Part shown: piece by piece, positions 1 to 64,000 of the stretch
Layout of the letters: each line of letters starts with the position of its first letter
Position numbering within the stretch: the first letter of the stretch is position 1
Assembly (NCBI GenBank): GCA_030770425.1
Contig: JASJFT010000119.1
Coordinates: 62,001 to 126,000 of the forward strand
Source: Darksidea phi
Taxonomy: Eukaryota > Ascomycota > Dothideomycetes > Pleosporales > Lentitheciaceae
Length of the DNA: 64,000 nt
Direction of reading: 5' to 3'
Program-made: the position numbers and the translations under genes
Notes under the pieces: generated by a model
What the model was told of the DNA's origin: nothing
What the model saw: the letters and a program-made list of their open reading frames with translations, nothing else
The model's database searches: none

Positions 1-2450
1 AGCATTCAATAAGGGGATTTACAAGAGCTAATGCGAAAGCTTTACCAAGACGCTTGTGCGATTAATGGATATCTCTTTGACACTGAATTTTTTATATATT
101 TCTACGGTTCTTTACGTCCCACATGCCCAACGGAGAAATACACGATGCTCTACAGTAAGTGAATTACGCCAAAACCTGAAATGGACAGAAAGCCAAGAAA
201 GTCTGATCGTCAATCATTGCTGCGATGTTGGATCGCAACCATACACTTTACTGTACCTGTCGTAGAACAGCCACAAACAAGGTCGAGTAGGAGACCACGC
301 GCTCTCACATTCACTTAGTAGATCCGGCAAAAAAAAAAACTCCCCGCTGTGTTGGACAGCACTGCACACTGTGACGGCATAGTAGGGGTTGCCGTCCTTG
401 TCTGGCTCCGGGACGCTGAGGCGCTCAACCGCGAGCGTGGAATTATAACCGAAGATAGAACGAGTTGTCGATGCTGCTCCTCGGGCTACCCCCCATCTGT
501 GGAACGCTATCTAAAGGTCGTCAGCCTAGCACTCAAGAGAGGAGGTGAAACTTACTTAGAGAAGCGTTGTAGAAAGATGTGTGGTTTCAGCGTAGGCGTG
601 CCTGGGCCGTAGATGATGAGTTGGCGCAGGCAACTACCTTACGCAAACCAGTTTCTCGGTCCTCAAGATTCCACTGGTAGCAACTCCCGACATGCATGAT
701 CATAGGATGATGATTCATGATGCCGAGAATTAGCGATCAGGAGGCGACTTGTTTGGGACCGAAGGGATCAGGAATTTCCGGATTCAGTTTTTTGGTGGAG
801 GGTTGAGAGGATGAATTTGGATGACAGATTGTTTTTTCCCGCGCTGCCAACTACGAGTTTAAGTAGACGCGAACTTGGCTGGAAGCGGACGGGAAAGCAC
901 CTCACCGGTCTTGGCATTTGGCCTGTGCAGACTGGCTGCGCCTCTCGCTCGATTGCCTGTTTCAGCAGGGATTGTGCATCGATGAAGCCTCGCGAACCGT
1001 TTGCTTTTTTACCTTGGTCCCATTGCTTGAGTGCATAACCTAGAATTACGCGGCCGAGATTGCCAAGTGCGGCTTTGATAAAGATCAGCGTAAGCGTTGC
1101 TTATCGCATATTGTTTTGGGCGTAGAACAACAGATTGCGCCTCGACAAGCTTGCGACGAGCGGGCGCTGTTGCGGGACGCGCTAAAGCCTCGCTTACTAG
1201 GTGGTCTTGATAGCGAACTACTCGCACCCATTTGTCCACAGCCAATTACCATGCGCAAATCAGTTTCCCGGCGCAAGAGAAGCGATGTGACGGAGCAACT
1301 CGAAGGCCCTGTGAGAAAGCGGACGCAGGCTGTGATGCAATCCGGGCCTAGGGTCAGGTTTTATAGTGTTGTTAGAGATTTTGTGATCGTGTATATCTTC
1401 GCTGAGAGTTGGGGGTGCAGTTAATGTAGGGTTTGATCAATCAGGATTGCTGTTTCTCATGTTGGCAAGAGCCGTATCGATCTCTTCTGGGTCCCTAGGT
1501 GTAAGTTGTGAAACGGGCAGGGTTTCCAGCTTGGGAATAGTAGTACGGAGCAAAATCCACAACATTTATTTTCTCTACTATTTCTCCACGACAGCGACTA
1601 CAATGTATAGGACTCACAGGAATTTACTAATCCGTTGTTCCCGTTTCCACCTATCCAACAATTACTTTCGACACGTCCATCACGCATCGCACGATCCATC
1701 TTCCAAGAATTATTTCCCCCAATACTGAAGAAGAATTAGGACATGAAAGGGTCGTAATCCCTTGGGTTTCAACAACCTTCTTGCGTTTCAAGGCATTTGG
1801 GACGAATACCTTTTTCTGTCACCTTTTTGGGTTATTCCGCGAGTTCGACGACTCAATGGCTGTCACTCATTCGAAAGGGTCGTAATGTATTTTGAGAAAA
1901 ATTGCTGTCAATGATGCGATTGTAACGACTATATCATCAATTAAGGAAGGTAAGAGGAACAAAAAGAAAGGGAGCAAAAACCGACCCTAAATGCACCTCA
2001 GTCCAAGGGCTGGCAAAGCGAACTCAGCCCGGCGGGTTGTCGGGTGGTCAGCCACAGGAGAGCGGATGCCGAGGGACGATTGCAGATGAGCGCGCTGAGG
2101 CTGTGCCCTGGTTGACCAACTGCAGCCATCTCCCATGTAGGTGCAGCTAGCACTGCCCATCGGTAGGGCCTCGCAAATGATTTTCCTCATAGTACGGCCA
2201 ATGGCCAGCCACCGTTACGTGGAGGCCGCCGTTAAAAGAGCAACGCTCAAGGGCTACATACTGCAGGAGAAGGGTAGTATTGCATGACGGCGCGCCCATG
2301 CTAGAGCATCACAGCCGTTCCCTGCTGCCCGAGCTAACACGATCCTCTTGCGTGATAAGACATTAATTTCCTAACCATTGATCACAGTGATAGTACAGGA
2401 TAATACTGGCGCAGAGAGCTGGGAATGGTCTTAGACCAGCGATAAATTCC
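1..2450. other. Gene-poor left end
   Basis: I see no convincing gene here. Several frames stay open for 60-100 codons on both strands, but none resembles a known family, has a signal peptide or joins across plausible splice sites. A poly-A run lies near 330-340. This is probably intergenic or decayed accessory DNA next to the HET gene. Confidence 0.5.
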
Positions 2451-4583
2451 TCAGCCCAACCGTAGACGTCGCAATTTGCGATCCAAATTCTTTTGAGGAC
2501 CAATCACGTAGGCCCCGCTAGCTACGCGTTCCCAATGGCTTCCCATGTCCTGAACGATCAGGACGTGCTGTTTCACTATCGCTACGCCCCATTTAGCAAC
2601 AATTCGGTTACTTTTCCCTTGGTTCCTGGAGGCTGTGCGACAAAAATGAATTGCAAGAAATGGTTCCTGAGGTCTAAACTCGTGTTTCGTGGTTCGTTCA
2701 ACTAGCAAAGTGGTAAATTGCCCGTCTTCGCAGCGAAGACGTAGATTCATCTTGGAACTCCCACCCTCGTGCAAGTACGTGGCCGGAGTCGTGTATGCCT
2801 CGAGGTGGATAATACCGCTTAGCTCGCTGAAGGTTAGAAGTTCATGGTAGCGTGTCTGAAATGTTTCCCAGTTGATTATGGCGCCATCGCGAAGCTCGAT
2901 AGCTACCCGAATTGCCTTTTCGTTTACTTTCGGATCTTGTGGGCGCTCTATTCTGCGAGGGGTCCGACGGGGCAAAGTGTATTCGGTCGGCCATCCAATT
3001 TCTCCAAACCATCCTGTCCAAGACCAACTTGGGAATCCTTCGCGCCGCTCTGCGGGTCCTTCTAGAGTCCATCGAAGGCTCTCTGAAAAAATAGGCATTG
3101 TGCGCTTGGAGCCGGTCCCCAGTGTTGACTCGTTTGGCGATGACTTAGCCATCTGAGGGAATGGGATGCCGTACAGGTGACGCATAGAGTTCTTCCCTCG
3201 CTCGAAAGTCCGAAAGATTCCAAGCATTCCGTTGAGAATATCGGTTTGATGAGTCAATGTTCTTTTTGAATACTCATTGATACGACTGTAGATGTCCCAA
3301 GGGTCTACGCCACAGCCATCGAGTGGAAATATTCCCATATGCGGAGCTAACCGGTAAAGAGAATGTAGGTACGGCTGATCGCGATGGTGCATTTGCTTCC
3401 ATATGTCCAGCGGTATGTCCAACATCTCAGTGCAGTACAATCCTTGGCACTCGAAGTACACCTGGTCATCGGTAAAGACCAGCCGCCTTGTTGATAACAA
3501 CCCCTCTTGGAATGTCTTTCATAATGTAATTAGCCGAACGTATAATGAACGATTGCGAATTATTCTTACCCATGCTCTTGACGTCCATTTGCAGTTATCT
3601 GACAATAAGTCAGGCATGCCGCGTATAGCTGACAAAGACTGCTGACGGACTGTTACTGTTGAGGTTGGCGCACGACAGCGTTTACTGACGCCTGGAAGGC
3701 CGTAATCTTCATGCGTCCCTGCAGCCGCGATAAGAGTGACTGCAGCCTGTTTGTAGATAGCGTCCATTTGTTGCAGCTGTTTTTGGGTTTCAAGCTGGTC
3801 CTTCTGATCTATGCAGTACTTGTCCACCCATAACCGAGTATACCCCAACTTCCGGGCGACTGTGATTGCGTCCTGTATCGTCTGTGGATACTCCGAAGAA
3901 TTTTGCCTCGATGCGCCATTATGACCCCACACATAACTGAGAGCGACGTAATGATCATTTTCTCTGGCTACGGTCACCTCCCCTGTACTGCAGTCGATCA
4001 GCCTCAAATTAGCTACAAGGTTGTCCTGGTTCCTGCTACAATAGTCAGCGTGTAGCTGAGCGCATACGTTCAACCACTCTTTCAATTGATCAAAATCAAC
4101 TAACGGCTGAATTTGCCTCAACCAAAATGGTGGTTTCGTAGGATGGACGGCGATATAAGGGACGCCTTTAGGAGGAGGGCCGTGCTCAGAGGATGATAAC
4201 ACAATGATTCTAGGTTCCAGAATTTGAAGTAATCGCTCAGAAGATTTCCTGGATTTCATAGAGTAAAGATAGTATGAATGAGAAGATTGTGATCCAGACT
4301 CCACTTCCATTTCGGGCGCCTTGGGGAGTTGCTCCTGATGGTGGGTTCCGATAATTGACGACAGAAGGTCACCAAGGAACTTGCAAAACAAACATGAGTC
4401 GAGATGCCAGTTTGCAATGGTACCCACGGCCACCTTTGTACCAGTAGATGACCACAGTTGGTCAATATCGAGGTTCGCGCATCGGGAACATAACCGGACG
4501 GGCTCTTCCTTAGATAAGTGCTGCTTTTGAATGCTACGCCGTTCAGGAACAATGCGATCCGCCATCGTCTGCTTTCTGTTCAC
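2451..4583 (-). CDS. HET-domain protein (heterokaryon incompatibility family)
   Basis: Two exons, 4583-3570 and 3515-2451, are joined across a 54-bp intron (GTAAG donor, AAG acceptor), giving 692 residues. Splicing restores the family motif TSRAW followed by TFQEGLLSTRRL, which is otherwise split between frames. The HET domain starts near residue 212 with YVALSYVWG, then LWVDKYCIDQ (about 251-260) and a conserved IYKQAAVTLIAAAG block. The N-terminus carries a Cys-rich segment (CSRC near 32-35, then WHLDSCLFC near 59-67), a common pre-HET arrangement. The region after residue 340 is variable, as usual in this family. HET proteins are implicated in non-self recognition and programmed cell death; the allelic partner and target cannot be told from sequence. 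Frame and motifs are intact, so the gene is probably functional. Confidence 0.9.
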
Positions 4584-7286
4584 TCAATCTAAGCTTGCTG
4601 TTTGTTGCTGGACTCGAATCTTCGCAGCAGCCACTAGGCGTGACCGCTCAGCGACCTAACATCTACTCTCGTTCAGCGACTTAACATCTACTCTCATTGA
4701 CCTTGAGCCCTACAAGTATGCTGAAGGGGGATAACCGGAAATGAGGTAGCACCATATGAAGGTCGGATACACGAATACGAAAAAATTAGTAGAGCGAGGT
4801 TGTGATGAGAGACCGCCCCGCCTTTTCTACTTGCTTAGGCTGACAGAGGTTTTCGTGGCAAAGATTGGCGATTGATGACCTAAAGGCCGAGGCAGAGAGG
4901 GTTTAGGCTTCGATTAGTAATATAAAGCTTTGACCTCATCCAACCATTTGCGGCGAACTCACGAAAAACACCACACCTTTAGCTCTCCTCACGACTACGG
5001 AATTCTCGCTATGATGTTCTCCGGGACGGCATTTTCATTGATAAATCCACCCCGTATTTACCACATACCATTATCATACCTACGTAGCTAACCATGGCAA
5101 CCGCAACCCTTCCACACTGCAAGCCGCATTACTCGCCCCCTCGTCTCTGTACTCATTACACCACGCATACTTACATCCCCACGAGTCCGCCTACCACAAA
5201 ATAGCTTTGCCGCCGACGGTATGGTCCATGGAATACGTACCCGACACTCCGCAATGAGGGTTCTGAAGAGCTAGCGTTCTAGTCCCGGGTAAACAAGGTA
5301 TATGTCAATAGTATTTTATGGCGTTCAATATACTATTGGGTAATTATCTAAGGCTTGGTGCGTGACGTGGCATGAGATAATGGCGAGAGCATATACGGAC
5401 GTGGGACGTGTATGCATCAGGGAGTACTTAGAATGACCCACCGTACCCTACCTATACGTTGACGAGGAATTCTTCGGGGGTCTTGATGTCCTCGTGACAA
5501 TTCACCAGGACGAACCATTAGGAAAGATGCTAGCGATAAGGGTATGCTGGTACTAGAAAAGCCTGCCGCATCCGCAAAACACGAACATTGCTTGCTTTCT
5601 TCCACCCTGACCTGCTACACGCTAGCTCGAGGCTCCGCGCGCCGCCTCCTCCAGCGTCCTCACGCCCGATCCGATGACAACTACTGCAAGGTCTCGGCAT
5701 ACCACAGTCTGATAGAAGCTTATGAAAACGTCCGTAATTCGTTTGCAAAGGCGCCCTACTATTAAAGTACCGCTTCTATGCGCGGGTGTTTCTCTTGCCT
5801 CGAAATTTGTCGCTATTAGATAAATCGATTTGTTTAGATTCTCCATTGTAATTGAGTGCAACATTTAATTTCTTGATTCACTTTAAGGGAATAGAAAGAT
5901 TGAGAAGGATGTAATTGCATCTATATGGATAAGCTTTGTATAAACGTAGCGCAACTTCGCGCCTCATGACCTGTTAGACCAAAGCGATAGAGGTAGCTAC
6001 CAGTGTTGGAGTCTCGCAACATTCTGCGCCCCATCCCGTGCCTGTCAATGTTCGAAATATTACCTCGTCAGTGGTGAAAATTCTCTCACGATCGAAAGTA
6101 CTGCGTACAGCTCTACAGCTGTTACCGTGTACAAATTCCTACTGTATTTCGTGCGGGTCTTACAAAGAGACTCCGACTATCAGAATCCAAAGAAATAGAC
6201 AGGGGGATAAGGTGCGTATTTACCGCTAAATCTGCTAGAGACACGGTAATAAGGTCTAGTGAACGGTATAGTTTGAGTACTTTTGTTGACATACAGTGAT
6301 GCAGTCAAAAGGCTTGCATAGTCTGGACGAGCGTAATCTGAACCTATACATACGCGATGTATCGTGAAGAAGACCATCCATGAGGTATATCCGTAAGTCT
6401 AGAGGCTGCCTCAGCCGTCTCTTCTTCGGTCCTGTTTTAATGATAAAAAGCTTTCCGCGCGATGTGTGCGTGCTGATGCGACGTCTGCGAAAGACACTTT
6501 CCTTTGTGTATACTCCTAAGGGTATGCCGATGGATCTTGATCCGGATACGATGCTCCATGACGTCAAACCAACCGCTATTTGAGCTTTAACATGGCGCCT
6601 TTCTCGAGAAACCGCTTCTAGATGTGCTGCCAAGTTCATGCGACGTCGGCCTCTATTCGGCGAGGTTGAAACACGGTGCGGAACAATTCCTTGTGCACAG
6701 GCAAGCCAGTCATGGCCAACACTAGTACGTTAACCAGATTCTCTTCGCTTCACTTGCTATCCCCTCCACATCGGCAGACAACCTTCGGTAAATGATTTGC
6801 ATGCTAGCTCCACGCATCTTAATTATTATCACGAGGCGACACTCTATGCAGACCAATGCCGACCCAATGCCGGCATTTGGAGAAGGTGCGGGGGCGGGGC
6901 CCACAGCGTCCTCCCTATCGCTAAATTGGGCTCAAAGTGCTCAAGAGCTTATGAAGCCTCCACACCTCGCCGACAGTTGTGGCGGATTGTTTCTTTGAAT
7001 AAAAATTCATTTATCTGCAAGGGCTGGACCAGGGCTCCGCCTAAATTTCCGGGATAAGGCGGTGGCTAATGTCGATCTGGAAGGCGAGCAGACCATGTCA
7101 ATCACATGGCGTTCCTGCAATTTATATGTGGAAATTTGGAATCCGGAGGGGCGGCTCGAGTGGTTCCCCACACCCTGCCGGCGGTAGGAATCTGGGGTGC
7201 AGAAACCTTATAACTGGGACTCTTGTTTGAAACTATGGCCAGCTCCTACGGCGACTCCTTGCGCCAATCGATCATCAACTTCGACA
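4584..7286. other. Gene-poor stretch with a coding remnant and a dispersed repeat
   Basis: No intact gene is seen. At about 5110-5252 (+) a 48-codon open stretch (containing LHHAYLHPHESAYHKIA) reads like conserved protein, but it has no start and ends in a stop, so it is probably a remnant of an unidentified gene. A repeat copy lies at 6043-6195. The rest shows nothing recognisable. Confidence 0.4.
6043..6195 (+). repeat. Dispersed repeat, copy 1 of 3
   Basis: This segment aligns to 46552-46710 and 53744-53877. Shared blocks include CAATGTTCGAAA, TACAGCTCTACAGCT, GTGTACAAA, TTTCGTGCGG and a final ATCCAAA. This copy is the most diverged and lacks the internal TATAAGGTGCGGGTATAGCACC block. It is probably the terminal part of an old mobile element; no coding capacity is seen. 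Confidence 0.6.
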
Positions 7287-9340
7287 ATGGCTCGGACTTT
7301 TGCTCTAGCCGCCGCTGCGGCAACATTTTTCGGACTTGGGCAGAGTCAATGTACAGCAGCGCCTTCGCAGACCTATGATTACATCGTTATTGGGTCCGGC
7401 GCTGGCGGGCTCGTAATGGCGGACCGCTTGAGCGAAACAGGTGCATCCGTGCTTCTTCTTGAGAAGGGTCCGTTATCAAGCGGTAAATTCAATGGAACGA
7501 TGAAGCCTTCCTGGTTGCAGGGGACGAACTTGACTCGTTTCGATGTTCCGGGTCTCTTCAATCAAATCTGGGCCGATCCGACGGGCGTCGCGTGTGACGA
7601 CACGGGTGTTATGGCTGGCTGGTAATACGTCCAATGATGGTAAAGAGTTGCATATACTGATTCTGTACCAGTGTCTTGGGTGGCGGTGTCGCCGTAAATT
7701 CTGCCCTATATTGGAAGCCTCATCGTTTGGACTGGGACGTCAATTTCCCTACCGGCTGGAAGAGCACAGACATGCAGAAGCATGTTGACACGGTCTTCAA
7801 GAGGATCCCTTCGGTACGTTATGTATCTGTAAACGGAGTACTATTATTAAGAAAAGATGCAGACCTACATCCCCTCCAAGGATGGAAAGCTCTACTTGCA
7901 GCAAGGCTTCGATCGCGTCACAAAAGGACTAGATGCTGCTGGTTTCAAATATGTTGTAGCAAATGACGCCCCCAACGAGAAAAACCTTACATACGCTCAC
8001 AGCACCTTCTACATTCAGAATGCTGAGCGACACGGGCCGCTGAGGACCTACCTCGAGACAGCGCTGGCGCGTCCCAAGTTCAACCTATGGGTGAACACAG
8101 GTGCCAGGAGAGTCGTTCGTACTGGTGGACATATTATGGGCGTAGAGCTAGAGTGCAAGAATGGAGCTGGTCGCTCAGGCACCGTCAATGTTACCCCTAA
8201 AACCGGTCGAGTCATTGTTTCTGCTGGAACGATGGGCTCTGCAAAGCTGCTCTTACGAAGTGGTATTGGCCCTACTGATCTATTGAACGTGGTTAAGAGC
8301 TCTCCCATCGATGGCTCCACCATGATCTCCCAGGACCAGTGGATCAACCTTCCTGTCGGCAACAACCTGAATGACCACGTCGGTACCGATATTCAAATCT
8401 CCCACCCAGACATTGTTTTCTACGATTTCTATGGTGCTTGGGGCAGTCCGATCAAGGCAGATGTTGATGCGTATCTCCGTAAGTCTCATAAAACTGTAAA
8501 TAGCGAAGCTTGACTGACACAGTAATAGAAAAACGATCTGGCATATTGACTCAAGTAGCCCCTAATCTTGGACCAATTGTAAGTCTCGCCTTTATTTGTA
8601 TCTATACCACTCCAGCTTACACGTTCCAGTTCTGGACCTCGCACAATGGATCAGACGGTGTCGAACGACACATGCAATGGCAGGCTCGTATTGAGGGCAG
8701 GACCAAGAGTATGCACCAGACACAGAACTTTTAAACAATAGCATTAACATCTACCAGCCGCTATGACTATCACGCAGTACCTCGGAATGGGAACAACCTC
8801 GCGTGGCCGGGCGGACATCACCCCGCAGCTCAACATGCGTGTTGCTACCAACCCCTACCTCCGCACCGCACAAGACAAGGAAGCCATGATTGCAGGCCTA
8901 GACTTTGTCCGTAGCGCATTGAACAACGTCCAAGGCCTATCTTGGATTACACCTACTTCAGGCCAGACCACTACTGCTTTCGTCAACTCTGTAAGTCCCT
9001 TCTTAACTCCTTCCTCAACTGCCATACAATATGAAATGCATGCTAACCATTCCTATAGATTCCAGCCACCCCCGCCTCCCGCGGCTCCAACCACTGGACC
9101 GGCTCTTGCACCATCGGCTCCGACGACGGTCGCACCGGTGGCAAAGCCGTCGTTGACCTCGACACCAAGGTCTACGGCACAGACAATCTTTTCGTCGTCG
9201 ATGCATCTATCTTCCCCGGCATGACAACCGGCAACCCGTCTGGTGCTATTTTTATCGCAGCGGAGCGTGCGGCTGAGAGGATACTTGCGCTCAAGACTCC
9301 GGCTTCTAAAATGATTCGGGGAGCGGACAGGGATATGTAA
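7287..9340 (+). CDS. Secreted GMC oxidoreductase, cellobiose dehydrogenase flavodomain-like
   Basis: Seven exons (7287-7621, 7672-7813, 7863-8478, 8529-8578, 8630-8708, 8758-8990, 9059-9340) with introns of 49-68 bp give 578 residues. The start at 7287 opens a typical signal peptide (MARTFALAAAAATFFGLG), so secretion is expected. The FAD-binding motif YDYIVIGSGAGG follows, then the GMC signature AGCVLGGGVAVNSALYW, which is recreated only by splicing. Near the C-terminus are SNHW and TGNPSG, carrying the His/Asn pair that is catalytic in cellobiose dehydrogenase. Similarity to the dehydrogenase domain of Phanerochaete cellobiose dehydrogenase runs the whole length, but there is no N-terminal haem domain and no cellulose-binding module. 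It may oxidise oligosaccharides and give electrons to quinones or to LPMO partners; substrate and acceptor are inferred. Confidence 0.88.
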
Positions 9341-11207
9341 AACATGATGAGAGCTGCATGCTCGCGTACATTATAGTAGCTTTCGAACAGGCATGGATCG
9401 TAATGAATAACTATTTAACGGCAATACCTCGCAATCACGTTCAAACCAATAAAACATCTGCTTTTTACGCTCCCCCCTCCCCCAAACAGGGTGATGGCAT
9501 GTGACGATAAGGAGTACAAACGAAGCTTCATACGTAATACGTAAGGTAGAGGAAAAGTTATTTTGATGACTCTAAATGACTAAATAGATATGTATATGTA
9601 GAAAGAAAAGTCGTGACATCCATGCTTTTATGAGGGCGTCCAAAACCCCTTGCAGCTTTTGCTAGCTGATCCTTGTAAACCCATGCTTCAGATAGGTGTT
9701 TTGTAAACGTCTTTCGGTTGCTGAATCCACTCGGGGGCTATGGCACTGGGGAACATGGGGCGCGGCCGAGTGAATGGATTCTTACAGCGCTGTACGGCGA
9801 AGCTAGCTAATTACTGTTGCCTCGGGCGGGGCAAGAAACTATGTCGCATTCAGCAGTCGGTTCAGCGACACGGAAGAGGTGCATTTAATCCAACTTGCGC
9901 ATCCTCGTTCTGTGTTTTTCTTCCCTCGAGTTCGAACGTGCTCTTACCCGCTATTGGCTTGATATGGGTAAACTTTTACCGGCTGATCTACGCAAGGGAA
10001 TCCGTGCAACCGGTCTAAATGTGGAAGTCTAAGGTTAGCAAAGCTCATCTCGAGTATTTCGGTACCTATTGTCTTAGATTCTAGCTTACTCTTTCTAGAT
10101 CTTCAGAAGTTCTTTACAATAACCATCCTTATTTCTTGCCCTTAGAGCTATCCTCTACATTGTCGAGGGTACCACAGAATTTTTACCATACGTCAGGAAG
10201 AAAGGACCGCCAGCTCGAAATCTTTCGAAACTCCGGGATGAGGGGCGCGAAATCGATATCCTCCTCTCCAAGCTGGTCCTCGGCGTTCATTCCTCCTGGT
10301 GATGACCAGAAGCTGAACTGCTACACGACGACATCAGGGTCTCCGGTATGAATCAGTTCGCGAGACATCCATACGCTTTTCTCTCTGTTTTTCGCATATG
10401 CAATGAATAACCGTGTCGTATCGGCTTAGATGAAGGGTTCAGCTTTCGTGAGGTCTTCTGCGTCCGTTTCAAGCACCAGATGAAAGCAAAGAACCTAAGG
10501 CACATCAAAGAAAGTAGTAGGGGATTGACAGAAGGGCTATCATAGTAGTAGATTCCTGCCGACAGCGCAACGTGGGTCTAGATAAAGTCTTGTGCTCGCA
10601 TTGGAGCAAATGCAGGGACCTGCGTGAAAGTATTACGTAGACATGTTCATAGTGTGTTATGTAGGGGTATAAAATTGGTGTAATTTGGGGTTAAATGTTT
10701 ACAAACGGGAATGCGATTGCAAGTGAGGGTGTCTATTGAGGCGCGTAGTCGTAACAGCGTGAAGTGAGGGTGGAGCATAGTCCGGAAGATGTTTGTGTAG
10801 GATCGACACAAGTAGGACGCCGATACACGATAGTGCTAGGAACGTGGTAAAAAGGCTAATTCCGTTCCACAGAAATTCGTCAAAGTCCGGGTGCGAAGTT
10901 GGCAAAGCTAATCCAGAGGGGCGTCGGTACTTAATGTAGAGGCACCGCGCTCTCGCACTCAATTCCTTTAGGATTAATCTAAACAAGTCTCTACCCTATC
11001 TTACTGAGTGACATAATGTAGCATCAGCTAAAAATAGCCTTGATTAGAACTGCCAGCAGGATTTGTTCACATTATCACACCTTGACATATCCTCAAAGAC
11101 GAGCCCATAACGCTAGTTGTCCTGTATAGGCTTTATTTACCGAAAATTTATCTCAATAACTGATGTGGAATTAAATATACTGGTGGCAAACATAGAATGT
11201 GAATGAG
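9341..11207. other. Intergenic stretch
   Basis: No gene is supported. A 95-codon minus-strand frame at 10699-10986 contains one hydrophobic stretch that could span a membrane, but it has no recognisable family. The rest is non-repetitive sequence with many stops. Confidence 0.45.
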
Positions 11208-12446
11208 TTAGAACGAGTATTGAGACGACGAGTCTGAGCCACCGTCCCGCTGGACAGGGCAGGAGTCATGATGAAAAATGATCTCTGAAATCAAAATGTC
11301 CGTCTTATTCTTGAAAACCAGTTCAACCTTGCTTGCTTCTTCATACCCACACAATTTCATACCGTCGATCACAAACTTCTTCAAGCCTTCTACACTCGGA
11401 TCGGCAGAGGTGACTCCGCTAGTGACCGCTGATTGCACGAAGCCTAGGACGAACATTGTCCAAGCGATTGCCTCATCTACGTTCTTCGAGCCAGGCGCTT
11501 GCCGAAACTCGATGGTACCCCTTCGGTTTTTTTCGATGGTGGGCAGAAAATTCCAGCGGAAGTTACGGGTCACACATCCACCATCGTATTGGGGCGGGAT
11601 GCACTTGGGTACGGTGCACATCAACGCCACCAGTTTCTCGATGCCTTTCTCATTGAATTCCTCGATAATGCTTGGTACCTTGTCAATAGCATCGATTGCA
11701 AAATCGACGGTTTCCTTGTCTGAAATGTTGCTCTCATTCGCCGACACTTTTCTGACAGGATCGGACATCTGGTAGTAGATACTCGAATGATTGGACCTAC
11801 AGAGGGCCTTATTGAGTCGATCTTTGGGCATCAAAGCATCAATACACCTTTCGAAGAAGATGGCGGCTTTCCCAATTTTCTTGAGTTGATCAAGGGACCA
11901 GGTATTCGCGACTGGTGATACGTGGACTTGAGTGCTACAAACCTCGGACTCAATATGCATACCCATCTCCTGGTCTTTGCTTGGATTTACAAGCGCATTG
12001 AAGATATTTTTAAGGTCGTTCTGCCACTTGGATTGCCCTTTCTGGAACTCGTAAATGCGGGTTGCCAATTCCATGCCAACTACGCGACATTAATATCCTA
12101 GTATTCTATGACCAACTAAGAGATACTTGCAATGGTTCTCGGCTGCTTCGAACGACTCGAAACCCTCATGTTTCACTACAAGTTGCTTATAGTCCTCTTT
12201 GCTCTTAGCATCTCTGTTCTCGGCGACGATATGGGTAATACCCGCGGCCCTAAGTTTTTCGCTTGCGAAGTTCCTAGCTTCTAACAACACGGCGTCTTCG
12301 AGACCGTAAGGGTCGTTTTTTCTGTCTGGAAGTTTTTCGTCCAGACGTTCTGTAAGCTCTTTGGCGAAGAAGAAAAACTCGAGCTCAACTCCAAATTTCA
12401 ATTTCAAACCAGTCCCCCCAACATTCGGGACCGCAGCCCCCGACAT
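11208..12446 (-). CDS. Putative amidoligase (Amidoligase_2 family)
   Basis: Exons 12446-12131 and 12079-11208 give 395 residues. The 51-bp intron has a GC donor (GCAAGT) and an AG acceptor (CGCGTAG). No GT donor in the area restores the frame, whereas the GC donor joins ENH to FGMELATRI. The N-terminal FGVELEFFF block, the later HVHVSP-like segment with WSLDQLKKI, and GTIEFRQAPGS near the C-terminus match the glutamate-cysteine-ligase/amidoligase fold (Pfam Amidoligase_2), where these acidic and Arg residues bind ATP, metal and carboxylate. Such enzymes would form amide bonds on an amino-acid or peptide substrate, which is unknown in fungi. There is no signal peptide, so it is probably cytosolic. 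It stands alone, with no partner gene nearby. Confidence 0.8.
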
Positions 12447-13539
12447 TCTTGCAAATACTAGATGAAGGGTCGGAATGGGTGATCCGGCAGTGTTGATACA
12501 CGATGTTTATCCAACTGGTTATTTTGTAAAGTCTGTACTGTTCTCTGAAGCGATGCCTCGAAGATGAGGGCCGAAAGTATGGACGTGATATGTGCAAACA
12601 AGAAGTGCGTACGGAAGAGAAAAAGTATTTTATGTACTCCCGAATGAGTCAGTATCACACTAATTTGGTAAGACTACTTGTTTCGTCGAACAGTCTCGCA
12701 AGTGATTCAACGGTAGAAGGCCCGTACGCATGGCTCATGGTAAGCCTTCTCGCTCATCGAAAGCATTGAGCCACTGCAAACTTGTGAGTACACCGCATTC
12801 ACAGGGTTATTGGTGCTTATGTTAGTCTACGGAACGTCAAATTAGAATTTGCTTTATTCAGAGGAGTTGATTAGGGTCTCGCGTACGGGGAAAAGCCCAA
12901 GATGAAGCCACAAAGTCGGTAGAGACTATCCACGCGATGTGCTTTGTGAGACATATGCCGAGACAGTCTTTGTACCGTGAACTTAGGGACTTTGCGTCAC
13001 GACCGTGCGACGCTTGTCACTTCTTCAGTCATAGATAGTACCCGCACGCTTTACTATGTAACACCGTGCAGCGTCGTTCTATTTATACTATCACCATTGC
13101 GCCATAGTTTTGCTAGCTGCAACGTAATACTGCGAGACCTTAATGACGGCCTGGCGCTTCTTCACATGGCACAGCGAAGTAAGATAAATTGTATAAGGGT
13201 ATTGGAGTATGGGTCTATAGGGGTATGTGTGTAGAGGTACGAACTATGAGACAGCGCGCATTTTGTACAGGGTAACAGGTACTGACACCCCTCTGGACCA
13301 GCTTTGTTGATTTCGTAAGCTGACCCTTATTGCACGAGGATATGAGCGTACAAGTGTATGTTTCTACTGCAGACGGGTACTCTTTGAGTCTTATTGAGTA
13401 TCACTCACTTCGCACATACCATAACGCGATCCCGGAAGTTGCACCACGCCGATATCACAGATGACCTATGCGCGCCGCCATCGGCGAACAGGAGAACATA
13501 GAGATGCATTTACTCTTTGGCGACATCTACCTCCATCCT
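12447..13539. other. Intergenic stretch
   Basis: No gene is seen. Open frames here are short and compositionally random. The stretch separates the amidoligase promoter from the 3' end of the saccharopine-dehydrogenase-like pseudogene. Confidence 0.45.
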
Positions 13540-14816
13540 CAACCCTGTTGTCTTCACCCTCCATGAACTGGTCACTAAGTGTCGCTGAAGTTAGCACTCC
13601 GCCTCCAATCTTCTGCGCCCAACTCTGGCTATCAGGACGCAAAAGTACCATTACCGCCTCATCTAGCAGTCCGGCAGTCAAGGAGTGCATATTCATTGTG
13701 AATGATATGTTGCACACAGCGGTATGAGGAGACGCAGAGTCACTGTGTGCAATGGATTTCCAAGTCGCTGAATACTTCGCGTGATCCCTAGGCAACGAGA
13801 GAGTTAGCACAGTATGAATAAGACTTAATGATTGGACGTAATCATTTACTCCTTTGGCGGCCCTGCGCTAGGCTGGATAACGAAACTCTTCAAAAGCCAG
13901 CGCACAGGCAGTAGCGGTAGCATCGGCATAAAGACCACCATAGCAGCATGCCACAAGAACCCAGAGACACGGTTCGCAGCCTTCGTGCCAGTGAAGTAAT
14001 TGCACCTATGACCGTATTATTGCCCCCATCGATGAGATTACACGACAGGTGGACAGGATTCGTATCCCGCACTCCGAGTATCGAGTCAGTCCGTAGTCCA
14101 ATCTCAGTGCACGATGCGAACCGATAACCCCAAAGAAGTGGGGCGTGGTGTGAGGCGCGTCTGGAAGTACATCATCGGCACGCAGCGACAACGGCTGCAA
14201 AGACTTCCGTAAATGGGTCAGCGAATACGCCGACGCGACACCAAATTGACTATGCAGTGTACCTCCATCCACACTATTCCTAAACTTCTGCACCGAGTGC
14301 AACATCTCCGCCGTTCCCTCGCTAAAATTATGGCGAAGAAAGCTGGCGTACCTACCGGCCACATCGGCCGGTCCGGATTCAATGCCGTATTGCGTGATCA
14401 GAATGGCTTTGTTCTCCTGTGCACGCTTGTGGTACTTGTGCGCGATGTCGTAAACCCAGGGCGTTTCACCTGTGCAGTCAATGTAGTGTGTCCCAGCGTT
14501 TGCGCAAGCTTCTACTACGGAAGTACCGTGGAGGTGGTATGGGCCCACCGTACTGATCAAGACACTAGTCTTTCGAATTAAAATATTTAAGGGGTCTGCT
14601 GATAGGTTGGTCGTTTCGATCGCGGGCCGGTTTGCTCTGGTTGGGGTCTTTGAAGGATTTCGGTGATGGATGTTAGGTTGGCGCTGTTGCGGCCGGTGAC
14701 TGCCCAGGACATGTCGCTCGGAAGTCGGGTTGTTATGTGCTAGGCAGTCAGCTTGCCGCTGAATTCTGTTCCGCCGAGGAGAATGAGGTCGTATTAGCGA
14801 CGTGTTTGGGTGCCAT
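13540..14816 (-). pseudogene. Decayed saccharopine dehydrogenase-like / trans-acting enoyl reductase-type gene
   Basis: Pieces of one protein appear in order in different minus-strand frames. From the 5' end these are an ATG near 14816 then YDLILLGGTEFSGKLTA with an in-frame TAG right after it; SWAVTGRNSANLTSI; a frame change into RPAIETTNLSADPLN and VLISTVGPYHLHGT; GTHYIDCTGETPWVYD; then VRWLLKSFVIQPSAGPP near 13870-13930; and finally LLDEAVMVLLRP and KIGGGVLTSATL near 13600-13670. These are the Rossmann NAD(P)-binding start, the conserved middle and the C-terminal end of the fungal saccharopine-dehydrogenase-like family. At least two frameshifts and one nonsense codon break it. Introns could explain some frame changes but not the stop in the Rossmann region. 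Confidence 0.8.
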
Positions 14817-14928
14817 GGCTGAACAAATAAAGACTTGATGACGAGCTACTAACTGCTCCAGAGTAAGGTATCAAGCAGAAGCATTGGCTGTTCGACTGCG
14901 TGCTGAATTCTTTGTGTGAGCGTATATG

Positions 14929-15423
14929 CTATCTAAGTAGTATCCGGTGCACAGCGCCCATCGTCTGTTTCCTCCCCGCCACAGCTAGGTTTGAGCGGAA
15001 CTCCACCGATACTAGGTTAGAACCATTGTTTGGATCGTTTCCACAATGGAAGAAGTAACCTGCGGTTGAACCATTTTCTTTTCCCAATTCAAGGGAGACT
15101 GCTTCTGCAGTGTGGGTGGTGCGGTTGCTGGAGTCGGATGCTAGTTCGACCGATCGGAGAGTGGGTTTGTCCGCTTCTGCAGACAGTTTGGCCGCGTCTA
15201 TAGAGAGTTGCACCGCTTTCCTCGATAAGTTGGCCGCTCTTGTTGATAGTTCATCCGCCTTTCCGTATAGTTTCTCCGCTGTGGTTGATGGTTTCTTACA
15301 TCCTGTTAATTGTCCAATCATGTCTATGAATGGTCTATCGGGTTTCGCTAACGATTCATCCGCTCTTGTTGATATTCTTCTGCGTTTAGATAGTTCGTCC
15401 GCTGCGACTGATGATGTTTCCAT
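14929..15423 (-). CDS. Hypothetical heptad-repeat protein
   Basis: A 164-codon frame from an ATG at 15423. Residues about 48-90 form degenerate seven-residue repeats of the type A-x-x-L-S-x-x (for example KADELSTRAANLS, then RKAVQLSIDAAKLS), which would make an amphipathic helix or coiled coil. A partial unit (AADELS, TRADES) is near the N-terminus. At DNA level this is a 21-bp degenerate tandem repeat centred on TCCGCT on the plus strand. The opposite strand is also open for 110 codons across the same repeats, so the coding strand is not certain. No family is recognised and no signal peptide is visible. It could be a small coiled-coil protein or simply an open repeat tract. Confidence 0.35.
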   Translation of the reverse strand: METSSVAADELSKRRRISTRADESLAKPDRPFIDMIGQLTGCKKPSTTAEKLYGKADELSTRAANLSRKAVQLSIDAAKLSAEADKPTLRSVELASDSSNRTTHTAEAVSLELGKENGSTAGYFFHCGNDPNNGSNLVSVEFRSNLAVAGRKQTMGAVHRILLR

Positions 15424-16584
15424 CGGCGCAGTAAGTTAGCCCGTTGCCCGTCTAGACGGAACAACTCTCTCCTTGTGCGCTCGGGGACGGCATCAACGGT
15501 GCTCCTTTGTAACCCGGGATACAAGTCGCGTCACTGTGGTAGCACAGCGTGGTCTCTGATCCAAGATACAGCAAGTCCTAACACCCCTCCGCAACACCGT
15601 AACCGGTTTCGTATCCTGGCCTCACGACGAGAGGAGCGAGGTTTAGACAGGTTGATCGACCATCGCAGTTAGCGGACCAAGAGATATAGGCCTAGTAACG
15701 GTTAGTGTCGCCTAGCTAAGTAGCAGCTACTTGTATCCTCGCAAATAACCTGTTACCAGCCTTACCCTCGATCTTATGCCGGTACCTCCAGTAGCACCAA
15801 CAATCTTCTACGTCTTCAAAGTTCCTATATCCTTAATTGCTATGCAGTATGAGGCCTCTATTCCAATTCACAGTACAGTAATGTCTTCCGAACTACAACA
15901 CTCAGCAGATGCTTTTTAGCAGATACTAACCCGTAACAACAGCGCACGACCATTTCCGAAGTTATTCGACAACCCTCCACACCCACCCAGTGCCGCCAAG
16001 AGAGCTTCATGGTGATACTCGTCAAACAAGTCTTTCATTAGGATGGCGGGACTCTGTTGCGCAAAGAGGTTGTATGGTACCCTGACCCCCTGACTCGCGA
16101 CCAGTAGCAACCTGTACACAAGTGCCGCAAGATGTTATCCAAACCGCGTACAAACTTCAACTAACATCACATGCGAAACCCAAATCCACACCCACATCCA
16201 CATCCACCACCCTGTGGCACAGGAGGGGTGCCAGTCGCCGCATACGCCCAGACCACAGCGCGACAAAACCACCGCCTCGCTAGCCGCAACCAATCACAAG
16301 CGGCCGGGCGTATTCCTCCTAATTAAAGGAGAAAGAGAGAACAATCTGTGGCGCCATCCCCCCCGTCCGCCATATAAACCTGCAGCCCCAAACGGAAAGG
16401 AAAAAGTGCCTAGGCCGCGGCTGGAACGAAACAACCCCCCGCATCGCGCATCTCGTCCGTTAGACCCATTATCCCTTTCCATCATCACCACCAGCAGCAA
16501 CCAGCGAATACACACGCGCGACTAGCGACTAGCACCTACCTACCCACCCACCCGCCGGTTAACCCACACGCAGCGATCAGCGTC
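15424..16584. other. Intergenic stretch and promoter of the small secreted protein
   Basis: A GATGGTGI-like Rossmann fragment reads on the minus strand near 15775-15810, without a surrounding frame. C-rich tracts (CCCACCCACCCG) occur near 16540-16555. A TATAAA lies near 16373, about 210 bp before the next start codon, and may be the promoter of that gene. Confidence 0.4.
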
Positions 16585-16909
16585 ATGCGCGTCGTCACGC
16601 TCGCCATCGCGGCCCTCTTCGCCATCACAACTTCATCCGCGGTGCCAAAACGGCAATGCGACACCGACGAAGTCGGGCCGCGCTCGCCCTGCGATAACCC
16701 CAACTACGTGAGCGCGGCTTTTCTTTCGCGGCAGCTTCGGTAGCAATGGGAGGCCTCGGGTAGTGCTAACGCGGATGTAGGAGGCGCTGGAGCTGAGCAG
16801 AGGGTCCGGCGAGAGATACTACCAGTGCTGCGAGCGGTACGGCGTGTATCTTGCACGCATCGAAGAGGTGTCGATTGAAGAGCTGGAGAACTCGATCAGG
16901 CAGTGGTAG
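16585..16909 (+). CDS. Small secreted cysteine-containing protein (effector candidate)
   Basis: Two short exons, 16585-16707 and 16781-16909, are joined across a 73-bp intron (GTGAGC donor, TGCTAAC branch site 11 bp before the GTAG acceptor), giving 83 residues. Neither exon is long enough to stand out alone. Residues 1-19 are a clear signal peptide (MRVVTLAIAALFAITTSSA), followed by VPKR at 20-23, a dibasic Kex2-type processing site. The mature part has four cysteines (25, 36, 57, 58) and an acidic C-terminal helix-like tail ending in RQW. Size, secretion, processing site and lack of a known domain fit a small secreted effector-like protein; a role in host or microbial interaction is inference only. 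The unspliced frame stops 12 codons into the intron, which supports splicing. Confidence 0.75.
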
Positions 16910-17410
16910 GGAGAGAGCCTGCGAGGGCTGAGGTTATGGGAATATACGGGGATGTGCAGGCATACAGCGCGGATGTGGAGGCACGCGTAGAGGGATACCC
17001 TGATATTCAACTGTCACAGTTGCCATATCGATGGGTTATAAAGACGCGTTCGCGACTGGGCCGCGGATGGACCGAGGCAGCACGACGCGAGGAGGAACCG
17101 CGTGGCTGAGCGACCCGGCCATGGCCTATGAAACATGGCGAATGGGGGTGGTTTTGTCGACAACGGTATCACGCCGCTTTCGATTCGATGCCAGATTAAT
17201 TCGTACGGATACTGTTAGGGAAGGAAACAGGGAATGCTCGAGTGTAGAGCCATAATAAGTAATTGCATAAGGGCATTGCTGCGTTGGGGGAAGGCACCCA
17301 GATGCATCAGTAATTGCTGAAGGATCCAACCTACATACTCGAACAAATTCAATCCCATACATAGCCTCCCAATACGCCCATGCAAATAGAGTTCTGACGA
17401 GACTTTGTTT
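16910..17410. other. Convergent intergenic spacer
   Basis: This lies between the 3' end of the small secreted protein gene and the 3' end of choline oxidase. It probably holds both 3' UTRs. No other feature is seen. Confidence 0.5.
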
Positions 17411-19091
17411 TTACAGCTTCTCCTTCTCCAGGCCCTTCCAGCCCCATTCTTGCGCGATCAACTCAGCCGCGCGCTCACCGATTCCCAGAACCGTGAGCAT
17501 GGGGTTGATGGTTGGCATTTCGGGGAACACACCCGCATCAGCAATCCTCACCCCCTTGAGGCCACGGAGTCGAAGCTCGTGGTCTACCACGGCATACCTA
17601 TCCTTGCTCACATCGCCCATCTTGGTTGTCCCGGCTGGATGATACACGGTATGTGCGACTCTCCTTCCATACTCGGACAGCTCCTCATCAGTTTGCACTT
17701 TCGGCCCCGGAGCCACCTCACGCTTGAGCCATTCAGAGAAAGGTGCTTGCTTAGCGATTTCACGGGCGGCTTTGAGACCTGCGACAATGGTGGCAGCGTC
17801 GTAACCTTCTGGGTCGGTGAAGTAGCGGAAGTCGAGGGCAGGCTTGACGGTAGGGTCAGAAGAGGTGAGATAGATACGGCCTCGGGAACGGGGGCGCGGG
17901 ATGTTGGGGGTCATGCAAAAGGCGTCGATGGGAGTGTCATAGCCGAGACTGTGGACGGTTAGTGGTCAAATAGATCATTGAAGAGTGTGCAATGGCGTAC
18001 CGAGCCGTGTTCAGGCAGAAGGGGATTTGATAACAGTGCATCATGATATCTGCAATATCGCCGTCTGAGCCTGCTGCGTTCGGCGCCTCTCGCCGCAGGA
18101 AGATACCGGCATCTGAATCCATGGTGGTCTGATTGATTGGAACAGGCTTGTTCAGCTCCCATATGATAATGCTCTCGGGGTGATCCAGCAGATTCTCGCC
18201 AACACCTGGGATGTCTCTTACGACTGGTATGCCAAGAGATGAAAGTTGATCCTTCGGACCGAGACCAGAGAGCATCAGCAGTCGCGGGGTGTCAACAGCG
18301 CCAGCGCAGAGGATGGTCTCGCATTTGGGGCTGAGCGTGCGTTGTTCGCCGTTCTGTAGTGTGAGGCTGACACCCGTAACCTTGTCACCCTGGACGTTGA
18401 CCTTGCCAACCCAGGCATTGGTAAGGACAGTCAGATTCTTTCTACTCTCATCCCCACGGAGAATAGGGTGGATGTAGGCGACAGAGGCGCTGCTTCGCCG
18501 GCCGTCATCGGGATTGTAGGACACTGAGAAGAAGCCGACCGAAGGCTTCAAAGCGCCCTGAGTCTTGATCTCATGATTGAAGTCGTGGATAACCGGGATG
18601 TTCATCGCTTTGGAGCAAGAATCAATCCAGTCGAGGCACAGCTGATTCCGGTGATTCTCGTGCACGGGCTGCACAGTGTTGCGAAGGTTGTCGAGAACAC
18701 GCATAAAGGTCTTGAAGCTCCAACCCTTGCACCCTTGGGCCTCCCATCTCTTACAGTCATACTCGAATGGTCTAAAGGAAATAAGGGTGTTGTGCGAAGA
18801 ACAGCCTCCTAGAACCTTGGCGCGGGAGTGTCTGATGTGAGAGTTGCCCATTGGCTGTTCGGTGGTGCCATAGTCATAGTCAAGTTCGCCGCCAAGGAGA
18901 TTGAGCCAGTCTTTGAGTAACAGCACGCGGTCGTCCATGAAGTCGCTAGGGCCAGCTTCGATCAAAAGAACTTTCTTGTTGGGGAGATATTCCGACAACC
19001 GTGAAGCGATAACACAGCCAGCTGTGCCGCCGCCGACGATAACAAAATCGTAGGTCGCATTGGAAGGAATGGTGGTAGTAGTTGATGCCAT
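17411..19091 (-). CDS. Choline oxidase (GMC flavoprotein)
   Basis: Exons 19091-18001 and 17948-17411 with a 52-bp intron give 542 residues. It oxidises choline to betaine aldehyde, and probably on to glycine betaine, releasing hydrogen peroxide. The FAD motif is VGGGTAG (19-25). The match to Arthrobacter globiformis choline oxidase is collinear: RHSRAKVLGGCSSHN (87-101) keeps the His that carries the covalent flavin (His100 here, His99 there); DHPES keeps Glu306 (Glu312), proposed to bind the choline ammonium; VYHPAG keeps His467 (His466); INPM keeps Asn512 (Asn510). RYFTDPEGYD near 405-414 is also shared. These residues favour choline oxidase over a generic GMC alcohol oxidase. The gene diverges from betaine-aldehyde dehydrogenase, the next step. 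The protein ends in EKL, at best a weak PTS1. Confidence 0.88.
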
Positions 19092-20054
19092 GATGTATAA
19101 CGGACTCCAAGAATCTTTTTATCGACCTTGAATATGCTCGAGTGGGAGGTTGAAGCTGTTAAATACGTCGGATCGATGATGGTCGTCTAAATCTGATTGC
19201 TCGCCAGCAAGGACTTCGTAGCCGTAAGAGGTCAGATAGCTCCACCGTGTGTGCAACGACGTCAACTATAGCGGGAAGAATGCTGGGCTACTGCAGCATA
19301 TGTACTTTGATGCCCTGGATAAGGAAGTGCCCGGACCACCTCTCCGGTCCGACTTTCCAGCAGCACGTGCACTTCTTGGTGGGACGGGTAACGGATTTCA
19401 AGGTTTCTCTTGGCGGCTGAGGGGAAGATGGGCTTGCCTAGGTCCGACAAAGAAGGCTGGTAGGCCGTTTTTATAGTTCGGCGGCCTCGAAAAGTGCCAT
19501 TTTCCTCCATGTTCAAGTGTTTGGTACGGAGACAAAAGATTTCGCTGCGGCTAGCAACCCCGCCGCGACCAACGCGAACGCCAATCTCCACGCATGGCTT
19601 CCCCTGCTGCCATGTCCCAATCACAATAGCACAACTCGGGGCGGTGTGTTCCGCGACTCCACCCCAAGGTGCGCCTCTTCAAGCCCAAGGAAGTCTGCCG
19701 TCGACGACGTCGTAAAGAGCTCCTCGTCCGCGACAGGCCGTCTCGCCCGACACAATGCGCTGTTGGCCGGATAGTGGCACCAGGCCGAGCCCCATGCACC
19801 AACTGCTCGCCGTCTTCCGTGTTTGGTGAATAAATCCCCACACCGATGTGAGTGCAGCAAGCCACAAATTCTTCTCTTCGTCAAAGTACGAGAGGCGTTT
19901 GATTGGCGACGTTGCGACGGTAGACGATTAGCATCGGGAGTCTAAACTCATTGTGCATAGCTCTGCAGAAGCTATCTTTGAACTCACGCGATCGTCTCGT
20001 AGCAGACTGGACCACTCTTCACTTCAACTCTCGTAGATTCTATACGGTAGAAAT
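19092..20054. promoter_or_regulatory. Divergent promoter region of the choline-to-betaine pair
   Basis: A 963-bp spacer separates the two divergent start codons. It must hold both promoters and probably allows joint control. I see no additional gene: frames of up to 120 codons occur on the minus strand but resemble nothing. No binding site is named with confidence. Confidence 0.6.
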
Positions 20055-21566
20055 ATGTCCCTCCCATATGCACCTCGCTTCGCCTACTACGACGGCAAGC
20101 TGCAGTCCGCCAGCTCAACGTCGTCATTCCAGACCATCGATCCCGCGACCTCAAAACCCCTCGCCAACATCCATACCACCACCCACAGCGCCATCGACTC
20201 TGCAATCGCATCGGCACAAAAAGCCTTTCCAGCATGGTCTGCGACACCACCCATCGAACGCGCGCGAGTCCTACAAAAAGCCGCGGCTATCCTGCGATCG
20301 CGAAACGATGAGCTAGCCAAGACCGAGACGTACGATACGGGCAAAGCCTTCTCAGAAACGTCAACAGTAGACGTCGTGACCGGCGCAGATGTCCTCGAAT
20401 ACTTTGCAAACATGGTCGGAGGCGGGGGTCTGAACGGCGAGACGGTCCAACTGCGACCCAATGCCTGGGTATACACTACAAAGAACGCGCTGGGCGTATG
20501 CGCCGGCATAGGAGCATGGAACTACCCCATCCAGATCGCTCTCTGGAAGTCCGCGCCCTGCCTAGCAGCCGGCAACACCATGGTCTATAAGCCCTCCGAA
20601 TTCACGCCCCTCCATTCGACCGTCCTCGCCGAAATATACACAGAAGCTGGCGTGCCACCGGGCGTCTTCAACGTTGTGCAAGGCGGCGGCGAAGTAGGCG
20701 CATATCTCACACAGCACCCAGGCATCGCCAAAGTCAGCTTTACGGGGCAGGTCGCAACGGGTAAAAAGGTAGCAGGGAGTGCAGCAGGAGGCATGAAATA
20801 CGTCACAATGGAACTCGGCGGGAAATCAGCATGCATCATCCTTCCAGACGCCGACATCGACCAAGCCGTCGACGGCGCCATGATGGCCAACTTCTTCTCC
20901 ACAGGCCAAGTCTGCACAAACGGGACCCGCGTGTTCATTCCTCGGAGCATAAAAGCTGCGTTTGAGAAGAAATTGTTGGAGAAAGTGAAGCATATCCGGC
21001 CCGGCGACCTTTTCGATCCAAATACAAATTTTGGACCTTTGGTCAGTAAACCGCATTACGACAAAGTAAAGGCCTACATCAAACACGGCATCGAAGTCGA
21101 CAAAGCAACCCTCCTCTGCGGCGGCACTGATAAACCCACCTGGCTCGCTTCCCATTCAAACAAGGACTACGCCAATGGCTACTGGATCCAGCCCACCATC
21201 TTCACAAACTGCACAGACAACATGAAAATCGTACGAGAAGAAATATTCGGTCCTGTCCTATCCATTCTGACATACACCACGGTCGACGAAGTAATATCCC
21301 GGGCAAACGACACGGATGTAGGACTTGCAGCTGGTGTCTTCACCAAAGACCTAAACCTTGCGCACCAGGTCATTGGGAGGCTAGAAGCGGGTATCACGTG
21401 GGTGAATACGTGGGGAGAGTCGCCCGCGGAGATGAGTGTGGGTGGGTGGAAGATGAGCGGTGTTGGTGTGGAGAATGGGCGGAGGGGGTTGGAGGCTTGG
21501 GTTAGGAATAAGAGTACGCTTGTGGAGATGGGTGGGGAAGTGCCGACGGTTTTTGCCAAGTTGTGA
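20055..21566 (+). CDS. Betaine-aldehyde dehydrogenase
   Basis: An intronless 503-residue aldehyde dehydrogenase that oxidises betaine aldehyde to glycine betaine with NAD(P)+. Visible landmarks are WNYP with the oxyanion Asn156, YKPSE with Lys179 for the cofactor, SFTGQVATG (228-236), the general base Glu253 in MELGGKS, and the nucleophile Cys287 in [11 protein letters not shown]. That last block and [12 protein letters not shown] near the C-terminus are the forms seen in BetB-type betaine-aldehyde dehydrogenases, which supports the substrate call beyond the general family. The last residues are FAKL; AKL is an accepted PTS1 variant, so import into peroxisomes is likely, where peroxide from choline oxidase could be removed by catalase. 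Divergent pairing with choline oxidase resembles the choline oxidase/betaine aldehyde dehydrogenase pair of Aspergillus fumigatus. Confidence 0.93.
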
Positions 21567-22498
21567 TGGTGCACTGGAAACGTTGTATATATGCGTGTGA
21601 AAATAACATACTGGGTCTAAGCGTACTGATGTAAGTTTTTTGGGTTGAGCTACATAGCTCGTATCATGTTCTTCAATGTAGAAGACTGTACACAGACTCA
21701 TGCTCTCGTACTGTAAATGCACATATACGTTCAAATGTTACCCATTATCAGGCTAGCTCCTATAGCTACCCCTGCATATAGTTACTCCTCACACTCGTAT
21801 ATAAGCAGCTCTCCTACAGAGCTATCACAATCAACTTGGTTCTTCACCCCTCATAGTGATACACTGTGATACTCATACAGGACAGAGCTATTTTATAACA
21901 GATTTATAACAGGTGTTGTATTAAAACTAGGTGGGCAGACTACTAAAGTATTAGATATTGAATCAGTTACCACACTAATTCCTGATTGACTTACTGTAGT
22001 ATTAAATTGATTTATAAAATTAGCAAGTTGGGGACTTAGTTTAAGAACAATAGCTGCTAGGATAATAATACTTCCTCCTAAGGGCGATTCATAGTGATTC
22101 ACTGTGATACTCATACAGGACATTTCGAAACGAAAAGTAAGGAAAGGCCAGATTGGACCTTACCTACAGTCGCGCTGCCATTGTTACCGTAGCTACAGTC
22201 TTTCTTATATTTCATCCTCATTGCTTTACAATGGGTTCCGGGTGAATGCGCTCTTTTGGGTATAATAAATAATCTGCTACCCCTCTTCTTGAGAGCCTTC
22301 TACAATGTGGTGGCGTACGAGATTGAGTTGTCGGCGTCAACCAGGATGATGTGTAAATCTGTAAGTAGTCGCGTAGACAAACAATGCGTAGGTTTAGGGA
22401 TAGTGTGATCCGAAATTCTTACTTTGGAGGGGCACTTATTGACAATGAAATCTCTGTACGTCTTAATACTAAGTACAAGCAAACAGTAAAATAAACTC
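21567..22498. other. AT-rich spacer with a direct-repeat-flanked segment
   Basis: This lies between the 3' ends of betaine-aldehyde dehydrogenase and the NLR. Apart from the repeat pair listed separately it contains only A/T-rich unique sequence. A 76-codon minus-strand frame lies almost entirely inside the flanked segment and matches nothing I know. Confidence 0.5.
21851..22122. repeat. 34-bp direct repeats flanking a 204-bp A/T-rich segment
   Basis: The sequences at 21851-21884 and 22089-22122 match at 33 of 34 positions; they begin TCATAGTGAT and end CTCATACAGGACA. Between them is a segment markedly richer in A and T than its surroundings. Possible readings are a small non-autonomous element with long terminal direct repeats, a tandem duplication with a later insertion, or a recombination scar. 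No terminal inverted repeat is evident. Confidence 0.6.
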
Positions 22499-25400
22499 CT
22501 AAGCCAAGTTCAACTCCATGATCGTTACCCTACCAGAGTGGTGCCCAAGAACAACAAGACTGCCTGAAACAGCAGCACTCGTTGGTTGATCGTCGGAAGG
22601 AAGGTAAAGGAGTCTTTCAGCGTCTAGCGATACCCAGCTGTTCGACACAAGTATACTTTTCTTCGACCTCGGGGCAAATGGCGCCGCACAAATTGTAACT
22701 CTCGGGAAGCTGGAGTCAACCCTGAGCGTCTGCAGTTCTGCACCCGTTGTCGCGTCCCAAAGCCAAATAGTTCCGCCGAGCCCAGCTCCTGCCACTACCT
22801 TGCCGTCGGGTGAGAAGGTGATAACATTGATTTGGCCCATAATGAGCTGAAACCTTTGGATAGCCAATCCTGTGGTTGTATCCCACAGCGTTATAACCCC
22901 TCTACTTGATGTCGCCGCCACTACCTCATCGTTCGGTGAGAAGGCGATCGCCATAATATCCTCTGAAAGGCCATCAAGTGTCTTTACTACATCCCCTGTT
23001 ACTGTGTCCCAGATCTTTACAGCGCATTCTAAGCCTGCCGCCACAAACTGACCATTATGCGCGAAGGCTAAGAGACTGGGATGCCCTAGGCAAGAGAGTT
23101 TATGTATGATAGCACCTGTTGTTATGTCCAAGAGTCTGACACTCCACTCGACTGCTGCCTTTGCTACCATTGCTATCACTGTTATTGCTACCACCTTGCT
23201 ATTAGGTGAGAACGCAAAAGCCAAGATTGAGAAATCATAGCCGTCGGGTAAACGGGTAGCCTCGCTTGTTTTTGTGTTGTAAAGCCTGAAATCGCCGTTC
23301 GATAACATTGATGCTACTAATCTTCGGTCAGGTGAAATGGCGACATCTTTGACATAACCTCCGGGACCAAGGCCATCTAGCGTGTGTGTAGTCGTATTCT
23401 CCAATGCGTTCCACAGTTTGACAGTTGCATCTGATGACGCTGATGCCACTAGCTTGCAGTCAGGTGAAATAGCTATCGCCGTGACATGTACTGGATTCTG
23501 AACGAATGTTTGCATAGCTTCACCTGTTGCTGTGTCCCAGAGTCTGACAGTGCCATCATATGCTGCCCATGCCACCATCTTGCTATCTGATGAGAAATCT
23601 ACGCAACGGACATACTCTGAATGCCCATCAAGCGTATGCACAGCCACCCCCGTTGTTAAGTTCCAAAGCTTAACAGTGCGGTCCTTGGATGCTGACGCCA
23701 ATATCTTGCCATTAGGTGAAAACGCCATATCAAGGATCTTTTGTTCATGGCCACTTAGCGTCCATACAGCTCGACCCGTTGTTGTGTCCCAAATCTTGAC
23801 TTCCCTGAATTGTGAGCTCGAAGCGAATTTCTTACAGTCAATTGAGAAAGCCCTGCGATAGCTATAGGGGGTATAAATACCCTGTAATACCGCGCCGGTT
23901 GTTACTTCCCAGAGTCTAGCATAGTATCCGTTTGATGAGGCTACCACATTGCCGTCAGAGGAGAAAACCACATGCAGGCGTTGTGCACACATGTCATTGA
24001 AAAGGAGTGTCTGCATAACCGCACCCGTTACTGCATTCCAAAGCCTAACAGTTTTGTCTTCTGCTGCCGACGCTAGGACCTTGTTGTTAGGCGAGAAGGC
24101 CATAGAAGTCACTCTAGCTGAATGACCGTTAAGCTCGTGCGTGACGGCCCCTGTTATATGCCACAGCCTAATGGTATGACCCGCCAATGCTGACGCTATT
24201 ATCTTACCATCAGGAGAGAAGGCCACCATATAGGCAGAGTTTCTGTGGTCAAGAAGCAGCGTGGTCGCACCCGTTGTTGCGTCCCACTGCCTGGCAGACC
24301 CATCTTTTAATGCCGACATTACTAGTTTGCTATCGGATGAGAAGGCCACCTCAGAGGCGTCGCTAGGATAGCAATCTAGAGAATGTACTAAAGGGCTCCA
24401 ATCATCTTGAACTTCTGGTAGCCGTTGCATCCATGTGGGTATTCTATCCTCAAACTGCTTTCTGATGATGCTCTTCGACGGAGCAAAAATAAGAGCGCTG
24501 CAGTATGTTTGCAGAGGAGCGTGCTCAACGGTGGACTGAGCGTGTACAGTGAATTTCTTCAAGTCGCAAACAAATGCATGCAGCCGAGGACAGTCGCACG
24601 TCTATATGATGACTTAGTTTGGTACTTGTGACATGCCGGAGATAAGCTTACAAGAACGAGGGACTCCAATGAGCTGACTGCTACGGTTGCTTCACGCATC
24701 CTCTCCATCCAGCCTAGTGCCTCAAGCCAATGAAGGCAATGCATCCGTAGAAAACGGTGTACTCGATCATCGTCGCAAAGCTCGCCGCCACTTTGTTGAA
24801 GATGTTGAATCCAGTAGAGGCATGCGTACTGAACATCTGGAGGAAGACACTGCTCCACGCGAGCTCTCTCTACGTCAGAGACAAACACACCGGGTGCCTT
24901 GATATTGCAAATGTCCTGCTTAAGACTGTTGGTCATAAGCCGGATACAGCATTCAGCCAATGTTTGATGCGCTTGCTTAGCGTCTACCCAGAAATCCCCC
25001 GATCTCTGTTCTTTTAGCAAGAAGTCACGGAATGAGGGGTGATGTAGGCGGAGTGGTTGTTTCTCGTCGTTTGGAAGGTCCAGTATTGCATGAAGATCTT
25101 TCAGCAATCGATCCGCCCTCTGTCTTGGTATATCTAGCAGTCGGCTTAAAGCTGCCACTGAGAGGGGCGAGAATAAAGCCACGGCGCTTCCGAGAATCCG
25201 TCTCAGGAGGTCATGCAACGTCCGCTTTTCTTGTTGCGTATAATCAGGATGTAGGCAGTTTCGTAAAATTCTATCGTAAATCCTATTCAGGTGTTCCTCT
25301 GGAGTATTGGTGGACGCATCACCATCGAGGAGTGTGCGCAGTCTGTCTTCAGCGAATAGCCCTTCACGTATGAACCGGCAGGCAGTTGCAGCCCAAATGA

Positions 25401-26377
25401 ATAAACCACTCGCACTCTGGACCAGGTTTCCAATGACCTTTGCGCCCGGCCAGCTGGCATCGAGAGAATGTTCCTCCCTAATGCGCTGTAGGCTGTATTC
25501 CAGAAATACCGATATATCATGGTCGATAATCGGCGGTGATATGTCATGGAGAACAAAATCCTGGTGCTCTGCATCTGGTATCTGGCAGAAGCCGTACCTG
25601 ATTGGCGTTTCGGGCCTACTTGTTAGAAAAACTTGAAGCTGTACCCGTTCTAAAGAGCGAATTTTAGATAGGAGCTGTATAATAATACGAATGCTCCCGT
25701 CATTATCGCACTCGTCAAGCGCATCAACTACTAGAAGATACAATGTTTTGCAACCGTTGCCGTCTAGCTTCGATAGCGGGTGAAGTACGAGATGTTGCCA
25801 TTGGTCGTGCAGGGTTTGGCTTGCAATGTCGCTACGCTCTGTAATAGCATCGCAGATATGGCGTTGTAAAGCGGGTATACTGTCTGCCAACTGAATAGCG
25901 ATGCTCGTCACAAATTTGGCAGAATGGCTAGTGTCTCCGCCGCCTCTTGAGAAGAAGAAGCTAGCCCCAAGGCAGCCTTGCTCAAAGAACCTGCGGGCGA
26001 TAGTGCGCGCGATTGTCGACTTCCCTGTGCCAGCCAGACCCTTCAACCAGAAGATGCGTTCTTTATCTCGTTGCCCACCCCAGCTGTAAATCTTGGAGAG
26101 GAGATCGACTCGAGTATCGGGGAGGCACTCTGACTCGCGTTGCGTAGAATACGAGTTGAAGCGTGCTCCAACAGCGTATGGTAATCGACCGATAGGATTG
26201 TCCAGTCCTAGGTTTTTGCTTAGCGTCCTGTTTTTACCCATTCTTTGGGGCGCACTCACCGAAATAGTTTATGTCTCCCAGCTGGTGGGTGCCTCCGCTA
26301 AGGTGGATGCGTTTATATCGGTGTCCAGATGGACTTCCATCGTTCCTCCTACGGTTCGTCGAGTCGGAAAAGGACAT
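22499..26377 (-). CDS. NACHT-WD40 NOD-like receptor with an N-terminal amyloid-type motif
   Basis: Exons 26377-26260, 26207-24652 and 24601-22499 with introns of 52 and 50 bp give 1258 residues. Exon 1 is a proposed short exon: ATG at 26377, an exact GTGAGT donor, and CCTAG as acceptor. It encodes residues 1-39, including a G-rich motif at 19-40 (HRYKRIHLSGG then THQLGDINYFG) that pairs with the neighbouring HELL protein. Next come the NLR linker FNSYSTQRESECLP (56-69), Walker A GLAGTGKST (96-104), Walker B LLVVDALDEC, TSRPE, and a C-terminal array of about 13-14 WD40 units (enough for two seven-blade propellers) from roughly residue 590 on. In such receptors ligand binding to the repeats drives NACHT oligomerisation, which clusters the N-terminal motif and seeds amyloid folding of a partner. 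A predictor could start at the internal ATG near 26241 and miss exon 1. Confidence 0.88.
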
Positions 26378-26600
26378 CTACTACCAGCGTTCGTTGGTTT
26401 GGGTCAAAGTAGTTCGGCTAGAGTCTGGAGGAGTGAAGATCGTTCCGAACAGCCCGATTAGAGCCTTCGTATAGGCTTGCTGGTCTTGGCAGCCGAACCG
26501 AAGCGGGGTTGCTGCCTACCGTCGACATGACAGCGGAGTTAGTAGACTAATTATCGTCACCTCTCTTTCAACTATCTCAACTAGGCAAGGTCTATCAGTT
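26378..26600. promoter_or_regulatory. Short divergent promoter between NLR and HELL genes
   Basis: Only 223 bp separate the two divergent start codons, so the NLR and its presumed executioner probably share regulatory DNA. I cannot name individual sites. The short spacer also keeps the two genes linked in crosses, which would suit a receptor/executioner pair whose motifs must match. Confidence 0.6.
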
Positions 26601-27560
26601 ATGGCAGACCCATTAAGCATCACTGCAAGCGTCATTACTGTCGCCACTCTCGCATATTCCAGCAGCAAGACGCTCTATCGAACGATTTCTGGCATCCACG
26701 AGGCTTCCGAAACTTTCGCGCATTTGGAAACCGATCTCAAAGCGCTCTACGAAACGATCTATGCGTTGCAGCAACAGCTAGAGCAAATAAACCCCAGTGT
26801 AATATTCTCCGAACCGCAAAAGTCAAATCTACGTGAGATCAAGCCCACCTTAGCCGCATGCCAAAGGGCATGCGATACTTTCAAAAGTAAAATCGAGCAA
26901 CTCACGCGTCACTCTACAAACAGCCATTTCAGTTTGCGGGACAAAGTGAAGTTGCAATTCAAGGAGAAGGAGATTAAGGCATTCCAAGCGCAGCTCGGTA
27001 GTTATAAATCAACACTAGTTATCGCTCTAGAGTTCTCCACCTTGTAAGATACCATTTACACTCGAACTGTGCAGCGTCTAACAAGGCCACCAAGAAAAAC
27101 CGCCTCGGAAAACCTTGACGCTACAAAACGCCTCGAAACGAAAATCGAGGACGTCACCACCCGTCTCACGGGGCAAATGCAAGGCCTTCAAATTGGATTG
27201 CAAGCAATCCTTGATGCTAGTGCTGAAAGCCAAGATGCCGTCGAGGCTGAGTATCATCCTCAGTTCGCCGAAACACAGCGGTTTGAACTTCGGCATGCCA
27301 TTGACGCCATTGAGCAGCAAATAGTTGCGCTCAGTCACTGCTACCGAGCGTGCATGGCGGCATTTCAGGAGACAACGAAGGCAACGGGGCATGAATTCAA
27401 ATTGGTGAAGGCTTCCAACCAGGCAAAATTGCTTCTGGGCGACGTGGGCGACGGGAAAGGTGGTGGACTACACAAGTACAATGATATCACCGTGGATGGG
27501 GCAAACCTACTCGCTGGCAACCTCGAAGGCAGGTTTCTGAAAGACTACTTTAAATGTTAG
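26601..27560 (+). CDS. HELL-domain (HeLo-like) protein with C-terminal HET-s-type prion-forming repeats
   Basis: Exons 26601-27043 and 27095-27560 with a 51-bp intron (GTAAG donor, CTAAC branch, AAG acceptor) give 302 residues, close to the 289 of HET-S. The N-terminus ADPLSITASVITVATLAYSS followed by long helices matches the fungal Helo_like_N domain, a relative of HeLo and MLKL four-helix bundles that permeabilise membranes. The first helix is hydrophobic. The C-terminus has two pseudo-repeats. R1 is about 247-264 (HEFKLVKASNQ, AKLLLGD). R2 is about 274-290 (HKYNDITVDG, ANLLAGN). A Gly-rich linker separates them, and an aromatic tail (RF, then DYF) follows, much as GFWDN follows R2 in HET-S. 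R2 aligns without gaps to residues 19-40 of the divergent NLR. The inferred role is cell-death execution after amyloid templating by the NLR. Confidence 0.85.
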
Positions 27561-27902
27561 TCACAGTATCTGGGATGGGAACGAGAATTTTTCACTCTGT
27601 TGTTTCCCAATGGGGACTAGCGCTCTTGTTATATCGCCTTTCATTATGGCGGAAACTTTTCCGCGTACGACTTTAACTTTCATACTATAGACATCTACTT
27701 AAAGAGTGCACTTGTTAGGATGCCGACGATTTTTGCAAAGCTGTAAGAGCAGAAGGGAATATTGGGTACTTGGCAGATTACTTCAAGCGAAAGCGGCTGG
27801 AGGCTGCAGTAGAGTCAACTCCAAACCTTCGCATGACACGAGCACCACAAACAGCCCTTAACAGACGTCCAGGTGCCCTCACTTCTTAACACGACAGTAC
27901 CC
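27561..27902. other. Spacer between HELL and membrane-protein genes
   Basis: A 342-bp spacer with no complete gene. It contains the short dehydrogenase-like coding remnant at 27702-27746 and presumably the HELL 3' UTR and the promoter of the next gene. Confidence 0.5.
27702..27746 (+). pseudogene. Orphan 3' end of a betaine-aldehyde dehydrogenase-like gene
   Basis: The 45 bp read KSALVRMPTIFAKL and stop. The intact dehydrogenase at 20055-21566 ends [18 protein letters not shown] and stop. The nucleotide match covers AAGAGT, then CCGACG and TTTTTGC (continuing to AAG, one position apart) with a short gap in between. It seems to be a relic of a second dehydrogenase copy or of a rearrangement that moved the gene end; nothing upstream extends the match. 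Confidence 0.5.
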
Positions 27903-28841
27903 ATGGCTAGAATGGACGACAGTCCGCTATCGATCATAGCCAGTATCGCCGGCATTCTCACCTTCATCGCAGCCTTGTGTGCATTCATATATGTCTGGTA
28001 CACGACGTTACGAAACGGGAGAACGGAACTCGCCACGATCGTCGAATCCGTCGCAGCCACGATCGAGGAGACAAGAGCAATACACATAGCGCAACCAGGG
28101 CCCAACACGCAGCCTACCGGGGGTAGCGACGCCTACTCAGAACGGCTTAACAAACTAGTGTCGGAGCTGTATACGATTGAACTCGGTATTATAGCTCAAT
28201 GCATGAATATATCGGGCCTGGACTCTCAGGCGATGCAATCAATATGGCGACCTACCCACGTCGGAATCAATGTTGATGTGAATACGATGTGGAACGACAT
28301 GTTAAAGGAGTTGGAGGCGATGCAGAAGAGGTTGGCGTCTCGCCCAAACGTAGTCGAGCAATGGCTCCAGTTTTTGCCTACGTCCGATCAAACCTATCGG
28401 GGCCTCGCCCTCCTGTCGACGATTATCTTTCATGTAATTAGCTTGGGGTCAACGCCGACGATGATGCGCTGGTATATGGTCCGAGAGAAGGTATTGCAGT
28501 TGCTTCAGCGGCGCGAGATCATTCGATCAAGGCTGTTGTTCCATCAGATTTCGGTTGCAAATTCGTGAGTTAGATTGCTGCGCAGGCCTTGATGAGGACT
28601 GAATGGCTGACCTCGTGCTAGGGCAGCTAGAAGTCAGGAGGCGCTGGTCTGTGACTTGGTGATGAGGAATGACTTGCTTGAAGCTAGGCTGAGCCAGCTC
28701 AGTCATCTTGCTATAGAGACGAATGGGTTAGTGCAGCGACTGGTGCAGGACAATGATGGGACCAAGGACCAGATTGTTCGTTTGACAGACCCACCGGACA
28801 AGTATGATGAGACACAGAAGCCTGCTAACCCCATAGCTTGA
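27903..28841 (+). CDS. Hypothetical protein with an N-terminal membrane segment
   Basis: Exons 27903-28564 and 28622-28841 with a 57-bp intron (GTGAGT donor, GCTAG acceptor) give 293 residues. The start is the first ATG of the frame (ACCCATGG context). Residues about 7-30 (SPLSIIASIAGILTFIAAL onward) form a strong transmembrane helix, followed by a charged helical region and a coiled-coil-like C-terminal half rich in Leu and Arg. No known domain is recognised. It is the next gene downstream of the HELL gene, on the same strand, 342 bp away. A link with the NLR/HELL pair is suggested by position only. It could equally be an unrelated membrane-anchored protein of the kind common next to fungal NLRs. 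Confidence 0.65.
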
Positions 28842-29949
28842 GGGAACTACAGACGGTATTCTTCTCATATGTTTGCAGAGGTATATCCAGAGTTCTACAG
28901 GGTATGCTGACGTGACTGGCTACCTTCAACATTTGAAGGCTGTAAAGCATTGCTCAGGCATTTGTATTAGATGGCGTTAAAGCAAGGGTTAGATTCCGCT
29001 TGGAATCTAATTAGTATCCTACCATAGGTAGGCGTGCTCAGCTGAACGGCTCCTGTAGTGCTACCCTGGATACGCAGGCTAAATGACGAGCTATTAGTCT
29101 AGCTTTTCCTCCAGGCGCGGCTGGACAGTCTACTATAGATGTAGCGGACCCACTGAGAGGTGCATCGCACAAGACGTGTAGAAGCATGACCATGAGCTCA
29201 GCCAACCCACATATCCTTATACCATGTTGTACAAAACATTTGAACCCGCCGAGTGATTCGCAACAGGTAAACCAACGCGCATCTTATCAGACATCTCATC
29301 AGATGCCTGCGTATCCCTCGCACCTCCCACCTCCCTCTATCCCGATCGATTCCGAGAAACATGCCAAGCTAGTATCGGCTTGGCAGCGCCCGACGAGATG
29401 GCTCCCGGCAATCTTTCTTCACCAACACCCCTTCCGGCATGTCAACCAGGCCGCCAAGCAACAGGAGCCCACGCTGCAATATAGCCGCCTGCATTCCGCG
29501 TTCTAGACGGCGATGGCATCATTTTGGATCATGCTAGCTCATGTGTGCCTCCCATCGGCCGAAGTCCCCTTGCGGCGAGTGGTGACCTAATGGATGTCAA
29601 CTAGCGATGCGAGACGGAAATTGGCTCCTGGTGATGCGGGTCAGATACATAATCACTGTCGATTTGCCACTTACGTGCGTTGACTGGATTTACAATTTGC
29701 TNNNNNNNNNNGGCCCTTGCGGGCTGGGGTTTCCCAAATGTATGCAAACACCCCTGCGGTGCGGCAAATTGCCCCCGGGGCAGCGGGGCATCTAACAAAA
29801 CACCGGCGTATTGGCCCTTTCGGGCGGTGCCCTGTCTTACAATTTGCTGTAGATTAACTTGACAACAGGCAGCCAGCGCTTTTTAGCTATCGTAGTAGCA
29901 CCCTGCTATCGTCCACTTATCGCCACCACCAACAAAAGCCTATCCTGCC
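28842..29949. other. Intergenic stretch with an assembly gap
   Basis: No gene is supported; a 106-codon plus-strand frame near 29186-29506 looks compositionally random. The GC-rich segment 29712-29836 beside the gap has several short self-complementary pieces such as GCCCTTGCGGGC. Confidence 0.5.
29702..29711. other. Assembly gap (10 N) beside a 12-bp direct repeat
   Basis: Ten Ns follow TTACAATTTGCT (29690-29701), and the same 12 bases recur at 29837-29848 after a GC-rich segment. A repeat at a gap edge suggests a collapsed or misjoined tandem repeat, and the true gap length is unknown. Confidence 0.85.
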
Positions 29950-31326
29950 ATGGCTTCCACGCCCACCGAACACCCAACCACTGCCTCACCATTTCCCACA
30001 CAGCAAAAGCCGATACCATACTCGTGCGAAAACGGGCAACGCACCCCGCTATCAGCTGTCCTCCCGCCCCTCGTCTTCGGTACCGCAACATTCACCCACC
30101 AGTACAACTCCGACCCCTTCGCGCTCGACACGACCGGCCTTGTAACGTCTGCGCTCACACACGGCATACGCGCTTTCGACACCTCGCCGTACTATGGCCC
30201 CTCCGAGATCCTGCTCGGCAATGCGCTCGCAGCGTCTTTCGTTCGTGAAACGTTTCCCCGCGATTCATACATGATCCTCACCAAGGTGGGACGGATATCT
30301 GCAGATGAGTTTGACTACTCGGAACAGTGGGTGCGGCAGAGTATAGCGCGCAGCTTGGAGCGTCTCCATACAGACTACCTCGACCTGGTATACTGTCACG
30401 ACGTGGAGTTCGTGTCGGCGGCTGAGGTCCTTCAGGCGGTTTGCGAACTGCGGCGATTGAGGGATGCGGGCAAGATCAGATACGTCGGCATCTGCGGGTA
30501 TCCCATCGACGTGCTCGGAGACATGGCAGAAATGATTGTCCGCGAAACAGGCGAACCCATCGACTGCGTCCAATCCTACGCCAACTTCACCCTCCAGAAT
30601 CAAACCCTCGCCGGCCCCCGTGGCATCCAACGACTCCACAACGCAGGCGTCGAAGTCGTGCCTAACGCTTCACCCCTCGGCATGGGTCTTCTACGTCGCC
30701 AGGGCGTGCCCGTTGGTGCGCTAGGCGACTTCCATCCTTCGTCCCGCGAGCTGCGCGCCGCTGTCCGAGAAGCATCAGATTTCTGCGATCGCCACGGCGA
30801 GAGAATTGAGGTTATCGCATTGCGCTACGCTCTCGAGACATGGATATCCGTCGGCGCAAGCTGCGGTTCAAAAGGTGACCCGGCGTCCGGACTCCCTTGG
30901 CAACGCGAATCCATCGACGACGTCGGCGGGTCCAAACTCGGTGTCAGCGTAATCGGCGTCTCTAATTCGGCCGAGCTCGAAAAGACAATGCTAGTATGGC
31001 GCTCAATTATCGATGGGCTCGAAGGTGGTGAGAAGACAGCTGTGCGAGCGGGACGGTGGTATCGTGCGTGGGAGTGGAGCCGGAATCGGCAGAAGGCTGT
31101 GCAGATGCTCGCAGAAGGTGTGCGAGATATCTTGGGCCAGTGGTTCGATTATGCGTGGGCGAGCCCTGAGCCGGGATTTGTTAATAAGCGCAAGAGCGAT
31201 GTTAAGGTTGCGAGAGGTGATGCGGGAGAGGTGCCGTGGCTGACGCCAGCAGCGAGCCCAGAGCAGGGTCCTGTTGATGGTGCTGCGGAGTACTTTCAGA
31301 AGGAAAAGGGTATACCACTGAGGTGA
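29950..31326 (+). CDS. ARA2: Aldo/keto reductase, D-arabinose 1-dehydrogenase type
   Basis: An intronless 458-residue protein. It would oxidise D-arabinose (or L-galactose) to the 1,4-lactone with NAD+, feeding erythroascorbate synthesis in the cytosol. Catalytic residues of the AKR fold are visible: Asp and Tyr in FDTSPYYGPSE, Lys in LTKVG and His in YCHDVEF. DYLDLVYCHDVEFV, RYVGICGYP and VIGVSNSAEL are typical of the ARA2/L-galactose dehydrogenase branch. Yeast Ara2 is about 335 residues; the extra length here is an N-terminal stretch and a C-terminal extension of about 90 residues, as in other filamentous ascomycetes. The gene begins the core-like part of the window. Confidence 0.85.
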   Translation: MASTPTEHPTTASPFPTQQKPIPYSCENGQRTPLSAVLPPLVFGTATFTHQYNSDPFALDTTGLVTSALTHGIRAFDTSPYYGPSEILLGNALAASFVRETFPRDSYMILTKVGRISADEFDYSEQWVRQSIARSLERLHTDYLDLVYCHDVEFVSAAEVLQAVCELRRLRDAGKIRYVGICGYPIDVLGDMAEMIVRETGEPIDCVQSYANFTLQNQTLAGPRGIQRLHNAGVEVVPNASPLGMGLLRRQGVPVGALGDFHPSSRELRAAVREASDFCDRHGERIEVIALRYALETWISVGASCGSKGDPASGLPWQRESIDDVGGSKLGVSVIGVSNSAELEKTMLVWRSIIDGLEGGEKTAVRAGRWYRAWEWSRNRQKAVQMLAEGVRDILGQWFDYAWASPEPGFVNKRKSDVKVARGDAGEVPWLTPAASPEQGPVDGAAEYFQKEKGIPLR

Positions 31327-32202
31327 CAAAGGCTAGTGTGTTGACGATAAGAACACTGCTCAATGCGTGAAAGGCATGAGCATAAAGGATAGGTAATTTT
31401 CGGGGGACTTAGGTCTGCTCTATATCAAATAGCGCGGCAGCATCATTACGCAGCTTTGAATCTACTATATAAAGTTAATCCCAGAACCTCGGCCCGTCTC
31501 CGAAAATAAACTGACTCACCCACAGGGCCCAGTAGCCTTATCATAGATGCCCGTCCGGCCTCGCCGGAACGCAAGAAATATCGGTCCGTCTGTCTCCTCT
31601 ATCCACCCCTACCCCGACTAACTTCCACCCCATCTTCCCATTGTCTCACCATCTCACCTCCAAGTCTTACCTCCACGCTCCTTAGCCCATTCTATGCCAA
31701 GCACTCTCCAAAGCCCTACCGTCAAACCCTCTCCATGCCCATAAAGAAAAACTACGCTCTAACTACCTCGCTCCTTCCCTCCCAGCCCAAGAACCCCTTA
31801 CAAACCAGTTTTAGTACATTCCATCACCCCATCCTCGCTCCGCTTCTATGAGCAAGACAAGTCAATAATGACATGAGGAGGTGCTCTATGCCGCTTGATG
31901 AAGAGTGTAAGAGTAGGTTTAAGATACTTTTATTTCCTGATTCTTGACTGGGAATGTTATGGAGGGTGGTCGTAGGTTCGGCAGCGCTGAAAGCGTTTTG
32001 GTCTTTTTCTTGCGAGAGAGTAGAGTACTTGCAATGGGTTTTAGGGTACTGGTGGGCTGGTCGGTTAAGGGATGTGTAGATGGGGAATGCGGAGTAATAA
32101 GGTCTGAAAAAGGATGCCGCAAGTATCAAGGCACAAAATAAGCGCGGCGAGATTGTAGGCTTCTAAGAGTTAAAGAGAGTACAATCAATCAAACTAAGCT
32201 AT
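31327..32202. other. Convergent spacer between ARA2 and the Zn2Cys6 gene
   Basis: No gene is supported. The two neighbouring genes converge here, so this holds two 3' UTRs. Pyrimidine-rich sequence lies around 31590-31720. Short open frames at 31824-32141 occur on both strands and match nothing. Confidence 0.5.
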
Positions 32203-34589
32203 TCACAACCGCAACTCAGTCCCCGCAGCAGTCTGAGCCTCCGTCGTCGCACCCATCAAGCGCTCCCCGCTATCAACGAGGTTATTCAGCCATTTAATTC
32301 TCAGTCCCGTCTCGACCTTCGTGTACAGCATCATACACAGCTCGCGTGCGCGTTGCAGTTCTACTTCGCCGTTTCGCTGGACGAGTGTTCCGAGCGTGCG
32401 CAGGACGCGCATGTATTCGCGCATAGCCTCTGATGAGGGAGGAGGCGCAGAGTCTGAGGGAGAGGTGGACGTGGGGTTGGAGGAGGCAGTTGTTGAGGAT
32501 GTGCTTGGTGCGGTGGGGAGGGAGAGGGAGTGGAGGTGGTGGGATAGGACGGTTGCTAGGGCGGCGATTACGGGGAGTTTGATCATCCTGGGAAGAATCA
32601 GTTTCAGTGATGGCGAAAGGGCAAGGACGCCTTTTGCATACCAGCATATCCCAATATCACCATGCGGCGTCGTTGACAAGAGGTTCAACAACCGCTCCGC
32701 ATCCACAAAGGCCTTATGCTCCTTCTGCGCCGCCAATCGACTCAACGCCTCTGTTGAAAACGGGTTAATCCTCGGATCCAAGCCCAGCATTACAAAAGCT
32801 CGCAGGCGGAAAACGGTGGCAAAGTACGATGCCTCCATCGCGAGGATATGTATGACATCAGAGCGGTAGAGTAATTGTGTCAGCTCCGCCGGACTGAGTC
32901 GACAAACCTCATTATCCCGCCAGGCTTCCAGGCGCTCGAGCACCCTTCCCACCTTCTCCATCATCTCTTGTGACGTCCTTTTCCGAGGTTTGATCGCAAA
33001 AACGTCCTCGATGGCTTCAGCTTGAAGCAGAACGAGGCGGATACGGAGGGCGAAGAGATTGACTTTCCAATCGCCCTCTGCGGCTTTGACGGCACCTAGA
33101 GAGTCCTGTGGGTCTGCATCTGGGAGGTCCGTTGTGATATCTTCGCGCCGCTGCGTTGTTGGCATGTTTGAGAGGATGCTTTCGTCGGTGTCTTGAATGA
33201 AGGCAAGCCAGAAGACGCGGCGCTGTTGCTCTAGGTCTTGTGCGTCATTCTCAGAGTCTTCGCAATTGACATTGAAGTACTCGTACGCTAAGCTCTGAGA
33301 TATACGCAGTGCGGTCGAGACGAATAGAGCATGTGGAGTTGAATTTGCCGAGCTTCGTATCAGCATCGCCAATCCAAGTAGACACTGAACGAGAGCTAGG
33401 GATGGAGGAGCAACGAGTAGACCAGAAATCATAGGCAGAGTGCGATAAAGATACCAGTCCGCCATCTGGTTATCCTGCGGCGTCGCTACTGCACTCATGC
33501 CTCGAGAACGATGTGCAATTCCTAGCACAACATACGCACTAGCCCACGCTAGCGCTGTGCCATCTGAACCGCCTTCGTAGCATACTCGTAGATGGTTTGC
33601 AATAGCATATGGTCGGTACAGTGGGCACACAGTGTTGAAGTCTACCAGGAACTCTGCGAGCAGCGAGGCCCCCAGATCCGGCGGTGGAAGAGACGAGTTA
33701 CATACACTAATATCACCGGGAGCTGACTCAAGGGGCGGATCTATGAGCGATAGGTCGTCCAATGATGCTGTTGGTGGGGCTGGTAGTTGAAACGAAGGAT
33801 CCTGTAATAGATTTGCTTCTTCTTGGAAGTCTGCAGATGGCTGGAAGGTATCTACGTCGAGATCTACGGTCGTAGGCACAAAGAGCGGATCTTCAATTCC
33901 ACTGCTTGTAAGATTGGAGCTACCCGTTGCTGCAGACAGCGGCGCATTTTCATAGGCAGCGATGGGTCCAGTGTAGGCATTTGGGCTCACATCCGGTGGG
34001 GGCTCAACGGGGATAGAATCGACTTGGGTTCGGAGGTTGTCGACCCAAGTGGATAGCGGTATGGACTGGTCCGCAGGCTGAAGGGGCTGTTCTTGAACGT
34101 GTAGCTGAGCTTCGCTGCGGTCATGGAGTAAGCTTTCGAGGTTCTTGATACGGTGCTCATATTCAGCGATGCGGTCCCTAAATGAATTAGCGCATATCTT
34201 GATCCCCAGAATCTTCTTGTAATCCGTCGTCTGAACGCACCGTTTCTGAACTTTAGTCCTCTGCTTCCTCACATGCGTAGTCGTGCACTCCTCGTTTAGC
34301 TGTATACAGTACGCACAGCGATTGCTGCCTGACGACCAAACACACCGTCTCTTCCTCTTCCTACACGAATCGCAAGCCTACCAATAGATCAGCGCACGTC
34401 ATGCACATGTATACTTCACGTCGTGGGCCTAAAGCGACACTGAGTTCTCCAAGGCGCGAGCAGAGGCTCAGAGTTCGTCTTGGCAGGCTGATCACCCCGC
34501 ATGACACTTCACCGAACCCAGTATAATTTCAGACGACTCACCTTGACCGTGGCGGCAGACCCGCGCTTCTCGACTCCGGCACTCGGCAT
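32203..34589 (-). CDS. Zn2Cys6 fungal transcription factor
   Basis: Three exons, 34589-34542, 34377-34241 and 34177-32203, give 719 residues. The zinc cluster is encoded mostly in exon 2: Cys at 18, 21, 28, 37, 40 and 47, spacing CX2CX6CX8CX2CX6C, with RKRKRR between. A coiled-coil dimerisation segment follows (DRIAEYEHRIKNLESLL). The rest matches the fungal-specific middle-homology region, including FLVDFNTVCPLYRP and the VFWLAFIQDTDESI block. The first intron is 164 bp. The second is 63 bp, a multiple of three without a stop, so an unspliced form would still be translatable. It is a nuclear DNA-binding regulator with unknown targets; the MFS transporter gene diverges from it across about 1.1 kb and is a plausible but unproven target. 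Confidence 0.85.
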
Positions 34590-35734
34590 TCTGATCACTG
34601 AACACCTACGACGATCTCAACAGCGCGGAAGGAGGATGCAGCAGAAGGATGACAGAGCTGAGGTAGGTGGCATCTCTCTCATTGGACCGCCTCCTGCTAA
34701 GGCTGAATGCTTATTAATTAGGCTTGGTCCTGCATCGCATCTGACAGAAGCCGTAGGGTAATTCCTACATCTCGTAAAGAATGCGAAATAACTATACTTT
34801 TGTACACTGCTGACAGTATGTAGACCCTAGCGTGAACATGAATCAAAGTGAGGTCAATATACTAGAGGCGGCAGCCGCCTTGCTCGAGAGTGTTATTGGA
34901 TTTAGGTAAAGGATCGATCTCTTCTGGTACACGCACTTGCTATATTAGTTGGAGTGATGCATCCAGATTATCGCCTTCTGATGGCGTCTAGGGCGCAGGA
35001 TGTACAAGTCGATCATGTAAGTTGTGTCGGCACGAGTACAGCAGCATTATTAAAGTAGGCTCGGATTCTAGGAGGAATGCCCATCGGAATGCCCAAGAGC
35101 TTAAGCTTACAACCACACCCATAGAGAAAGGAAGGCAATGCGGTTACTCGAGGCTCAAATATGTTCCCCGCCGGGAGTCGGAATATATGCAGACGTGCCG
35201 TCGTATTCTGCACCAATCACATTAGCTCCTCTGACGTGTATCGAGCATTCGCGCCCTTCGCGATTGACAACACTACGCTATCACCATTACGCGGTGAAGG
35301 TAATCGGGATGTGCAATCCACAAGTAGAATCGCGTCCCTTGGCTACACATGTTGAGCCGGCGGGGCAGCACGCGTTCGGAATGGGCCCACATTTACAATG
35401 GCCTTGGATATGAGAAAATTTCAGATGAAAATTCCGTGACTGGCCAGACTGTCTGAAAACGAATTGTACGGTCTGTGTTGACGACATGACTTATCGAATT
35501 CTCCACTTCGAGAACTTTCTGTGGAGATCAGACTTTGAAAGCTCTGGCTATGCTAATGTTGTAATGAGGAGCTGATGACTCCGTTGTGCCTTGGTGGGGA
35601 AGGACTCTCGTGCTAGATGAGGTGTTAATCCGGTCCACATATGGGTATTGATATCGCTTTGTCTCCCGGGTAATTTGACCGTGTCCGTCTGTTGCCCATC
35701 TTTCCACGAGATCTCAAGTCAGACACAACTTACC
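34590..35734. promoter_or_regulatory. Divergent spacer between Zn2Cys6 factor and MFS transporter
   Basis: 1,145 bp separate the two divergent start codons. No gene is supported inside. It should hold both promoters. CGG triplets typical of Zn2Cys6 sites are present but not in an arrangement I can call. Confidence 0.5.
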
Positions 35735-37216
35735 ATGAATGCGGCCGCAGACTCAATAGTTGAGCTACGAGCAACGGCTCTTAGCAGCGAGAAAGAAGCA
35801 CCGACATACGAAATACAACGCGCGATGGATGCCCCACCGGCAAGGACACCAGGAATGCACGATTCTTTGCAAAGTGAGAAAGGATGGACTTCTACCAAGC
35901 CAAACGAAACACTATTCGACGAGCGACACCCATCGCAATCAGAAGAGTCTCACTCTGAATCGGATGAAGAACGTATCATATCGACCGATCCCGAAGACAA
36001 TTTTCCTGAAGGCGGACTGCGGGCATGGCTTGTCGTAGCATCTGCGTTTCTCATGCTCCTGCCTTCATACGGCTTGTTGGTCGCAATTGGGACCCTTCAA
36101 GACTACTGGTTACAGCATCAATTGGCAAACCACACCGCCAGTGAAGTTGGTTGGGTGACGGGTGTACTCGCGTTCGTCACACTGGGGTTGGGAATATGGG
36201 TCGGTCCCCTTTTCGATCAATACGGGCCACGATGGATTGCCCTTGTCGGAAGCATTGGCTATGTGGCCATGATGTTCCTGCTTGCAGAATGTGACAAGCT
36301 TTGGCAGATGATACTGTGCTGCGGTGTCTTAGGCGGAGCATCAGCTGCTCTGCTGACGACGACTGCACTTGCAGCGGTAGCGCACTGGTTCAAAGTTCGA
36401 CGTGGCGTTGCACAAGGAATCGCAATGGCGGGAAGCTCGTGCGGAGGTCTATCACTTCCCTTGATTCTCAGATCAGCATTACCAAAATTCGGGTACACAT
36501 GGTCACTCCGCATCCTGGGGCTAGTATTCCTGGTCTGTTTGACGATCAGCAACATACTCATGAAAGCCCGCATCCCACCATCGGCGTCAGCAAAGAAGAA
36601 AGCCATCATCTCGCTTTCAATTTTCAACAATCTAGGGTTCAGTCTCTTCACCGTATTCGTCTTCTGCTTCGAATTGGTGCTTTTCGGAGGAATCGGCATG
36701 CTACCAACTTACGCCACACTGAGCGGCAACTTCCCCTCAGAAACTGGATTCTATCTGCTCTCCGTCCTAAATGGCGTTGCTTTCGTCGGACGCATTCTCC
36801 CCGGATACCTCGCGGACAGAATAGGGAGGTTCAACACTCTGATTATCATGACGGTCTTCACCCTCCTCTCAATGCTGGTGCTGTGGCTGCCGTTTGGCCA
36901 CAAATCGCTGCCGGTGCTGTACAGCTTTGCCGCGCTGTTCGGCTTCGGATCGGGCAGTATGTTTGCGCTTACACCGGCGTGCATGGGGCAGATGTGTAAA
37001 GCGCACGAATTCGGAAGATATTTTGGGACGATGTATTCGTTGGCGAGTTTTGCTACACTGGTGGGGATACCAATGAGTGGTGTGCTTGCCCAGCAGGTCG
37101 GGTTGCAGGCTATGGTCGTCTTTTATTCCGCTCTTCTGGCTTTCAGCTTGGTTAACCTTATATTTAGTCGATGGGCTTGTCTTGGAAGATGTTGGACGGT
37201 GAAAGTAGTAATTTGA
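35735..37216 (+). CDS. MFS transporter, monocarboxylate-porter type
   Basis: An intronless 493-residue membrane protein. The start is the ATG at 35735 (TTACCATGA); the frame is open further upstream but without matching features. A polar, acidic N-terminal tail of about 90 residues (SQSEESHSESDEE) precedes the first helix. DNFPEGGLRAWLVVASAF is the standard entry of fungal monocarboxylate-porter relatives, followed by 12 expected helices, GVLGGASAALLTTTALAAVAHWF, RRGVAQGIAMAGSSCGG, and LADRIGRFNT between the later helices. It would move a small organic acid or related compound across the plasma membrane; substrate unknown. It ends RWACLGRCWTVKVVI. Confidence 0.88.
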   Translation: MNAAADSIVELRATALSSEKEAPTYEIQRAMDAPPARTPGMHDSLQSEKGWTSTKPNETLFDERHPSQSEESHSESDEERIISTDPEDNFPEGGLRAWLVVASAFLMLLPSYGLLVAIGTLQDYWLQHQLANHTASEVGWVTGVLAFVTLGLGIWVGPLFDQYGPRWIALVGSIGYVAMMFLLAECDKLWQMILCCGVLGGASAALLTTTALAAVAHWFKVRRGVAQGIAMAGSSCGGLSLPLILRSALPKFGYTWSLRILGLVFLVCLTISNILMKARIPPSASAKKKAIISLSIFNNLGFSLFTVFVFCFELVLFGGIGMLPTYATLSGNFPSETGFYLLSVLNGVAFVGRILPGYLADRIGRFNTLIIMTVFTLLSMLVLWLPFGHKSLPVLYSFAALFGFGSGSMFALTPACMGQMCKAHEFGRYFGTMYSLASFATLVGIPMSGVLAQQVGLQAMVVFYSALLAFSLVNLIFSRWACLGRCWTVKVVI

Positions 37217-38023
37217 GAAGCGGCAGTTGCAGTTGGCTGGCAGAGGCTTGCTGGGCTCGCTGCCAAGCCCTCGCTAAGAAGGAAACTTTTCAATGCCTCG
37301 CTCGCTCTTCCTTCTCTCCACATATACACATGGTACCCAACGCTGTATCACTACTCTCAATGCTAGGTCCATAAAAATGTTGAACGCTTTGCTTAGATTG
37401 TAGCTACGAAAGTTCTCCAGTTCGTACATCCGGAGGAATCGGGCGAAGTGGAGCATCAACACTTCACGACGGCTCGAGCGATCGTCCGAGGCGCCAATTC
37501 ATAGGTACGTGCTATCTGCTTTTCATCTCTACTCTTCGAATGATGATCTCTTTATGTTTAAGTTTCAAGACGGATCGGAGAGGCATGTGCTTGCCTCATT
37601 GAATGAGACTTTCCAAACTGATTTCGGAGCCAATTTGACCACCCAACTTCTACTCCAACCCGATCAATACTGACGTGTCACAGTAACTATAATGAATGGA
37701 CTAAACTATCGCTGCTTTTAATTAGCTATCTGTAGCCGTGCGAGTTTTTCCGGTATCTGTAGGAAATGCAAAAGCAGCTATTGTACAGCCGAGAAGTAAA
37801 TGTGATCAGATCAGCGCGAAACGAAGAAATCAGCGAGACATAACAGAATCGAATAAATAGGCCTTTGCGCCCTGTTGCTCAAATCACCGCCTTTGCCGCG
37901 CAAATGTATTCCGTAACCATGGAGTATGAGCCCTCCACTCCTATCACTGAACCCCACTCGCCGGAAAAAACCACCCACCAGTGCCACCTCCAATGAAACC
38001 CGTGATTGCGCGATACGAAACAT
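37217..38023. other. Convergent spacer
   Basis: This lies between the 3' ends of the transporter and the Hva1-TUDOR gene. No gene is seen; short minus-strand frames lack any family resemblance. Confidence 0.55.
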
Positions 38024-39018
38024 CTAAGCCTTGTTCCTGGAGCTTCGCCTAGGCTGACCGTCGGCAGTAGCAGCCTTCTTAGGCTGCCTCTTTCGCACAG
38101 GCTCCTTCTTTTCTCTCTTCTCCGAGGCCTTCGTACGACCGGCCTTTTTAGTCTTGTCTTCGTCGTTCTTGGCCTTCTTCGACGTATGGCCGGCTTCGTC
38201 CTCGGCGCCGTTGGTCTCAGCAGCTGGAGATCCTTCAGCCTTGCGTTTCGTACCGGTCTTATGCACCTCAGCCTTTTCCTCTGCGGCCTTGGGTGTTTCC
38301 GGCTTGTTTTCTGCCTTGGAATCCTCCTTCGGCTGGTCCTTCTCAGCTTTGGACTCTTCAGCCGGCTCAGCGACGCCGTTTGGCTTCTCGGAGCCATCTT
38401 TTTCTCCTTCTGCAGGCTTCTCCGTCTCAGCCTCCTTCTGCTCAGGAGCTGGCGCGTCCTTCATCTCCTCGTCCTTCTGCTCAGGCTCAACCGGCTTCTG
38501 CTCGTCCTTCTTCTCATCTTCTTCCTTTTTTTCGTCCTTCTCGGGCTGTGGCTGTTTCTCCTCTGCCTTCTTGGACTCGCCGTTGACTTGTTCACCATTC
38601 GTCGCCTTCTCCTCGACCTCGAGCTCGGATGCACGCTTGACGACATCATTGCCGGGCCGTGCGATATGGACGGCAGGGTTCTCGGGATCGGCGTTCTTCT
38701 TGATGGTGTTGCCACGATGGGACTCGATGGCGATCTCGCCTTGCTCCTTGACCTCGGCAACCTCGCCGCCGGGGTTCCCTGAGCCCCATTTCCAGGAGAC
38801 TGTTGGAAGACAATCGCGTCAGCATCGACTTCTAAACGGATATAGAGACCGTACAGATGCGCAACGATGCGCTAGGCGCGCGCATCCATCCGCGCAAACG
38901 CGCACCGGAATTGCGCACTAAGAGCTCAACTTCAGGCTCCCAGGGCTACACCAAGCCACGCCAGAGGGACCAGGGAGTGCTTACCTTTGTCACCTTCTTG
39001 AACTTGAGTGTCGGTCAT
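38024..39018 (-). CDS. Hypervirulence-associated (Hva1) TUDOR-domain protein
   Basis: Exon 1 is 39018-38985 (11 codons) and exon 2 is 38799-38024, separated by a 185-bp intron (GTAAG donor, CAACAG acceptor), for 269 residues. Splicing gives MTDTQVQEGDK then VSWKWGSGNPGGEV. The single domain (about 9-70: GDKVSWKWGSG, AIESHRGNTIKKN, NPAVHI, GNDVVKRASEL) matches Pfam Hva1_TUDOR. The remaining roughly 200 residues are low-complexity Lys/Glu/Pro, with KRK, KKAK, RKRQPKK and a final RRSSRNKA, probably nuclear-localisation and DNA-binding tails. The molecular role is unknown; the family name comes from fungal virulence work. The biased composition leaves several long open frames on the opposite strand, which are not genes. 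Confidence 0.85.
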
Positions 39019-39662
39019 TGTGCTCGTGGTACTCACAGGACGCGAGAGTTGAATGACGTGATCCTTTGACCCGGACTTAACAGTCGCAAAATCCGGACAA
39101 AAATCAATTGTGTCGCGTTGGGGTTTCAGAAAGTCGCAAGAACGGGAAAAGGATGCGCGGGTTGAGATGCGATGTGCGCCGGGTGAGAGGATGAAAGCTG
39201 AGGATAAAAGGCGAGTGACGGGAGGTCAAGCTGTGGAATCGGAGAGATGCGAGTAATGGCGATCTGGGGGCTTGATTGGTTCGCTTCAACTTCCGGGGAA
39301 AAGTGGCTTTGGTCCCCAACCGGGCCACTGCGTCATCGGCGGGTCCGTGCAGAAACCCGGCTATAAGGCTGAGATGGGAATACGATGTACAGGATATGGG
39401 AAATATTTGTGTGCGATGTTGGTAATAGCGGTTATGGGTGTGAGGTAAAGGTGAGAAAGGTGAGCGGTGGAACTTTATATCATACTCGTGGCGGGAAGGT
39501 GTCGTCCTGGGTCGAATACAACACGTAAGAGCGCCACAAGACGCGTGAAACAAGTGCGCAATGTCTCAAACAGCATGGCCACATTACTCGCGCTGTCAAA
39601 CGTTCAATTACAAGTGGCGTGGTCTATGTAAAGAATACATGTCCACAAATTCACAATGTCTA
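39019..39662. other. Spacer upstream of the Hva1 gene
   Basis: This holds the promoter of the Hva1-TUDOR gene and the 3' UTR of the next minus-strand gene. Minus-strand frames of up to 149 codons occur but look like random low-complexity Ser/Arg/Thr-rich sequence. Confidence 0.5.
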
Positions 39663-40653
39663 TCACCATCCCACGTACTTCCAAAACATCAATCTCTCCA
39701 CACCGCCTCTCTGACTATGCTCATAATCAAACGCCTTGACCAATCCCACAAGATGCGACGCAGCCGCCAACACGACCAAAACATGAAAGATCTGATGGCT
39801 CGAGCCCCAAATATCAAAATGGCCCGGCTTCATCCTCTCTGGGAACCTCGCCACATAGATACACGCTCCAAGGATATACAAAACGCCTTGGAGGACAACC
39901 CAATCCAGGCCAATGCTCTTACGCATTTGGGATAGACCGTAGAGCTTGATACAGTGACAGACAGGGAAGACGGCAGAAAGACCCATGGCGACGAACATGA
40001 ATGCGCGGAAGGGGCGTAGGGCTGGGCTCCGGAGACCGGGGTGGATAGATACGATTGAAGTCCCGGCGGCAAGTGTAGTAATCTATTACCATCAGCACCT
40101 ACTTCTAGTAGTCAGCCGAATTGAGTTGAGGGTATCTCACCATAGCGGCATATGTCTTCATAAGCTGCGGTTCGCGTTGGAAGGCATAGTATAGTACCGG
40201 AATGAAACTCCCCCAGATCAGAAAAACGATACCTAGATAATCGAGCTTGTTTCCGAAGACGGCCACTTCGTGGGAATGATTCGAAATCGTATGGTATGTT
40301 GCGCTCATACCCAAGCATGCAATTGCGCCCATGAAGTAGCAACCAAATACTAGTACATCCTCTCTCGTTGCGGACCCATATCTAGCGCTTAAAGTCGAGT
40401 AAATTACGCCGGAGCCGATGAGTGCCAGGATAGCACCAATCAGATGTGTGTAGATGTTTACAGTCTCGTTGTGAATGTAGCCAAGCGATCGAAAAGATTT
40501 GTTATAGGAGTTTGAAGCGGGCCGGTAGCCGGATTGTATGTAGTGATTGTCTTGGAGCCAGGCGGGGATCTCGTGCCAAAGAACAGTGAGTTTGTGCTCC
40601 ACCTCTTTCTCGCCTTGCGCGATTTTCCCAGCGGCTTTTTTTGCGGTTTCCAT
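39663..40653 (-). CDS. Adiponectin receptor / haemolysin III family membrane protein (IZH-like)
   Basis: Exons 40653-40141 and 40082-39663 with a 58-bp intron in phase 0 give 310 residues and about seven membrane segments. Family signatures are present: HNETVNIYTHLIGA near the first helix, SATYHTISNHS, and HQIFHVLVVLAAASH near the end. Their His and Asp residues form the zinc-binding site of PAQR/AdipoR proteins. Yeast IZH proteins are linked to zinc and sterol homeostasis, and ceramidase activity has been shown for animal relatives; the activity here is inferred. The N-terminal WHEIPAWLQDNHYIQSGYRP is the usual cytosolic entry sequence of the family. Confidence 0.92.
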
Positions 40654-41226
40654 GGGTGTGAACGGCGTGCGGGTATTAAGGAAGTGCTTCTATAGATGGG
40701 AGGAGAAGAGGAAGAAGAGAAAACTTGCAAGTAAGGATATTCATAGGATAAAAATGGTGGATGGTGACCGAGGTACAAAGAGTGTCGAGACTCTGCGCTT
40801 ACCGACGCCTGACGTGATAGAGGTTGAGGTGTCGGACTTTTACGCTATACCGTATCCATGCACCATCGTAGAAGAGCGTATGTTCCTTTCTTCTCTGGTG
40901 TGACTGTATACTGATTAAATACAAGAGAACACTTCAGGTGCCGATCAGGAGAGATGCGATGCTAAGTGGCAGCAAATCTTGTTGAGCAGATGCGTCAGGC
41001 TCGGGGAACCCCTCCATCGCCGAACCATCACCGCGCGGGGCCCCTTCCTCATCTCTTTCACGACCTTTCGTAAAGCAGCCATGCCACAAGGTTGCATAGG
41101 CGACGAGAAGGTTCGGCAATGTTAATCTTCACCTCCTAGCCAGCGCGAGCATCGCGCATTCTTTGTCCTCGCGTTCACGCACCAGATTGACCGCGGATTA
41201 ACCCCACCGCTCACCACAGCTCAAAG
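40654..41226. promoter_or_regulatory. Divergent spacer
   Basis: This separates the start of the IZH-like gene from the start of the PCI-like gene. No gene is supported in it. Confidence 0.5.
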
Positions 41227-42236
41227 ATGATGCGGACAAACGAGCAAACCCGCCCGAGCAGCCGTCGTGGTGCATCAGGCGCATGGCGTCGAGGCGATCG
41301 ATTGAAGCCAGCACCTGCCACAGATACACTGGAGATGTATGGGCATCCTTCGAAAGGGGAGACGAGGTATCCACATGCACTCATCCCGACCGTCTCTAAA
41401 CATATCCATTGACCGCAAGAACCAACAGATTGAATGACTTCCGCACGCAAGAAGCCTACTTCCACAAGATCCTCGAACGCTACATGCGCCTCTGCGCCAT
41501 CAACGAAAAGCAACTCTCCGACCTCTTCGCCTCCGTATCCATCACCCCGCAAGACCACAGCACATCCTCAATCTCTCTGCTCAGCCAGTGCACCAACCCC
41601 GTAATAAATGCCCACCCAATACCCAACCCCTTCGCCAGCCCCTCGATAACCGAGCTCTCCACCGTCCTCGCCGCCCTCCGCAAGCTCCGCGAAGCCATCA
41701 CAGCAACAAGCCGCAAAGACGCCTTCGCGCGTCGCGCATATTTCTTCGGCATACACGCCGCAGTGCTATGCAAAGATTGGGAGTCCTACGTCCCAGCCCT
41801 AAACTCGCTGCTAAACATAATCCACCGCCAATCCCCGCTTAACCCACCCGATGTAAAAGAATACGTCGGCCTGCTCATCCTCGACCAAGCGTGCCGCCTC
41901 GGCGACATTGCACTTGCGCACGAAACACGTCTACACTACGGATACAAGGATCGCAGGGTGGAGTTGGTGCTCAAGGCGCTGGTGGCAGATAACTGGGTCG
42001 TGTTTTGGAAGATGAAGAGGGCGGTTGACGGATATCAAAGGAGCGTTATGGAGTTTGCTGAGCAAGATATGCGGGTGCATGCGCTCAAGTGTCTGGGACG
42101 CGGGTATATGAGCGCGGAGAAGAAGTTTGTGGAGAGGGCTGCAGATAGGCAGTGGGCGGAGCTGGTGCAGGATGGCGTCGGGTGGGAGTTGACGGATATG
42201 GATAGGGTTGTTATCAAGAAGCCGAAGGCGAAGTGA
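41227..42236 (+). CDS. Helical PCI/CSN8-PSMD8-like protein (tentative)
   Basis: Exons 41227-41366 and 41420-42236 with a 53-bp intron (GTATCC donor, CGCAAG acceptor) give 318 residues. There are two adjacent in-frame ATGs at the start. The body is nearly all helix, with RRAYFFGIHAAVLCKDWESYVPALNSLL, YVGLLILDQACRLGDIALA and VLKALVADNWVVFWKM resembling the TPR-like helical repeats plus winged-helix end of CSN8/PSMD8/eIF3K-type PCI subunits. The C-terminus ends VVIKKPKAK. It could be a SAC3/GANP-related or proteasome-lid-related protein; I cannot name it more exactly. The first exon, with a basic Arg-rich start, is less certain than the second. Confidence 0.65.
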
Positions 42237-42533
42237 GGATAACGGATAGCTTCTATGCTTAAATGTGAAATACAGACAGCAGCGAGTCTGGGAAATAACT
42301 CGCAGAGGGAATCCGTCGATGGGATGATCAGAGCACCCTCTTCGCATGAGCGCCACGCAGGGTAATCGAGCTGAAGATATATAGGCTCACCCTCTGGGCG
42401 TAGAATTCGTGCTGCTGATGCGGCGAGAGCATAAGTACGCCCAGGAATCAGACGGGAGCGTTAGAATATGCAAGACAGATAGGCTATGAAGGGGTATCAA
42501 TTCTCCGGACTACCTTCGCCAGAGTATAAATCA

Positions 42534-43915
42534 TCAATCGTCCTCTTCTACATCTTTTTTATCCTCCTGTAGCTCTTCTGCCTCTCCATCCTCATCATGC
42601 CAAACGTCGTCGTCCATATCGTACTCATCATAATCTTCCATCTCCTCATCTTCGTCTTCATCCGCGCCATTACCCTTCTCTCCCCTCTCCTTTCGCTTCT
42701 TTTCAATGTTCTCCTTCTGTATTCGGCGCCGTTCTGCCTTTTCCTGGTTCCGCTTCTCCCACACCTCATCTAACACCTTTACCTCCTCCTTACTCTTCGT
42801 CACAAACTCATGCCACATGACCTTTCCACTGCAGATATCCTCTTCTACCTTTGTAAGCCGGAGTTTCAACCTCGGACCCAGCTCGATGAGCTTCACAGCG
42901 CGCTTTTCAACATTCGGTCGACTCGCGCGGGGTTTCCCCGCATCGCCTGCTGCCGCAGCTTTTTCTCGATCTCGCTTCGACATAACTTTTCGCGCGACGG
43001 GAGCGGCGACTTCTACTTCGGCATCTGTGTCCATTTCGGTATCGCTAGCAGATGTGTAGCCTGCTGCCGAGGGATCGAGTATAAAGTCTGCCATATCGTC
43101 GAGTGCACCAAGGTTTGGCAGTGCACTCCTTTTCTTTTCTCTACTGCTGATCAGTTTCTCGGCCGCGTATAACCTCCTTATCGCCTTTGGTAGGCCGGTA
43201 ATCCTCGTTGTGATTGCGTAGTGTCTTAGACTGATTGTGCAGGTGCCATTCTCTTCTGACGGCGGTTCTCGGTTTAGCAACAGGACGCGTTTAATCGATT
43301 GTAGCGGAGTTGTATGCGGTTGTATGGGCGGGAACAGACCCTGGAACATGTCTGTAACTAGCTTTTCCAGATGCTTCGGAGGTGCCTTGTCTCCCAGTCT
43401 TTCCCTCTCCGCGTCCGAGGTCATGAAATTGTTCATGACAAGTAGAGGCGCGAGCTTGTAATCGTCTGCGCTAGCCCGCGGGTGCTTCAGCGACTTCATT
43501 ATATCTTTGGCGAGCGAGTATTTTTCCACTCGAAAGTGGAGGGTGGGGCCGTGAGGTGTCTTTGCGAGACGTAGATTCGTGTTTCCGGATTCAGAGCGTG
43601 AGAAGAGGAGGAGGTGGGTTACGCCGAGCGGGCCAGCCATTGTGATGTAGTCGCGGAGTTTGTTTGCGCGTCGTTCCTAGATCCGATTCAGAAACCGCTT
43701 CCAGTAGTGTACAGTAGAGTATCTACCTTCAATCTAACAGCCGTGTCTGGCTGCATTACTTGCCGCATGTCATGTACCAGCTGTGAAACGCTAGACCCGA
43801 CATCGCCAGCTCCAATCCTTATTACCATGCTCTTCGGATTGCCCTCCATGGGCTTCTTCGCGGCCTGCTTGTCCGCAACGGACTGCTTCTTCCGCTGGCT
43901 GCCTCTTCGTCCCAT
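42534..43915 (-). CDS. SSF1: Brix-domain ribosome biogenesis protein (Ssf1/Peter Pan)
   Basis: Exons 43915-43727 and 43676-42534 with a 50-bp intron in phase 0 give 443 residues. Splicing joins PDTAVRLK to ERRANKLRDYITMAGPLGVTHLL. The Brix domain runs from about residue 27 to 310: MVIRIGAGDVGSSVSQLV, PHGPTLHFRVEKYSL, and EENGTCTISLRHYAI, with LIELGPRLKLRLTKVEEDI as the C-terminal half-motif. The tail is Lys/Glu-rich with a long acidic run (DEDEDEEMEDYDEYD). Ssf1/PPAN is a nucleolar factor needed for 27S pre-rRNA processing and 60S subunit assembly. It diverges from RRP3, another rRNA-processing gene, over 217 bp. Confidence 0.93.
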
Positions 43916-44132
43916 ATCGACAACGTTTATTCAGCAATGCGGTTGATATAGATGTATGCGAAAGTAATTGGAGCGCGCCGTAGTCGCAAACTCTTTGGGA
44001 CTTCCCTAAAAGCGGTGTTCGGTGAGAAGCCAAAATTTCTCTAGCACCGAAATCTTGGCAATTTTTGGTTATCGATAAGGCCGTCCGCTCAAAAATATGC
44101 GAACGGAGCATCATCCCTCCGCCTACACGCTC
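43916..44132. promoter_or_regulatory. Shared promoter of SSF1 and RRP3
   Basis: A 217-bp spacer between two divergent ribosome-biogenesis start codons. It contains AAAATTTCT near 44032-44040 and CAATTTTTGG near 44060, which resemble RRPE/polyA-dT type elements of ribosome-biogenesis promoters; this reading is tentative. Confidence 0.5.
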
Positions 44133-45701
44133 GCCATGCCTTCATTTAAGAAGCAGAAGCTTAACGACCATGCCCCCTCGTTAGCGTCCGCGGCGCACAA
44201 ACTCAAGCCCTCGAAGCCGTCAGCGTCCGCGAAATCAAGCGTCAAACCTGCCCCCCGTAAAGAGCCGGAGCCGGAGTCGAGTGAGGACGAGGAAGATGAG
44301 TTCGAGGGATTTGACGAAGGAGAGGAGGATGATGAGGAGCAGGACCGAGCAACATCAGGCGAGGTTGCAAAGAAGACGTTTGCTGACCTCGGCGTGCGGG
44401 AAGAGCTATGCGAGGCGTGCGCCAACCTCAAGTTCACACACCCGACGCCGATCCAGGAGCAGTCTATACCGCTGGCACTCGAAGGAAGAGATGTAATCGG
44501 ATTGGCTGAGACGGGATCTGGAAAGACAGCTGCCTTTGTTCTGCCCATCCTCCAGTCCTTGATGGAGAAGCCCCAGTCGCTATTTGGGCTGGTGCTTGCG
44601 CCCACACGAGAGCTTGCATATCAGATATCGCAGCAGGTTGAGGCGCTTGGCAGCATCATCAATGTGAAGTGTGCTACGCTCGTTGGAGGCATGGATATGG
44701 TCCCACAAGCTATTGCGCTTAGCAAGAGACCACACATTGTGGTTGCTACACCTGGAAGATTGCTTGATCATCTTGAGAATACGAAAGGGTTCTCGTTGAA
44801 GCATCTCAAGTACCTTGTCATGGATGAGGCGGATCGCCTCCTTGATCTGGATTTTGGACCTGCAAGTTGCACTGGACATGCCACAATTGGAGCACTTGCT
44901 AACGAGCGCTAGATATTAGACAAGATTCTGAAAGTGCTGCCGAGAGATGGTCGCCATACCTACCTCTTCTCTGCTACCATGTCCTCCAAGGTAGAGAGTC
45001 TGCAGCGTGCTTCACTCCACAACCCGATTCGAGTCAGCATTTCGTCAAGTTCGCATCAAGTAGTCTCTACGTTAATGCAGAGGCTCATCTTCCTACCACA
45101 CAAGCACAAGGACCTCTACCTCATTCATCTCTTGAATGACGCCATTGGACATCCTACCATAATCTTTACACGAACTGTCAACGAGACCCAGCGCATTGCG
45201 ATCCTGCTACGAACGCTCGGTTTCGGTGCTATACCTCTCCATGGTCAGCTGAGTCAGTCATCTCGCCTTGGCGCACTGTCAAAATTCAAAAGCAAGAGCC
45301 GCGACATCCTCGTAGCGACAGATGTTGCAGCCCGTGGTCTTGACATTCCGTCTGTCGATCTCGTTATCAACCTCGACTTGCCCGCCGACAGCAAAACTTA
45401 CGTCCACCGCGTCGGTCGTACCGCGCGAGCAGGAAAGAGCGGCAAAGCCATTTCCTTCGTGACGCAGTATGATGTCGAGCTCTGGCTGCGCATTGAAAAT
45501 GCACTTGGGACGAAGATTCAAGAGGAGACTATCCAGAAAGACGAAGCGATGGTGTTGCTGGAAAGGGTTAGTGAGGCGCAGAGGGTTGCTGTAAAGGAGA
45601 TGAAGGAGATCCATGACCAGCGGGGACGAGGAAAGGGTGGCTTCAAGGGAGGGAAGAAGGGTAAGAGGGGCAGGGATGAAATGGATAGAGAGGAGGGTTG
45701 A
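44133..45701 (+). CDS. RRP3: DEAD-box ATP-dependent RNA helicase Rrp3
   Basis: Exons 44133-44861 and 44913-45701 give 505 residues. The 51-bp intron has a GC donor (CCT then GCAAGT) and an AG acceptor after GCTAAC; only this donor restores DLDFGP followed by [22 protein letters not shown]. All helicase motifs are visible: Q-motif with [18 protein letters not shown] (I), PTRELA (Ia), TPGR (Ib), DEAD (II), SAT (III), TRTVNE (IV), [10 protein letters not shown] (V) and HRVGRTAR (VI). The N-terminus is acidic ([21 protein letters not shown]) and the C-terminus Gly/Lys-rich, typical of Rrp3, the nucleolar helicase for 18S rRNA maturation. An upstream in-frame ATG at 44097 would add 12 residues; 44133 starts with the more usual MPSFKKQK. 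Confidence 0.93.
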
Positions 45702-47716
45702 GCTGGTCAGCTAAGCTTGCTTTGGAGCTTGTTGGTGTTCGGCCTTTGCGGGTTGGGATATCGGTGTCTGATTTTCTCTGGGTCCTATCTTGCTCACATT
45801 TCTTCCGTATTGATGCTTCATTATATGCATTGGAGTTAACGGTTTGGGAAGCATCTTCCCTGCCGCTATTGTTGTCTCTTTCTCTTCAAGTTCCCATCAT
45901 AAACCTATCTTTCATCTAACCTATCCTCGGAAGAGTAACCATGCAAAGCGCGAATTAGTAAGTAGACACCCCGTTGTAACATATAGGCTAAAGTGGCGCA
46001 GATGAGCGATATGCTAGAGCCAGCAACAGCTACAGTAGCGCCATGGCGAGCCCAGTAGCACGGATCTATTAGGAGAGTGTTGTTGAAGAAGTGATGTTGT
46101 GCTAAGAGTTGCGCAGGTTATATAGGATACAGGTAATGGTTAATACCACTCATACTGTTGTGGAGTCAGATTTTTATCTTTGTCGAGCATTTACTATACC
46201 CGCGTTTTTACTAGTATGCTGCGATGAGACGGTATTTTATGCAGCAAAACGACGTATACAAATACGGAAAGAGGTACAAGCAGAGGTGGTAGATGAAGCG
46301 GAGTCTACAATTCGGAGCCCAAAATAATAATGTCTTCAAATATTTTCGTGACGGTCGTCGGGTCAGCTTTCTCCTTACGGTGGTATGCAAATCACTTTAG
46401 TACAGCTTATATTACCCCCTCGATTCTCGTAGATCCTTGCTTAGTTAAAATGTCTAGAGCTTAGACAGTCACAATGTACAACTATCTGAAATTCAAAAAA
46501 AAAAAAAATTAAAATTATCGATTGTAAGCGAACGGAGGAATCTTAACTCACCGTTCAATGTTCGAAACATCACCTCGCCGTACTATGTACAGTTCTACAG
46601 CTCTATTATCGTGTATAAGGTGCGGGTATAGCACCTCTACTGTGTACAAACTGCTACTGTGTTTCGTGCGGACCTTACAAAAGTGACTCCCACTATATAA
46701 ATCCAAATCAATAATACTATTAGCTAGATACTCTAGACCTTATCTATACACCAAGACGCGTGTCCATTATTGTACTACATCCTCTCCATTCTATTATTAT
46801 TCATCGTCCCTGCTTCCGGAAGTGGAAGCGCCAAAATACGTTCTCAGCCCCAGCGCGATCAGACGTGACGAGACGAAGGAGACAGGTTTCTTTGCACCGC
46901 TTCACAACCTAGCCTTAGTCCTCCAGCCTGTAGCGTACCGCATCATAAAGTGCAAGCGACATCCTCTTGAAACCGCGGTGGCTCCACATCCTTGCGCCTC
47001 TGCAATACCGCCGCCGTCATCCTGTAAAATTTTGGAATCTGCCCAAAGAAGGTATCAATACCGTCCGGATGATCAACCCTCAAGTTATCCTCCACTTTCG
47101 TTTTCAATATGGGATCCACAGGTGAGAGCTGTCGGCGAGACTGCCCGTGTTGAACGCCCAAGGCGTCTGCTGAAAGGACGCGGTATGTGGAGGGCCGATG
47201 GGGAAGCGTCGATGGTGCCGCACCGGTCGCGAGTGTTCTGTAAGGAGGTTATCGCTGATCCTGGCGTATCTGTCATGACAACGAAGCGCGACGGTTAATG
47301 CGCTTAGGGGCGCGACGCATATGACGGCCATAGAATGAGCGATAATAATCAATGAAGATCATAACTCCACCAGCTCAAGAAAGCTTCGAGCGCAGAGCGG
47401 AAACGTTTCAGGACCTAAAAGTTGAAGATGGATGGCAAATCGGCAGAATAATCGACTGATGTCCGGCGTGTATTGCGTGGTGGGGTGGAACAAGTACTCA
47501 TGCCAGCCCTGCTGATAGCAAGATAGACCATGCGCGTTCGCTTGTCTCGCCCCCATCCTGCCAAGTTCATATACGAATCAGCCGAAAATCCTTGCGATAA
47601 TCATCCTTTGCAAGACACCCTTCCTCCACTTATTCGGCATTATATACCCCTGCTCACGTTTATACGCTGAGCAAAGTTGAGCTTGTTGATCATACCCAGG
47701 TGCACATGCTGCCGAC
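45702..47716. other. Gene-free accessory boundary
   Basis: This marks the change from compact core genes to accessory DNA. It holds repeat copy 2 (46552-46710), a poly-A run at about 46496-46508, and minus-strand fragments between 46943 and 47556 (for example IPKFYRMTAAVLQRR and LQLLGPETFPLCARSF). These look like eroded protein sequence but lie in different frames, and I cannot assign them to a family. Confidence 0.45.
46552..46710 (+). repeat. Dispersed repeat, copy 2 of 3
   Basis: Aligned to 6043-6195 and especially 53744-53877. The best-conserved core is CTCTATTATCGTGTATAAGG, then GGGTATAGCACCTCTACTG, TTTCGTGCGGACCTT and ATCCAAATCA. This copy has both the 5' block shared with copy 1 and the internal block shared with copy 3, so it is the most complete of the three. 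Confidence 0.75.
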
Positions 47717-50700
47717 ATGGATGGACGTCTTCCATACGACGCGTCTCATCCTTCAAAGCGACAAAAGACTTTCCATGGAGACCTGGGCGATGTCGTTGAT
47801 GAGTCGCGAAACTGTTCGCCCACTCCACGACAAGATCATTACACGATCGCCTGGATCTGCGCTCTGCACATAGAGATGGCAGCAGCTCGTGCTATGCTGG
47901 ACGAAACTCACCAAGCCCTACCCATGCATGTGAACGACAGCAACACCTACATACTGGGAAGCATCAAGCATCACGGCGTTGTCATTGCGTGCTTGCCAAC
48001 TGCCCAATATGGAACGAATAACGCAGCAAACGTAATAACCCACTTGATGCGTACCTTCCCATCGATCCGGTTGGGTTTGATGGTAGGGATTGGAGGCGGG
48101 GTGCCGAGCAAGGCTGATGTACGTTTGGGTGACATCGTTGTCGGAACAAGGGTGATGCAGTATGATCTTGGGAAAATCGTTGGCGGCGGACAACTCCAGC
48201 GAACAGCTATCTCTAGGATTCCTCACCAGTTGCTCAGGACAGCCGTGTCCACCCTTCGTTCGGAACACGAGCTGCAGCCCAGTCGAGTCCTGTCCATCTT
48301 ACGGGAGAGGATGGAAGGACACCCCGAGTACGGTCGCCCGAGCTCACCGGATCGCCTCTTTCAAGCGACTTATGATCATGAAGACCACAAAGGCCCCGGC
48401 TGTGATGGATGCGGTCAGTCGAAGCTGGTGCTACGAAGCAGGCGGATATCCGATGATCCGATGATACATTATGGTGCGATTGCTTCAGGGAACCAAGTCA
48501 TGAGACACGGCAGAACCCGGGATGAGGTTGCCCGACAACTGGATGTCATCTGTTTCGAAATGGAGGCTGCTGGCCTGATGGATATTCTCCCTTGTCTCCC
48601 AATTCGGGGAATCTGCGACTACTCAGATTCTCACAAGAGCAAGGAATGGCAGAGGTATGCCGCAGCAACCGCGGCCGCATACGCAAGGGAATTGCTCGGG
48701 GTGCTACCTGTGGCTGAATCGCAAGCAAGAGTTACCTACACGCCTAGCACTTGTAAGTTAGCTTAGAACTCGGGAACAACTTTGAGTCACTGCTGCTGAC
48801 ACCTGATGTGCAGATCAGTTCTCGTCGCACGAACGCCGGCAGCGCTTGCTAGACTCCCTCAGATTCAAGCAAATCGATTCTCGTAAATCAACCATAGAAA
48901 CCGCCCACGCAAAAACGTGTCGCTGGTTCCTCAACCACCCCAGCTATCAAGCATGGCTTGATCCCGGAAAATTAACGCAACATCATGGCTTTTTGTGGAT
49001 GAGTGGCAAGCCGGGTGCTGGAAAGTCAACAATGATGAAGTTCGCATACTCAAGCATGAAGAGAAAGGCCTGTGGCGGGCATTCTATCACTGCCTCCTTT
49101 TTCTTTAACGCTCGAGGTGAATACTTGGAACAGTCGATCTTCGGAATGTACCGATCATTGCTGCTCCAGCTGCTCGAAGGATACCCTGATCTCCAGACAG
49201 TCTTGGACGATCCCGACCTTGTTTCCCAGAGTCAGAATGGCTGCCCTTCCTTGAATGTTCTCAAGGACCTCTTTCACAACGCAGTTTCCGCCCTCGGTCA
49301 ACGCTCGTTTACCTGCTTCGTCGATGCTCTCGACGAGTGTGACGAACAACAAGTTATGGACATGGTCCAATACTTTGAAGAGCTGGCAGAACAATCCACA
49401 GACAACGGCATCGCGCTCCGGATCTGTTTCTCCAGTCGACATTATCCCTACATCGTCATTCAACGGGGGATCCGCCTTACACTGGAGGACCAGCCAGGCC
49501 ATGCCGAAGACTTGGCAAACTACGTCGCAAGCCGGCTCCGAATCAAAGACCCCGCGCTCATCGAAGAGCTTCTCGGGAAAGCTGCTGGTGTTTTCTTGTG
49601 GGTCGTCTTAGTTGTCAACATTCTCAACAGAGAATATGGCCGGGGTCGACTGGCTCTAAGAAAGAGACTCGAAGAAATACCGGGTGGTTTGAGCGAACTG
49701 TTCAGAGACATCCTAAGACGTGACAATGAGAATATGGAGGATCTCCTACTTTGCGTCCTCTGGATTCTCTACGCAAAGCGGCCGTTGCAACCGAAGGAAT
49801 TCTACCATGGTCTCTGGTCTGGTTTGTCACTGAAAGGTCTGGCCGATCCCGAAATCCCAGATGTCGCCGCCCCAGATGCTGGTGATAGCGTTAATAGATG
49901 TGTTATCAGTTCGTCAAAAGGACTCGCTGAGATCACGAAATCCAAGGAGCCAACGGTCCAATTCATCCATGAATCTGTCCGGGACTTCCTCGTCAAAGAC
50001 AAGGGTCTGCAAGAATTGTGGCCTGATCTTGGATTCGACTACGAGAGCCCAAGCCATGAGAGACTCAAAGAGTGTTGCAACTCATACATGAATCATATCT
50101 TGGCGCGTACGTCTGTTAGCGAGCTGCTATCACAGACAAATTCAAAGGGGCAAGCGAAAATCTCAAAAGAGTACCCGTTTTTGGAGTATGTCAGCAAGCA
50201 TATTCTCTACCATGCCAACGCTGCTGCGGATGCGGTCCCTCAACATGAGTTTTTATCTCGTTTTCCCGTTCCCACTTGGATCAGTTGCATCAATCTTTTC
50301 GAAAAGCACCAGGTTCGTAGATACAAGCCAGAGGCAAGCCTTTTCTATATTCTCGCAGACAAAGGATTCTCGGAGCTCATCCGCACGAGGCTCAAAGACG
50401 ACCCACGTGTTCATGTTTTTGGAGAGAGATACAGGTACCCGCTGTTTGCCGCTTTGGCCAACGGCAACAAAGATGCTGTTGCTGCTCTTCTGAACTCGCC
50501 CTCGAGCATCTGTAACGGAGTCGACATTACAGAGGGTCTGAGCTGCAGGAAAGACTTAAAAGAATACAAAAATCGAACACCGTTATCTTGGGCTGCCCAG
50601 GATGGTCGGGCAGGCATTGTTAGGCTGCTTCTCCAAACAGGGACGGCCGTCAATGAGGCGGATGGGGGGGGCCAAAAGCCACTCTTACGGGCCTCAGAGA

Positions 50701-51482
50701 ACGGCCACGAGGCAGTAGCAAGGCTTCTTATCGACAGAGGAGCAGACGTCAATACTAGCAATAAAGACGGATCGACACCACTCTCTTGGGCCTCAAGGAG
50801 CGGCCACGAGGCAGTAGCAAGGCTTCTTATCGACAGAGGAGCAGACGTCAATACTAGCGATAAAGACGGATGTGCACCACTCTATTACGCCTCAAGGAGG
50901 GGCCACGAGGCAGTAGCAAGGCTTCTTGTTGACAGAGGAGCAGACGTCAATACTAGAAATAAAGACGGATGGACACCACTCTCTTGGGCCTCAAAGAGCG
51001 GCCACGAGGCAGTAGCAAGGCTTCTTATCGACAGAGGAGCAGACGTCAACACTAGTAGTGAATACGGATCGACACCACTCTATTACGCCTCAAGGAGGGG
51101 CCACGAGGCAGTAGCAGGGCTTCTTATCGACAGAGGAGCAGACATCAATACTAGCAGCGAATACGGATCGACACCACTCTTACAGGCCTCAGAGAACGGC
51201 CACGAGGCAGTAGCGAGGCTTCTTATCGACAGAGGAGCAGACGTCAACGCTAGTAGTAAATACGGATGGACACCACTCTTACAGGCCTCAAAGAACGGCC
51301 ACGAGGTAGTAGTAAGGCTTCTTATTGACAGAGGAGCCGACGTCAACGTTGGCAACGAATACGGATCGACACCACTCTCTTGGGCCTTAATGAGCGGCCA
51401 CGAGGCAGTAGCGAGGCTTCTTATCGACAGACGAGCAGACGTTAATACCAGCGCCAAAGACAGATCTATACCACTCTCCTAG
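47717..51482 (+). CDS. NOD-like receptor: PNP_UDP - NACHT - ankyrin repeats
   Basis: Exons 47717-48752 and 48814-51482 with a 61-bp intron give 1234 residues; splicing recreates the standard linker YQFSSHERRQRLLDSLRF. Residues about 40-340 are a purine-nucleoside-phosphorylase-like effector domain (GLMVGIGGGVPS, CFEMEAAGLMD, IRGICDYSDSHK, AAAYARELL). The NACHT NTPase follows, with Walker A SGKPGAGKST and Walker B CFVDALDECDE. The C-terminus is one diverged plus about eight near-identical ankyrin repeats. Such receptors sense a ligand through the repeats and activate the N-terminal enzyme domain; relatives with PNP domains hydrolyse nucleotides or nucleosides in defence. The TAG stop falls inside a repeat where the others have TGG, and the repeats go on beyond it, so the receptor is probably truncated compared with its ancestor. 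Whether it still works is open. Confidence 0.9.
50668..51480 (+). repeat. Near-identical 99-bp ankyrin-coding tandem repeats
   Basis: Units begin at about 50668, 50767, 50866, 50965, 51064, 51163, 51262, 51361 and 51460 in perfect 99-bp (33-codon) register. Most differ only at a few positions, clustered at the variable surface residues: around GSTPLSW/GCAPLYY/GWTPLLQ and TSNKD/TSSEY. The core GHEAVARLLIDRGADVN is almost invariant. This is the pattern of recent unequal exchange with selection at binding positions. Confidence 0.9.
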
Positions 51483-51558
51483 GCCTTATGCAATGGCTAT
51501 AAGACGGTCGTAAGGCTTCTTATCGATAATAGGGTAGACACCAGCGCCAGTAACGATA

Positions 51559-53407
51559 ACGTGTTTCATAAGCGAGCGGTCAATATAAGCGAGCGGTCAA
51601 CCTCATCAACTTTTCGCGCACAAAAAGCCACGTAGTTCAACAACGCATCAGAATTCTATTGAAATAGTACTAGTAATAGATTAAGCAGTATCTATAGTAG
51701 GCTTCTTACACGTTCGTGAGTTATACCCAGGTTCTCTGCAGCGCGTGCAGCGCGCTGAAGCCTGTCGGCTCACACCTGATTGCGCAGCAACTTGACGTCT
51801 TTCGTTCTCTTGCTGCTGCTTAGCAGCCTTTTGAATAATAATAGCCTCCCCCTCTGCCTTGGTTAGGACGCCCTGCTTCTGGATCCTCTTCTTTTTACGC
51901 TTTCTGCGCGTTATAGCGGCCTTAATTGCCTTCTCTAGGCTCGCGATTCGTTCGCGTATGAACACAGCTTCATGAGCCATCACCTCAGCGCCTTTCCTCA
52001 GCTAATCGATAGCTATAATAATAGAAGCAGGCGACGAACTCTTATACCTACGTACGCGCTTACGAATTAACGTTAATTAAGCCTCTACTTCGCGCGCGTT
52101 GCTTGGTGTTCTGGCCTCCTATACAGCCTCTAGTAGGGCTACTAGCGACGGCGTCCTTAGCTTGATATCGAGCTTCGAGATTACTACCTCTGAATCGTGT
52201 AGAACTAGGCTAGCGCCTCGAAAGCTCGTATAGATATTCTTCTCTATAATAGCCTTATCATAGGCTGCGCGGAAGGCGGATAGGAATTTAAGCTTCGTAA
52301 TATAGTAGATATAATCGCGAATCAGGCTGTTGATCTAGTCCCTATACGCGCGCTTCAACGGCGAGAAACAGCCTATATTAAGCGGCTGTAGGAGGTATAA
52401 CGAATAAGCTAGTATATAGAGAGCGTAGATATTATTCTCCTTATAGAGGTCCTGGAATTCGTTCGAGATATGACTACTATAGCTATTAAGAATTAGTAGC
52501 TGGCGCGCGCCTACTCTACGATCTGTCGTATACCTAATAAAGTGCTTCAACTAGGCAACTCCTAGATTATTATTCGTCTAACCGTTCTCACTAACAGCGA
52601 TAGCCTAATCGCCTGGTATATCGCTCTCGTACTAGGTAGAGAGGTAGTACTTACCAGCGAGGATGATAAAGGGCGGAATAGCCTACCTAGTAGCGTTAAT
52701 TCCCTGTATTATAGTAACCTACTCGCGATTGCCTGGCTGGATAGCTTTAGCCTACCCGCGTCTCTCTGAGCTAGTAACGACTAGTCGCGGCGTTATCTTG
52801 CCTATTAGGAAGCCAGCTTCGTCGAAGTTATAGATATCCTGATTAGTAATACCCCAGGCAGCCTTAGTACGCGCTACTCGGTTAAACTAGGATCGAATAA
52901 TATTAGGATCCTCGCAGAGAGCTCGCTGTCGATCGTAGGGTCGATTAAATCGTGTTTTGACGCTATTAGTTCGCTGGACGAAGTTCCTAGGCCACAGCTT
53001 GCCCACCTGCTTAGCGCCGCGCGTAGTGAGTAGTCTATTCGCCATATCTCGTATAGCATCTAGAGTAGGGGTAAATCCTCGCGAATCTAGGTCGAGTATA
53101 TAGCTAACAATCACCTCCTCCTCTAGCTCAGAAAGCTTCTTTGATTTGGGCTGGTAATCGCGTCGCGCAGCGATTCCAGCGCGTCGGCGACGAACTGTTG
53201 TGTTGGGGACGTTAAACGTGGCTGCAGCGCGACTAACACTCTGGATCTGATTCTGATTGATAGCTGAGATGGCTAGGGAGATATCTGCTTCGTTGCAGGG
53301 CAATCGAATAGTAGTTGGTTGAGCCATGAGAGTTGATAGGTAACGCGTCGCAAAATTTGATGAGGTTGACCGCTCGCTTATATTGACCGCTCGCTTATGA
53401 AACACGT
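51559..53407 (-). mobile_element. Fot1/pogo-like Tc1-mariner transposon with 51-bp perfect TIRs
   Basis: A 1,849-bp element flanked by TA on each side (51557-51558 and 53408-53409), the usual target duplication. The inverted repeats agree at the first 51 bases and then drift. Each TIR contains a 16-bp subrepeat twice (ATAAGCGAGCGGTCAA), a likely transposase-binding pair. The transposase lies on the minus strand. The element sits inside a decayed ankyrin unit of the neighbouring NLR. Confidence 0.92.
51681..53327 (-). pseudogene. Degraded pogo/Fot1-type transposase
   Basis: From an ATG at 53327 the frame reads a psq/CENP-B-type helix-turn-helix region (ISLAISAINQNQIQSVSRAA, then NTTVRRRRAG) followed by a second DNA-binding domain (SRGFTPTLDAIRDMAN) up to about 52887. 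The middle is broken by many stops. A recognisable DDE superfamily piece remains at 52335-52550 (LLILNSYSSHISNEF and LLQPLNIGCFSPLKRAY). The C-terminal part at 51681-51983 has a Lys-rich helix and a zinc-knuckle-like CTRCREPGYNSRTC. The breaks are rich in TA dinucleotides, as expected from RIP. It cannot make an active transposase. Confidence 0.88.
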
Positions 53408-53409
53408 TA

Positions 53410-53500
53410 TAGATTAATACTATATTTATAGACCTTAGAGAGTAGCTATAAGGCGGAAATAAGGCTTTCTATCGATAAGGGAGCGATTATAAGGCCTTAG
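53410..53500 (+). pseudogene. Decayed ankyrin unit continuing beyond the transposon
   Basis: Aligned to the 99-bp ankyrin consensus in the register interrupted at 51556, this stretch keeps CCT, GAG, AAGGC, TATCGA and GGAGC blocks, with nearly all differences being C-to-T or G-to-A. It shows that the ankyrin array once ran through the insertion point. Confidence 0.75.
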
Positions 53501-53743
53501 CTCTATATAGGCTAGCTGTTAGGCCGAAGCGCGCGCGGGGCTAGCAACCGCTAGCCGAGGCCTGCGTATATACTATTCTGCGTTAGAGATATCTAGCTAT
53601 AGATTATTCTTACCTTTTGTAAGGTTGTATAGCCTGGCGGTGCAGAGCTAGGCCGTTACAGCTATACCTATTTATATAATTTTTCAATTTTAGCTTTATA
53701 CCCCTATATATTAAAAAATAATAATGATATTTAACTATAGTCT

Positions 53744-53877
53744 TATACTCTATTATCGTGTATAAGGTGTGGGTATAGCACCTCTACTGTGTACAAACTC
53801 CTACTGTGTACAAACTCCTACTGTGTTTCGTGCGGACCTTCTGAAGAGACTCCCACTATGCAAATCCAAATCAAATA
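53744..53877 (+). repeat. Dispersed repeat, copy 3 of 3
   Basis: Very close to copy 2 over CTCTATTATCGTGTATAAGG, GGGTATAGCACC, TTTCGTGCGGACCTT and ATCCAAATCA. A 17-bp piece (TGTGTACAAACTCCTAC) is duplicated in tandem here but single in the other copies. It lies about 340 bp from the transposon end but is not part of it. Confidence 0.75.
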
Positions 53878-54854
53878 GTCTTATACTTTATCGTTATCTT
53901 TATAATCTTTTAGACCGGTCTATAATACCCTATACCTTGTTTCCCTATACAGCGTCACTATTACTACCTCCGGCCGAGGGAGGTATAAGTACGACGTGCT
54001 AAGGCTACTTTAGGTATCTATATATCAGTTATAATTCGCGGTCTATAGTGGCCTTACCGCCACTAGTCCACGTACCCGCCCCCTAGTACCAGAGGGTATC
54101 CTACAATACTATAGTATTCGCCCAACGCGAGTGATTAGAGCTACAGTTAGATATGCTACAAATGGGGAAAGTCAAACAAACGTGCCCGCCGTTCCAGGTC
54201 TGTAGTCTAGGAGGGCGTATGGAGGGATTCTACGTAGGCAATGCGCATCATTGACATGATACCACATCGTACGCCTCATGGTGAATTGTAGACACTGGAA
54301 GTGCTTTCCAGTAGTGAAGTTTAGGAATACTTCGTATGCGTCTTACTGCTCTGTACCAGCGCCATACGCAGTCAGCTCAGAGCCACGCCGCAGCAGAGGA
54401 GTCAATAAAGACGGGCTACATTTACAGTAGGATTGTAATTTCTAGTACAAATATAGCGTCAAATTATTCACCAAAGCCAAGTCAATAGTGATGCGACGCT
54501 GCGGATAAGCAAAGCACACTCCAATCACGCCACAACCTGAAGCTGCAAGTTACCGCAACGGGCAAGGCAGCAATTCGTATGAACCAAGTTCACCTAATCA
54601 GGGATTACGTATGTGCCATACCCGCCCCCCGCGCTAGGATAGGTACATTTGAGTATACAAAAGAGCTCACTCTTCCAGTTGGCTAAAAGTCATGCAGTTC
54701 TCCGTATCATCGTTACTTGTTCACCCCGATCGACTACGAGTTCCAGCCGCCAATACTCTATTCAAACTTACTGTATGTTCACTCTCTGAGCCTGTCAGCT
54801 TCAGCGACAGGTATTCTAACTTCCTTCTCCAGCTCACATCACCACAGTTTCAGA

Positions 54855-55193
54855 ATGCGTTTCTCCACCACAATTATTGCTGTCGTCGCTGCTGACATTG
54901 CCAACGCCCAGTCTGAACCCTTGTACACGACTACTATCGAGCCTTCGTATGTTAGCGATGAGCCCTTGTATACGGCTACCGTAGAGCCCTTGTCTATGGT
55001 CGCCGAAGTCACCACCGCTATCGAGTCCGTCACCGACATTACTAGAGCCAATGCCACCACCGAAACTTCTTCCGCGACCGAGTCTCGCTCTGGCTCGGCC
55101 CTAGAGCAATTTACTGGTGGCGCTGTCACGACTGCCCTTCCCAGAATAGGCGCCATCGCCGGTGGTCTCTTCGCCATAGCCAATCTTTTGTAA
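54855..55193 (+). CDS. Small secreted, probably GPI-anchored Ser/Thr/Glu-rich protein
   Basis: A single exon encodes 112 residues. Residues 1-19 are a signal peptide (MRFSTTIIAVVAADIANAQ). The mature part has an imperfect repeat (SEPLYTTTIEP, DEPLYTATVEP) and a Thr/Ser-rich middle likely to be O-glycosylated. It ends in a small-residue site (near SGSA, 79-82) and a hydrophobic tail (IGAIAGGLFAIANLL), which fits GPI anchoring. No cysteines are present. A second upstream start at 54692 (MQFSVSSLL) opens another frame of 67 codons and could be a first exon or leader, but no splice joins it well. The likely place is the cell wall or plasma membrane outer face; the role is unknown. Confidence 0.55.
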   Translation: MRFSTTIIAVVAADIANAQSEPLYTTTIEPSYVSDEPLYTATVEPLSMVAEVTTAIESVTDITRANATTETSSATESRSGSALEQFTGGAVTTALPRIGAIAGGLFAIANLL

Positions 55194-55838
55194 ATGAGAA
55201 AGTCACTTTCCCGTTACATTCCAGTTCGATCATCAAAAGTTCTTCTTCCGACTTTCAATTCGATTGGGCCATCTACTGCTCGGTCTCATCTAAGAGAGTA
55301 TTTCTAGCATGAGAGGATACCACTAGTGTTTTACAAGAATTGGTTTGGGCATTAGAGCAGTGATGCCCTAATGTACACCTTTAATGATCCATGTCGTTTT
55401 CGAAGTCTCCAAGGTTTTTCTATACCATACGTAGTTTCCTTCCAAGCGTCCCAGATTCCACGCATGCGCATCATGCGGATCGTACGATATCGTTTGATAG
55501 TAGTTGAGATGGGATGGAATGGCATTGGACGTACGTTATAGCCCTATTATTCATATTGATTAAAATCGAACGATAGCAATTTTCCCGATACAGTCTGTAT
55601 ATTCGGCTCCTCCTCTCTCCGCCTGGGCCCCTCTTTACTGTCTTCAGCTTCTTATTCTACGATGATAGCTGCCGTTTGCAATACTCCAACTGTACTTAGT
55701 ACGGCAAGTGAGCATAGCAACTAGAGCCACGCTACTATAACTAATACGCTCAGAAGAAGCTAACTGAGACAACACCGCCGCAACTCTATTGTCTGCCCTA
55801 CCACTACAAGCCCGCAGGCCTTCCGTCAGCAAGCCAAC
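55194..55838. other. Intergenic stretch
   Basis: Nothing recognisable is seen. It separates the small secreted protein gene from a fragment of an NLR-type N-terminus. Confidence 0.5.
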
Positions 55839-56043
55839 ATGCCGACCCTTTGAGTATAACGGCTAGTATTAGTACGATAATCGGAATCTCTAAAAAGGTC
55901 GCCGAGCTTTGCTTTCAATACTCCCTTGCTGTAAAAGATTCTCGGAACAATGTCGAATGCCTTTTAGAGGAGCTGGAAGGACGACTGGAATCAAGCAAAA
56001 AGCGGAAGGCTATATCAGGCTTGGAAGTGCCACTACTAAAGTA
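55839..56043 (+). pseudogene. Fragment of a HeLo-like/SesA-type STAND N-terminal domain
   Basis: An ATG at 55839 is followed one base out of frame by DPLSITASISTIIGISKKV, then FQYSLAVKDSRNNVE and LLEELEG. This is the start of the fungal N-terminal domain found on many NLR and HELL proteins; the intact HELL gene here begins ADPLSITASVIT. A one-base deletion after the start codon (ATGCCGAC where ATGGCCGAC is expected) and loss of everything after about 55 codons make it a dead fragment. No NACHT domain follows. Confidence 0.7.
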
Positions 56044-56044
56044 G

Positions 56045-57758
56045 GGACATTAAAACGCATCGTCCCTAAGAATGCCGCCCTCGAGATCTAATAAAACGCT
56101 CCCTCCAATACCCACTTCCCTCGGCGGAATTCGCGACCACCAAAACAATGCAGTGCATCCACCATAGTCACTTTTCCACCCATTAACGCCCTAGCCTAGA
56201 AGTAGCCGCGCCGCACAAGGGAGGCAGCAACGCAAGACGACAAAGTAAGAAACACAAAAGACGCGCAAGAGACAGCAAAGCACAGGAGATAAGTACAGTC
56301 CCCTCCTGAATGGGTTATTAGCGCGGTCCTCCCGAGGTGTACGTATGTATGAGCCATGCCGCCTTCTCTATATTTTATGTAGTAATACTGACGCGGCAAT
56401 TCGGTGATCTGGGCATTGTGGGGGGTTGGCAATGAATTGGTACCTCTAGTTGCTAGCAAACGCTTGCAGCTGGTTTTTAGCACAAGTGTAGACCACTGCC
56501 CTCACTCTCGCACGAGTCAGATCTCGCCGGAAAAGTGAGATTGCTAATTGGCTAAAAATTGAAGGCGTATCTGGCAGCGCAATCAAGAAGAAGGCTGACC
56601 GCATCGTTGCTCGGCATGCGCACGGCTTGTCCGGGGTCTAAATGTTCGGTGAAGGATCTGGGCGCTTACCACGTGCTCTCATAGTCAAAGAACCCATATG
56701 TTCCTTGCTAGTAGTCCTCTGTTATGGCTTTTGGCTCTTCGTAGCGTTAAACCCATGTTTGGTACTACTCGTGGGACCTCTAGCCCTAAGACTTTAGAGC
56801 CTTTGCTGCAAGGTACTGTTGATACGTCCCTTGACGGTAATAAAAAGCATAGAACAAAGCATCTGTCTCAATACGGGAGTACAACTGTGGGTCATCGAAG
56901 ATGGCCAACGGTTCTTGCGGGTAGTGAGAGGGTGTGTAGGGATATGGATTTTGTGGACGATAATGGCGTGGAGCGCGAAAGAAAGCGACGCAGATACGAT
57001 AATTAGCCCAGCAGCCCTCGTCCCGTCCCGGGCAGAATGGCCCACCCATCGCCCCCCTCGCCCACCCTCGCCCGCGAGCGCGACTCGCGGTGCTCCCAGA
57101 TCTGGAGGCCGGGACCTGTCGGGGCTGTCGGCCAGCAAAGTCGCAGGCCAAAGAGGCGACGGCGTCGTGAAACGGAAGCGTTTCGAGGGTAAAGAGCCGG
57201 CTCGAGAGCTAAGGCTTCGCGCGAATCGGTAGCAGAGCCAAGCTAGCCCAAGACGGCCGATCCACGTCCTCAAGGCGAGCTGTACGTGATGATGGCAGCC
57301 CGCCTCTCATGTCCGAGGGCAGCGTCATCCGCCCACGGCCAGCAGGGAACCAACCACATCGCAGACCGACGTAGTCCCAGAATCCCGGTTTGGTGGACCA
57401 GTGTGACTTTCGGCGATCGGGCCAAATCGAGGCGGCGACCCAGGCTTGCCCTCGCATTCACTGACTGGTCCAAGAACTATTTGGGTCCGCCAGCCGCACT
57501 CGCACGATAACTTAGGAAAGGTTCCCATAGCTTCCGGCACTTGAAATCGGCACTTTGACGCAGGAGATTGTCGAAAGCCTTGGCGGCAACGCAGGCAGTG
57601 CCGTCAACCAGAACGAAGTCCATAAATGTGAGCCCAGGAGATTCAATTCATAGCCGTAAATTTAAGTGTTCAATTATCTCAAAGATACGACAGTTCAAGC
57701 TCGGCCTTTTGTCTAACGCGGTTGCAGTTATCAACCTAGATTTGCTTATTTTCCTGCA
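56045..57758. other. Gene-free stretch
   Basis: GC content rises around 57020-57240, and frames stay open on both strands there (up to 159 codons), but composition is biased (Arg/Pro/Ser) and no family is recognised. 56196-56483 on the minus strand is open for 95 codons without similarity. The start of the zinc-finger gene, with its 5' UTR, is at the right end. Confidence 0.4.
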
Positions 57759-58999
57759 ATGGTAATGCTCCCTGCCCAAACACCAATCATTCTTAAATTG
57801 GCATGGTCTGACTATTCCTATTCGGGTTAAAGCAGGACCAGTACGATGCTGTGGGTAAATTTGCGTGCCCGCGGCAAGGCTGCCCCAAAAACTTTACTCG
57901 CCGCTCGATCCTGAACGATCACCTTCGAGTCCATGACAACGAACGACCTTATGAATGTGCGGAGTGCGGAAGGAGGTTCACACGTGCAAGTGATTTAAAA
58001 AGACACAACGCAAGACACACCCAAACGGAGAGGCATGTTTGTGAAGGCTGCAGACGCACATTTACCCGAAAATATGCTCTTTCAGAACATCTTCGGTCGC
58101 CCAAATACAGCCGCTGTAACCATGCACACGATCGCCTCCATGCGACAAGCACTACCTCCGCAGCCAGCGAAGTTCTCACACAATCAGACAATGGCTCCAC
58201 GACTAAGATAGCTTCCGCCAATCAAATTCAGGATGATCCTCGTGCCACATCGGACAAACCGACGGAGTCAGCAACCTTCACACAAAGTTACGATTCAACG
58301 GTCACAAATATGCCGAGTTCGCTGGAAACTACTGGTCACACCTTTGCGCTACCAGACATATTTAAAGGGCAATCAGGAAGCGAAGGATTCACCAGGCCAT
58401 TTATTCCGGCGAATGCTCAGGAGATAAATTTCCAGCCCCTTCCTAGCATGTGGATGCCAGAGAATACACCCCTCCCAAGCTCTTCGCTAGGCCCTGAATC
58501 TGAGCTCAGTTCTGGATTCCAGGATCTTTCCTCTCTCAACCATACCAGTTTACCACCCGCGCAGCCAATTGTTTGTGACCTATGCCAACGTCGTCATGAC
58601 AACAAGCTTGACTACCGTGATCACATCCGAATGCACCTGGAAGACCTCGAATCACGGCCATACAGATGCACTCACTGTGCTATATCATTCGGTTGGTCTG
58701 CAGCTCTCTTCCTTCATCAAACTTCAAAACCCTGGAAGTGTCCACGATTCAAATGTTCAAAAGTTTTCCACACCCATGAAGCCCTAGGTTGCCACCTCAA
58801 AGGCCAGGATGGATCCGATTCTTGCCATTTAGCAATGGGGAAGAGTGAGGAGATACTGAAAGCAAGGCTTAAGCAGAAGCTGGATTCTCTTACTAAGGAA
58901 GTTGGATTGAGCTGGAACGATCTTTTCGGAGAAATGGAAAGTAATGATTGGGAGGTGGGGGGCAGTGGTTTCCTAGGTACGGGATCTATGTTGAACTAG
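57759..58999 (+). CDS. C2H2 zinc-finger transcription factor
   Basis: The main exon is 57836-58999. A first exon holding only the ATG (57759-57761) is proposed because GTAATG follows directly, a GCAG acceptor precedes 57836 in phase 0, and no in-frame ATG lies before the first finger; this gives 388 residues. Fingers: residues 12-34 (FACPRQGCPKNFTRR), 42-62 (YECAECGRRFTRASDLKRH), and a third starting at Cys70 (HVCEGCRRTFTRKYALSEH). A second zinc cluster near residues 270-340 includes VCDLCQRRHDNKLDYRDH and YRCTHCAISFGW. The middle is Ser/Thr/Pro-rich. It should be a nuclear DNA-binding protein; targets are unknown. The TAG at 58997 is followed by 59 further open codons in the same frame, which may belong to the next, broken gene. 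Confidence 0.75.
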
Positions 59000-59014
59000 G
59001 ACAGGCCTCCCTTT

Positions 59015-59968
59015 ATGAACGTGAATGTTGAACTTGGTAGTTCAGGTCGGAATACGCCCGTCAAGAAGGAATTCGAGTATCCGCCATCGCCTCCTCAGGA
59101 AGGCCGAAGGTGTCGAAACTACCAGTCCATTACGAAGAGCCGACGCGGAAACGGAAAAGAAGTTGTGGGAGGAACTTGACGTCCGCACCACCCCAAGATA
59201 TGTTGGATCTATCTGATGAAGTTTATGGACTGGGATATATTGCAAAGGCTTATGCGCACGAGGATGATCTGACGCAATCAGTGAATATCGGTAGTGTCCG
59301 CCCATACAGTCTTCAAGATCTAAGCATAGAAGGCAACAGCTATCAACTTGCCGTTAGTGTTCTGTTCGTCACTTACTGTGTACGTCTTTCTCTAACAATT
59401 TCCTCGGCGCCAATACTAATTCCATGTAGCTATTCGAGACGCTCTCAAACCTGATTATCAGGAAGATGCAGCCTGCACATACCTCTCTGGCCTGGCCTTT
59501 TGCTGGGACATGACTGTGGCCTTTACCGCCTTGGTCAACAGCAAGGAGGCTCTCATCGCTTGCGGCAAGCGCGCCTTTTCCACCGGCATGAAGATTACGG
59601 TTGGTAGCTCAGCTGGTGTTGTGACGCCCTTTCTTTACCGCGCTGAACATCCGCTCAAGTGTTCCTCTAGCTATGGCGCTACGATTGGTTTGCTTGTGTT
59701 GGCACTCGGTATCTATACTACGCTTCATTTGTGGTACCGCCGTTGGTGTACGAAGAAGCTCAGTGGGAAGGAAGATTGGAGGATGGAGGGGAAGACCCAG
59801 GGGATTAATGAAGTGGGAGAGTTTAATTCGAGGTTTTGTATACGATTTGAGGACCAGAACGACAACGTTGGTTATGTTGGGGCAGGATATCGTGGTGGGG
59901 CGTCTGACGGACAGATAGACTTGTCTCATAGATTCCATATTGTGATTACCTTCAACGTGCAATACTAG
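59015..59968 (+). pseudogene. MFS transporter (allantoate/nicotinate permease type) with internal deletion
   Basis: An ATG at 59015 begins MNVNVELGSSGRNTPV, a typical cytosolic tail. In another frame ETEKKLWEELDVRTTP follows, the usual sequence before helix 1 of DAL5/TNA1-like permeases. A third frame gives SVNIGSVRPYSLQDL, GNSYQLAVSVLFVTYC, and, after a probable intron ending near 59429, LFETLSNLIIRKMQPA, the region of helices 1-2. Directly after 59500 the sequence resembles only the last helices and tail (GSSAGVVTPFLYRAEHP, ATIGLLVLALGIYTTLHL, then KKLSGKEDW). The middle of about 250-300 residues is missing, and at least two frameshifts are present. It is dead as a transporter. Confidence 0.75.
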
Positions 59969-61493
59969 TTAGACGCGCGATTCTGCAGTAACAATATAAA
60001 CTTCGAGTATAGTGCTTGACGACATGTCCCAACAACGACTCCTTCCGCTTTACTACGCATCCAGACCTCTTTCAGCCCACGCTCCCGCAGTGCATATTCC
60101 AGCAGACGCACGCGCCCGCGGTATACACCGACACATGCTAATGATGGTGTTCATCACACCATCTGCACCTCCCCCCTCCATTCCAACCGCCCCCTAACTC
60201 CTATACAGATTGTAACACGCTCTCGTCTCCCTCCCCCACAAACACATCATCGTTCCATGCGCGTTTTTTAGAAAAGAAAGCCAGCCAAACAAACACATGA
60301 ATCTAACCCAGAACCGCTTCAAATTCCAAGCAACAGCGCAAGCCGCCATACCTCCATAGGCAAAGCCGGTATCGTTTTAATCAAAGCAGAACATCGAATA
60401 TTAACCGTGATGTGTAGAAAGAAAGAGCGTAGAAGGACTGCGATGAGAGAATTTATACTATTCCCAGGACGACCGTTTAGTCGTTGTGGAGGGAGGTGGT
60501 GAGGGTTATTTTAGGGAGATAGTACTACTCATCACCATCACTTCTATTTATACAATACAATACAATACAATACGACACGATACGATAGAGTACAGTACAG
60601 TATAGTACAGTACATTACAGTCCTACAAGCATACCTATAAACGCACTTTTCTTTCCGACAAATAAAATAGCTGCACAACAGCACCACCACCACATGTGTC
60701 GGTTCTCGTAGGCAGGTTCAGTGCTCAATTCTAGATTTTTAGTCGTGGCGTGTGGAAAGAAAGAAAGAGAATACCGAGTGCTGTACATGCATGGGTTTTA
60801 TACCTATCCCAGGACAACTACTTAAACAGTGCATGGGGGTGCAGAAATGGTGCGCATTGATTTAATTATATAATACTCACCATCACCACATGCAAAAGCG
60901 GTTCCAGGATGTATAAACAGCGTGAACATGAACTCGAACTGCCAAAACCTTTTTAAACCCCCCGTATGCGCAGTCGCAGCCGCAGCGAGACAGCGAAACA
61001 GCACCATGTCATGTTGTACAATGAGTTTTTAGCTCCCAGTCCAGAGTGCAAGTCGTGTGTAGAAGAAAAAACAGCGTAGAGAGTTAGAACGGGGAGAATT
61101 TATACCTGGGCTGACACGATTCTTGAGGTGGTACGGAGTGGGTGATGTTCATCACCACCCACCACTTACGCCCGGCTTCGACTACGGCTGACTAAAGAGA
61201 TAGCTTTTGCTTTTACCTTTAACTTTAATCTCACACACCAATCAAAAGCAAGAGAAAGAATTTAATGTGAACTGATTATTGATACCGAAAAAAAGGCACC
61301 AAAAACGCCCTGTAAATGCTTATGCTATGCCTTCAAACACCAACCCAATGCTAAACGAAAGAAAGAGCGAAAACGAGAGGAAAGGGACGACAAAAACTCC
61401 GGTAAGGCAAGCTGGACCCAGCAGCTACACCAATGCAAATACAGCCCATTACGCTCAAAACAATTACTTCTCATCCATCCGAGCGCCGACGAT
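59969..61493. other. Long spacer with three related ~330-bp segments
   Basis: No gene is supported. Three diverged copies of one segment lie at about 60400-60540, 60735-60895 and 61025-61170. Each has a GTGTAGAAAGAAAGA-like start, TTTATAC..TCCCAGGAC in the middle, and CATCACCA at the end. Part of this could be the 3' UTR of the minus-strand gene that ends at 61494. Confidence 0.5.
60549..60616. repeat. Microsatellite of TACAA / TACAG type
   Basis: A pentamer run of ATACA units changes into GTACA and GATAC variants, forming a short imperfect simple repeat within the spacer. Confidence 0.8.
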
Positions 61494-63278
61494 CTACGCA
61501 GCACCCTTCCTCTTCCCACGTCCACATTCGCGCTTACTAAGCGGCTCCTCGGGCATCACCCACCCCCTCACACGCTTAGCCTCCCTCTTCTCGCTCATCT
61601 GCGGCTTCGGAATCCACGCGTCCCTCTCGAGGCAATTCTGGCGTGTCAACGCGGCAGGACCGCCGACTTCCATGCGCCAGGTACCCATGCCTTCGAACGG
61701 ATTTTCCTTGGCGAGCATATGCAGGTACCACAGGGCGATGCCGGCGGTCATCTGGACATTGCCGGTGGCAGGGTCGAGACCGTGTGTGGAGAGGCTGATG
61801 GGCGCGCTGACTTCGAGGTAGCCAAAGATGGGGACGCCGGTTTGGGCATTGACGGTTGCGGGATCTGTGGACAGGGCGGACGAGGGCCCACCGCAGCGGA
61901 CGCAGAGAAGCTCAATTTCGGTCATGATGAAGCCGTAGCGGCAGCCGTGTTCGCGCATGACGCGGTGGAGGTGGGCGAGGCCTTGTAGGTAGAGGACCTG
62001 CTTCGGCGGGGACTCGCTGCGCATGCCCGTGTTCCACTGGTCGTAGCACTTGACAAGGCCGACAACGCGGCCGCGGCTGTCGCCGTAGATGGTCTTCTCG
62101 TAGTCGGACGGGTAGTTTGAGACGAACTCGGGTTGTTGTCGGACGCCTGTTACGGATTTGATGGCGCGCATCATCATGTGAGTGCTTCCCTGGGCGACCT
62201 TGAGCGCGGCGTTGATTTTGGTGGCATAGTAGTTTGCGCAGACGTCATGCAGAGCGGGCTCGTTCTCTGGCTGGAGGTTTTGGCGGGCGGGCTCGGGAAG
62301 GTAGTTTGACGAGATGGGTACCTCAAGAAGGGGCAGAACGGAGGGCAGGGCGGTGATGGTGGAGATGTTGAACTCGGTCCAGCTGCGGAGGTTGCGAACG
62401 TCCCACCAGAAGTGGTTGTGCAGGCCTCGCGGCGCGCTGGTGACGCGGCGGACAAGAGCTGGGGAGGGGTTGGGCGACGTGAGGTAGTCGAGGAGAGAGG
62501 AGGTGGGGATTGCCTGGAAGCTGTCGATGTTGGCCTCTGTAGAGAAGGGGTATTGGACAGCTGGGGCGGGCTCGAGCTCGGAGAAGCTGTAGTCCTGAGA
62601 GGAAGTGGTGGCGTAGGAGACATCCTGGACTTGAGGGAAGGAGGATGGGAGAGAAGTGACGAGGTCTAGGCTAGGCTGAGCCGCGCTTGATGCGGTCACA
62701 TACGAGGGGATATTGCGGTAGGTAGGGAAGCCGTAGCGGCTGATGACGTTCTCGTCGATACTACCGGCAGAGCCAGCCCGTGAGTGCCTGTTCACGCTGT
62801 TTGTTGACCGGGATCGGCCGTGAGCAGCGATAGAAGCGCGCCGGGGCTCAGTGTTGAAGGTGATGGGGGAATTAAGGGTGGAGGTGAGGCCCAGGTCGTA
62901 TGATGATGTCGAAACAGGGGAGGTGACACTGCTGTTGGCAGCGTAATGCGCGAATGGACTTGATCCCCTGCGGATCATGGAGTTGGGGCGCGAGTAAGGG
63001 CTGTAGGTAGACCCATAACCCATGCTTTGGGTAGACGTCGTCCGGCGATGTCTAACTGGGCCACCGGTAGGTTCCGCGATCTGATCCTGCATCCGGACCT
63101 TGGGAAGGAGGAGTGGTCCATGTTGTCGAATGGGCGACCGGGGAGGAGTGGTGTTGGCGGTATAGGCGGACCCGGCCGGAGAGGCGCCCTGCGAGCAGAA
63201 AGCGCCATCCGACATTGAGCCAACACTGCCCGGCAGATAGGTGTAGGAGGTGGTTGGTGGCGTGGTTTGGCGAAACAT
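61494..63278 (-). CDS. Conserved fungal protein of unknown function
   Basis: An intronless frame of 594 residues from the ATG at 63278. The first 270 residues are Ser/Thr/Pro-rich and low in order (for example SRPNSMIRRGSSPFAHY), probably phosphorylated and disordered. The second half looks folded and conserved: RGLHNHFWWDVRNLRSWTEF, YYATKINAALKVAQGS, YPSDYEKTIYGDSRGRVVGLVKCYDQWNTG, and VMREHGCRYGFIMTEIELLCVR. I recall this block from proteins loosely labelled sialidase in ascomycete annotations, but I see no catalytic motif to support that name. The C-terminus is basic (KRECGRGKRKGAA). No signal peptide or membrane segment is visible. It is probably cytosolic or nuclear. Confidence 0.8.
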   Translation of the reverse strand: MFRQTTPPTTSYTYLPGSVGSMSDGAFCSQGASPAGSAYTANTTPPRSPIRQHGPLLLPKVRMQDQIAEPTGGPVRHRRTTSTQSMGYGSTYSPYSRPNSMIRRGSSPFAHYAANSSVTSPVSTSSYDLGLTSTLNSPITFNTEPRRASIAAHGRSRSTNSVNRHSRAGSAGSIDENVISRYGFPTYRNIPSYVTASSAAQPSLDLVTSLPSSFPQVQDVSYATTSSQDYSFSELEPAPAVQYPFSTEANIDSFQAIPTSSLLDYLTSPNPSPALVRRVTSAPRGLHNHFWWDVRNLRSWTEFNISTITALPSVLPLLEVPISSNYLPEPARQNLQPENEPALHDVCANYYATKINAALKVAQGSTHMMMRAIKSVTGVRQQPEFVSNYPSDYEKTIYGDSRGRVVGLVKCYDQWNTGMRSESPPKQVLYLQGLAHLHRVMREHGCRYGFIMTEIELLCVRCGGPSSALSTDPATVNAQTGVPIFGYLEVSAPISLSTHGLDPATGNVQMTAGIALWYLHMLAKENPFEGMGTWRMEVGGPAALTRQNCLERDAWIPKPQMSEKREAKRVRGWVMPEEPLSKRECGRGKRKGAA

Positions 63279-64000
63279 GGTGATTGAGAATTGAGAACAG
63301 CTACCAGACTGCTTGGAATAAGGATCAATTCAAATCGGTGAACGAGGCCCAATGGCTTACGCTTAGTGAAGAGATGACAATAACGAAAGGCGATTATGAA
63401 TAGGAATTAGGATAGAGACCAGCTCCGTGAAGTCTAGAGACAAGAAGAGAAGAGAACAGAAGGAAACTCGTAGATCCGCACCAAGACAGTGCACTGGAAT
63501 CGATTGATGAATGATGAGAGTGAACGGTAGTTGTGCGGCGAAGCAACGGGTCTTTATTCTTCTCAGCATGAAGCCGTCCCAACGACTGGCTCACAACGCG
63601 TCATCCCGATCGCGCTCTAGCGCTAAAACATCCTGAAACACGATTCATCGACGTTCCCAGGAACTGGGTCTGGAGCGGGTATACAGAGCGGTAAGGCGGT
63701 TGTATCAGGCTTGCCTGCAAGACGGTATGAAACAAGCGGCTGATGGGCGAGTACTGCGCGCGGAGGGCCGTCTAGTCCCATCGGCAACCGTCTATTTTAG
63801 AGCGAAGGTGCGTGCTGCTTCGGGAGTGGCCCCACGGCTACGGTGATGCTGAATGGCTGGGGGGAGGGAGGTCGCAGAAGCGTCTATACCAAAGAGGTAA
63901 GAGTACGGCGTAGCGCTGCATATGGGGCGGTTGGGTAAGTTGAAACCGAGCAGCGTGGCGCCGTTGTTGTTGATGCTGTGGCACAGAGGGCGACAACTAT
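63279..64000. promoter_or_regulatory. Upstream region of the conserved unknown gene
   Basis: This should contain the 5' UTR and promoter of the gene starting at 63278. Short minus-strand frames between 63363 and 63594 could be UTR or upstream ORFs. No other gene is seen up to the window end. Confidence 0.45.

What the first reader, a model, noticed from the sequence alone, without database searches (positions are those of the whole stretch)
26260..27560. NLR and HELL protein carry matching amyloid-type motifs: a candidate prion-signalling pair
Residues 19-40 of the NACHT-WD40 receptor and 274-295 of the divergent HELL protein align without gaps: H[KR]Y, then I-x-[VL]-x-G at the same spacing, then G[ND][LI] five residues after the first G of that block plus one. 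Both have G at the same two core positions, with alternating hydrophobic residues between. The known precedent is NWD2/HET-S, where the receptor's N-terminal motif templates the HET-S prion fold (HET-s-related amyloid motif, HRAM). Here the motif sequence differs from HET-s, so it may be a divergent subfamily or a new variant. The genes are divergent and 223 bp apart, as expected for a co-inherited pair.
Basis: partly seen in the sequence, partly recalled or inferred. Interest (0 to 1): 0.92.

Follow-up and report, generated by a model that had tools for sequence, protein, structure and literature searches.

The report
Fungal receptor–executioner pair sharing amyloid motif
Two neighbouring fungal genes, an immune-type receptor and a predicted cell-death protein, carry related short amyloid-type signalling motifs, so the receptor probably switches on its partner by passing on a protein fold; this is a new member of a known class of fungal systems, not a new kind.

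Summary
The motifs and the gene models behind them are real: a NACHT-WD40 receptor (NLR, 1258 aa) and a divergent HeLo-like (HELL) protein (302 aa), 223 bp apart. Alone, the two-sequence match is weak (986 of 20,000 shuffles score as high). [quoted passage not shown] Neighbouring relatives occur in Endocarpon pusillum (consecutive locus tags), and the cassette was duplicated in this genome (C49; relic C428). Best explanation: NWD2/HET-S- and FNT1/HELLF-type amyloid signalling to a membrane-targeting death domain. Amyloid formation is untested. Pair specificity is not supported: the window receptor motif scores higher with a paralogous locus's effector (C359) than with its own partner. Verdict: well-supported new member of a known kind, moderate interest.

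The parts
26260..26377 (-). NLR exon 1 (39 codons + 1 nt): short N-terminus carrying the receptor motif
   Evidence: 25.2 bits to an r0 profile built without it; contiguous exon-1/NACHT joint in homologous proteins P0018, P0019, P0039
26270..26329 (-). r0 motif, NLR residues 17-36 SGHRYKRIHLSGGTHQLGDI
   Evidence: H3, G19, D20 and 4 of 5 core hydrophobic positions; one residue shorter than the 21-mer; lacks K/R15 and a hydrophobic residue at 16
26208..26259 (-). NLR intron 1 (52 nt, GTGAGT...CTAG)
   Evidence: frame-preserving; homologous proteins read through the joint
24652..26207 (-). NLR exon 2: NACHT (NPHP3_N / PF05729) region
   Evidence: NPHP3_N 3.7e-30, NACHT 4.5e-10
24602..24651 (-). 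NLR intron 2 (50 nt, GTAAGC...ATATAG), my choice among the frame-preserving candidates listed
22499..24601 (-). NLR exon 3: WD40 repeats and stop; protein 1258 aa
26378..26600 (.). 223-bp divergent intergenic region
26601..27043 (+). HELL exon 1 (HeLo-like domain, PF17111)
   Evidence: PF17111 6.6e-30; spliced protein 1.3e-33
27044..27094 (+). HELL intron (51 nt, GTAAGA...TCTAAC...CCAAG)
   Evidence: homologous proteins are continuous across the joint
27095..27560 (+). HELL exon 2: end of HELL domain and amyloid-type tail
27384..27446 (+). r1 repeat, HELL 245-265 TGHEFKLVKASNQAKLLLGDV
   Evidence: H3, 5/5 core hydrophobic, K15, G19; present in 12 of 16 homologues
27447..27464 (+). Loop GDGKGG (6 aa) between r1 and r2
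   Evidence: length and glycine content as published for HRAM loops
   Evidence: best r0-profile match in the protein; 5/5 core hydrophobic, G19, N20; one residue shorter than the 21-mer

Best explanation
A two-gene amyloid signalosome of the HRAM class. When its WD40 repeats sense a ligand, the NACHT receptor oligomerises and brings its N-terminal r0 motifs together, so that they fold into a beta-solenoid rung. This templates r1 and r2 in the tail of the HELL protein. Templated stacking of the tail releases or refolds the helical HELL domain, which moves to and damages the plasma membrane, giving regulated cell death (immunity or non-self recognition). Shown here: gene models, motif homology, two-repeat architecture, recurrence and co-duplication of the pair. 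Inferred from HET-S/NWD2, HELLF/FNT1 and HELLP/PNT1: amyloid fold, templating, membrane attack, cell death.
For: HELL domain PF17111 1.3e-33 and NACHT + WD40. A tail with r1-loop-r2 fits the published HRAM positions: r1 and r2 have 5/5 core hydrophobics and G19; of 85,588 background positions in NLR sequence 1 fits the full pattern (N/Q/H at 3 included) and 3 with one deletion allowed. r1 and r2 are both present in 11 of 16 homologues, r1 and the start of r2 in a 12th. r0 family: 21 of 51 short NLR N-termini, two seeds included. Profile-profile r0~r1 and r0~r2 beat all 200 column shuffles each, r1~r2 all but 1. Neighbouring pair in Endocarpon pusillum by consecutive locus tags and equal contig length; duplicated divergent cassettes C49 and relic C428. 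FNT1/HELLF shows the same architecture working by amyloid templating (PMC7889193, passages).
Against: No amyloid, seeding or cell-death test exists for these sequences. The window r0 is degenerate for an HRAM (no K/R15, H at core position 16, one residue short). The pairwise r0-HELL match alone is marginal, and pairwise r1-r2 similarity inside the window HELL is not significant (4615 of 20,000 shuffles as high); of 12 homologues only P0010, P0013 and P0014 show it (at most 2 of 2000 shuffles), with P0011's segment mis-cut by the script. Cognate specificity is not significant. AlphaFold2 models (P0001 full length; window exon 2) have low tail confidence (pLDDT about 30-44), and the P0001 model had no Foldseek PDB match at E <= 0.001.
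Confidence: 0.78

Rival explanations
1. Branched network rather than a private pair: the H3-type motif is shared by several loci of this genome (C23 window, C49, C359, relic C428, more distantly C29 and C452), and the intact window HELL executes death for more than one receptor, including the C49 receptor whose own HELL copy is broken.
For: C49 NLR frames look open (552 + 719 aa) while its HELL, as assembled, has two in-frame stops and a frameshift. The C359 r0 scores higher with the window HELL (37) than with its own effector (24), and the window r0 higher with the C359 effector (40) than with its own (28). Non-adjacent amyloid signalling has been proposed in print (PMC9815663 section 24; PMC7889193 passage).
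Against: BLOSUM scores of 22-residue motifs do not measure seeding; known prion classes do not cross-seed (PMC7885112 passages). Conservation may only reflect duplication.
Confidence: 0.25
2. The motifs are true HRAM descendants, but the window pair is decaying and no longer signals.
For: The window r0 lacks K/R15 and the hydrophobic residue at 16; sister cassettes are broken (C49 HELL, C428 relic).
Against: All window exons are open over 1258 and 302 codons with good splice sites; r1 and r2 keep all core positions.
Confidence: 0.12
3. The resemblance is coincidence between two short H-x-Y...G-D/N stretches.
For: Single-pair alignment is marginal: 986 of 20,000 shuffles; 4-seed profile 592 of 5000.
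Against: The 23-sequence profile without the window gives 0 of 5000 for HELL and hits exon 1 at 25.2 bits; profile-profile controls; recurrence of the pair.
Confidence: 0.05
4. The motifs are homotypic binding motifs that work without an amyloid fold.
For: No reliable structural evidence for the solenoid here.
Against: The core pattern is that of motifs shown elsewhere to form beta-solenoids, including a HELL-domain protein with very low identity to HET-s (PMC7889193 passages).
Confidence: 0.07

Closest known systems
FNT1/HELLF of Podospora anserina (HRAM5 in PMC7889193 and PMC5485727; the 2015 paper's text says HRAM4)
   Same: NLR with an N-terminal motif next to a HeLo-like protein with two C-terminal HRAM repeats
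   Different: Other HRAM class than the H-at-3 motif here; HELLF was tested as a prion and its fold solved, this pair is untested
NWD2/HET-S of Podospora anserina (HRAM1)
   Same: NLR with single r0, effector with r1-loop-r2, adjacent genes
   Different: HeLo (PF14479) versus HELL (PF17111) domain; Pfam PF11558 tail signature not found in the window HELL or in 10 homologues at E <= 0.1, but matched by another locus of the same genome, C120
HRAM3 subfamily (Daskalov 2015, PMC4518210; example Cladophialophora psammophila, PMC5485727 legend)
   Same: H at position 3, hydrophobic 5/8/10/16/18, G19; K/R preference at 15 met in r1; HeLo-related effectors beside NLRs
   Different: Logos not seen, so assignment rests on the text; r0 and r2 here are one residue short
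PNT1/HELLP (PP motif)
   Same: HELL-domain executioner and adjacent NLR
   Different: PP motif and NB-ARC/TPR receptor; no PP core here

Membership tests
HRAM (HET-s-related amyloid motif) | Invariant G at position 19 | tested here: met
   r0, r1, r2 all G19; criterion from PMC4518210
HRAM (HET-s-related amyloid motif) | Hydrophobic residues at 5, 8, 10, 16, 18 | tested here: met
   r1 5/5, r2 5/5, r0 4/5 (H at 16); r0 and r2 need a one-residue gap placed by alignment
HRAM (HET-s-related amyloid motif) | Two repeats in the effector tail with a 6-18 residue, often G-rich loop | tested here: met
   r1 245-265, loop GDGKGG (6), r2 272-291
HRAM (HET-s-related amyloid motif) | Adjacent NLR with a single N-terminal copy | tested here: met
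   223 bp apart, r0 at residues 17-36
HRAM (HET-s-related amyloid motif) | Preference for K/R at position 15 | tested here: inconclusive
   Met in r1, not in r0 or r2 of the window; met in r0 of P0019, P0109 and C49
HRAM (HET-s-related amyloid motif) | Amyloid / beta-solenoid fold | not testable with these tools
   AlphaFold2 strands fall on positions 5-10 and 14-19 of r1 and 8-10 of r2, but pLDDT is only 33-44 there
HRAM3 subfamily | H at position 3 | tested here: met
   r0, r1, r2; definition from text only
HRAM3 subfamily | Clustering with the published HRAM3 set | not tested
Canonical HET-s prion-forming domain (PF11558) | Match to PF11558 | tested here: not met
   None in the window HELL at E <= 10, none in 10 homologues at E <= 0.1; only 38 of 155 published HRAM proteins match it
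HeLo-like (HELL) death domain | PF17111 match at the N-terminus | tested here: met
   1.3e-33, residues 2-202
HeLo-like (HELL) death domain | Membrane targeting and cell death | not testable with these tools
   Known for HELLF/HELLP from paper passages
PP motif | NxGxQxGxN-type core | tested here: not met
   Read from the sequence by eye; core wording

The most novel reading that the evidence does not exclude
This genome runs a branched amyloid network: three or more paralogous receptors (C23, C49, C359; NACHT exons of the latter two 63% and 59% identical to the window's) share one H3-type HRAM code and signal to a common or overlapping pool of executioners (the window HELL and a three-repeat effector at C359 without a Pfam HELL match), so a receptor that has lost its own executioner (C49) still works through the window HELL in trans.
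Probability: 0.2. Interest if true: 0.6.

Novelty: new member of a known kind. Interest (0 to 1): 0.38.

Why it matters
It adds an intact-looking HELL-HRAM/NLR pair whose HELL relatives occur in Dothideomycetes, Eurotiomycetes and Leotiomycetes (Zopfia, Endocarpon, Hyaloscypha), with sister cassettes in the same genome at different stages of decay. That set would allow a direct test of whether related amyloid motifs in one nucleus stay insulated or cross-seed, a point discussed in the field's own review (PMC7889193 passages). As a mechanism it repeats an established scheme.

Tried and rejected
Pairwise statistics alone: marginal or not significant, so not used as proof. 4-seed r0 profile: too narrow for HELL (a faulty linker regex in that script left only 2 NLR N-termini; corrected). 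Regex-chosen r0 set (exon 1 21.7 bits, HELL r2 7.0 bits with 1 of 5200 decoys as high): kept only as support because the regex imitates the motif; redone without motif regex. Cognate-pair permutation: not significant in any grouping (497 of 5040 for all 7 pairs, 13 of 120 for the 5 of this genome, 355 of 720 without C120); reported as a negative. Foldseek on the P0001 model: no match at E <= 0.001, model too poor. Sequence search of PDB with the HELL family: best E 0.11, designed helical proteins, uninformative. Pfam on part of the C359 effector's first frame (132 of its 174 aa): only a sub-cut-off match. PF11558: none in the window HELL or in 10 homologues; one search showed only 25 of 54 families for the group, so it is not used for that claim. 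The 27837-28568 ORF as a third partner: no Pfam family over cut-off, and no second copy among the loci held.

Full report
What is there. On the minus strand, exon 1 (26377-26260) encodes MSFSDSTNRRRNDGSPSGHRYKRIHLSGGTHQLGDINYF and splices over a 52-nt intron to a NACHT exon. A second intron (24651-24602, my choice among the frame-preserving candidates) leads to a WD40 exon; the protein is 1258 aa. Pfam gives NPHP3_N 3.7e-30, NACHT 4.5e-10 and WD40. On the plus strand HELL starts at 26601, has a 51-nt intron (27044-27094) and encodes 302 aa with PF17111 at 1.3e-33. The start codons are 223 bp apart. Both exon-exon joints are supported by homologous proteins that read through them: P0018, P0019 and P0039 for the NLR, the HELL homologues for HELL.

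Is the motif match real? Alone it is weak: 986 of 20,000 shuffles of exon 1 score as well against HELL and 655 of 20,000 against its last 64 aa. Relatives decide it. The HELL search found 16 proteins at E <= 1e-3; 11 of 16 show both repeats, one (P0009, partial) shows r1 and the start of r2, four show no tail (P0008, P0012 and P0015 look truncated, P0016 is distant). For the receptor, one search listed the best 120 (P0017 included) of 3392 NLRs related to P0017. In 112 of 120 a linker could be found, and 51 have an N-terminus of 25-150 aa. I started from four r0 sequences picked by NACHT homology, by a search with the window's first 80 residues, or by adjacency to a HELL homologue, and trimmed them to the motif by eye. 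The iterated profile found 21 of the 51 (two of them seeds), scored the window exon 1 at 25.2 bits (best of 3060 decoys 9.3), and in the window HELL picked residues 274-285 with 0 of 5000 shuffles as high. Against this: with only the four seeds HELL was not singled out (592 of 5000), and exon 1 lay below the best decoy's first round (4.6 against 7.0), though above it (9.0 against 5.4). Profile-profile scores with the r0 set: r0~r1 21.6 and r0~r2 21.6, each above all 200 column shuffles; r1~r2 14.8, 1 of 200 shuffles as high. In that comparison the segments were cut by pattern (18 of 22 r0 by a regex), which favours the anchor columns; the shuffles keep composition but not that choice.

The tail reads TGHEFKLVKASNQAKLLLGDV (r1, 245-265), GDGKGG (loop), GLHKYNDITVDGANLLAGNL (r2, 272-291). 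Against the positions published for HRAM (PMC4518210: abstract, first part of Results, sections 7, 9 and tables read), r1 and r2 have all five hydrophobic core positions and G19; r0 has four of five (H at 16) and G19. All three have H at position 3, as the text gives for HRAM3. Among 85,588 background positions of NLR sequence 1 meets the full pattern and 3 with one deletion allowed. The paper's loop rule (6-18 residues, G-rich) is met. As plain sequences r1 and r2 of the window HELL are not significantly alike (4615 of 20,000 shuffles); of 12 homologues P0010, P0013 and P0014 are (at most 2 of 2000), and P0011 was mis-cut. P0010, P0011, P0013 and P0014 carry a full-length r2, so the one-residue deletion is a feature of a subgroup. 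AlphaFold2 puts strands on positions 5-10 and 14-19 of r1 and 8-10 of r2 in the window's own exon 2, but with pLDDT 33-44, so this is only suggestive; the P0001 model is equally uncertain in the tail.

Where else does the pair occur? P0006 and P0109 of Lineolata rhizophorae share a contig length, so are probably on one contig; adjacency not shown. In this genome (51.35 Mb, 477 contigs, 84 NACHT matches, a lower bound): C49 has the same divergent pair (NLR 62-63% and HELL exon 1 66% identical), with NLR frames open and HELL, as assembled, broken by two stops and a frameshift. C428 keeps a HELL fragment and, divergently, an orphan exon 1 with r0 GGYTYQNLHISEAARAHLGDTYYFG and no convincing NACHT match within the 9.9 kb held. 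C359 has an NLR 59% identical, with r0 GHNYHDFSMNGCSAVVGNVYHVG, facing what I take as one effector gene: a first frame of 174 aa (132 aa of it scanned, no Pfam HELL match) and a later frame with three repeats. C29 and C452 have more distant HELL proteins with the same two-repeat tail. C120 carries a canonical PF11558 tail (3.9e-22). The HELL-NLR cassette has thus been duplicated as a unit, which supports a joint function.

Result against a private pair. For seven linked pairs I scored each r0 against each effector: the sum over true partners is reached by 497 of 5040 pairings, by 13 of 120 for the five pairs of this genome, and by 355 of 720 without C120. The window r0 scores 28 with its own HELL but 40 with the C359 effector, 33 with Lineolata's and 29 with Endocarpon's; the C359 r0 scores 37 with the window HELL and 24 with its own. 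The C29 r0 in that test is uncertain, Lineolata's linkage is inferred, and the C49 r1 was read across its lesions. So the match is one of class, not of this pair. Published counts (PMC4518210 Table 2) likewise show r0 grouping with its effector by subfamily.

Mechanism. By analogy with NWD2/HET-S, FNT1/HELLF and PNT1/HELLP (PMC7889193, PMC7885112 and PMC5485727, passages read; PMC9815663, outline, sections 6, 19, 24, 40 and passages read), ligand sensing by the WD40 repeats would cluster r0, template the r1-r2 tail and release the HELL domain onto the plasma membrane. Only architecture and homology are shown here; amyloid fold, seeding and death are inferred.

Novelty. HELL domain + HRAM + adjacent NLR is a published architecture (HELLF), and H at position 3 is published as HRAM3. 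I searched the held library twice by topic and did not look for this particular locus by name, since the species is unknown. I file it as a new member of a known kind.

Noticed in passing
window 48807-51482 (+): A second NLR-type frame in the window: NACHT-like region (weak match to the window NLR, E 6.8e-4) followed by what read by eye as ankyrin repeats, 891 aa open.
   Followed up: no
window 27837-28568 (+): 243-aa open frame with a hydrophobic, possibly transmembrane stretch near its N-terminus, just downstream of HELL; no Pfam family above cut-off and no second copy among the loci held.
   Followed up: partly
L041 (G000:C49:98000-107900): Sister divergent HELL/NLR cassette: receptor frames open, HELL disrupted by two stops and a frameshift as assembled.
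   Followed up: yes
L056 (G000:C428:122000-131900), about 4945-5760: Relic cassette: HELL fragment and orphan r0 exon (GGYTYQNLHISEAARAHLGDTYYFG), no convincing NACHT match in the 9.9 kb held.
   Followed up: yes
L057 (G000:C359:14900-17209): Receptor 59% identical facing a presumed effector with three H3-type repeats ahead of a long run of glutamates at the contig end; the scanned part of its N-terminus has no Pfam match over cut-off.
   Followed up: partly
L050 (G000:C120:63500-73400): Canonical HET-s-type tail (PF11558 3.9e-22) and a weaker second one about 1 kb away (7.2e-5), between two NACHT genes: a separate HRAM1-type system in the same genome.
   Followed up: partly
P0048, P0080, P0036, P0047, P0116 and others (NLR N-termini): Relatives of the window receptor carry other short G/N-rich N-termini, or long N-termini that look like HET or PNP domains, instead of r0: this receptor clade seems to swap N-terminal signalling modules.
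   Followed up: no
window 29702-29711: Run of 10 N (assembly gap) downstream of the locus.
   Followed up: no
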